Shown here piece by piece: positions 1 through 37,889 of a stretch of DNA of 37,889 nucleotides. Numbering within the stretch: the stretch's first letter is position 1; every line of letters begins with the position of its first letter. This stretch comes from Anaerolineae bacterium. GTDB lineage: Bacteria > Chloroflexota > Anaerolineae > UBA4142 > SHND01. Both the position numbers and the translations under genes were made by a program. The stretch covers positions 1-37,889 of the forward strand of contig JAJTXZ010000049.1 of NCBI GenBank assembly GCA_021463195.1, in the 5' to 3' direction. The notes beneath the pieces are model-generated. The model was not told where the DNA came from, did no database searches, and saw only the letters and a list, made by a program, of their open reading frames with translations.

Positions 1-49
1 GTGTGTTTGGCAACCCCTATTCTACCAAGTAGGAATATTCAAATGCGCT

Positions 50-109
50 CTAAGGGTTTTCGAAAACCCTTAGGGTCTGGAAATCCGGGCAATCACCAGG
101 AAAAACCTA
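50..109. repeat. Palindromic repeat copy 1 (promoter-linked)
   Basis: A perfect 24-bp palindrome at 50-73 (CTAAGGGTTTTC and its complement) is followed by GGTCTGGAAATCCGGGCAAT and CACCAG at 94-99. The right arm matches copy 5 at 29.5 kb, but the outer left arm is missing, so this copy is left-truncated. It ends 10 bases before the -35 box of the next promoter. It belongs to a six-copy family in this window. Confidence 0.8.
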
Positions 110-137
110 TTGACTATTCGCCCTGCGTGCGTATACT
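110..137 (+). promoter_or_regulatory. Promoter of the Zn-peptidase gene
   Basis: TTGACT (110-115) and TATACT (132-137) are separated by 16 bases and lie about 34 bases before the ATG at 171. The -35 box directly abuts palindromic repeat copy 1. Confidence 0.65.
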
Positions 138-170
138 TGAGGCGCACGATTTCACACCGGAACCAAATAT

Positions 171-878
171 ATGTTTTTCTTTGACCCGCTTTATCTCATG
201 TTGGCGCTGCCCGGCATTTTACTGACGCTGTGGGCGCAATGGAAAGTCAATTCTACCTACAATAATTTTGCGCGTGTAGCCAATTCGCGCGGGCTCACCG
301 GCGTGCAAGCTGCCGATATTTTAATCCGCCAAGTCGGTTTGCAGGGCCAAGTGCAGGTGCAAGGCACGCCGGGCAAATTATCCGACCATTACGACCCGCG
401 CAATCGCACGCTTTTTTTATCCGCCGAAGTGGCAAAAAATCCGTCCGTCGCCGCAGTGGGCATCACGGCGCACGAATTGGGACACGCCTTGCAGCACGCG
501 CAAAATTACGGTCCGCTCAATCTGCGAATGGCGATTGTGCCAATCGTCAATCTCGGCTCTCGCCTCGGCTATATCGTTTTCTTTTTGGGCCTCTGTCTGG
601 CGACGCAAATGGGCGCAAACCCGATCATCATGTGGATTGGCATACTGCTCTTGTCAAGCATGGCGCTCTTTGCGCTCGTCACCTTGCCGGTCGAATTTGA
701 CGCGAGCCGCCGCGCGATGCAAATGCTCCAAACAAGCGGCCTGATGCAAACGCAAGAACTGCAGGGCGCGCAAAAAGTTTTGAACGCGGCGGCATGGACG
801 TATGTAGCGGCGGCAGCCAGCGCCATCTTGAATTTGCTGTATTTTGTGGCATTGGCAAATCGCGCGTCGCGACGTTGA
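171..878 (+). CDS. Neutral zinc metallopeptidase, YugP family
   Basis: A 235-residue membrane protein of the YugP/COG2738 zinc-peptidase family. A hydrophobic N-terminal helix (about residues 6-22) precedes the zinc site HELGH at 101-105, and PVEFDAS at 173-179 supplies the likely third ligand Glu175. Two hydrophobic segments follow near 122-170 and one near 208-228, so the catalytic site probably sits at the membrane. The length is typical for the family. The substrate is unknown. The start at 171 gives a sensible N-terminus right before the first helix and follows a good promoter; no strong Shine-Dalgarno is visible. The stop lies 5 bases before the likely rlmN start, so the two are probably co-transcribed. 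Confidence 0.85.
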   Translation: MFFFDPLYLMLALPGILLTLWAQWKVNSTYNNFARVANSRGLTGVQAADILIRQVGLQGQVQVQGTPGKLSDHYDPRNRTLFLSAEVAKNPSVAAVGITAHELGHALQHAQNYGPLNLRMAIVPIVNLGSRLGYIVFFLGLCLATQMGANPIIMWIGILLLSSMALFALVTLPVEFDASRRAMQMLQTSGLMQTQELQGAQKVLNAAAWTYVAAAASAILNLLYFVALANRASRR

Positions 879-883
879 GGCAT

Positions 884-2002
884 GTGGACACCAAACGCAT
901 TGACCTGTTGAATCTAGACACGCATGAATTAACCGGCTTGGTCGTAGGATGGGGCGAGCCGGTTTATCGTGTCAAACAAATTCAACATTGGTTGTATCAT
1001 GAACTCGCGTCCGATTTCGACGCCATGTCGAACTTGCCGCACGCGCTGCGCGCGCGGCTGCGACAAACGACAAGTATCGGAACGTTGACGCCGCGCGCAG
1101 AGCAGCAATCGGTGGACGGGCTAACGCGCAAGACGCTCTTTCAAATGGCGGACGGGCAAACAGTCGAAACGGTCTTGATGCGCTATCTTGACGCGCCGGG
1201 CAGTCCCGAAGACGCCGCCGACGCGCCAAACATCGCACGGCGCACCGTTTGCGTTTCAACGCAGGTCGGCTGTCCGGTCGGTTGTCCCTTTTGTGAAACG
1301 GGACAAGCGGGCTATGTTCGCAATCTAACCTTTGGCGAAATTGTCGCTCAAGTCATCCATTTTGCGCGCGCGGAAAAGGCGGCGCACTCGGATTCGGCGT
1401 TGACCAATATCGTCATTATGGGCATGGGCGAACCGTTTATGAAATTTAATGTGACGTGGCGCGCCATCGAAGCGTTTACAGACTCGGCGCGCTTGGGTAT
1501 GGGCGCGCGGCGCATCACCGTTTCCACTTCCGGTTACGTGGACGGCATTCAACAGTTGCTTGCCAAAAATTCCCAAGTGAATCTCGCGGTATCGCTGCAC
1601 GCGGCGGATGACGCGCTGCGCGACCAACTGGTGCCGGTGAATCGCAAATATCCGCTGCGCGAATTGATGCAAGCGTGCCGCGAATATGTTCATCAAACGC
1701 ATCGCCGCATTACGTTTGAATACGCGCTGATGGATGACATTAACGACAGCCCCGCGCACGCGCAGGCGGTCGCGCAGCTCGTGCGCGGACTCTTGTGTCA
1801 CATCAATCTGATTCCGCTGAATCCGACAAGCCGCGCGCCGTATCGGCGTTCGCCGCAAGCGCGCGTCCAACAATTTGAAAAGATTTTGCGCGCGGCAGAC
1901 ATACCGACGACGCTGCGCGTGGAAAAGGGCATTGAAATCGCGGCGGGCTGCGGCCAACTGCGTCAACAAGTTGACGCGCGCCGCGCGCACTCTGTATCCT
2001 GA
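884..2002 (+). CDS. rlmN: Dual-specificity 23S rRNA/tRNA adenine-C2 methyltransferase RlmN
   Basis: A radical-SAM enzyme that methylates A2503 of 23S rRNA and A37 of some tRNAs. The [4Fe-4S] motif C-x3-C-x2-C appears as CPVGCPFC within a CVSTQVGC context. The C-terminal catalytic cysteine is in IAAGCGQLR, close to the end as expected. MGMGEPFMKFN and ITVSTSGYV are further family signatures. With the GTG at 884 the protein has 372 residues, a normal length, and the N-terminus VDTKRIDLLNL fits the family. A TTG at 875 overlapping the previous stop is an alternative; a longer frame starting at 794 would run inside the upstream gene and is unlikely. Confidence 0.92.
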   Translation: MDTKRIDLLNLDTHELTGLVVGWGEPVYRVKQIQHWLYHELASDFDAMSNLPHALRARLRQTTSIGTLTPRAEQQSVDGLTRKTLFQMADGQTVETVLMRYLDAPGSPEDAADAPNIARRTVCVSTQVGCPVGCPFCETGQAGYVRNLTFGEIVAQVIHFARAEKAAHSDSALTNIVIMGMGEPFMKFNVTWRAIEAFTDSARLGMGARRITVSTSGYVDGIQQLLAKNSQVNLAVSLHAADDALRDQLVPVNRKYPLRELMQACREYVHQTHRRITFEYALMDDINDSPAHAQAVAQLVRGLLCHINLIPLNPTSRAPYRRSPQARVQQFEKILRAADIPTTLRVEKGIEIAAGCGQLRQQVDARRAHSVS

Positions 2003-2005
2003 ATT

Positions 2006-2671
2006 ATGCGACCAATCAAAATCGCGCCCTCGCTTCTCGCCGCCGATTTCGCGCGCTTGGGCGAACAGACGCGCGCGGTGAGCGTCGCGGGCGCGGATTA
2101 TATTCACCTTGACGTGATGGACGGGTGTTTCGTCCCCAATCTAACGTTGGGTCCCGTCGTCGTCGCCGCGATTCGCGCCTACTCGCCGCTGCCTTTTGAC
2201 GCGCATCTGATGATTCGCGCGCCGGAAAATTTTATCGCTCCATTCGCGCAAGCGGGCGCGGATTTATTGACTGTGCATGTCGAAGTCTGTCCGCACTTGC
2301 ATCGCGTGGTTCAACAGATTCAAGCGCTAGGCGTTCGCGCCGGCGTCGCCATCAATCCGCATACGCCCTTGGCGATGCTCGAAGAAATTTTGCCCTATGT
2401 CGCGCAAGTGAACGTGATGACCGTAAATCCGGGTTTTGGCGGGCAGATTTTTATCGAATCTATGCTGCCCAAAATCGCGCGCTTGCGGAATATGGCGGAA
2501 GAACTCAATCCGTTATTGGATATCCAAGTGGATGGCGGAGTAGACACACAGACCGCGCCGCGCTGCGTGGCGGCGGGCGCGAATATTTTGATTGCGGGGA
2601 CGGCAATCTTTGGTTCAGGCGGAACAGTGGCGGACCAACTCGCCGCGCTGCGCGCCAGCATTGCCGCGTAA
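2006..2671 (+). CDS. rpe: Ribulose-phosphate 3-epimerase
   Basis: Interconverts ribulose 5-phosphate and xylulose 5-phosphate in the pentose phosphate pathway. The 221-residue TIM barrel shows the family signature IAPSLLAADFARLG at the N-terminus. The metal ligands are all present: His34 and Asp36 (IHLDVMDG), His67 (DAHLMI) and Asp176 (VDGGVD). The phosphate-binding NPGFGGQ is at about 141-147. The start is 3 bases after the rlmN stop, so it belongs to the same transcript. It ends at a bidirectional terminator shared with rpmB. Confidence 0.95.
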   Translation: MRPIKIAPSLLAADFARLGEQTRAVSVAGADYIHLDVMDGCFVPNLTLGPVVVAAIRAYSPLPFDAHLMIRAPENFIAPFAQAGADLLTVHVEVCPHLHRVVQQIQALGVRAGVAINPHTPLAMLEEILPYVAQVNVMTVNPGFGGQIFIESMLPKIARLRNMAEELNPLLDIQVDGGVDTQTAPRCVAAGANILIAGTAIFGSGGTVADQLAALRASIAA

Positions 2672-2702
2672 AAAAAAACTGCGTAAGCGTTACGCAGTTT
2701 TT
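2672..2702. terminator. Bidirectional terminator between rpe and rpmB
   Basis: An 11-bp stem, AAACTGCGTAA/TTACGCAGTTT, with loop GCG, has A-runs on the left and T-runs on the right. It can therefore stop transcription from both convergent genes. It overlaps the rpmB stop codon. Confidence 0.85.
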
Positions 2703-2911
2703 ACCAGACTGGAGGCAAAGTTTCCTTTATCGGCTTTGTTCAGCGTGCGAACGCAGTTGGCGCACACGCGCAGCCGCTGCATTTTACCGTTTACCGTGAC
2801 CTTGCGATACGCCAGATTCGGCAAAAAGCGTCGCGGCGTCGCCTTTTTCGAGAAACTGACCGCGCGCCCATATTGCGGACCTTTGCCACACAACTCACAT
2901 CGCATTGACAT
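2690..2911 (-). CDS. rpmB: 50S ribosomal protein L28, zinc-ribbon form
   Basis: A 73-residue basic protein with the L28 signature (CELCGKGPQYG, SFSKKATPRRFLPNL). It carries two Cys pairs, CELC near the N-terminus and CANC at about 50-53, the zinc-binding C+ form found in many bacteria. The start ATG lies 11 bases after AAGGAG. The gene is convergent to rpe and divergent from the Asp23/FakA cluster. The leader contains a terminator-like hairpin downstream of its promoter (see 2970-2990). Confidence 0.93.
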   Translation of the reverse strand: MSMRCELCGKGPQYGRAVSFSKKATPRRFLPNLAYRKVTVNGKMQRLRVCANCVRTLNKADKGNFASSLVKTA

Positions 2912-2969
2912 GCTGATATATACTCCTTAGCTAAAACCCATCTGCGCGCGACTTGCGAACGCAGGCAAT

Positions 2970-2990
2970 AAAAAACGCCGAAATACGGCG
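2970..2990 (-). promoter_or_regulatory. Terminator-like hairpin in the rpmB leader (possible attenuator)
   Basis: On the - strand the sequence reads CGCCG-TATTT-CGGCG followed by six T residues. It lies between the rpmB promoter and the rpmB start codon. The stem is only 5 bp but GC-only with an immediate T-run. No upstream - strand gene needs terminating here, which points to attenuation. Confidence 0.5.
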
Positions 2991-2996
2991 GGCAGT

Positions 2997-3025
2997 ATAT
3001 TAGCACAAGCCAAGACAGCAGGCAA
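2997..3025 (-). promoter_or_regulatory. Promoter of rpmB
   Basis: On the - strand TTGCCT (3020-3025) and TAATAT (2997-3002) are separated by 17 bases. The promoter gives a leader of about 80 bases for rpmB. Confidence 0.6.
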
Positions 3026-3031
3026 ATTTTT

Positions 3032-3385
3032 ATGACCGAACCTTATCTCGGACGAATCCAAGTCTCACCTCGCGCGATTGAGAGTATCGCGGGCTTGGCG
3101 GTTTTGGAAGCGTATGGCGTCGTCGGCATGGCGCCCAAAGATTCGCGCGAGTATATGGCGGCGTTGCTGCCGCGCGCGAATTTTCGGCGCGGCGTCGAGA
3201 TAAAATACGATGGCGCCCAAGTCCTGATTGATTTATATGTCATTATCGAGTATGGTACACGTATTAGCCAAGTCGCCATCGGCATCAAAAATCGCGTAAA
3301 ATATCTCGTCGAACGCGATACGGGCTTGACCGTCGCCCAGGTCAACGTGCATGTGCAGGGTTTGCGCGTCAGCCCGGACGCTTGA
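3032..3385 (+). CDS. Asp23/Gls24 family envelope protein (YloU-like)
   Basis: A 117-residue Asp23/DUF322 protein. The family pattern is visible: VSPRAIESIAGLAVLEAYGVVGM at the start, a central VEIKYDGAQVLIDLYVIIEYG strand region and a C-terminal VKYLVERDTGLTVAQVNVHVQG. There is no signal peptide or membrane helix. In Firmicutes the homologue yloU precedes the fatty-acid kinase gene yloV, exactly as here, although the molecular role is unclear (Asp23 proteins are linked to envelope stress and lipid homeostasis). A second paralogue is at 13821-14189 beside nusB. Confidence 0.85.
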   Translation: MTEPYLGRIQVSPRAIESIAGLAVLEAYGVVGMAPKDSREYMAALLPRANFRRGVEIKYDGAQVLIDLYVIIEYGTRISQVAIGIKNRVKYLVERDTGLTVAQVNVHVQGLRVSPDA

Positions 3386-3446
3386 CCCAAACAAAATTTT
3401 TGCGGACAGGATTATATTGAGCGCTTTTTACACTGAACGAGCTCCA

Positions 3447-5108
3447 TTGAAACAGCTCGATGGGCACACTTTGAAACGGCTTTTTGGCGCAGGCGCGATT
3501 TGGCTTGAACGCAACGCGCATTTTGTCAATTCGTTGAATGTATTTCCGGTGCCTGACGGCGATACCGGCACCAATATGCTTTTGACGATGCAAGCGGCGC
3601 TGCGCGAAGCCAACGGCAACGCGTCGGACAATGCCGGCGAAATCAGCGCCGCGCTTTCACACGGCGCGCTATTGGGCGCGCGCGGCAATTCCGGCGTTAT
3701 CTTGTCGCAAATCATGCGCGGCTTTGCGCGCGGCGTGGATAAGCGCGCAAATATTGACGCGGCGCTTTTCGCCGACGCGCTAGGCGAAGCGTCGCGCACC
3801 GCATACAAGGGCGTCGTTAAACCGGTGGAAGGAACTATTCTCACGGTCATTCGCGAAGCGTCCGACGGCGCGACGATTGCGGCGGCGCAATCGGACGATG
3901 TGGGTTACGTCTTGGAAAAAACGGTGGGCGCCGCGCGCGGCGCCGTCGCGCGAACGCCGCAGCTGCTGCCGGTGTTGAAAGAAGCAGGCGTGGTGGACGC
4001 GGGGGGCGAGGGCTTGACGATTTTTTTGGAAGGCGCGCTAAAATATCTTAACGGTGAAAATTTGGAAAGCGAAACGCTCTATGGCGGCGCGCAACATCTG
4101 GAGCAAATCACGCGCGCAGAGGGTTGGGGCTATGACATCCAATTTCACATTCGCGGGCAAGCGTTGGATGTGGACGCGATTCGTGAAACGCTCTCCGCGA
4201 TGGGCGAGTCGGCTTTGATTGTGGGCGATGAAACGCTAATCAAAGTGCATATTCACGCGCCGAATCCGGGCGACATTGTAAAATACGGCGCCGCGCAAGG
4301 CGCGTTGGTCAACATCATTATCGAAAATATGCAGGAACAGTACGTTGACTTTATGGCGGGACACACGGCGGATGAACGCGTGGGCGCGGAAAATCTCGGC
4401 GCGATTTTGCCGCACGCCAAAGTTCGGATGACCGCGGAAACGCAAGCGCAATCCGGCATCGCGACTATCGCCGTCGCGCCGGGCGCGGGCTTGCGGCAGA
4501 TTTTTGAATCTATCGGCGTGAGCGCGATGGTCAACGGCGGGCCCACGATGAATCCGAGCGCGCAAGATTTGCTCGACGCGATTGCCAACGTCGCGTCCGA
4601 CGAGATTATTTTGCTGCCTAACGACAAGAATATTATTCTGGCGGCGAATCAAGCCAAAGAATTGGCAGCCAAGCAAGTGCATGTTATTCCTACGCGCACA
4701 GTGCCGCAAGGTTTCGCCGCGCTGCTCGCATTTAATTATCAAAGCGACCTCGCGACAAATCTTGAAATCATGCGCGCCGCGTCCACGCGTTTGCGCACCG
4801 TCGAGGTCACGCAAGCGGTGCGCGCGGCGCAAATCAACAATGTGCGCGTGCAAGAAGGACAACCGATTGCGCTGCTGGACGGCGAATTGCTGCGCGCCGA
4901 AGACGATATGCCGTCGCTGCTGTTGAACGCGCTGCGCGACGCGGGCGCGCAAGACAATGAAATTATTACGCTCTATTACGGCAGTCAAGTGGATGCTGCT
5001 TCGGCTGAACAAATGCGTTCATTGGTGCAGCGCGAATTTTCCGACCAAGAAATCGAATTGCATTCCGGCGGCCAACCGCTGTATCCGTATATTATTTCGA
5101 TTGAATAA
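3447..5108 (+). CDS. fakA: Fatty-acid kinase catalytic subunit FakA (YloV/DhaL-like)
   Basis: Phosphorylates fatty acids held by DegV/FakB partners, allowing exogenous or recycled acyl chains to enter phospholipid synthesis. The N-terminal DhaL-type kinase domain (about 1-200) carries the nucleotide/Mg motif PVPDGDTGTNM near 34-44 and GARGNSGVILSQ. A middle domain contains KVHIHAPNPGD, and a C-terminal domain of about 200 residues follows. About 553 residues from the TTG at 3447, whose N-terminus MKQLDGHTL aligns with other YloV proteins. A TTG at 3417 preceded by AGGA is an alternative. The position where Firmicute FakA has GYCTEF reads GYDIQF, so a conserved Cys is Asp. The next two genes encode DegV-family partners. 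Confidence 0.9.
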   Translation: MKQLDGHTLKRLFGAGAIWLERNAHFVNSLNVFPVPDGDTGTNMLLTMQAALREANGNASDNAGEISAALSHGALLGARGNSGVILSQIMRGFARGVDKRANIDAALFADALGEASRTAYKGVVKPVEGTILTVIREASDGATIAAAQSDDVGYVLEKTVGAARGAVARTPQLLPVLKEAGVVDAGGEGLTIFLEGALKYLNGENLESETLYGGAQHLEQITRAEGWGYDIQFHIRGQALDVDAIRETLSAMGESALIVGDETLIKVHIHAPNPGDIVKYGAAQGALVNIIIENMQEQYVDFMAGHTADERVGAENLGAILPHAKVRMTAETQAQSGIATIAVAPGAGLRQIFESIGVSAMVNGGPTMNPSAQDLLDAIANVASDEIILLPNDKNIILAANQAKELAAKQVHVIPTRTVPQGFAALLAFNYQSDLATNLEIMRAASTRLRTVEVTQAVRAAQINNVRVQEGQPIALLDGELLRAEDDMPSLLLNALRDAGAQDNEIITLYYGSQVDAASAEQMRSLVQREFSDQEIELHSGGQPLYPYIISIE

Positions 5109-5155
5109 GCGTCGTGCGCGTATCAAAAGGTTATACGCGCGCGGCGCTCTGCCAC

Positions 5156-5998
5156 ATGCCCCAAGTTAAAATCATTACCGACAGCGCCGCCGAGATTTCG
5201 CCGGAACTTGCCGCATCGCTCGACATTACGGTTTTGCCGCTGACCATTCAGTTGGGCGCGCAAAGTTATCGCGAAGGGATTGACCTGACACCCAAAGAAT
5301 TTTTTAGCAAGCTCGCGCGCGCGCCGCTCACACCGGAATTGCGCGCGCCCTCGCTCGCGCAGTTTGAGCAGACGTATGAAGAATGGATGAAAGAGACCGA
5401 TGAAATTGTGGCGATTCTCAATTCATCGAAATTGTCCAAGACGTATCATAACGCGCAGCGCGCGGCGGCGCCTTTGATGGGACGCGCCAAAATTCGCGTG
5501 ATTGATTCGCAGCTCATCAGCACCGGTTTGGGCATGGTCGTCGTCCAAGCCGCGCAGGCGGCGCAAGAAGGCGCGGATGTAGAGCAGGTCGTGCGGCTCG
5601 CGCGCGGTTTGATTCCGCGCACTTATATCGCCGCGTTCGCGGACACGCTCGATTATTTGGAGCGCAGCGGACGCATTCGCAAAGCGCAATCCATTCTCGG
5701 CACGATGCTCAATATCAAGCCGCTATTGATTCTGGAGGAAGGCGAAATCGTCGTGTTGGAAAAGGTGCGCACACGCGCCAAAGCGGTGGAAAAGTTGGTC
5801 GAATTCATTATCGAATTTACGCATATTGAAAAAATGGATGTGCTGCATTCAACCACGCCAGAAGATGTCGCGCTGTTGATTGAACAGGTGAATTTGCAGC
5901 TGCCCAATTTGGATATGAAGGTCGAAGTGTACGGTCCATCATTGGGCGCGTTTTTGGGCCCCGGCGCGTTGGGCGTCGTGGTTTATGAAGGAATGTAA
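5156..5998 (+). CDS. DegV-family fatty-acid-binding protein (FakB-like)
   Basis: A 280-residue two-domain DegV protein that should bind a fatty acid and present its carboxylate to FakA. Signatures are VKIITDSAAEI at the N-terminus, the VIDSQLISTGLG strand-helix and LDYLERSGRI with the conserved Arg. Two motifs deviate: the usual T-S-Q-P-S loop reads TPELRAPS, and the C-terminal G-x-H-x-GPGA reads GAFLGPGA, so the His thought to contact the acyl carboxylate/phosphate is Phe. It may be a specialised or phosphorylation-defective partner. The ATG at 5156 begins the conserved domain; a GTG at 5114 would add 14 residues without family support. Confidence 0.85.
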   Translation: MPQVKIITDSAAEISPELAASLDITVLPLTIQLGAQSYREGIDLTPKEFFSKLARAPLTPELRAPSLAQFEQTYEEWMKETDEIVAILNSSKLSKTYHNAQRAAAPLMGRAKIRVIDSQLISTGLGMVVVQAAQAAQEGADVEQVVRLARGLIPRTYIAAFADTLDYLERSGRIRKAQSILGTMLNIKPLLILEEGEIVVLEKVRTRAKAVEKLVEFIIEFTHIEKMDVLHSTTPEDVALLIEQVNLQLPNLDMKVEVYGPSLGAFLGPGALGVVVYEGM

Positions 5999-6081
5999 AT
6001 ATTTTTTCCAATGCTCGATACACAATAAATCAGACGGGCGCGCCCGTTGTGCATTTAGCATTTGGCATTGGACAATGAGTT

Positions 6082-6939
6082 ATGTCCCAAGTTCGAATCG
6101 TTACCGATAGTCTATCCGACATTCCCGATGACATTGCGCAGGAATTGGATATTTTGCGCGTCCCTTGTTATGTCCATTTCGGCGAGACCAGTTATCGTGA
6201 CCGCGTAGACTTGTCGCCAACCGAGTTTTATCAAAAACTGGTCGCGGGCAATGTCATTCCGACGACTTCGCAAGCATCGCCTGGCACGTTCACCGAAATC
6301 TTTAGTCAGTTATCGGACCTGACTAATCAAGTCTATTCGCTGCATTCGGTCAAGACGTTGACCGGCATGTACAATTCCGCGCGTCTGGCGGCTGAGGCGC
6401 TCCAAACCACCGACCCGCTGGGAATGCAAATTCAAGTGGTGGATTCGCGCGCGACCTCGATGGGGCTGGGCTGGCTCGCCATCTATGCCGCGCGCGCCGC
6501 GCGCTATGGTTACGCGCTGGACGAAATCAAAGAATTGATTGAGGATGTGATTCCGCGCACGCATTGCATTGCGATGCTCGATACGTTGGATTACGCGGTG
6601 CGCGGCGGTCGTTTGGGCAAAGGCGCGGCGGTCGTCGGCAGTCTATTGAACGTCAAACCTATCATCTCGCTGGTGAGCGGCGAAGTGTTGCTCGTCGAGA
6701 AAATTCGCACCCAAAAACGCGCGGTGGAACGCCTCGCCGATATTGTATTAGGTTCGGGCCCCATTCAAGAGCTCGCGATTATTCACGCCGCCGCGCCCGA
6801 GATGGCAGAAGCGCTGCGCAAACATTTCGCCGAGACCTGGTTCGAGGAACAAATCATGGTCTGCGAAACAGGGCCCGTCATTGGCGCGCACACTGGCCCC
6901 GGCGCCGTCGGCGTGGCGTGGGTGAACGGAAAATTCTAG
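6082..6939 (+). CDS. DegV-family fatty-acid-binding protein, canonical FakB-like
   Basis: A 285-residue paralogue of the preceding gene. It has VRIVTDSLSDIPDD at the N-terminus, the fatty-acid loop PTTSQASPG, VVDSRATSMGLG and LDYAVRGGRLGKG. Unlike its neighbour, the C-terminal motif is intact as GAHTGPGA. The predicted role is delivery of fatty acid to FakA. Two FakB proteins beside one FakA is a known arrangement, often with different chain preferences. The 83-base gap before it contains a 14-bp palindrome (ACGGGCGCGCCCGT) but no clear terminator, so co-transcription with fakA is likely. Confidence 0.9.
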   Translation: MSQVRIVTDSLSDIPDDIAQELDILRVPCYVHFGETSYRDRVDLSPTEFYQKLVAGNVIPTTSQASPGTFTEIFSQLSDLTNQVYSLHSVKTLTGMYNSARLAAEALQTTDPLGMQIQVVDSRATSMGLGWLAIYAARAARYGYALDEIKELIEDVIPRTHCIAMLDTLDYAVRGGRLGKGAAVVGSLLNVKPIISLVSGEVLLVEKIRTQKRAVERLADIVLGSGPIQELAIIHAAAPEMAEALRKHFAETWFEEQIMVCETGPVIGAHTGPGAVGVAWVNGKF

Positions 6940-6968
6940 CGGCGTCCTCCGCGTCATTTCTCAATCGC

Positions 6969-9604
<2,636 letters not shown>

Positions 9605-9672
9605 ATTAAAAATTCGCGTTACGCACATTCGTTAAAAAATAGCGCGCAAACGCGCGTCAAATTTGAAATTCG

Positions 9673-9702
9673 CCGCACTGCTGCGTAGCAGCGGTTAAAA
9701 AA
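9673..9702 (+). terminator. Possible terminator after the recG operon
   Basis: A GCTGC-GTA-GCAGC hairpin with flanking G/C is followed by TTAAAAAAA rather than a T-run, so it is a weak terminator at best. The rest of 9605-9740 shows nothing recognisable. Confidence 0.3.
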
Positions 9703-9740
9703 AGCGGACTCGATTAAATCCACCCTCATAAATTTTTCAA

Positions 9741-10268
9741 ATGACCATCGCCATCTATCCCGGTTCGTTTGACCCGATTCATAACGGACACATTGAAATC
9801 GCGCGCCGCGCGGCAAACTTGTTCGAGCGCGTGATTTGGGCGGCATACGACCGTCCGCTCAAAAATTTGCTGTTTAATGAACAGGAACGTCTCGATTTTA
9901 TGCGGCAAGCCGCGCGCGGGATTCCCAATCTCGAAGTGTGTTCCTATCACGGTTTGACCGTCGCGTTCGCGCGGCAAATCGGCGCGAAAGCGATTGTGCG
10001 CGGTTTACGCGCGACGCATGATTTTGAAATCGAATATCAGATGGCGCTCATCAACACCCAACAGGCGCCCGAAATTGACACGGTTTGTTTAATGACCGGC
10101 GCGTCGTACGCGTTCCTGAGTTCGAGCATTCTCAAAGAGGTCGCGCTCGCGGGCGGCAATATTTCCGAAATGGTGCCGCCCTTTGTCGCGCCCAAGCTCG
10201 TGCAGCGTATCGCGCAGCTGGGTGACGACCGCAGCGAAAAAGTAAAATTGATTTCGCTGCAAGAATGA
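9741..10268 (+). CDS. coaD: Phosphopantetheine adenylyltransferase
   Basis: Catalyses the penultimate CoA step, 4'-phosphopantetheine plus ATP to dephospho-CoA. The nucleotidyltransferase signature YPGSFDPIHNGH is at 6-17. VRGLRATHDFEIEYQMA and the C-terminal FLSSSILKEVA complete the family pattern. The length of 175 is slightly above the typical 160. CoA supply fits the surrounding lipid genes (fakA, fabD, fabG). Confidence 0.95.
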   Translation: MTIAIYPGSFDPIHNGHIEIARRAANLFERVIWAAYDRPLKNLLFNEQERLDFMRQAARGIPNLEVCSYHGLTVAFARQIGAKAIVRGLRATHDFEIEYQMALINTQQAPEIDTVCLMTGASYAFLSSSILKEVALAGGNISEMVPPFVAPKLVQRIAQLGDDRSEKVKLISLQE

Positions 10269-10279
10269 ACGGACCGCGC

Positions 10280-10308
10280 GCGGCGATTGTCATCGCGCGC
10301 ATTTTGTA
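10280..10308 (+). terminator. Possible hairpin terminator after coaD
   Basis: A GC-rich inverted repeat (GCGCGCGGCGAT ... ATCGCGCGC) is followed by ATTTTGTAG. The T-run is short, so the call is tentative. Confidence 0.35.
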
Positions 10309-10398
10309 GTAGTATCGCTATGCTGCCACTACGGCGCAACACGCTGAGACACAGCCCCGCGTCATGCGGTGACTCGAAAGGGGTTGATTACTATAGAC

Positions 10399-10923
10399 AT
10401 GCTTTATTTGGTTGACCGCCTGGAAGCCGCGATCAACAAAGGCACTGCGGTGCCATTTAGCAACAAACGCATGATTGACGAAGACGAATGTCTCGACATC
10501 ATTGACCAACTGCGGATTGCCGTGCCGGAAGAGATCAAACAGTCGCGCCGCGTCACGCAAGAAAAAGACCGCATTCTCGCGCAAGCCAAAGAAGAGGCGG
10601 ACCGCATCGTGCAAATGGCGCGCGATGAAGCCGCGCATCAAGCCGACTTGAGCGAAGTCGTCAAAACCGCGCAGGCGCGCTCGACCGCGATCTTGACGCA
10701 AGCCGAAAGCGATGCCAAAGTCACGCGCGGCGGCGCCGATGATTACGCGCAGCAAGTGTTGACTGATTTGCAACAACGCTTGGATGAGTTGACCGCGCGC
10801 GTGGCGACACTGCAAGGCACCGTCCATAACGGTCTAAAGATTCTGAACGACAAACGCGCGACCGGCGGCGGCGCCATTTCGTCCCTGCCGCCTTTGCCGC
10901 CAACAGGTCCGGTTTCAACTTGA
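10399..10923 (+). CDS. Coiled-coil protein of unknown function (ATPase/DivIVA-like helical)
   Basis: About 174 residues. The N-terminal ~50 (MLYLVDRLEAAINKGTAVPF onward) is compact. A long charged helix with coiled-coil character follows from about IKQSRRVTQEKDRI to RVATLQGTV, then a Gly/Pro-rich tail. Similar proteins sit between coaD and yceD in related genomes, to my recollection, often labelled ATPase although no Walker motif is visible here. The resemblance is to helical subunit-b/DivIVA-like proteins. A GTG at 10369 would extend it by 10 residues; the ATG at 10399 matches the expected MxxLYLVDRLE start, although AAGGGG lies 15 bases upstream. Confidence 0.6.
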   Translation: MLYLVDRLEAAINKGTAVPFSNKRMIDEDECLDIIDQLRIAVPEEIKQSRRVTQEKDRILAQAKEEADRIVQMARDEAAHQADLSEVVKTAQARSTAILTQAESDAKVTRGGADDYAQQVLTDLQQRLDELTARVATLQGTVHNGLKILNDKRATGGGAISSLPPLPPTGPVST

Positions 10924-10926
10924 TCT

Positions 10927-10956
10927 GGGGCAGCGTCAAAACGCGGCTGCCTCGCT
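10927..10956 (+). terminator. Possible terminator after the coiled-coil gene
   Basis: A GGCAGC/GCTGCC stem (10929-10934 with 10946-10951) starts 5 bases after the stop. It is followed by TCGCTTTAT, a poor T-run. Confidence 0.35.
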
Positions 10957-10993
10957 TTATCCGCGCGACTATTCACAAGTCGCCGACAAAAAA

Positions 10994-11021
10994 TTGACGA
11001 GAACGTTCATTCGATTATAAT
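10994..11021 (+). promoter_or_regulatory. Promoter of the yceD-rpmF operon
   Basis: TTGACG (10994-10999) and a consensus TATAAT (11016-11021) are separated by 16 bases. This gives a leader of about 67 bases before yceD. Confidence 0.75.
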
Positions 11022-11050
11022 GTCAAACGTTTTCGACAGCGTTCTGACCA

Positions 11051-11073
11051 AGCCAGCGCGTTCTGCGCTGGCT
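11051..11073 (+). promoter_or_regulatory. Leader stem-loop upstream of yceD
   Basis: A perfect 9-bp stem, AGCCAGCGC/GCGCTGGCT, with a 5-base loop lies in the transcribed leader about 20 bases before the yceD start. Only TTTCGT follows, so it is not a standard terminator. It could be a ribosomal-protein leader element or an mRNA-stabilising hairpin. Confidence 0.45.
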
Positions 11074-11094
11074 TTCGTATGCGCTTGATGTTTT

Positions 11095-11637
11095 ATGCGT
11101 TACAATGTTTCACAGCTCTTGAAAGGGCATGTCGGCGAAACACGCCATTATCAACTGCAAAACGAAATCGCAGAACTCGACCCGACGATTCGCCCGCTCA
11201 CCGCGTTGAACGGCACGGTGGATTTGATTCGCACTAACGAAGGTATTTTGGTGCGCGCCAATTTATATACGACCGTCGAATTGACGTGCAGCCGTTGTTT
11301 GACGGAATTTGGTTTTCCGACGCGCTTTGAAATTGACGACGAATTTTATCCGACGATTGATATTTTGACCGGGGCGCGCTTGCCGCTGCCCGCCGAAGCC
11401 GATGCAGCGACGCTGATTGACGCGCATCATCTGCTCGATTTAAGCGAAATCACGCGTCAAGATTTGACGCTGGCGCTGCCGCTCGCGCCCTTATGCCGTA
11501 ATAATTGTCAGGGCTTGTGTCCAATTTGCGGCAAAAACCGTAACAATACGGCGTGCGAACATCCGAACGCCGAAATTGACCCGCGTTTCGCAAAACTACA
11601 AGATTTGTTGGACGAATCGAATCGCTCCAGCCAGTGA
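11095..11637 (+). CDS. yceD: DUF177/YceD family protein
   Basis: A 180-residue DUF177 protein. YceD is linked to 23S rRNA accumulation and is almost always encoded directly before rpmF, as here. Conserved cysteines are visible: CSRCL at about 63-67 and a C-terminal cluster with CRNNC and CPICG, suggesting metal binding in this lineage. The C-terminal LCPICGKNRN resembles the family motif GLCPxCGxN. It is separated from rpmF by 13 bases and shares the promoter at 10994-11021. Confidence 0.9.
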   Translation: MRYNVSQLLKGHVGETRHYQLQNEIAELDPTIRPLTALNGTVDLIRTNEGILVRANLYTTVELTCSRCLTEFGFPTRFEIDDEFYPTIDILTGARLPLPAEADAATLIDAHHLLDLSEITRQDLTLALPLAPLCRNNCQGLCPICGKNRNNTACEHPNAEIDPRFAKLQDLLDESNRSSQ

Positions 11638-11650
11638 CAAGGAGTACAAA

Positions 11651-11848
11651 ATGCCACCTCTTCCAAAGCGAAAACTTTCCAAAGGTCGAAGGGACCGCCG
11701 CCGCAGTCATCACGCGCTCAAACCGCAAAATCTGACCGAATGTCCCAACTGCCACAACTTATACATTCCGCACCGCGTTTGTCCGAACTGCGGATATTAT
11801 AATGGTTCCGAAGTTTTCGAAATCAAGCAAGCCAAGAAAAGTAAATGA
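11651..11848 (+). CDS. rpmF: 50S ribosomal protein L32
   Basis: A 65-residue protein starting MPPLPKRKLSKGRRDRRRSH, typical of L32. It has a four-cysteine zinc ribbon, CPNC (about 32-35) and CPNCGYY (about 45-51). The start ATG follows an excellent AAGGAG Shine-Dalgarno 7 bases upstream, stronger than most genes in the window, consistent with high expression. It lies downstream of yceD and upstream of fabD, the conserved yceD-rpmF-fab order. Confidence 0.95.
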   Translation: MPPLPKRKLSKGRRDRRRSHHALKPQNLTECPNCHNLYIPHRVCPNCGYYNGSEVFEIKQAKKSK

Positions 11849-11867
11849 ACTTTGGCGAGCCGAACGA

Positions 11868-11920
11868 GGGTCTGGAAGCCGCGCGAGTCAGCCGCGCGCG
11901 CGTGCCAGACCTTTTCTTTT
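11868..11920 (+). terminator. Rho-independent terminator after rpmF
   Basis: GGTCTGG (11869-11875) pairs with CCAGACC (11905-11911), with a GC-rich inner helix, followed by TTTTCTTTT. This is a convincing terminator that separates rpmF from fabD. Confidence 0.8.
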
Positions 11921-12025
11921 GTACTTTGCATTTCAGATTCAATGTAAAATTCTGCGACGCGGTCAACCGTCCGCCGAGACGTTACGCGTTTTTATTACCG
12001 CGAACGCGATCCAGTCCAGCGCGGT

Positions 12026-12054
12026 TCTGAATTCAGCTGTATTTGGTGTACAAT
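12026..12054 (+). promoter_or_regulatory. Candidate promoter of fabD
   Basis: TACAAT at 12049-12054 lies only 9 bases before the fabD ATG. The -35 region (TCTGAA at 12026-12031) is weak. If this -10 is used, the transcript would be nearly leaderless. Confidence 0.4.
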
Positions 12055-12063
12055 AGCTAACGT

Positions 12064-12999
12064 ATGACAACCGCATGGATTTTTCCCGGACAGGGTTCGC
12101 AATTTGTCGGCATGGCGCGCGATTTGTACGAGACATACGCCAGCGCGCGCGCGGTGATTGACGCGGCGGATGCCGCGCTCGGTTTTTCGCTTTCGAAATT
12201 GATGTTTGAGGGCCCGGAAGCCGAGTTGACCGATACGCTAAACACGCAGCCCGCATTGTTGGCGCACAGCATCGCGGCGCTCGCGGCGCTGCAGCAAGCC
12301 ACCGCTAATACTTTGCCGACAGCGACGTTGTGCGCGGGACACAGTTTGGGCGAATATTCCGCGCTGGTCGCGGCGGGCGCGTTGGATTTCGCCGACGGCA
12401 TCAAGTTGGTGCGAGCGCGCGGCGCGGCAATGAAACGCGCGGGCGAATTGCGCCCCGGCGCGATGGCGGCGCTCATCGGTTTGGACGATGCCAAGTTAAA
12501 CGAAATTTGTCAGACCGCAGGCGCAGTGCAGGTCGCCAACTATAACGCGCCCGGACAAATCGTGCTTTCCGGCGAAAAGGGCGCGTTGGAGCGCGCGGTC
12601 GAATTGGCGAAACAAGCGGGCGCCAAACGCGCGATCGTTTTGGCGGTCAGCATCGCGGCGCATTCGGAATTGATGCGCTCCGCCGTAGAAGATTTTCGCG
12701 CGGCGGTTTTCAATACACCCTTGAATATTCCGCGTCTGCCGATTGTGTCGAATGTCACCGCGCAGCCCATGCGCCAAGTTGAAACTATCCGCGCGGAAAT
12801 GTTGGCGCAGTTGACCTCTGCCGTGCAATGGACGCGGAGCGTTGAGTTGATGCACGCGCAAGGCGTCAGCGTATTTTTAGAGCTTGGGCCCAAAGATGTG
12901 CTGACCGGTTTGAATAAACGGATTGTCCGCGGCGCGGCGGCGCATCCGATTGGCACGCGCGAACAGATTGCAAAATACGTGGAGGACATGAGCCAATGA
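12064..12999 (+). CDS. fabD: Malonyl-CoA:ACP transacylase
   Basis: Transfers malonyl groups from CoA to acyl carrier protein, feeding fatty-acid elongation. The 311 residues contain the start motif WIFPGQGSQFVGMA and the nucleophile Ser94 in GHSLGEYSAL. Arg119 in VRARGAAM binds malonyl carboxylate, and His200 in SIAAHSELM is the catalytic base (normally in a F-H-S context). The C-terminal FLELGPKDVLTGL is also typical. It overlaps fabG by 4 bases (ATGA). There is no acpP, fabF or fabH gene in the window. Confidence 0.95.
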   Translation: MTTAWIFPGQGSQFVGMARDLYETYASARAVIDAADAALGFSLSKLMFEGPEAELTDTLNTQPALLAHSIAALAALQQATANTLPTATLCAGHSLGEYSALVAAGALDFADGIKLVRARGAAMKRAGELRPGAMAALIGLDDAKLNEICQTAGAVQVANYNAPGQIVLSGEKGALERAVELAKQAGAKRAIVLAVSIAAHSELMRSAVEDFRAAVFNTPLNIPRLPIVSNVTAQPMRQVETIRAEMLAQLTSAVQWTRSVELMHAQGVSVFLELGPKDVLTGLNKRIVRGAAAHPIGTREQIAKYVEDMSQ

Positions 13000-13739
13000 T
13001 TGATTTGAGTGGCAAAGTCGCGTTGGTCACGGGCGCGTCGCGCGGCATCGGGCGCGCGGTGGCGCTGCGTCTCGCGAATTTGGGCGCCCAGGTCGCGGTG
13101 AATTACAATCAGAACGCGGACGCGGCGAATGAGGTGGTTCAAGCAATTATCGCCGCGGGCGGCAGCGCGCGGGCGGTGCAAGGCGATGTGAGCCGATTCC
13201 AAGACGCGCAGAATGTCGTCAAGACGACGATTGAGACGTTCGGACGGCTCGATATTTTGGTCAATAACGCCGGCACGACGCGCGACAATTTGCTGGCGCT
13301 GATGAAAGAAGAAGATTTTGATTTCATTATCGCCAATGATCTCAAAAGCGTCTTTAATTGTTCCAAAGCTGCGTTGCGTCAAATGATGAAACAAAAATAC
13401 GGGCGCATCGTGAATATGACTTCGGTGGCGGGCATTGTGGGCAATCCGGGTCAAACTAATTATTCCGCCGCCAAAGCGGGCATTATCGGCTTTACCAAAG
13501 CGATGGCAAAAGAATACGCGTCGAAAAATATCGCGGTCAATGCCGTCGCGCCCGGCTATATTCCCACCGCGTTGACAAATGCGCTGCCGCAAGAGGTCAA
13601 GGATAATATCGTGAAATTTGTCGCGCAGCAGCGTTTTGGCACGGTCGAAGAAGTGGCGGATGCCGTCGCGTTTTTGGCGTCTGACCGCGCGAGTTATATC
13701 ACCGGGCAGACATTAGCCGTGGATGGGGGCATGGTGTAA
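12996..13739 (+). CDS. fabG: 3-oxoacyl-ACP reductase
   Basis: NADPH-dependent reduction of 3-oxoacyl-ACP. A 247-residue short-chain dehydrogenase with TGASRGIG at 12-19, NNAG at 90-93, Ser143 and the catalytic YSAAK (Tyr156, Lys160). The C-terminal ITGQTLAVDGGMV is diagnostic of the FabG type. Its start overlaps the fabD stop, so the two are translationally coupled. Generic SDR function is possible, but linkage to fabD favours FabG. Confidence 0.93.
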   Translation: MIDLSGKVALVTGASRGIGRAVALRLANLGAQVAVNYNQNADAANEVVQAIIAAGGSARAVQGDVSRFQDAQNVVKTTIETFGRLDILVNNAGTTRDNLLALMKEEDFDFIIANDLKSVFNCSKAALRQMMKQKYGRIVNMTSVAGIVGNPGQTNYSAAKAGIIGFTKAMAKEYASKNIAVNAVAPGYIPTALTNALPQEVKDNIVKFVAQQRFGTVEEVADAVAFLASDRASYITGQTLAVDGGMV

Positions 13740-13820
13740 TTGGGATTTGCGAGCGCGGATTTTTGATTTTTGACTAGAAGCAAAAATCATACATCGCAAG
13801 TCATAGAGCATAAATTTTTC

Positions 13821-14189
13821 ATGGATGAAACAATCGGCGCGGTGATTATCGCGCCCCAAGTGATTACGACCGTCGTAAGTCAAGTTGTCCAAGCGACTCC
13901 CGGAGTGGCGCGTCTGGCAACTAGTTTTTCGGGACGCATGAGTCGCGTTCTGCGCGGCAGTCGTTCCGCGAGTGGCGTGGATGTGACGGTGGAAGATGGC
14001 GCGGTCTCGCTGGACGTATACATTGTCGCCATGCCCAATGTCGCGCTGCCGACGTTGGGACTTGGTTTGCAGCACGAGATTTATCGCGCGATTTCAGACG
14101 TGGTAGGAATGCCGGTGCGCGCAGTCAATATTCATTTCGCGGATGTGCAAGCCCCCTTTGACGCGACGACAAGCGGCGCGTCCACTTGA
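13821..14189 (+). CDS. Asp23/Gls24 family protein (YqhY-like)
   Basis: A 122-residue Asp23/DUF322 protein, with IAPQVITTVVSQVVQATPGV at the N-terminus, VTVEDGAVSLDVYIVAMPNVALP in the middle and VVGMPVRAVNIHFADVQ near the end. It precedes nusB, as yqhY precedes nusB in Bacillus, where YqhY is tied to regulation of fatty-acid synthesis. The neighbouring fabD-fabG fits that role. It is about as long as the paralogue at 3032. The ATG at 13821 is preferred because the upstream extension has no family similarity. Confidence 0.82.
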   Translation: MDETIGAVIIAPQVITTVVSQVVQATPGVARLATSFSGRMSRVLRGSRSASGVDVTVEDGAVSLDVYIVAMPNVALPTLGLGLQHEIYRAISDVVGMPVRAVNIHFADVQAPFDATTSGAST

Positions 14190-14286
14190 CTAGAGCCGCT
14201 TCTACTTTAATTTGTGGGCAGACCTTTCGGGTTTTCAGAAACCCGAAAGGTCTTGCCCCCACAAACAAATTAGGAATTCGCTCTAG
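14190..14286. repeat. Palindromic repeat copy 2
   Basis: Nested inverted repeats starting one base after the Asp23 stop. An outer CTAGAGC/GCTCTAG pair encloses AATTTGTGGG with its complement, and a near-perfect core, GACCTTTCGGGTTT with its complement (14221-14252). It shares the core design of the family, but with CTTTCGGG arms. It fills most of the gap before nusB, where it may also act as a terminator. Confidence 0.75.
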
Positions 14287-14319
14287 GCGAACATTGCGGT
14301 AGAGACGAGTTATTCGCTT

Positions 14320-14775
14320 ATGAAGATTCGGCGCAAAGCGCGCGCGTTGGCGCTACAAATTTTATTTGAAATTGACGCGGTAGGGCATGCGCCCAATGCC
14401 GCGCTGCAAACGCGTCTGGAAACGACGCGCGCCGAAGATATGGCAGCGGCGCGCGAACCGATGTCATCGGACGGCGAAGCGTTCGCGCAGGCGCTGGTGC
14501 AAGGCGTGGTCCACAACCGGACCGAGTTGGACCAGCTCATTAGCAAGTTTGCGCCCGAATATCCGGTTGACCAACTCGCGATTGTGGACCGCAATATTTT
14601 GCGGCTCGCGCTATTCGAGCTGCGCGAATTGAGCGAGGTGCCGGTCAAGGTCGCCATTAACGAAGCGGTTGAATTGGCGAAATTGTATGGCAGCGACAGC
14701 GCGCCGCGTTTTGTGAACGGCGTGTTGGGCGCGTACATTGCGGAGCATCCGGTGTTGGCAAAGCGAGGCGTTTGA
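14320..14775 (+). CDS. nusB: Transcription antitermination factor NusB
   Basis: A 151-residue all-helical protein that binds boxA RNA with NusE in rRNA antitermination. The signature RRKARALALQILFEID opens the protein. VDRNILRLALFEL and VAINEAVELAKLYGSDSAPRFVNGVLG form the family's C-terminal half. Length is normal. Its stop overlaps the tatA start (TGATG), so nusB and tatA are translationally coupled. Confidence 0.94.
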   Translation: MKIRRKARALALQILFEIDAVGHAPNAALQTRLETTRAEDMAAAREPMSSDGEAFAQALVQGVVHNRTELDQLISKFAPEYPVDQLAIVDRNILRLALFELRELSEVPVKVAINEAVELAKLYGSDSAPRFVNGVLGAYIAEHPVLAKRGV

Positions 14776-15188
14776 TGAATTTGTTTGGCGTGGGCCCGAT
14801 AGAAATTATTGTCGTGCTGATTGTGATTTTGGCGCTGTTCGGTCCGGACAAGCTGCCCGAACTGGCGAAAAAAATTGGCGGCGCGTCGCGCGAAATTCGC
14901 GAAGGGCTCAATTCGATAAACGAACAGATGAATTCGGCGCTCGAAACTTCGATGAATTTAGAAAAGGCGCAGATGCTCAAACCTACCGCCGCGACTGAAG
15001 AGCCAGCGAACGCCGACGATGCAACCGCGACCGAAACGCCAGCGAACGCCGACGATGCAACCGCGACCAAAGCGCCAACGAACGCCGATAACGCAGCTGC
15101 CTCGTCTCCCGTAAATACTTCCGCTCTCATCGCGCAAGCTTCTTCCGTCGAAACAACCGACTCTGATATACAGTCCGCGTCATCATGA
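14775..15188 (+). CDS. tatA: Sec-independent translocase subunit TatA
   Basis: A 137-residue Tat pore component. One N-terminal membrane helix (IEIIVVLIVILAL, about 8-20) is followed by the hinge FGPDKLPELAKKIG and an amphipathic helix. The C-terminal ~70 residues are Ala/Thr/Asp-rich, low-complexity and partly built from a 12-residue repeat (see 15003-15096), making the protein longer than the usual 60-90. The ATG at 14775 overlaps the nusB stop. The stop overlaps the start of the next gene by 4 bases. Confidence 0.92.
   Translation: MNLFGVGPIEIIVVLIVILALFGPDKLPELAKKIGGASREIREGLNSINEQMNSALETSMNLEKAQMLKPTAATEEPANADDATATETPANADDATATKAPTNADNAAASSPVNTSALIAQASSVETTDSDIQSASS
15003..15096 (+). repeat. 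36-bp tandem repeat inside tatA
   Basis: Two nearly identical 36-bp units (15003-15038, 15039-15074) and a diverged partial third unit. They encode the peptide pattern PANADDATATET, so copy number can change without shifting the frame. Confidence 0.85.
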
Positions 15189-16393
15189 CCGAAATTATTT
15201 CGATTGCGCTTTTGGCGCTCGTGGCGCTGCTCGTTATTGGGCCCCGTCGTTTGCCCGAAAGTGTGGAAGCGTTGTGGCTCGCGCTGACCGATTTTCGTCG
15301 CGTGCAGCGCGGCCAACCGCCGCTCGGCAATCTCTATAATGCGCGCCGTTACTGGATTAGCGCGAAAAATAATGTTTACGCGGGCATTCAAATTTTGTAT
15401 CAGGTCACGGCGCATCTTGAAGAATTGCGCCGCCGCCTTTTCTATGTGCTAATCGCGTTCGGCCTCGGGTTTGGCGTCGCCTTTTTTTTCGCGCAGCCAT
15501 TATTGGGCTTTATTATTCGTCCTGTGCGAATTATCGCGCCGACCACCGTCACGCAAATTCCAATCAATAATTACGCGCTGGCGGAAGATGTGCAAATTAC
15601 GACGAATGTCATCGGCGCAAGCGGCGCCATGAGCCAGACCATTACACTGCCCAAAGGCACGCTTCTGCCTTTGGGTTTGACCAACACCACGCCCATTGTT
15701 TTGAAACCGACCGAACTGTTTTCAGTGTACGTTCAAATCGCGTTGATTGCGGGTTTTGCGGTGGCGCTGCCGGTCATTTTATTTGAATTGGTTTTCTTTT
15801 TGCGCGGACCCAAATATGCCGTCGCGGCGCTGAACGCCGCGGAATGGCACGCGTACCAGAAAACTTTGGCGCCGGAAGAATTGGAAGAAAAAATTCAAGA
15901 GCGCGCCGCGGTGTACGAAGGACTGACCGCGCAAGAAATGCGTCCGATGTATTTCATGCTGCCCGTCGCGTTTGTCTTGTTTATAAGCGGCATTGTATTT
16001 ACCTATTTTTTGCTCTTGCCCAATGCGCTGGACTTTTTATTTTCGTTGGGTGGCTCGTTGGTGCAGCCGCTGCCGTCATTGGAAGAATATATCGGCTTTG
16101 CGTTAGCGTTGATTTTTTGGGTGGGTCTCGCGTTTGAATTGCCGCTCATCATGTTCTTTTTGGCGCGCTTTAATATCATGTCCGCGCGCCAGTTCGCGCA
16201 ACAATGGCGTTACGCTGTCATCATTATCGTCATCGCGGCAGCCGTTATTACGCCGACCGTGGATGTATTCAACATGACGCTGGTCGCGCTGCCAATGCTC
16301 GGATTATATCTGTTGGGCATCGGTTTTGCCTGGCTCGCGCGCCCGCGCGCGGCGGCAGCGGTTAAACAACTCCCCGCAAACACAAAATCTTGA
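15185..16393 (+). CDS. tatC: TatB-TatC fusion, twin-arginine translocase receptor
   Basis: A 402-residue protein combining two Tat receptor parts. Residues 1-45 look like TatA/B: a short membrane helix followed by the hinge GPRRLPE and a helix (VEALWLALTDFRRVQ). After a linker, TatC starts at HLEELRRRL (about 79-87) with six predicted membrane helices. Expected features include LKPTELF in the first periplasmic region, an acidic residue in QEMRP after the first cytoplasmic loop, and ITPTVDVFN with the conserved Asp. The first cytoplasmic loop has an insertion of about 45 residues (AAEWHAYQKTLAPEELEEK and beyond). It overlaps tatA by 4 bases, so tatA and this gene could form a complete Tat system. 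Confidence 0.9.
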   Translation: MTEIISIALLALVALLVIGPRRLPESVEALWLALTDFRRVQRGQPPLGNLYNARRYWISAKNNVYAGIQILYQVTAHLEELRRRLFYVLIAFGLGFGVAFFFAQPLLGFIIRPVRIIAPTTVTQIPINNYALAEDVQITTNVIGASGAMSQTITLPKGTLLPLGLTNTTPIVLKPTELFSVYVQIALIAGFAVALPVILFELVFFLRGPKYAVAALNAAEWHAYQKTLAPEELEEKIQERAAVYEGLTAQEMRPMYFMLPVAFVLFISGIVFTYFLLLPNALDFLFSLGGSLVQPLPSLEEYIGFALALIFWVGLAFELPLIMFFLARFNIMSARQFAQQWRYAVIIIVIAAAVITPTVDVFNMTLVALPMLGLYLLGIGFAWLARPRAAAAVKQLPANTKS

Positions 16394-16417
16394 CCGGTTC
16401 GCGGCGGCGCCAGCGCA

Positions 16418-16453
16418 CAAAAAAACTGCGCCGAAAATTTCTCGGCGCAGTTT
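16418..16453. terminator. Bidirectional terminator between tatC and htrA
   Basis: A 12-bp stem, AAACTGCGCCGA/TCGGCGCAGTTT, has an A-run on the left and TTT on the right. It lies between convergent genes and resembles the rpe-rpmB terminator. Confidence 0.85.
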
Positions 16454-16464
16454 CACTTGCGCGT

Positions 16465-17601
16465 TTACGCAGGCCGCTTGACGAGTGTCACTTGCACTTG
16501 GAGCGTTTGCCCGTCGCGCTCTACCGTTAGCGTAATCGTGTCGCCGACATGATATTTAAAGAGCAGCGAGCGCAGCGAATTATTTTCGTCAATCTTGTCG
16601 CGATTGATCGCGGTGACGACATCGCGCGCCTGCAAGCCCGCCGCTTGCGCCGGACTATTGGGAGTTACTTGCGACACAACGACGCCAGTTTTTGAAGTGA
16701 GATTCATTTCCGCCGCTATTTGCGGATTAATTTCGGAATATGAAATACCGATAAACGGGTATTCAATCCGTCCACTCGTAATCAACTGCTCCGCCACTGA
16801 ACGCACCGTATTGGACGGCACGGCAAAACCCAAGCCCTCGGCTTGATCGCCGCTGGTTGAATCGCGCACCACCAAGGTATTGATGCCGACGATTTGACCC
16901 GCCAAATTAATCAGCGGTCCGCCCGAATTGCCATGATTGATCGCGGCATCCGTTTGAATCAAACTATCTTGCGCTGTGCCTTGCACCGTCCGATTCAATC
17001 CGCTAACCACGCCAACCGTGACCGAACCGCGATAATTGCCCAACGGACTGCCAATCGCGATTACCGATTCGCCCAACTGCAGCGCGCTGGAATCGCCGAA
17101 CGCCGCGACCGCTGGCACTTGACCATTCACCTTTAGCACCGCGATATCGGTCACCGGGTCCGCGCCAACCACCGTTGCATCCGCGCGTTCACCATCACTG
17201 TAAATCACAAAGACACTGCTTGCCCCCTCAATCACATGATTGTTGGTGACAATATGTCCGTCTTGCGAAATGACTACGCCCGAACCCGACGCTTCGGCGG
17301 AACGATTCCCTTGTCCAAAGGTCGCGCCGCCCAAATTTGAAATGACGGTCACAACCGCCGGTTCGACCGCGCGCACTGTGCCAATAACTTCGGACGCCAA
17401 ATTGACCGTCATGTTTTGCGTAATCGGCGCCTGCGCCGGCGACACCGCTTTAATTACCTGCGACACCGGCGACGCAATTGGCGACGCGGTATTGCGCGCT
17501 ACATACATGCCGACCAATCCGCCCATGATGCCGCCGCCAACCACGCCAAGCATAATTCCTAAAACCACGATTATTACAATCCAACCGGATGAACGTGACA
17601 T
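16465..17601 (-). CDS. HtrA/DegP-type serine protease with PDZ domain
   Basis: A 378-residue envelope protease/chaperone of the S1C family. The N-terminal membrane anchor is at about 7-33. The trypsin-like domain contains the full triad: His122 (TNNHVIEG), Asp152 (TDIAVLKV) and Ser226 (HGNSGGPL). One PDZ domain occupies about 275-375 (LTSKTGVVVSQVTPNSPAQAAGLQARDVV). The role is degradation of misfolded exported proteins. The ATG at 17601 follows AGGAGG by 6 bases, an ideal ribosome site; the longer frame starting upstream is not needed. Confidence 0.93.
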   Translation of the reverse strand: MSRSSGWIVIIVVLGIMLGVVGGGIMGGLVGMYVARNTASPIASPVSQVIKAVSPAQAPITQNMTVNLASEVIGTVRAVEPAVVTVISNLGGATFGQGNRSAEASGSGVVISQDGHIVTNNHVIEGASSVFVIYSDGERADATVVGADPVTDIAVLKVNGQVPAVAAFGDSSALQLGESVIAIGSPLGNYRGSVTVGVVSGLNRTVQGTAQDSLIQTDAAINHGNSGGPLINLAGQIVGINTLVVRDSTSGDQAEGLGFAVPSNTVRSVAEQLITSGRIEYPFIGISYSEINPQIAAEMNLTSKTGVVVSQVTPNSPAQAAGLQARDVVTAINRDKIDENNSLRSLLFKYHVGDTITLTVERDGQTLQVQVTLVKRPA

Positions 17602-17630
17602 ACAAGTCCTCCTATATCCTTTCAAAAAAA

Positions 17631-17639
17631 ATTATCGCA
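17631..17639 (-). promoter_or_regulatory. Extended -10 element of htrA
   Basis: On the - strand TGCGATAAT forms an extended -10 about 29 bases before the ATG. The -35 is poor (ACTTGG-like). Confidence 0.4.
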
Positions 17640-17778
17640 TATCAAGATTAACCCAAGTTTAAGCTGACTTGAAGCATTCCAACGACGCGTTAGATTTTGA
17701 CGGTCGCAAATTTATTTCTTGCCGAACCGCCGCATCGCTGCGGCGCGCGATGAACAACGCTCGAATTTTTATGCGCCC

Positions 17779-18702
17779 TCAAGGCAAACGCTTGGCGAAA
17801 TCATCGAGCGTATCATCATACGAAACTCGAATGCGCGGCAGCGTCAAGAGCAAATCGGATTGCTGCTCATAACCGCAGCACAAAATGACTGCCGCTTGAT
17901 ATCCCGCCGCTTGCGTCTCGGCGACGATGCGCGCATCGAACGCGCCATACGGATACGATAAAGCGAGAACGGGCTGCCCCAATTTTTCCTCCATCAGCGC
18001 CTTGCTCGCGCGCAACTGTTGTCGCGCTTCAGGCAAACTAATTTTGGTCAAATCTTCGTGACTGATGGTATGTCCGCCAAACTCCATCCCCGCGCGACTC
18101 ATTTCGCGCGCCTGCTCCCAATTCAACAGTAATTCGCCGCCCGCCGTCGCGTAATTCGTTGGCACAAAAAAAACGCCGACCATGTTGCGCTTTTGCAATT
18201 CTGGAAACGCGACTGTATACGCGTCAATCCAGCCGTCGTCAATCGTCAAAATAATTGGCTGTGTTGGCAGCGGCGCGCCGCGTTCAAAAAAATCCACCAA
18301 CTGTTTGAACGTAATCGTGTGAAAACCGCGCGTCTGCAAATAATCCAGCTGCGTCGCGAACTGTTCCGGCGCGACGGTCCACGTCCGTAATAGTTCGCTT
18401 GCGCCCGCGGGCAGCGGATTGAAATGATGATACATCAAAATAGGAATGACCACCGTCTCGCCTGCCGCGGGTGGCGTGATGAATGCCGTCGGCGTGGGCG
18501 CGGGAGTCTGTGTCGCAACGCGCGTTGGCGTCGCGGTCGGCGGTGGCGGCGTGTGAGAGGGCGTCGCGGTAATAACAATCACGCGCGGCGATACGGGCGG
18601 CAGCGGCGTTGTCACAACGACAGACTCGGCGCCCGCGCAGCCCAACAAACTCGCGCTCGCCAGCCAAAGCCACACACTCAAGCTAAAGATGGATGCTTTC
18701 AT
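17779..18702 (-). CDS. Polysaccharide deacetylase lipoprotein (CE4/NodB domain)
   Basis: A 307-residue lipoprotein. A type II signal ends in SLLGC (Cys22). A Pro/Thr-rich spacer follows to about residue 85, then a NodB-homology domain. Metal/catalytic motifs are TIDDG (Asp155, Asp156) and the H-x3-H pair His211/His215 in GGHTISHED; YPYGAFD is the third motif. It should remove N-acetyl groups from a cell-surface glycan. The ATG at 18702 starts the signal peptide. It is divergent from the DedA-like gene, and it is the first - strand gene downstream of the riboswitch-like RNA at 19.6 kb, although an opposite-strand gene lies between. Confidence 0.88.
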   Translation of the reverse strand: MKASIFSLSVWLWLASASLLGCAGAESVVVTTPLPPVSPRVIVITATPSHTPPPPTATPTRVATQTPAPTPTAFITPPAAGETVVIPILMYHHFNPLPAGASELLRTWTVAPEQFATQLDYLQTRGFHTITFKQLVDFFERGAPLPTQPIILTIDDGWIDAYTVAFPELQKRNMVGVFFVPTNYATAGGELLLNWEQAREMSRAGMEFGGHTISHEDLTKISLPEARQQLRASKALMEEKLGQPVLALSYPYGAFDARIVAETQAAGYQAAVILCCGYEQQSDLLLTLPRIRVSYDDTLDDFAKRLP

Positions 18703-18709
18703 TTTTTGT

Positions 18710-18738
18710 TTGACACGCAAACGCTATCGTGGGACAAT
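18710..18738 (+). promoter_or_regulatory. Promoter of the DedA/VTT gene
   Basis: A consensus TTGACA (18710-18715) is 17 bases from GACAAT (18733-18738), 11 bases before the ATG at 18750. The gene would have a very short leader. Confidence 0.6.
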
Positions 18739-18749
18739 CGTCTCACCCT

Positions 18750-19331
18750 ATGGCAGCCGTCCCCCCTCCACCGCCACCACAACGTTTGCGTCTGATTCAA
18801 ATTCTCACAATTCTGATTCTACTCTTTGCCTTTGCGGCAACTGTTTTTTTTCTATTTGACGCTGAACGACGCGCGCAGCTCGAAAACTTGATAAATTCGC
18901 CGCTGGGTTTGATAGTCATTTTTTTTCTATCGCTCATCAGCAACGCGACGCTGATCCTGCCTGTGCCGGGCATTGCGCTCACCGCGCTCGCCGCCACCGC
19001 CGGCAATCCGCTCGCCATCGGCATCGCCGCCGGTTTGGGTCAAGCGCTCGGCGAAACCACCGGCTATCTAGCGGGTTATAGCGGACAGCAATTAATCGAA
19101 AATTCGCCGCGCTATGCGCGCATGGCAAGTTGGATGCAGCGTTATGGCGCATTGACCATTTTTGTTCTGGCGGTCATTCCCAATCCCGTTTTTGACGTTG
19201 CCGGCATTGTGGCGGGCGCGCTGCGAATGCGCTTTTGGCTTTACTTGAGTGTAACGATTGTGGGCAAAACGCTAAAAAATGTCGCGCTCGCGTACGCCGC
19301 CGCGACGGGCTTTGATTGGCTGATGGGCTAA
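18750..19331 (+). CDS. DedA/VTT (SNARE-associated) family membrane protein
   Basis: A 193-residue polytopic membrane protein. After a proline-rich cytosolic start (PPPPPPQR), a first helix lies at about 15-37. The VTT domain then shows the re-entrant pattern with ILPVPGIALTALAATAGNPL, GLGQALGETTGYLAGYSG and a second half with IPNPVFDVAGIVAGALRM. Family members act in lipid flipping and membrane homeostasis; the specific substrate is not evident. Length is normal for the short DedA-like group. It ends before a clear terminator. Confidence 0.85.
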   Translation: MAAVPPPPPPQRLRLIQILTILILLFAFAATVFFLFDAERRAQLENLINSPLGLIVIFFLSLISNATLILPVPGIALTALAATAGNPLAIGIAAGLGQALGETTGYLAGYSGQQLIENSPRYARMASWMQRYGALTIFVLAVIPNPVFDVAGIVAGALRMRFWLYLSVTIVGKTLKNVALAYAAATGFDWLMG

Positions 19332-19366
19332 CATCCATATTATAACGCGCCGTCGCAACACAGCAA

Positions 19367-19401
19367 GACGCCGCGCGTAAATCTTACACGCGGCGCCTTT
19401 A
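19367..19401 (+). terminator. Terminator after the DedA/VTT gene
   Basis: A 12-bp stem with one A/C mismatch (GACGCCGCGCGT with ACACGCGGCGCC) and loop AAATCTT, followed by TTT. Confidence 0.75.
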
Positions 19402-19402
19402 T

Positions 19403-19434
19403 AAAAGACAAGACATCGCGCTGTAGCGCGATGC
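19403..19434 (-). terminator. Minus-strand terminator ending the structured RNA
   Basis: On the - strand CATCGCGC-TACA-GCGCGATG is followed by TCTTGTCTTTT. It lies about 125 bases downstream of the riboswitch-like fold and is not preceded by a convincing ORF. Confidence 0.6.
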
Positions 19435-19559
19435 CTCGCCTTTACCACCCGATTAAGGAGAACCACCCTGTCACCAAACGCTGACAAAATTACTGACAGC
19501 GCCGATTCGTTTCAGCGCGTTCCACCCAACGCGCTAACGCAATCTCATTTTAAGGATCA

Positions 19560-19693
19560 GGCGGGGAATAGAGCTTGAACCCTCCGACTGGGGTGCGCTC
19601 TTACGAAACTTGTCAGGGCCGGATATTCGTAGCCTCGCTCCGCTTCACCCTTTTTGGCATCCCCCAACCTGTCGCCCATAGAATATCGTCGGC
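19560..19693 (-). ncRNA. Candidate structured RNA, possible c-di-AMP (ydaO-type) riboswitch
   Basis: Read on the - strand, the segment contains GGGGGATGCC, an A-run, GGGTGAAGC and later GGCCCTGACAAGTTTCGTAA. This order resembles the conserved blocks of the ydaO/yuaA c-di-AMP riboswitch (GGGGGAnCC, GGGGUGAA, CCCGACAGCU..C-UCGUA). CCGAC near the start can pair with GTCGG near the end to close the fold, and TACGAA/TTCGTA gives an internal helix. The usual GUAGGG block is missing, so the family assignment is tentative. Other - strand structure follows until a terminator at 19403-19434. No - strand gene starts after it. Confidence 0.4.
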
Positions 19694-19722
19694 AGATTAG
19701 CAAAAAATGAGAGACGAGTAAA
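19694..19722 (-). promoter_or_regulatory. Candidate promoter for the structured RNA
   Basis: On the - strand TTTACT (19717-19722) and TAATCT (19694-19699) are 17 bases apart, with TGC giving an extended -10. It would start transcription at the left edge of the fold. The remainder of 19723-19850 shows no gene. Confidence 0.4.
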
Positions 19723-19850
19723 AAATCAGTAAATCTAAAAATACGCTTTTTCTAACGCCGCGCAAGCGAAAGAATTTGGGCGCGCTAGGTTTTAGTCAAT
19801 GCCAAGCGCGCGCTCGACGTAGAAGTTGCCGCGCGCGGCGGCGTTCTCGG

Positions 19851-21257
19851 CTACGGCAGCGGCAGCCACACCGTGAACGTGCTGCCCTTGCCCACTTCGG
19901 ATTCCACTTGAATGTTCCCGTTGTGCGCGTCCACGACCGATTTGGCAATCGCCAAGCCCAACCCTGTGCCGCCCGCGTCACGCGAACGCGCCTTGTCCAC
20001 GCGATAAAAACGATCAAACAAATTGGGTATATGGTCCGGCGCGATTCCGATACCGGTATCATGCACTGAAATTTTCACCCACGCGTCATCTTTGGTCAAG
20101 CCCAATGTCACTTCGCCGCCCTGCGGTGTGTACTTGACGGCATTATCCACCAGATTCAGCAAGACTTGTTTCAAACGATCGCGGTCGCCCATAATGCTTG
20201 CCTGATCTTCGGCGCCCAACACAATTTTGACGCCGCGCGCGGTGAACTGCGCTTGGCGGTACACTTCCAACAGCAGCGTATCGAGTTCAATCGGCTGTTC
20301 CGCGATTGGAATGCCCGCGTCTTGACGCGCCAACAACAACAAATCGCTGACCATACGGCTCATGCGCGCGGTTTCCGAATCCATCGCGTCAACCATCTGC
20401 GCGCGTTCCAGCGGATCGTCCGCCGCGCCGCGTTTTAACAAATCCAAATTGCCGCGCACCGCCGTCAACGGCGAACGCAATTCATGCGACACATCCGCGA
20501 CAAAACGCTGCTGCGCGCGAAACAGTTCTTCAATACGCGCGAGCATTTCGTTAAACGTCAGCGCGAGCCGTCCCACTTCGTCAATTTTATTCGGCACGTC
20601 AATGCGGCGTCCCAAGTCGCGCGCGCGCGTGATTTTTTGCGCCGTCATCGTCACGCGATCAATCGGTTCAAGAATATTGCCCGCGATGAACCAACCGCCA
20701 ATCGTCGCCGTCGCCAACCCCGCCACGATGCTAATGATAATCAATGTCGCCAAGCCGCGCAGCGTGCTGTCCACCGTGCGCAGCGATTGCGCGAGTTGAA
20801 TGAAACCCACCACTTGGCCCGAACGCGTCGTAATCGGCGCTACGTACGCGCGCAGCCGAATGCCATTCACCGTAAAATCCGCCGGCGCGGTTTCGCCATT
20901 CTTGGCGCGTTCCAACTGCGCTTGCGAAATCACCAGCTGTTGATTGCCCAAATTTTCCGAGCGCGTAATCATATTGCCGTCGAGACTCGAAAGTTGGACA
21001 AAAATATCCGCCGTGGCAAACACATCCGCGTTGGGCAAAAACACGCCGCCGCGCCGAAACACTTCCCACGGGTCCTCTTGCAGCGTCAGAACAGTGGACA
21101 GACTGGCTTGAATATCATTGGCGCGCTGCTGAAGTTGACGGTCCACTTCTTGGTACGAAGTAATCGCGACCGTCGCGTACAACGCCGCGCCAAACAAGAT
21201 GAGGAGAAATGCCAAAAGTCCGACGTACCACAACGTCAGACGGAGACGGATGGACAT
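19851..21257 (-). CDS. Sensor histidine kinase (HAMP-HisKA-HATPase)
   Basis: A 468-residue membrane sensor. TM1 is at about 10-32, an extracytoplasmic sensing region runs to about 165, and TM2 is at 170-194. HAMP (about 195-245) and the dimerisation domain with His258 in DVSHELRSPLTAV follow. The ATPase domain has the N-box DNAVKYTP (Asn372), DTGIGI and GTGLGLAIAKS. It lies 95 bases downstream of its response regulator. The signal is not deducible from sequence. No terminator is obvious after the stop. Confidence 0.93.
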   Translation of the reverse strand: MSIRLRLTLWYVGLLAFLLILFGAALYATVAITSYQEVDRQLQQRANDIQASLSTVLTLQEDPWEVFRRGGVFLPNADVFATADIFVQLSSLDGNMITRSENLGNQQLVISQAQLERAKNGETAPADFTVNGIRLRAYVAPITTRSGQVVGFIQLAQSLRTVDSTLRGLATLIIISIVAGLATATIGGWFIAGNILEPIDRVTMTAQKITRARDLGRRIDVPNKIDEVGRLALTFNEMLARIEELFRAQQRFVADVSHELRSPLTAVRGNLDLLKRGAADDPLERAQMVDAMDSETARMSRMVSDLLLLARQDAGIPIAEQPIELDTLLLEVYRQAQFTARGVKIVLGAEDQASIMGDRDRLKQVLLNLVDNAVKYTPQGGEVTLGLTKDDAWVKISVHDTGIGIAPDHIPNLFDRFYRVDKARSRDAGGTGLGLAIAKSVVDAHNGNIQVESEVGKGSTFTVWLPLP

Positions 21258-21352
21258 ACGTAATCACAGCTACTTTTTTCGTGCGGAGCGAAAAGAATGC
21301 AAGTTAGAGGTTAAAACGTAAATCTTCAAAGCTTGCGAATCGCCAGAACGCA

Positions 21353-22027
21353 TCAGTCCTCGCGCAACGCGTAGCCGACGCCGCGCACCGTTTGAATCAA
21401 GCGCGCTTCGCTGTTCGCTTCCAATTTTGACCTTAGGTAGCGAATATACACTTCGAGAATATTCGATTCGCCGCCAAAATCATAACCCCAAATCCGATCA
21501 TAAATCAATTCACGCGACAAGACTTGGCGCGGATGCATGATAAAGAAATGCAGCAAATCAAATTCTTTGGTTGTCAAATCAATCTTGCGGCCCGCGCGCG
21601 TCACCTCACGCGTTTTGGTATCCAATGACAAATCAGCAAAACGATAAGTCGTTTGATCCACCGGTTTGTTGCGGCGCAAAAGCGCTCTGACGCGCGCCAA
21701 CAATTCTTCAAACGCGAATGGTTTGACCAAATAATCGTCCGCGCCGCTTTCAAAACCTTTGACCTTGTCCGGCACGGTATCTTTGGCGGTCAGCATCAAA
21801 ATCGGCGTTTCGCCGCCCGAGCGCAATCGCCGCGCCACTTCCAAGCCGTCCAGCCCGGGCAGCATCACATCCAAAATAACCAAGTCAGGCACATTGTCGC
21901 GCGCCGCCTTCAAGCCCGCTTCGCCATCGTAGGTTACTTCGATTTTGTATCCTTCGTACGCCAAACCGCGTCGCAAAAAATCCGCGATTTTTATTTCGTC
22001 TTCAATGATTAGGATTCGCTCTGCCAT
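21353..22027 (-). CDS. OmpR/PhoB-family response regulator
   Basis: A 224-residue regulator. The receiver domain has Asp9/Asp10 acidic pocket residues, phospho-acceptor Asp53 (VILDVMLPG), Thr80 and Lys102 (LVKPF). The winged-helix output domain spans about 127-222 ([32 protein letters not shown]). It partners with the downstream histidine kinase. The ATG at 22027 begins [11 protein letters not shown]; the longer frame upstream would translate the -10 box. That box (TATAAT) is only 6 bases before the ATG, so the mRNA may be leaderless. Confidence 0.94.
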
Positions 22028-22033
22028 ACTCTG

Positions 22034-22039
22034 ATTATA
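22034..22039 (-). promoter_or_regulatory. -10 box of the response-regulator gene
   Basis: A consensus TATAAT on the - strand with only 6 bases to the ATG. No good -35 is present; a perfect palindrome (22053-22076) occupies that region and could be an operator. Confidence 0.5.
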
Positions 22040-22052
22040 ATTCAATTTTGTT

Positions 22053-22083
22053 TGTTTGGCGCGAGTGCGCCAAACATTTTTTT
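22053..22083 (+). terminator. Strong hairpin with + strand T-run between two - strand genes
   Basis: A 10-bp perfect stem, TGTTTGGCGC/GCGCCAAACA, with loop GAGT is followed on the + strand by seven T residues. Both flanking genes are on the - strand. It could block antisense transcription, or the palindrome could be an operator for the adjacent regulator gene. Confidence 0.55.
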
Positions 22084-24964
22084 ACGGCGCGATCGTCAAA
22101 CCCTCGATTAAAACGCGGTCGCCCTGCCCCACGCCATCGGCGTCGAATACGGGCAGCCGCTGTCCGGACAACGGATCATAAAATCCGATTTCAACCGCTG
22201 CCGCGCCAACTGGCGCATCGGCGGCAAGGTCAAACACAAGCGTATCCGCGATAAATTCATTCGCGACCCAACCATCCGTCGGCGCCTCGCCATTCAACGG
22301 CGGCGCGTCTTTTTGGCCAATCACTTTGCCATTGGCATCCAAAACATGCGCGAACATTGTGTACGATTTATCCGCCGATTTCAACGCGCGCCAATAACAA
22401 GTCAACGCAAAAGATTGTCCTGCGCGCAATGCTGTTTGCGGCAAATCGTAACCGACCAATTCAATGGCGTCGCCGAAACGCGCGACGCGCGCGTTGGATG
22501 GATTCGGTTTTTCAAAAGTATGCGCGCGCCCCACAATCTCAATCCCCGCAATCGGCGCGCCCTCCGCGCGCCCCACCGCTTGTCCGTCCGGCGTCCACAA
22601 TGATACGCGCACGAGCGCCTTGCCCGTGGGCGCGTCAGGCGGAATTTCGAGAAAATGAATCGAGCGCACATAATCGCCCGCGCGCCATTGGCGCGTCGGA
22701 TAAATGCCTTTGAGCAAAGTCTCTTCGACGCGCGCGATTTCTTGGCCCGTCTCGGTTGTCGCGTCAAGGCGCAATCTATAATTCGTCGCCAGTTTCGCGT
22801 TCGCAAACCAAAACAACGTCACTTGCCATTTCGCGCCGCGCGCCACACTGTCCGCCGCATCGCTGCCCAATAAATGCGCCTCGCCAAATTTCGCTTTGGA
22901 TGGATACACAATCGGCAGCTCTGGTTTCGTTTTCGGAACCTCGCCGCGCGCAATGTCAACCGTCCCCAACGCGACGGAGGACGCGGGCGGCGCGTCGTTT
23001 TTCGTCAGCGGAAGCGCGCCGTGCGCCGACGATAACAAGAGCTTGAACGTATAAGTTTGCGGAAGCGCGTCAGCCGGAATCGGCAGCGGCAAGCGCGTCA
23101 CAACCATATCGCCGCGCTGCCATTGCGAAGGCGTATAGCCCAAGGATGCCGCCTCGCTCCAACTATAGCCGCTGTCGTCGGACAATTCACCAACCCACTG
23201 CAACGCGTCCGCATCCGTCACTTGCGGCGCGGCGATTTGCCACCACACTTGCGCGTCCAGAGTTTCGCCCGCGCGCGCGCCTTGCGGCAAATCCACCGCC
23301 TGAATTTTGATTTGTTCGTCCGCCGCGCGCGCGAGCGTTTCACCGCCGCGCGCCACGCGCAGAGAATCAAAATCCGCCGCCGTCAATTTATAAATTTGGA
23401 CTTCGGGCGCGCCATCCGCGAGACGACTTTCAAACACCGGCGCGCTTGACAAAAAATTTTTCGCAAACGTTTCGGTCACCGGCCCGCTGCGTGGATTTAC
23501 CACGAACGCGTCCGCGCGCGCGGGCAAGACAAAAGTATCCGCGCCCTGAAAAAATTGCGCGCGCGTCGGTTGGCGCGCGATGAGATTGAACGCGCCGCGG
23601 TCCAAATCATTGGCGAATTCCGCCGAGACCAACGCGCGCGCGTCGCCCTGATGTTCGTCCAACCAACGCGCCGCGGTCGCTAAATCCGCGCGCTGAATCA
23701 AACGCACTTCAGGGTTATTCGTCCACGTCACAAAATATGCCTGCATGCCGCCGAATGCCGCGAGCAAAATCAACAGCGCCGTCGCGGCGCCGCCAAACAG
23801 CTTGGCGCTGCCGCCCCAACGCGCCGCGCTCCACGCGCGAATTTCTTGCAACGTCAGCGCGGGCAAAATGAACGCCGCGCCGATGGCGCCAACCGCGCGA
23901 TGCTGCGACAAATCGCTGCCGCTCAAAATGCTCGGCAGCAACATGACGACCAGCCAAATCAAAACGAACGCGTACGCCGCGCGCTTGATTCGCCATAACG
24001 CGATGGCGATGCCCGCGTAAAATAAAAGCGCCCAAAACGGGTCAAAGATCGGGCGCAGCGCGACGTTATAACGCCATTCCGGATCGCCGCTGACGCCAAA
24101 CATGCCAAACACGCGCGCCACATTCGTCAGCATCGGCAGCGCGTTGCCTTGACGCAGCGCATCCATATCGCCGCTCAAATCGCCAAGCCGCGCCAACGCG
24201 GTTTCAGGATGCGTCGTGATGAAAAAAAACAGCGGCGCGTAAATCAGGCCCGCGAAAATAAACAGCGTCGGAATCGTCCACCAAATTTTTTGCCAACGCG
24301 CGCGATGAAATACGAGCGTGTACAAGATAAACAGCGCCAACGCAAGCGGCACAAAGATTCCCGAACGATACGTGTACGCCGCGAGGCCTGCCAAGAAGCC
24401 CGACAATAAAAGTAGCCAACTCTTTTGGCGCGTCCAACCGCGCCAGAACGCGTAAAATGTCGCGGCAGCTAATAAATATACGCTGATAGTGTGCAGCCCG
24501 ATGCGCGATTCGTACAAACTCCAAAATGAAAACGCGATGCCCGCGGCGGCAAAGAACGCGATAAACGCGCCGCGCGCGCGCCCCGCGTCGGTTGGCGCAT
24601 CGAATTGGTCGGATTCAAACGAAAACGCGTCGCGCGCGAAGAGATAGGTCAACACCAGCGCGCCAAATCCGCACACCGCCGCCGCGCCGCGCAACGCCCA
24701 CACATTTTCGCCAAATAATTTAAACAGAGCCGCGACGAAATACATAAATAACGGTTCATTGCCGCGATTCAATTCAAAAAAAATCGGATATTCGCCGCGC
24801 AAGATGGTTTGAGCAAAGTTGGCGACAAACACTTCGTCATGCTGGACACCGGGCGGAAATTGGTCGAGCGCGACAAAACGCAGCGTCAAGGCGCTTGCCA
24901 ACACCGCGAGGCCGAGCCACGTCAACACAGAAATTTGTTTCAGACGCGCGCGCAATTCATTCAT
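22082..24964 (-). CDS. GT39-family membrane glycosyltransferase with beta-sandwich tail
   Basis: A 960-residue protein related to ArnT/PMT lipid-linked sugar transferases. A first membrane helix at 13-33 is followed by the catalytic acidic motif in PPGVQHDEVF (Asp43, Glu44). About 11-12 membrane helices extend to about residue 400. The remaining ~500 residues are extracytoplasmic and contain three related modules with patterns like LRAGQSFALTCYWRA and PTDGWVANEFIADTLVF. Predicted to glycosylate proteins or envelope polymers from a polyprenyl-phosphate sugar; donor and acceptor are unknown. A TATAAT lies 8 bases before the ATG. Confidence 0.85.
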   Translation of the reverse strand: MNELRARLKQISVLTWLGLAVLASALTLRFVALDQFPPGVQHDEVFVANFAQTILRGEYPIFFELNRGNEPLFMYFVAALFKLFGENVWALRGAAAVCGFGALVLTYLFARDAFSFESDQFDAPTDAGRARGAFIAFFAAAGIAFSFWSLYESRIGLHTISVYLLAAATFYAFWRGWTRQKSWLLLLSGFLAGLAAYTYRSGIFVPLALALFILYTLVFHRARWQKIWWTIPTLFIFAGLIYAPLFFFITTHPETALARLGDLSGDMDALRQGNALPMLTNVARVFGMFGVSGDPEWRYNVALRPIFDPFWALLFYAGIAIALWRIKRAAYAFVLIWLVVMLLPSILSGSDLSQHRAVGAIGAAFILPALTLQEIRAWSAARWGGSAKLFGGAATALLILLAAFGGMQAYFVTWTNNPEVRLIQRADLATAARWLDEHQGDARALVSAEFANDLDRGAFNLIARQPTRAQFFQGADTFVLPARADAFVVNPRSGPVTETFAKNFLSSAPVFESRLADGAPEVQIYKLTAADFDSLRVARGGETLARAADEQIKIQAVDLPQGARAGETLDAQVWWQIAAPQVTDADALQWVGELSDDSGYSWSEAASLGYTPSQWQRGDMVVTRLPLPIPADALPQTYTFKLLLSSAHGALPLTKNDAPPASSVALGTVDIARGEVPKTKPELPIVYPSKAKFGEAHLLGSDAADSVARGAKWQVTLFWFANAKLATNYRLRLDATTETGQEIARVEETLLKGIYPTRQWRAGDYVRSIHFLEIPPDAPTGKALVRVSLWTPDGQAVGRAEGAPIAGIEIVGRAHTFEKPNPSNARVARFGDAIELVGYDLPQTALRAGQSFALTCYWRALKSADKSYTMFAHVLDANGKVIGQKDAPPLNGEAPTDGWVANEFIADTLVFDLAADAPVGAAAVEIGFYDPLSGQRLPVFDADGVGQGDRVLIEGLTIAP

Positions 24965-24972
24965 AATTTTGG

Positions 24973-25001
24973 ATTATACAAGAACCAGCCGCGCGTAAAA
25001 A
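24973..25001 (-). promoter_or_regulatory. Candidate promoter of the GT39 gene
   Basis: A consensus TATAAT (24973-24978) has a 17-base spacer to TTTTTA (24996-25001). Only 8 bases separate the -10 from the ATG, predicting a leaderless or near-leaderless mRNA. Confidence 0.5.
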
Positions 25002-25014
25002 AGCGCGCGGCGCA

Positions 25015-25045
25015 CAAAAAAGGGCGACAGTAACCCTGTCGCCCT
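25015..25045 (-). terminator. Terminator after the Pro/Thr-rich membrane protein gene
   Basis: On the - strand a 9-bp stem GGGCGACAG/CTGTCGCCC is followed by TTTTTT. It separates this gene from the GT39 gene. Confidence 0.85.
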
Positions 25046-25062
25046 CGTCAGCGTGCCATCGC

Positions 25063-25923
25063 TTATGGCAATTTAAAGGTAAAGGTAGCGCTCGGCGGGC
25101 TGAGCGGCTCAAAAGCGCCGCTTTGACACGCTTGCGCGCTCGCCGCGCGGACAATGGTGACATTCCAGTGAAATTCCGCGTTGACCGCTTGAGTGCGATA
25201 ATCGTCCACATTTACGCCCGAGCGCTGGTCCACACTATTTTCATGTGTGCACAAGACCAGACGCGCTTCCGCGTTCTTGTCCTTGTCCATGAACGTGACA
25301 GCGAGCCGATAAAATTGATCGGGCGGTAAATTCGCAGGCACCGCCAAATTACCAAATTGGTCCACGCCCCAGCTGAAACGCACCTTGTTCGAACCGATGC
25401 TGTCGCCATTCGGCGGCACATTCAACGCGGGCGCGAGATAAATAAATTGAGGCGTCGGCAATGGTTCTGTCGGCGACACGATTATTTCGGTCGGCTGGAC
25501 GACGGCTTGGGTTGGCGTCGGCGGCGCGACGGTCGGCGGGGCGCTTGTGACCGCTGGAGTGGTGGGCGCGACAGTGGGCGGCGACAATGTTTGCGTCGGC
25601 GTCAAAGTCGTGGTCGCAATGATAATGGGCGGCGTATACGGCACAACAGTCGGCTCTATAATATCCGTTGGTTCAACGGGTGGGTTCGGACCGATAAAGG
25701 CGTTAATGCCGGCGACTGCCGCAATGAGCAGTGTAAAACCGCCCATCACCAACACGGCGCGAAAAGCGCGGTCGCTGGCTTGCTCTTGTTCCAAGGTAAA
25801 GAGCGTTGTGCGCGCGGCATGCCGCGCGTCAAAGAGCATCTTGATGCCAAACAGGATGCCAACCACGCCGAGCAGATAAATCCAGATGGCAAAGGAATCT
25901 AAAAATGAGAGAAACGCGGTCAT
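25063..25923 (-). CDS. Membrane-anchored Pro/Thr-rich protein of unknown function
   Basis: A 286-residue protein with two N-terminal membrane helices (about 9-30 and 55-75). A long linker of P, T, V and A (about 80-160) with repeated PTxxP-type units follows, then a C-terminal extracytoplasmic domain of about 125 residues (FIYLAPALNVPPNGDSIGS to the end). The tail has two Cys (LVLCTHE, QACQSG) that might form a disulfide. The opening LAPxxxxxxxG of the tail resembles carbohydrate-binding or Ig-like modules seen in this phylum, but I cannot name the fold. It has its own promoter and terminator. Confidence 0.75.
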   Translation of the reverse strand: MTAFLSFLDSFAIWIYLLGVVGILFGIKMLFDARHAARTTLFTLEQEQASDRAFRAVLVMGGFTLLIAAVAGINAFIGPNPPVEPTDIIEPTVVPYTPPIIIATTTLTPTQTLSPPTVAPTTPAVTSAPPTVAPPTPTQAVVQPTEIIVSPTEPLPTPQFIYLAPALNVPPNGDSIGSNKVRFSWGVDQFGNLAVPANLPPDQFYRLAVTFMDKDKNAEARLVLCTHENSVDQRSGVNVDDYRTQAVNAEFHWNVTIVRAASAQACQSGAFEPLSPPSATFTFKLP

Positions 25924-25972
25924 GAGGCAAAAGGGTACAACGGTTCAGTCGGCTGCAAAAGCGGCGCGCGGC

Positions 25973-26000
25973 ATTGTAAAGGTGTTTGCATCGAAAACAA
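25973..26000 (-). promoter_or_regulatory. Promoter of the Pro/Thr-rich membrane protein gene
   Basis: TTGTTT (25995-26000) and TACAAT (25973-25978) on the - strand with a 16-base spacer, about 50 bases before the ATG. Confidence 0.5.
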
Positions 26001-26023
26001 AATTGGTCGCGCCGCGCGGCGCA

Positions 26024-27184
26024 TTATTCTTCCAACATTCCGTAACGCCGCAGCGCCGCGTCCAGAATGGTTTGAATCAATTCATTATAACCGATACCGG
26101 CGGCATTCGCCTCCAAGACGATATCGCTTAACGCTTCGGTCAAACCGGCGAGCGGATTAATTTCAATCACCATCGGTAGATTATCAGTCGCGCGAATGCG
26201 AAAATCCACGCGCGCAAAATCGTAACATTCCAACGCGCGAAAGGTCGCCACCGTCAAACGTCCGATTTGCGAAGTGAGTTTGGCGGTCAAGGGCGCGGGG
26301 CAGAGATAGCGCGGGCCCCACGGATTGTTCGCTTTAATTTCGGAATTGTATAACGGCGCGGCGTCCGGCAGCGATGAAAAATCAATTTCCATCGGCGGCA
26401 GCACGCGCACGCCCGAATAATAATATTCGCGCACCGGCGGTTTTTTGCCATTGCCCGAAGCGGCTGGCGCGGGCAGCGCCACGTCAGCGAGTTGCGGCGC
26501 GAGCGCGCGCGCCGCTTCCAACCGTTTTTTTTCTTTAATCCACGCGCCGCGCGGCATCAGATTGCCCAAAATTCCGGTCGTCACTTCGCGTCCTTGAATA
26601 TATTCTTCGACGAGAACCGGTTGTTTGTACGCATTCAAAAGATAGCGCACATGTTCGCGCAGCGCGCGCGGTGTCTGACAAATAGATTTGGCGGTGATGC
26701 CAATGCCGGAACCTTCCAACGAGGGTTTCGCAAAGAGCGGAAAATTCAAACGCGGGTCGGTGGGTTCGTCGCCGGTGACAAAAACCTGAAACGCGGGCGT
26801 AGGGATGCTGTAAAATTGCAGCACGCGTTTTGTCATTGCCTTGTCGAGCGCGAGGGCAAGCGTCATGACGCCCGAACCGGTGTACGGAATGCGCATCATG
26901 TCCAACAGCGCGGGGATTTGCGCTTCCCGCGAGCGACCATAATGCCCTTCGCAGGTGTTGAAACAGATGTCAGGTTGGTATTTCAACAAATTGTCAATGA
27001 GCGTATGATCGCCTTCGAGTGGAATCACCTCGTGGCCGGCTTGGCGCAGCGCGCGCTCATAACCGGCGACGCTTTTTTCGGAATCGAGCTCGTTCCATCT
27101 ATCCCAGGGCGTATCGTCATCGGTCGCTTCCTGCGGCGCATTGGCTTGGAGCGAATAGAGCAATGCGATCTTGAATTTTTTCAT
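26024..27184 (-). CDS. D-alanine-D-alanine ligase-like ATP-grasp enzyme
   Basis: A 386-residue ATP-grasp protein of the Ddl/COG1181 group. The N-terminal domain has CFNTCEGHYGRSREAQIPALLD and PYTGSGVMTLALALDK, typical of Ddl. ATP-grasp motifs are FAKPSLEGSGIGI, LVEEYIQGREVTTGILG and the metal site VDFRIR...VIEINPLAG. The usual N-x-x-P-G-(F/M)-T ending reads NPLAGLTE, and there is an insertion of about 50 residues after the glutamate motif. This makes it a divergent ligase whose substrates may be amino acids other than D-Ala. The start ATG has no strong ribosome site. Confidence 0.8.
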   Translation of the reverse strand: MKKFKIALLYSLQANAPQEATDDDTPWDRWNELDSEKSVAGYERALRQAGHEVIPLEGDHTLIDNLLKYQPDICFNTCEGHYGRSREAQIPALLDMMRIPYTGSGVMTLALALDKAMTKRVLQFYSIPTPAFQVFVTGDEPTDPRLNFPLFAKPSLEGSGIGITAKSICQTPRALREHVRYLLNAYKQPVLVEEYIQGREVTTGILGNLMPRGAWIKEKKRLEAARALAPQLADVALPAPAASGNGKKPPVREYYYSGVRVLPPMEIDFSSLPDAAPLYNSEIKANNPWGPRYLCPAPLTAKLTSQIGRLTVATFRALECYDFARVDFRIRATDNLPMVIEINPLAGLTEALSDIVLEANAAGIGYNELIQTILDAALRRYGMLEE

Positions 27185-27296
27185 GTGGCGGCACCAACCT
27201 CTGTGGGGCTTGGCTCCACCCGCTTGAGCGTGGAGTCAAGCAATTCTGCGCGGAAAATATTTATCAGCACATCGAATCCGGCGCGGAGAAACACGT

Positions 27297-27971
27297 TCAA
27301 TGCGGCTTGACTAGCTCGCCGCGAAAGAGCAGATCGAGGATGCCCGCATTCTCCGCGTCGGTCACGGCGACGACATCATCGCCAGCTTGCAATGACGAGG
27401 TGCCTTTGGGAATGAGCGCCTTGCCTTCGCGAATGATTAGCGCGATCAGAAATTGTTCGGGCAGATTGAGGTCGCTCATCATCACCCCAATCACCGGTGA
27501 GTCGGGCGGCACCTGTTTTTCCACAAACGAAACGCCCACATCGCGCAGCGTCAAGAGATGAATCAGCGAATGCGCGGGAATGCCGCGCTCGATTTGCGCG
27601 ACCAACGCGTCCACATAAGAAACGGTGGTGTCAATGCCCAACACGCTAAAGATGCGTTCGTTCTTTGGATTATTGATGCGCGCAATCGTGCGTTTGACGC
27701 CAAATTTTATTTTCGCCATTTGGCATACGATGAGATTGTCTTCATCGTCGCCCGTCGCGGCAATGACAATTTCGGCGCGATTCATGCCGGCTTCGGACAT
27801 GGGACCCGCGTCCGAGCCGTCGCCCAAAATCGCGATGCCGCCCAAATCATTGATGATGTTTTCGACTTTTTTGGGATTCTTTTCAATGACGGCGACTTCG
27901 TGACCCGCCGCGAGCAAATGCTTGGTCAGGTAATAGCCCACTTTGCCGCCGCCAACAATGATGATATACAT
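27297..27971 (-). CDS. TrkA-family K+ channel/transporter regulatory protein (RCK-N plus RCK-C)
   Basis: A 224-residue cytosolic RCK protein. The Rossmann domain begins IIVGGGKVGYYL with the acidic IEKN at the end of strand 2. The C-terminal RCK-C domain is at about 140-220 (VSFVEKQVPPDSPVIGV to the end). Such subunits bind NAD(H)/ATP and gate a K+ channel; in many Gram-positives RCK-C also binds c-di-AMP. No membrane K+ subunit is present in the window. It lies 52 bases downstream of a second RCK gene, so they probably act together. Confidence 0.88.
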   Translation of the reverse strand: MYIIIVGGGKVGYYLTKHLLAAGHEVAVIEKNPKKVENIINDLGGIAILGDGSDAGPMSEAGMNRAEIVIAATGDDEDNLIVCQMAKIKFGVKRTIARINNPKNERIFSVLGIDTTVSYVDALVAQIERGIPAHSLIHLLTLRDVGVSFVEKQVPPDSPVIGVMMSDLNLPEQFLIALIIREGKALIPKGTSSLQAGDDVVAVTDAENAGILDLLFRGELVKPH

Positions 27972-28023
27972 TCAAGCTCTACTTTCCGATTTCAGTAACA
28001 GCGCAAACTGCGCGTCGCAAGCG

Positions 28024-28422
28024 TCAGGCTAGCACCAGGTCACGAATTTTGTCGGCGCCCATCACAGTGGCGCAAACCGTTTCCAACCCCAACAAGCGAT
28101 ACGTCTCTTCGCGCACCGGGTCGTACAAACGCGCGACGACGCGCGGCACGCCAAAAATGTGTTTGGCGATTTGCGCCGCCATCGCGTTGGTATTGTCGCC
28201 ATTGGTGACCGCCACAAAAGCGTCCGCCTGTTCGATGCCGGCTTTGCGTAAAACATCTTGGTCAATGCCGGTACCCAAAATCATTTTCCCGCCATAATCC
28301 GCGCCCAATTTAGTGAACGCGTCGCGATTGCGGTCCACAATCGTCACTTCATGGCCCGCGCTGTGCATGGTATGCGCGAGCCGCACGCCCACGCGTCCGC
28401 AGCCCAAAATAATCAGTTTCAT
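28024..28422 (-). CDS. TrkA-N (RCK-N) domain protein without C-terminal domain
   Basis: A 132-residue single Rossmann domain: LIILGCGRVGVRLAHTMHSAG with VDRNRDAF after strand 2, then ATGD-like VTNGDNTN. It ends where RCK-C would begin, so it is an N-domain-only protein rather than a truncated reading frame (stop and downstream gene are intact). GAGG lies 8 bases before the ATG at 28422. An upstream extension to 28482 would translate through the promoter and is rejected. It probably pairs with the following full-length RCK protein. Confidence 0.85.
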   Translation of the reverse strand: MKLIILGCGRVGVRLAHTMHSAGHEVTIVDRNRDAFTKLGADYGGKMILGTGIDQDVLRKAGIEQADAFVAVTNGDNTNAMAAQIAKHIFGVPRVVARLYDPVREETYRLLGLETVCATVMGADKIRDLVLA

Positions 28423-28443
28423 TTCAGTTTCCTCATTCGCGCG

Positions 28444-28472
28444 ATTATAGCATGTCTGTTGACGCGCGACAA
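28444..28472 (-). promoter_or_regulatory. Promoter of the RCK gene pair
   Basis: On the - strand TTGTCG (28467-28472) and consensus TATAAT (28444-28449) with a 17-base spacer. The leader is about 15 bases and contains the Shine-Dalgarno. Confidence 0.75.
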
Positions 28473-28549
28473 TGAAATTCAAAAAAATTTTTCATGCGGC
28501 ACATTTTACGCGCGTGGCGACAGCTCGTCAGAAAAGGTTTTGAATAATC

Positions 28550-28583
28550 AGACCTTTCGAGTTTTCGAAAACCCAAAAGGTCT
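28550..28583. repeat. Palindromic repeat copy 3
   Basis: An imperfect palindrome, AGACCTTTCGAGTTTTC followed by its near-complement, between the UspA and RCK genes. Only the core is present; no outer arms or adjoining -35 box were found. Confidence 0.65.
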
Positions 28584-28612
28584 TGGTGGACGGTCCAACT
28601 TTTTCAAAAATT

Positions 28613-29077
28613 TTACGCGCGGGGCTGGGACCTAGCGCCAACCGCGCGCGTCAATGGCTCGCGACTCAAGATGACACGACAGAGCGCATGTTCCAACACA
28701 AATTGCGCGCGCGGCTCGACACGATAATCGCCGAACTGTTCTTGATATGGCACGCCCATTACAATCAACTGCGTCTCGCGCTCTACCGCTTCATTGACAA
28801 TCGCGGGACCCGCTTCGCGCGCTTGCAGCAGATCGGTTTGAATATTGCAACCAATCTTGTGGGCAAATTCGAGCGCCTGATTCAAAACGCGCTCGCCTTT
28901 TTCCACTTCCGCGCTCAATTCCGCGTCAATCGGCAAGTTGCGGCGCACTTCAATCACATACAGCAGCAGCACTTCGGCTTTGTCTTTTTTCGCAAGCGCG
29001 CATGCCAGCGCGACGCCCTCTTCATCCGTCGGCGCGCCCTCAACCGGCGCTAGAATCCGTTTTAATTTTTCTTCCAT
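28613..29077 (-). CDS. UspA-family universal stress protein
   Basis: A 154-residue protein with the Usp fold: an initial strand KRILAPVEGAP, a helix ALACALAKKDKAEVLLLYVIEV and a C-terminal AQFVLEHALCRVILSREP. The usual ATP-binding G-x2-G-x9-G-(S/T) is degenerate (MGVPYQEQFGDYR), suggesting a UspA-type protein that does not bind ATP. Usp proteins are often genetically linked to ion transport, and RCK genes follow here. Confidence 0.82.
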   Translation of the reverse strand: MEEKLKRILAPVEGAPTDEEGVALACALAKKDKAEVLLLYVIEVRRNLPIDAELSAEVEKGERVLNQALEFAHKIGCNIQTDLLQAREAGPAIVNEAVERETQLIVMGVPYQEQFGDYRVEPRAQFVLEHALCRVILSREPLTRAVGARSQPRA

Positions 29078-29111
29078 TGGCTATGCTGGGATCGGACAAC
29101 TTTGCAATCGC

Positions 29112-29178
29112 AGCGGATTTTCAAACCCTACGGGTTGCTGAAAATCCTTAGGGTCTGAAAATCCGGGTAATCGCCCGC
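29112..29178. repeat. Palindromic repeat copy 4
   Basis: The arms CGGATTTTCAAACCCTA and TAGGGTCTGAAAATCCG pair with one mismatch. The inner part is rearranged (ACGGGTTGCTGAAAATCC). It lies upstream of the UspA gene. It shares AATCCGCTGCG, on one strand or the other, with copy 5. Confidence 0.75.
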
Positions 29179-29452
29179 TAGAGATAATGTGAACGCGACT
29201 TGCAAAAAAAAAGAACGTGACTCACCACGCTGGCGGGCAAAGTGTTGGCTGATTGTCAAGAGCAAGACACTGCCCGCGCGTTCCGTGCGCGCGGAATTTG
29301 GTGAAACGTTCTCTGTCGCATGACTCGTGGCGCCAACTAATCTGTGGCACGATTTCGCATTCTAAACTGCGTCTGAAGCATTGTCAATAATTTCAATTCT
29401 TGCGCTACGGCAATCGCATCTAAAGCGGATTCCATCTTGTCCTACCCCCCAG
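29179..29452. other. Intergenic stretch without a recognisable gene
   Basis: Together with the two palindromes this fills the 650-base gap between UspA and the protease gene. A CCGCGCG..CGCGCGG hairpin is present near 29274-29295. Nothing else was recognised. Confidence 0.6.
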
Positions 29453-29567
29453 CGAAAATTCCTGGTGATTGCCCGGATTTCCAGACCCTAAGGGTTTTCG
29501 AAAACCTTTAGGGTCTGGAAATCCGCTGCGTTTTCGAGATGTGGGTAATCACCAGCAAAAATTCCTA
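29453..29567. repeat. Palindromic repeat copy 5 (largest, promoter-linked)
   Basis: The most complete copy. Outer arms AAAATTCCTGGTGATTGCCC and GGGTAATCACCAG..AAAATTCC enclose the inner palindrome ATTTCCAGACCC to GGGTCTGGAAAT with core AAGGGTTTTCGAAAACCTTT. It ends 12 bases after CACCAG, directly at the -35 box of the protease promoter. Confidence 0.85.
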
Positions 29568-29595
29568 TTGCCTCGCGCCTAAATCACCTTATAAT
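29568..29595 (+). promoter_or_regulatory. Promoter of the S8 protease gene
   Basis: TTGCCT (29568-29573) and consensus TATAAT (29590-29595) with a 16-base spacer, the same spacing as the yugP promoter behind copy 1. Confidence 0.7.
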
Positions 29596-29667
29596 GAGGT
29601 CTAACTATTTTTTGACCGGATGATTGCTTTCAAGAATCTCTCGCGCGCGACAGCGCGCCAACAATAT

Positions 29668-29712
29668 GGAACATCCTCGCTCGCCCATTAAGTGGGGGAA
29701 CGAGGATTTATT
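29668..29712 (+). promoter_or_regulatory. Leader hairpin before the S8 protease
   Basis: ATCCTCG pairs with CGAGGAT and CCCA with TGGG, followed by TTATTTT. It lies within the transcribed leader, just upstream of the ribosome site AAGGATGG. It could act as an attenuator. Confidence 0.45.
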
Positions 29713-29727
29713 TTCAAGGATGGTCTC

Positions 29728-32082
29728 GTGAATTACAAACCCATCGTCATTTTGCTCGCCGCGCTCGCGGCAGTCATCGGCTTGGGTCTGCCGATAATGG
29801 TAAATTCTCAAGGTCCCGCGCCTCTATCCAATTTTATCGCAACCACCGCGCAAGAAATCCCCGAGGCGGCGCAATCCGTTCCCGCGCTCATTCCGCCACA
29901 AAAATCCTCCACTCCCGGTTTGCAAGACGAGTTGGCGCAGCTCGTCGTCGCGCGTCAAGTCGGCGACCAGACAAAATTGAGCGCGTATGTCCAAGACCGC
30001 AACGTTGACCTCGCCAACAATCGCATCCGCGTCATCTTGGAAATGGCTGTCAGTCCGGATGCCCATCCCGCCGACGGGCCAAGGATTGAAACCGTCCAAC
30101 TGCCCGACGGCAAAACCGCGCAGATTCAACACGCGCCTGCCATCGTCATTCGTCCCGCGTTAGCGCAGGCGATTGCGGCGACGGGCGCGATGTATGAAAC
30201 CGCGTACCAAAATTGGGTGCAGGTGTTGGCGCCGATTGAGGCGCTAGAAGCGTTGACCAAAATTTCGGGCGTTCGTTACGTGCGCTTGCCGTATCCCGCC
30301 GCGCCCTCTGAATTGCCGCCCGGAAAAACCAAAAATTTGAGCCCGCTGGTTGGAGCGCAGACGAGCCAAGGCGTCAATCTGACCAACACCGATACTTGGC
30401 ACACTGCCGGATACACTGGCAGCGGAGTCAATCTCGCCGTTTTCGATTTTGGCTTTACTGGTTGGGCGGCGCGTGAAGGAACGGGCGACCTGCCCGCCGG
30501 AGCAGTCCTCAAAGATTTCAACGCGGCGTACAGTTTTACCCCGGATACACCCAATATGGAGCATGGGACTGCCTGCGCCGAAATTACGTACGATATGGCG
30601 CCCGGCGCGACTCAATATCTCTACGCCTTTGGCACCGAAGTCGAGTTCGGCAATGCCGTCAATGACTTGCTCAACAACGTCAGCGGCACCAAAGTGGTTT
30701 CCATGTCCATCGGCTGGGTGAACGCCGGACCGTATGACGGGACAGGTTCGGTGAACACCATCGTTGACAACGCCAAAAACGCCGGCATCTTTTGGGCGAA
30801 TTCGTCGGGTAACAATCAAAAAGCGCACTGGTCGGGAACGGCGGTCCAATACAGAAATGGCGACTATCTCACCTTTGGCGCGGGCATCGTTCAAGGGATA
30901 GGTCCAACTTCGGGTAGTGTATGGAACATTTCCTCTGGCACGACGCTCAGAATTTATTTAGAATGGAACGATTGGGACGCCGCGCGCACCGGAAATCAGA
31001 ACTTTATTGATTACGACATATTTTTGTACAGATGGACCGGGTCAGGTTGGAACTATATTACTAGAACAAACGGAAATCAATGTAGAAACGGTGCAGTCCC
31101 ACCTACCGAAGCGCTCATCTATACGGTTCCTGCCGGCGGTCCTTATAACTATGCCATCACCATTCAGCGTTGGGAGGGCAGCGGTGAGTGTCCCAACACT
31201 TTCGGACACTGGATGCAGCTGCACACCTTTAATAATTTTAAGGATGGTCAGGGCGCGGCGAATAGTTTTTGGTATGTGAACGAGTGCAACAGTCTGCTCA
31301 TCCCTTCCGATGGCGATAGTTCCGTTACCGTTGGCGCGACGTTTTGGAATGAGGACAGCACGAGCCCGCTCTATGGCTTGGAGACGTTCAGCAGTCTCGG
31401 TCCGCGCAATGCTGCCGGCGGCGGCAATCCGGGCGCAACCGTCAACAAACCGGATGTGGTCGCCCCCGACGGCGTGAGCGGCGAAACGTATGGCGCCAAT
31501 GACGGCACCAATTTTGCCAATAACGGCGGCGGCTTTTTTGGCACTTCTGCCGCTGCGCCGCATGTGGCAGGCATGGCGGCGGTGATGTGGTCGCGAGAAC
31601 CCACGATGACACTTGACCAGGTGGTGGGTTCGCTCAAAAGCCAAGTGCTCTACAAGGCGGACGGCGGCGCGTGCGGCGGAAATAATTTGCTCAATCTTCA
31701 GACTGACGCCCCCGAGAGCGCCACTTCCAACAATCGCTATGGCTATGGCCGAATCAGTCTGCGTCAACCGACGGCGGTGGAATTGAGCAGCGTCCGCGCG
31801 AAACTGACGCGCGCCAATAAAGTACGCGTCGTGTGGCAGACTGCGAACGAACTCAATCTCAAGGGCTTTAACATTTGGCGCGCCGATTCCAAGCAGGGCG
31901 AGTTCAAAAAACTGAATGCCGCCTTGGTGACTGCCAAAAACATCGGCAACCCTATCGGCGCCAAATATAAATTTGGAGACAAGCGCGTAAAATCTGCCAA
32001 GACCTATTTTTACAAAATCGAAATCGTTCACGCCGACGGTTCCAGCGTCTGGTCCGATGTCAAACGGATCCAAGTGCCATAG
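29728..32082 (+). CDS. Secreted subtilisin-like (S8) serine protease
   Basis: A 784-residue exported protease. The signal peptide spans about 1-28 (hydrophobic 6-24). A propeptide-like region runs to about 205. The peptidase domain contains Asp240 (LAVFDFG), His279 (MEHGTACAE) and Ser607 (GTSAAAPHVAG), in the order required for S8. The spacing between His and Ser is large, with an inserted domain of about 200 residues (about 380-540, including YDIFLYRWTG). The C-terminal ~95 residues form a fibronectin-like module (VRVVWQTANELNLKGFNIWR). The GTG at 29728, 4 bases after AAGGATGG, is the chosen start; a GTG at 29692 is less likely. Confidence 0.88.
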   Translation: MNYKPIVILLAALAAVIGLGLPIMVNSQGPAPLSNFIATTAQEIPEAAQSVPALIPPQKSSTPGLQDELAQLVVARQVGDQTKLSAYVQDRNVDLANNRIRVILEMAVSPDAHPADGPRIETVQLPDGKTAQIQHAPAIVIRPALAQAIAATGAMYETAYQNWVQVLAPIEALEALTKISGVRYVRLPYPAAPSELPPGKTKNLSPLVGAQTSQGVNLTNTDTWHTAGYTGSGVNLAVFDFGFTGWAAREGTGDLPAGAVLKDFNAAYSFTPDTPNMEHGTACAEITYDMAPGATQYLYAFGTEVEFGNAVNDLLNNVSGTKVVSMSIGWVNAGPYDGTGSVNTIVDNAKNAGIFWANSSGNNQKAHWSGTAVQYRNGDYLTFGAGIVQGIGPTSGSVWNISSGTTLRIYLEWNDWDAARTGNQNFIDYDIFLYRWTGSGWNYITRTNGNQCRNGAVPPTEALIYTVPAGGPYNYAITIQRWEGSGECPNTFGHWMQLHTFNNFKDGQGAANSFWYVNECNSLLIPSDGDSSVTVGATFWNEDSTSPLYGLETFSSLGPRNAAGGGNPGATVNKPDVVAPDGVSGETYGANDGTNFANNGGGFFGTSAAAPHVAGMAAVMWSREPTMTLDQVVGSLKSQVLYKADGGACGGNNLLNLQTDAPESATSNNRYGYGRISLRQPTAVELSSVRAKLTRANKVRVVWQTANELNLKGFNIWRADSKQGEFKKLNAALVTAKNIGNPIGAKYKFGDKRVKSAKTYFYKIEIVHADGSSVWSDVKRIQVP

Positions 32083-32134
32083 CCGTCCCAGCTCAACCCC
32101 AGTTGGAATCGGACAATTCGATTTGGCAAGTAAC

Positions 32135-32169
32135 CAAAACGGACAGGGAAACGCATCCCTGTCCGTTTT
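32135..32169 (+). terminator. Terminator after the S8 protease
   Basis: A 10-bp stem, ACGGACAGGG/CCCTGTCCGT, with loop AAACGCAT is followed by TTTT. Confidence 0.85.
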
Positions 32170-32283
32170 CGATTGGCTTGAGCGCGGCAGGTTAAATATT
32201 TTTCGCAGCCGTTCGAAATAACAGTCCGCGTAACATACGCTGCAATGCCAGCGCGCGCAACCGCGGGTGTGCGTCACGATTTT

Positions 32284-32380
32284 GGGCGAATCGAATTCGC
32301 TCGCAACAAATACACGAAACGTCCCTGCGGACGTTCCCGCTAGTCTGCGATTGCGAATATTCTTGATTCGCCGCAGACTT
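32284..32380. other. Stem-loop-rich intergenic segment
   Basis: Three inverted repeats: GCGAAT-CGA-ATTCGC near 32286-32300, ACGTCC/GGACGT near 32315-32333, and a long hairpin 32342-32379 with outer stem AGTCTGCG/CGCAGACT and inner GCGAAT/ATTCGC. No T-run follows. It could be a small RNA or mRNA-end structure; no gene is evident in 32170-32458. Confidence 0.4.
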
Positions 32381-32458
32381 GTGTTCTGGTTGCCGCGATT
32401 TCTAATCGCTTGATGTGATTCCCAAAACTTTGACGCACACCCCGCAACCGCCGACAAG

Positions 32459-32487
32459 TTGACATGCTTTTTGAAAGACCATATACT
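32459..32487 (+). promoter_or_regulatory. Strong promoter of the first SH3b-propeller lipoprotein
   Basis: A consensus TTGACA (32459-32464) is 17 bases from TATACT (32482-32487), the best -35/-10 pair in the window. A second TATAAT close to the start codon lacks a -35. Confidence 0.8.
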
Positions 32488-32578
32488 CGCGAATCGGCAG
32501 GCGCAAGACGCGTACGTTTGCCCGCGCCTCGTATGATCCGATACGCTTGCTTTTATAATCGAAAGGGAGGAACTCTTC

Positions 32579-34066
32579 ATGTACCGCATCCTCGCGCTAT
32601 TGCTCATTCTAAGCGCCATTTTGATTGGCTGCGCGGCTGAACCTACGCCAACGGCTACTCCGGAACCGCCGACCGCGATTCCGACCGAAGCGCCAACCAA
32701 TACACCTGAACCTACCGCGACCACCGAACCCACCGCTGTGCCAACGAACACTACCGCGCCAACCGCGACGCCGCCGCCGATCACGGGTATGGTTAAATCC
32801 ACGCTCAATGTACGTGAACAGCCCACGATTAAAGCGAAACTTTTGGGCGTGCTAAAAAAGGATGACATTGTCACACTGCTTGGACGCACCGAAGATAAAG
32901 CGTGGCTGCAAATCAATTATCCATTGGGCGAAAAATCCACCGCATGGGTTATCGCCGAACGCATCGAAACTACCGCGAACCTTGACGCGTTGACAACCAT
33001 CGCCGCTGTGTCGCCAACTGTCGCGGCGACCCAAGTCGCCATTCAACCCACCGTATCCACCCAAGTCACTACCACCGTAGTCGCGACGACCACAACCGAA
33101 GCGCAGCCCACAGCCATCGTGACGAACACGGTCGAAGCGCAGCCCACAGCCGTTGTGACCGAAACGGTCGAAGCGCAGGCTACAGCGGTCATCACCGAGA
33201 CCGTCCAAGCCACCGCCACTGCGCCAGGAACCACGCCGCCGCCAGCCGGTGGCGCGCCGCCCGGCAGCATTATTTTCGATTCCTTTGAAAATGGCGGATT
33301 CAATATTTATCGCGTCCGCGCTGACGGCACCGGCTTGACACAACTGATTGCGGGTGGCAGCGAACCCGCGCTTTCGCCCGATGGCAGCCGCATCGCTTAT
33401 CGCATGCGACGCGATACCGGCGGTCTCGGCATTGGACTCGCTTCAGCAACAGGTCAATTTCTTGGAACTGTGACCGAAGAATCCGCGGCAGGTTATCCCA
33501 CTTGGTCGCCGGACGGCAATCATATCGCCTATAACGTTGTGCCGAGCAATCGTTTGACGAGCCAAATTCTCCGCATCGGCGTCGGACCTGATAATGCGCC
33601 GATTGTGATTGCGGACGGCTGGCGTCCCGCGTGGCAGCCCGCGCCGGGGACCAATGTTTTGTTCGACGGCTGCAAAGGCGGCGCCGACTGCGGTTCCGTT
33701 TTGACGCTGAACGCGTTTGAAGGCGATCCGAACAATCCAAATATTGTCACCACCGGGACGGCGGGCGCGTGGTCGCCCAGCGGCGGACAAATCGCGTTCC
33801 AGGCGCCGGACGACAAAGGTCACACGCAAATTTGGGTTGTCAACGCGGACGGTTCCGGACGCGCGCAAGTGACTACCGACGTCGGCACGCACGGCATGCC
33901 CATTTGGTCGAGCGACGGACAATGGTTATTCTATCGCACCGATCAAGGCGGCAAAGGTTGGGCGATTTTCGCCATTCGCGTCAACGGCACGGACGCGCGT
34001 CTGGTGATTGACTCGCAAGTGCATCCCGACCTGTGGGTCTATGCCAAAATGGCGATTGCGCCATAA
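32579..34066 (+). CDS. Lipoprotein with SH3-like domain and WD40-like (PD40) beta-propeller
   Basis: A 495-residue lipoprotein with type II signal ending ILIGC (Cys18) and a Pro/Thr spacer to about 68. A bacterial SH3 domain (about 70-130: TLNVREQPTIKAKLLGVLKKGD-like) follows, then a Thr/Val/Ala low-complexity linker with a 12-residue repeat. The TolB-like propeller is at about 225-495, with repeated SPDGSRIAY, SPDGNHIAY, SPSGGQIAF and SSDGQWLFY blades. It probably binds peptidoglycan or other surface polymers. The ribosome site GGGAGGA is strong. A paralogue follows at 34178. Confidence 0.85.
   Translation: MYRILALLLILSAILIGCAAEPTPTATPEPPTAIPTEAPTNTPEPTATTEPTAVPTNTTAPTATPPPITGMVKSTLNVREQPTIKAKLLGVLKKDDIVTLLGRTEDKAWLQINYPLGEKSTAWVIAERIETTANLDALTTIAAVSPTVAATQVAIQPTVSTQVTTTVVATTTTEAQPTAIVTNTVEAQPTAVVTETVEAQATAVITETVQATATAPGTTPPPAGGAPPGSIIFDSFENGGFNIYRVRADGTGLTQLIAGGSEPALSPDGSRIAYRMRRDTGGLGIGLASATGQFLGTVTEESAAGYPTWSPDGNHIAYNVVPSNRLTSQILRIGVGPDNAPIVIADGWRPAWQPAPGTNVLFDGCKGGADCGSVLTLNAFEGDPNNPNIVTTGTAGAWSPSGGQIAFQAPDDKGHTQIWVVNADGSGRAQVTTDVGTHGMPIWSSDGQWLFYRTDQGGKGWAIFAIRVNGTDARLVIDSQVHPDLWVYAKMAIAP
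33098..33205 (+). repeat. Three 36-bp tandem repeats in the lipoprotein linker
   Basis: Units at 33098-33133, 33134-33169 and 33170-33205 encode EAQPTA(I/V)VT(N/E)TV-like peptides. The unit length keeps the frame. The third unit is the most diverged. Confidence 0.8.
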
Positions 34067-34077
34067 CGTAAAATTGA

Positions 34078-34115
34078 CGCAAGAGAACTTGACAATGGCG
34101 TCAGGTTCTCTTGCG
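34078..34115 (+). terminator. Hairpin after the first lipoprotein gene
   Basis: An 11-bp perfect stem, CGCAAGAGAAC/GTTCTCTTGCG, with an inner TGAC/GTCA extension. It lacks a following T-run, so termination efficiency is uncertain. Confidence 0.5.
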
Positions 34116-34177
34116 CGCATTGGATAGCGCTTTTTAATTTCCCCGTTTGAACGCGCGCCCGACGCGTCATCACGCGC

Positions 34178-35806
34178 TTGTCACGAAAACAATTCGTGTT
34201 TCACCGACCCAACCTTTCTTGGAGCGTCATTCTAGTTTTGGGATTCATTTTGACTTGGCTCGCCGCGTGTCAAGTGACGCCCACCCCGACGCCCGCGGTA
34301 ACGCCAACCGCAACTCGCCGTAATACGCGCACCCCTTTTCCAACTCTCACGCCGCGCGTCACGCCTTCGCCAACCTTTGCGCCCATCGCCGCCATCGTCA
34401 CCGATACGCTGCGCGTGCGCGAACAACCGAATACAACCGCGCGCATTCTCGGACGCTTGCAAGCGCAAACGCAAGTGGCGCTGCTCTCGCGCACCGATGA
34501 CAACAAATGGTTTTCGATTGAATATCCTGAAGCGTCCGGAAAGGTCGGTTGGATTTTTGGCGAAGTGGTCGCGCCGCAGCGCGATATCAATACGCTGCCC
34601 ATCGGTTTGAATGCGCCGAAACCGCCAGTCGGCGCGCTCTTTGCTACTGTCAAAACCGAAGGCGACCCGCTGCGAATGCGCGCTGGGCCGGGGACAAATT
34701 ACGAAGTTCTCGCGCGCGTTCCCGACACCACGCGTGTTCTCGTGGTTGCGAAAACGGGAGATGAAACGTGGTACCAAATTATTTATCCGACCGATTCAGG
34801 ACAGCGCGGTTGGGTCAGCGGCGAATTTCTCGCGCTGACAAGTTCGCCCGCGTCTTTGCAAATCGCGCAAGCGCCGCCAACGCCTACGCCAGGGCCCACG
34901 GCGGTTCCGCGCCCCACTCGCGCGCCGAACGCGCCGAGCGGCGGCAGCGTATTGGTCTCTTCCAATCGCGACGGCGCGTATGACATTTACGCGCTGGGCG
35001 AAAATGGCGTCGCGCGGCGCCAACTGACGCACAGCGGCAATGCGTTCGGCGCGCGTTATGCTCCCGACGGCGAGCGCATTGCGTTTTATCGCGCGGTCGC
35101 CACCTCGCCCAATCTGGTGAATCATATTTTCTTGATGGATTTTGATGGGCGCAATGTCACCGACCTTTCCGCGCGCGCCGGCGGCGCGTTTAACGACACA
35201 GACCCCGATTGGTCGCCCGACGGACGGCGCATTGTATTTACGCGAACGCCGCGCGCGGGCGCGCCGGAATTGTGGACCATGGACGCGAACGGCGGCAACG
35301 CGAAAGCGCTCGTCAAATTATCGTCCGCGACTGGCGCGACGCGCGAATATTCGCCCATGCCGCGTTGGTCGCCCGATGGCGGACGCATTGCTTACGCGGC
35401 GGTCGCGCGCGTCGAAACGCCAGGCGCGCCGTTGTATCCCAATATTTTTGTGGTGGGCGTGAATGGGCAGGACGCGCAGCAACTCACCAATAATGATTTT
35501 ATCAACGCCGCGCCGGTGTGGTCGTCCGATGGCGCGCAAATCGCCTGGGCGGCGCGCGATTTGAGCAAGCGCCAGAATTGGCGCGTATATGTGATGAACG
35601 CCAGCGGCGCTGACCAACGCCTTTTATTCAACGCGTCTGCCGACAGCAATCACGGCGCGCAGCCCGTCACTTGGGCAAACAATCGTATTTTACTCGCGCA
35701 GTGGAACGGAAATTGGAATGCTTATTTTGTCAATGAGGGGGGGGGGAATTCGCGCGCGGTCACATCCGACGCTGCCGATACGATCCCGACAGATTGGCTG
35801 CCATAA
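34178..35806 (+). CDS. Paralogous lipoprotein with two SH3-like domains and PD40 propeller
   Basis: About 542 residues. A signal peptide with lipobox LAAC (Cys31 from the TTG at 34178) precedes a Pro/Thr spacer and two bacterial SH3 domains (about 73-135: DTLRVREQPNTTARILGRL; about 155-222: GDPLRMRAGPGTNYEVLARV). The propeller is at about 260-542, with blades such as APDGERIAFYR, SPDGRRIVFTR, SPDGGRIAYAA and SSDGAQIAWAA. It is a duplicate of the preceding gene with an extra SH3 domain. A GTG at 34196 is an alternative start. Near the 3' end a run of ten G residues (35737-35746) encodes Gly-Gly-Gly. Confidence 0.83.
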   Translation: MSRKQFVFHRPNLSWSVILVLGFILTWLAACQVTPTPTPAVTPTATRRNTRTPFPTLTPRVTPSPTFAPIAAIVTDTLRVREQPNTTARILGRLQAQTQVALLSRTDDNKWFSIEYPEASGKVGWIFGEVVAPQRDINTLPIGLNAPKPPVGALFATVKTEGDPLRMRAGPGTNYEVLARVPDTTRVLVVAKTGDETWYQIIYPTDSGQRGWVSGEFLALTSSPASLQIAQAPPTPTPGPTAVPRPTRAPNAPSGGSVLVSSNRDGAYDIYALGENGVARRQLTHSGNAFGARYAPDGERIAFYRAVATSPNLVNHIFLMDFDGRNVTDLSARAGGAFNDTDPDWSPDGRRIVFTRTPRAGAPELWTMDANGGNAKALVKLSSATGATREYSPMPRWSPDGGRIAYAAVARVETPGAPLYPNIFVVGVNGQDAQQLTNNDFINAAPVWSSDGAQIAWAARDLSKRQNWRVYVMNASGADQRLLFNASADSNHGAQPVTWANNRILLAQWNGNWNAYFVNEGGGNSRAVTSDAADTIPTDWLP

Positions 35807-35813
35807 TAAAAAA

Positions 35814-35901
35814 CCACTGGGGCTTGCTCGAATTTTCAGACCCCAAGGGTTTTCGAAAACCCTTGGGGTCTGAAAATTCGCCAAGCCTCAGAAAACCCCC
35901 A
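35814..35901. repeat. Palindromic repeat copy 6 (promoter-linked)
   Basis: A perfect 52-bp palindrome at 35829-35880 (CGAATTTTCAGACCCCAAGG to the centre TTCGAA and back) lies inside outer arms CTGGGGCTTG and CAAGCCTCAG. Relative to copies 1 and 5, both arms carry matching changes. It ends 10 bases after CTCAG at the -35 of the next promoter. Confidence 0.85.
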
Positions 35902-35930
35902 TTGCCATCTGCGCGCGTTTGATAGATAAT
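35902..35930 (+). promoter_or_regulatory. Promoter of the FW-domain protein gene
   Basis: TTGCCA (35902-35907) and GATAAT (35925-35930) with a 17-base spacer, 29 bases before the start codon. It abuts copy 6. Confidence 0.65.
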
Positions 35931-35959
35931 CAGATTATCCTCAACCAGATGGAGACGCT

Positions 35960-37300
35960 GTGAAACGACTCTTGCTTTTCCTGCTGCTCGGCGCATTTGG
36001 ACTGTTCGCTGCGATCATTCCGCCCGCGGCGGTCCGCGCCGCGCCGCCGCCGCAATTTGGCGACACGCAGGTCACGATTCAGAATCCGACCAACGGCATG
36101 AATTTGACCCCAGGCCAAATGATTGGCGTTTCTTCGGTCGCTAGCGGCGCAGGCGGTATCTCGTTCGTCCAACTTTTTGTGGACAATGCGTATATCGCGA
36201 CGAGTCAACCGCCGAATGGCATTCCGCAATCTCCTTTTGCTTCTGTTCAAGCGTGGACGACTACGCCGGGTTATCACAATATTGTCGTGCGCGCCACTAC
36301 TTCGCAAGGCGTCACCGGTCAAGCATCCATCTCGGTCAATGTCGGCGGTTCAGCCAGTCCAACCAATACGCCCAATCCGTGCATCGCCGGTTCGACGACG
36401 CTAAACGATGTGACGATTCCGGATAATTCCCAAGTGCAGCCCGGCGCGTCTTTTCAAAAAACTTGGCAAGTTTTGAACAGCGGCACGTGCATTTGGATTA
36501 ACACGTATCGCATCGCCAACATCAACAATACGCCATTGGGCGCGCAATCGCCGGCGCCGATTCCGCAAATCGCGCCGGGGCAATCTTCCAATATCAGCGT
36601 CAATATGGTCGCGCCACAGCAGCCCGGCACATATCGCAGCGTTTGGCAGCTGCGCGCGCCGAACGGATATAACTTTGGGCAGCAAATGGATGCGGTCATT
36701 GTCGTACCGCAAACGGGCTGCAATGGCACGCCGCAAATCACAAACTTTTTCGCCAGTCCGCCAAACATTCGCGCGGGTCAATCCACCACCTTGGTTTGGG
36801 GCGCGGTCAATAACGCCGACCAAATTCGGCTGCAAACTCCGGCAGGCAGCAGTTCCGTCACCGCGCCGGGACAAACCACCTTGTCGCCCAACGTCACCAC
36901 AACGTACATTCTCACCGCGTTGTGCCGCGGACAGCGCGTAGATTCCGTCGCCACCGTCTATGTGAGCAATGCGCCGCCGCCCACGCCGACGCCGCCGCCG
37001 CAGCGCAACAACATCACTTTATCCCCCGCGCAGCAAGCGGGTTTTGGCGCGATTAATGTGCCGGCGCAATATTTTTATGACAATACTAACGCGCCGGGAC
37101 AAATTCAAATCACCGCTTTTAACAATTTTGGCCAAGTGGTAGGCAGCAGCAATATCGGCGCGATTCCCTACACGCAGCAATTCGCCAACATCACCGTTAG
37201 TATTCCGAGCGGCTATCAAAACGCCGTGAACGTGCAGGGCTGTATCATTGACCGCACGGGCGCGATGTTGACGTGCGGGAGTGGGTTGGGGATTCGATGA
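35960..37300 (+). CDS. Secreted Ig-like protein with NBR1-type FW domain
   Basis: A 446-residue exported protein; signal peptide about 1-27, cleaved near VRAAPPP. An Ig-like module at about 32-130 (VTIQNPTNGMNLTPGQMIGV) is followed by an FW domain (about 145-255). The latter shows the Trp-rich pattern of the NBR1 Ig-like domain: VTIPDNSQVQPG, FQKTWQVLNSGTCIW, PGQSSNISVNM, GTYRSVWQLRAPNG. A second Ig-like domain (about 258-338) has RAGQSTTLVWGAVNNAD. A Pro-rich linker and a C-terminal ~90-residue domain end the protein. A GTG start follows GGAG by 5 bases. Likely surface adhesion or ligand binding. Confidence 0.82.
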   Translation: MKRLLLFLLLGAFGLFAAIIPPAAVRAAPPPQFGDTQVTIQNPTNGMNLTPGQMIGVSSVASGAGGISFVQLFVDNAYIATSQPPNGIPQSPFASVQAWTTTPGYHNIVVRATTSQGVTGQASISVNVGGSASPTNTPNPCIAGSTTLNDVTIPDNSQVQPGASFQKTWQVLNSGTCIWINTYRIANINNTPLGAQSPAPIPQIAPGQSSNISVNMVAPQQPGTYRSVWQLRAPNGYNFGQQMDAVIVVPQTGCNGTPQITNFFASPPNIRAGQSTTLVWGAVNNADQIRLQTPAGSSSVTAPGQTTLSPNVTTTYILTALCRGQRVDSVATVYVSNAPPPTPTPPPQRNNITLSPAQQAGFGAINVPAQYFYDNTNAPGQIQITAFNNFGQVVGSSNIGAIPYTQQFANITVSIPSGYQNAVNVQGCIIDRTGAMLTCGSGLGIR

Positions 37301-37311
37301 AAGACCGGTGA

Positions 37312-37451
37312 GCAGTGATCAGTTGTCAGTCATCAGATATCAGTTATCAGTTGTTAGTGATCAGTTATCGGTTGTCAGTCATCAGTTGTTAGTGATCAGT
37401 GATCAGTTGTCAGTCATCAGTCATCAGTCGTCAGTCTCCAGTCTCTAGTCT
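37312..37451 (+). repeat. Heptameric tandem repeat array
   Basis: Twenty consecutive 7-bp units of the form TCAGTNN, in unbroken register, with substitutions mainly at positions 1, 2, 6 and 7. Units 6-10 and 11-15 form a duplicated 35-bp block with two differences. It ends 27 bases before the response-regulator ATG. Confidence 0.9.
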
Positions 37452-37478
37452 CTCCATCTCTCCCTCACGCCCTCTCCG

Positions 37479-37889
37479 ATGACCATCCGCGTTTTTCTCG
37501 CCGACGACCATCCGCCCCTCCGCGTGGGCTTGCGCGTACTCTTGGAACAATGCGCTGACATTCGCGTCATTGGCGAAAGCGGTGATGGCTATGACGCGCT
37601 CGCGCAAATTGAACTCTTGCGTCCCGATGTTGCGGTGATTGATTGTCAGTTACCGGGCTTGGAGGGCATCGAGGTCGCTGCCGAAATCAAACGACGCGGC
37701 GTGCCGACGCGCGTGCTGGCGCTGAGTTCGTTCGCGGAGGAACGATATGTGCGCGGGATGCTGGAGGCAGATGCAATTGGATATTTGCTGAAAGAAGAAG
37801 CGCCGGAGCGAATTGTGGAAGCGGTCCACGCGGCGGCGCGGGGCGAAGAATGGTTCAGCGCGAAAATTTCCAAACTGATCGCAGATTGG
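37479..37889 (+). CDS. NarL/FixJ-type response regulator, 3'-truncated by window end
   Basis: At least 137 residues, open at the window edge. The receiver domain starts MTIRVFLADDHPPLRVGLR with the acidic pair Asp9/Asp10, phospho-acceptor Asp55 (VAVIDCQLPG), Ser83 in ALSSF and Lys105 in GYLLKEEAPE. The N-terminal LADDHPxxRxGL pattern is typical of the NarL/LuxR-output class, but the DNA-binding domain is outside the window. The upstream gap holds the heptamer array and no clear promoter or ribosome site, so its regulation is unclear. Confidence 0.85.
   Translation, partial: MTIRVFLADDHPPLRVGLRVLLEQCADIRVIGESGDGYDALAQIELLRPDVAVIDCQLPGLEGIEVAAEIKRRGVPTRVLALSSFAEERYVRGMLEADAIGYLLKEEAPERIVEAVHAAARGEEWFSAKISKLIADW

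Follow-up and report, generated by a model that had tools for sequence, protein, structure and literature searches.

A previously uncatalogued structured RNA in one order of uncultured Anaerolineae is a candidate small RNA of an htrA-type stress regulon

The window, i.e. the whole stretch of 37,889 nucleotides of Anaerolineae DNA that was analysed, almost certainly encodes a structured RNA on the minus strand around positions 19403-19722, and this region folds far better than its shuffled versions (z -3.8). We predict that it is a stand-alone small RNA some 310 nt long; its most compact relative would measure about 190 nt. The transcript and the genes that matter for its interpretation are:

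16465-17625, minus strand: HtrA-type protease (Trypsin_2 and PDZ domains), the proposed co-regulated gene
17631-17685, minus strand: htrA promoter found by matrix scan, 11-bp repeats CTTCAAG, CTTAAAC and GTTAATC plus GATAAT
about 19675 to about 19360, minus strand: predicted transcript
19851-21257, minus strand: histidine kinase (HAMP, HisKA and HATPase_c domains), directly upstream of the RNA
21353-22045, minus strand: OmpR-family response regulator (Response_reg and Trans_reg_C domains), the proposed activator of the RNA

The transcript boundaries replace 19403-19722, the limits given in a sequence-only reading of this DNA. The sequence blocks quoted there are present on the minus strand. 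It is also correct that no minus-strand ORF directly follows the RNA; the next gene, a VTT gene, lies on the opposite strand, and the next minus-strand gene beyond it encodes a polysaccharide deacetylase. On the plus strand, a 402-aa ORF (15185-16393) combines a TatA/B-like segment (residues 6-44, E 1.6e-4) with a TatC domain and is a possible TatA/B-TatC fusion.

On the minus strand, 19732-19552 is 85-90% identical across five other members of the genus, and the flanks diverge. From a homologue in another family of the same order, three more were traced. A covariance model built from ten sequences (R1) detected the RNA in 16 of the 20 genomes of the order, as a single copy in each and with E-values of 3e-9 or better, and gave no credible copy among the other 376 genomes of the class. 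The repeat search with a second model (R2) again recovered 16 of the 20, including all ten good-quality genomes (at least 90% completeness, at most 5% contamination); the four genomes of the order that lack a copy are 69-88% complete. The window copy scores 127 bits with R1 and 101 bits with R2. Among 400 genomes of the phylum, R2 returned weak hits only, the best of which reads as a coding region. The weak hits outside the order (G122 and G143 with R1; G169, G177, G595 and G637 with R2) were rejected, as those inspected have no repeat array, and the position of the hit in G169 (L101) reads as coding. A pattern scan of named genomes yielded nine loci that the model confirmed, all in Chloroflexota/Anaerolineae-type MAGs; the remaining five pattern hits gave no match to the covariance model and were discarded. 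Judged by these searches, the RNA is previously uncatalogued, falls outside every Rfam family and appears confined to one order of uncultured Anaerolineae (Chloroflexota).

Covariation supports an RNA core in which a four-way junction of helices P1-P4 is locked by a kissing pseudoknot between P3 and P4. The elements are:

19555-19672, minus strand: structured 5' domain, four-way junction P1-P4 (model scores and covariation)
19558-19670, minus strand: P1 closing helix, 19670-19659 with 19569-19558; two-sided changes at 10 of 12 pairs in 16 sequences
19632-19658, minus strand: P2 hairpin, GCC 19658-19656 with GGC 19634-19632
19602-19631, minus strand: P3 hairpin, UACGAA 19631-19626 with UUCGUA 19607-19602, loop UCCGGC 19623-19618; all six pairs with two-sided changes
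19571-19600, minus strand: P4 hairpin, GAGC/GCUC and an inner C-rich/G-rich helix, loop GUCGGA 19588-19583 (covariation)
19515-19534, minus strand: variable hairpin GCGCGUUGGGUGGAACGCGC; a GCGY..GGUGGGA..GCGC-like element in congeners

When the 16 sequences are aligned by fitting to the covariance model, 22 of the 29 helix pairs show two-sided changes. The number of two-sided cells is 47, as opposed to 16.5 in shuffles (none of 500 as high) and at most 8 in slid controls. The P3-P4 loop-loop contact is paired in 92.7% of cells and has 15 two-sided cells, compared with 5.8 in shuffles. A MAFFT alignment of ten sequences, which was not fitted to the model, gives the same covariation signal. The P2 loop carries GCGGAGC (19643-19637) in all 16 copies. 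One further closing stem seen in the window, UCUCAUUUU/AAAAUGAGA, was discarded because the relatives do not keep it. The closing CCGAC/GTCGG pair proposed earlier forms no helix: CCGAC (19692-19688) belongs to the spacer of the promoter, ahead of the -10 box, and is not kept in relatives (CGAAC, TTGAC and GGAAC), and GTCGG (19588-19584) belongs to the P4 loop, which pairs with the P3 loop. That the locus is a small mRNA for a short peptide is scarcely credible: an ATG does stand behind a G-rich stretch in 15 of 16 copies, but sequence changes track base pairing and the frames share no end, and we regard the RNA as non-coding because their lengths vary between 7 and 80 codons and the G010 copy has no start.

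The same fold bears on the identity that had first been suggested, a c-di-AMP riboswitch of the ydaO type or a close variant of it. The likeness consists of short G-rich and GGUGAA-like letters, such as the blocks GGGGGATGCC and GGGTGAAGC, and nothing more. No Rfam family matches the window at gathering level, and around the locus nothing of interest emerges at E-values up to 10, with RF00379 and RF00013 both silent. The ten relatives likewise give no RF00379 match at E up to 5, and the covariation-backed junction with its kissing loops is a different one. In addition, a ydaO element should form part of the 5' leader of a gene that it regulates and that runs in the same direction, but the new RNA is free-standing, the gene next to it in the window runs the other way and the downstream gene is inconsistent among copies. 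The genome (G000) has its true ydaO riboswitch elsewhere, on contig C72 (11075-11208; L001), which scores 77 bits and is the sole RF00379 hit above the cut-off. Taken together, a ydaO identity can be given practically no credence. 6S RNA (RF00013) resembles the new RNA in being structured, single-copy and equipped with its own promoter, but its model does not match at the locus. The best 6S candidate of the genome sits on contig C89 (20823-21004; L023); its score of 45.9 bits narrowly misses the Rfam cut-off of 46.4. A search for tmRNA and tRNA at the RNA loci found none.

Upstream of the core lies the promoter region:

19733-19680, minus strand: promoter array including the -10 box (revised boundary)
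19694-19733, minus strand: regulator array, TTTAC 19733-19729, TTTAC 19722-19718, CTCAT 19711-19707 and CTAAT 19700-19696; in 16 of 16 homologues
19680-19685, minus strand: -10 box TATTCT, aligned as TATNCT/GATACT/GATAAT in 16 homologues

The array consists of four direct repeats at 11-bp spacing, several columns of which are invariant among the 16 homologues; the repeats take the forms TTYAC, TTTTA, TTCTCAT and CTAATCT across the copies. The -10 box follows the last CTAAT repeat by 10 nt, and transcription is predicted to start at about 19675-19673. There is no -35 consensus, and the direct-repeat array stands in its place. A repeat array combined with a -10 box that lacks a -35 partner is the site layout of OmpR-family activators, and such an OmpR-type array replacing the -35 element, as expected of a response-regulator-controlled sRNA, is found in all 16 homologues. 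With up to two mismatches the array pattern is unique to the RNA locus in the genome. A genome search with a two-repeat motif performed no better than the reversed control. One two-repeat site resembling CTCTCAT-N6-CTAATCT (G000 contig C110, 10751-10770; L047) lies 60-70 nt before a 342-aa ORF that, as we read its sequence, resembles a FemAB-type aminoacyltransferase.

The 3' part of the RNA comprises two further elements:

19445-19464, minus strand: CU-rich anti-Shine-Dalgarno block GGUUCUCCUUAAUCGGGUGG; UUCUCCU-type motif in 16 of 16 homologues
19367-19435, minus strand: two 3' hairpins, 19435-19414 and 19397-19367, the second a probable terminator

The RNA had been credited with an intrinsic terminator of its own. 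The hairpins are indeed there, but in the window neither is accompanied by a T-run and no terminator-like site was detected at them; in relatives (G003, G004, G005 and G008) an equivalent 3' hairpin is followed by a U-run. What lies beyond differs between families. As we read the gene sequences, all six members of the genus share the order kinase, RNA, opposite-strand VTT gene and deacetylase. Apart from the copy in G018, most sister-family copies with resolved neighbours are preceded by what we take to be a methyltransferase gene and followed by what we take to be a dipeptidase gene. Past the hairpin, the dipeptidase genes carry a TATAAT-like box of their own, and the compact copy, L042, already stops at a U7 terminator ahead of that box. 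Because the neighbours differ by family, the dipeptidase gene has its own box and several copies end in U-tract terminators, the previously considered ligand-controlled readthrough into the deacetylase gene is unlikely. The alternative offered alongside it, a stand-alone regulatory RNA, is supported. A cis-acting riboswitch or attenuator of an unknown class that controls the gene behind it would accord with a fold as elaborate as a riboswitch aptamer and with the co-directional dipeptidase gene that follows in most of those sister-family genomes whose downstream gene is resolved. Yet the next gene in the window's genus is on the opposite strand, the dipeptidase box lies past the hairpin, L042 stops before it, and the RNA has an activator-type promoter to itself. 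We thus consider action in cis improbable.

A matrix built from the RNA promoters alone links the array to htrA. Among about 75,000 positions scanned in the window, the top score is that of the RNA promoter (67 bits); the htrA promoter comes next with 8.2 bits, and the best unrelated site after it reaches 0.8. The htrA promoter is also second in G004 and G005, as it is in G000, and third in G003; it was not found in the scans of G001 and G002. Its repeats have drifted to a TTTAAG/GTTAAG type with weak scores in the window's genus. In the sister family, by comparison, the four-repeat pattern is clearly commoner than the reversed-pattern control, and on inspection of the hits eight genomes have the array before orthologues of the window HtrA (51-56% identity). 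We therefore rate the link to htrA as strong for the sister family and as moderate for the window's genus, where the promoters rank variably and the repeats are TTTAAG/GTTAAG-like. Membership of the RNA in an htrA-type stress regulon is well supported. Because the sister family has this array ahead of htrA as well, the system appears to respond to envelope or secretion stress. The genus htrA promoters (window 17685-17631; L197, 6318; L198, 5400; L199, 4857), with TTTAAG/GTTAAG at 11 bp, are strikingly similar to the streptococcal CiaR site and unlike the CTCAT/CTAAT repeats before the RNA. The four-repeat array also stands at four sister-family loci (L182, L187, L190 and L191) upstream of genes for exported or lipoprotein-like products; among these are small secreted proteins whose function is unknown and a lipoprotein that is esterase-like in sequence.

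The regulator that would bind the array is most likely the one encoded nearby; the link to this two-component system is good, and the regulator would activate the RNA. Besides the six genus members, one sister-family genome (G018) has the same kinase upstream of the RNA, and in another (G011) the kinase orthologue shares the strand of the RNA and lies 2.6 kb upstream of it. RNA and kinase are not neighbours in most sister-family genomes. When compared with NCBIfam, neither kinase nor regulator reached an equivalog cut-off. It might be that the RNA is real and answers to another OmpR-family regulator, and that its synteny with the adjacent kinase and regulator is fortuitous. The numerous kinase paralogues in sister-family genomes, the mostly missing adjacency in that family and the dissimilarity between the htrA repeats of the window's genus and those of the RNA would fit such a scenario; the adjacency in six of six genus members and one sister-family genome and the 2.6-kb distance in another speak against it. 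On balance, we regard a different regulator as unlikely.

In every copy, the CU segment is located downstream of the core and is complementary to Shine-Dalgarno sequences. It is UUCUCCUCCUU-like in the sister family and UUCUCCUUUGUUGGGUGG-like in the window's genus. The sister-family segment often occupies a small hairpin loop, as in G011 (UUCUUC-UUUCUCCUCCUC-GAAGAA), and the predicted mean probability of the motif being unpaired is 0.51-1.0 there and 0.12-0.49 in the window's genus, i.e. partly paired. A search for exact complements (the AAGGAGAAC Shine-Dalgarno) gave few genes shared between genomes and supported no target. Most likely, the RNA would pair with Shine-Dalgarno regions and block mRNA translation.

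Sequence comparison shows the RNA, its fold and conservation, the repeat array, the linkage to the kinase, the occurrence of this array at htrA in the sister family and the conserved CU motif. From these features we infer a scenario for transcription, the binding regulator, the type of stress, mRNA pairing and targets. An OmpR-family regulator, most likely the one encoded with the kinase just upstream, would bind the four 11-bp repeats and activate the RNA from a -10 box that has no -35 partner. The 5' four-way junction, locked by the kissing loops, would probably stabilise the RNA or bind a protein or ligand. Next, the RNA would expose its CU-rich anti-Shine-Dalgarno segment, which in the sister family mostly sits in the loop of a small hairpin, and a terminator hairpin would form the end. 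By pairing with the Shine-Dalgarno regions of mRNAs it could block translation while HtrA clears damaged proteins. We consider it fairly probable that the RNA is such an sRNA, acting in trans within a two-component envelope-stress regulon of the htrA type, similar in logic to CiaRH and its csRNAs but with an unrelated, elaborate 5' fold.

The most serious competitor is a protein-binding or scaffold RNA, acting for example on RNA polymerase or ribosomes, whose CU motif contacts a protein or the ribosome and is not an mRNA seed. Unlike in most base-pairing sRNAs, conservation is highest in the structured 5' domain; in addition, the CU motif resembles the 16S anti-Shine-Dalgarno sequence itself, and the exact-complement search returned no conserved targets. 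But a CU loop on a non-conserved stem is the pattern of anti-Shine-Dalgarno sRNAs such as NfeR1/alpha-r14, and the genome has a separate 6S candidate; a scaffold role is thus somewhat unlikely. It is quite doubtful, though worth considering, that the 5' junction and kissing loop form a sensor, responsive to a ligand, an ion or a protein, and thereby control whether the anti-Shine-Dalgarno loop is exposed. If so, the trans-acting sRNA would have two inputs, a two-component promoter and an aptamer.

The trans-acting sRNA that we favour has parallels elsewhere. In Streptococcus, the site bound by CiaR, TTTAAG-N5-TTTAAG, precedes the -10 box by 10 nt, and the CiaR regulon includes htrA and the csRNAs, which have regions complementary to Shine-Dalgarno sequences (PMC3091779). 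In our reading, both systems combine a regulator of the OmpR family with direct repeats that are spaced by 11 bp and end 10 nt ahead of the -10 box, a regulon that takes in htrA, and sRNAs with a terminator at the end and with Shine-Dalgarno-complementary regions, which are unpaired in csRNAs, predicted open in the sister family and predicted partly paired in the window's genus. However, they belong to different phyla and have no sequence relationship, only their logic being in common: the RNA family is limited to one Chloroflexota order, with neither a streptococcal CiaR orthologue nor csRNA similarity, and it occurs in one copy as opposed to two to six csRNAs. Its promoter has four repeats, and a covarying junction and pseudoknot are not described for csRNAs. 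The alpha-proteobacterial alpha-r14/NfeR1 and cuckoo sRNAs are built of three hairpins, each bearing CCUCCUCCC, and are transcribed from sigma-70 promoters (PMC10746234). They share with the new RNA, above all with its sister-family copies, a CU-rich anti-Shine-Dalgarno motif in hairpin loops on poorly conserved stems, whereas the new RNA has a single CU loop after a large conserved fold. Neither CiaRH csRNAs nor NfeR1/alpha-r14 are relatives by sequence or fold. The two-component systems CssRS and Cpx also control HtrA/DegP-type proteases, Cpx together with the CpxQ sRNA. In these cases the likeness is a two-component system with an HtrA-type protease, and in Cpx also a small RNA, and not a demonstrated orthology; the kinase and regulator of the window reach no NCBIfam equivalog cut-off.

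A literature search for regulatory sRNAs of Chloroflexota found no described one. The defined RNA, its promoter array and the candidate regulator are now directly testable, including on leaders with AAGGAGGAGA or AAGGAGAAC Shine-Dalgarno sequences. If our reading is right, the control of htrA and of a Shine-Dalgarno-targeting sRNA by one OmpR-type regulator would have arisen, or would persist, in a distant and largely uncultured phylum, and the pairing of the streptococcal type would recur there with a much more elaborate RNA.
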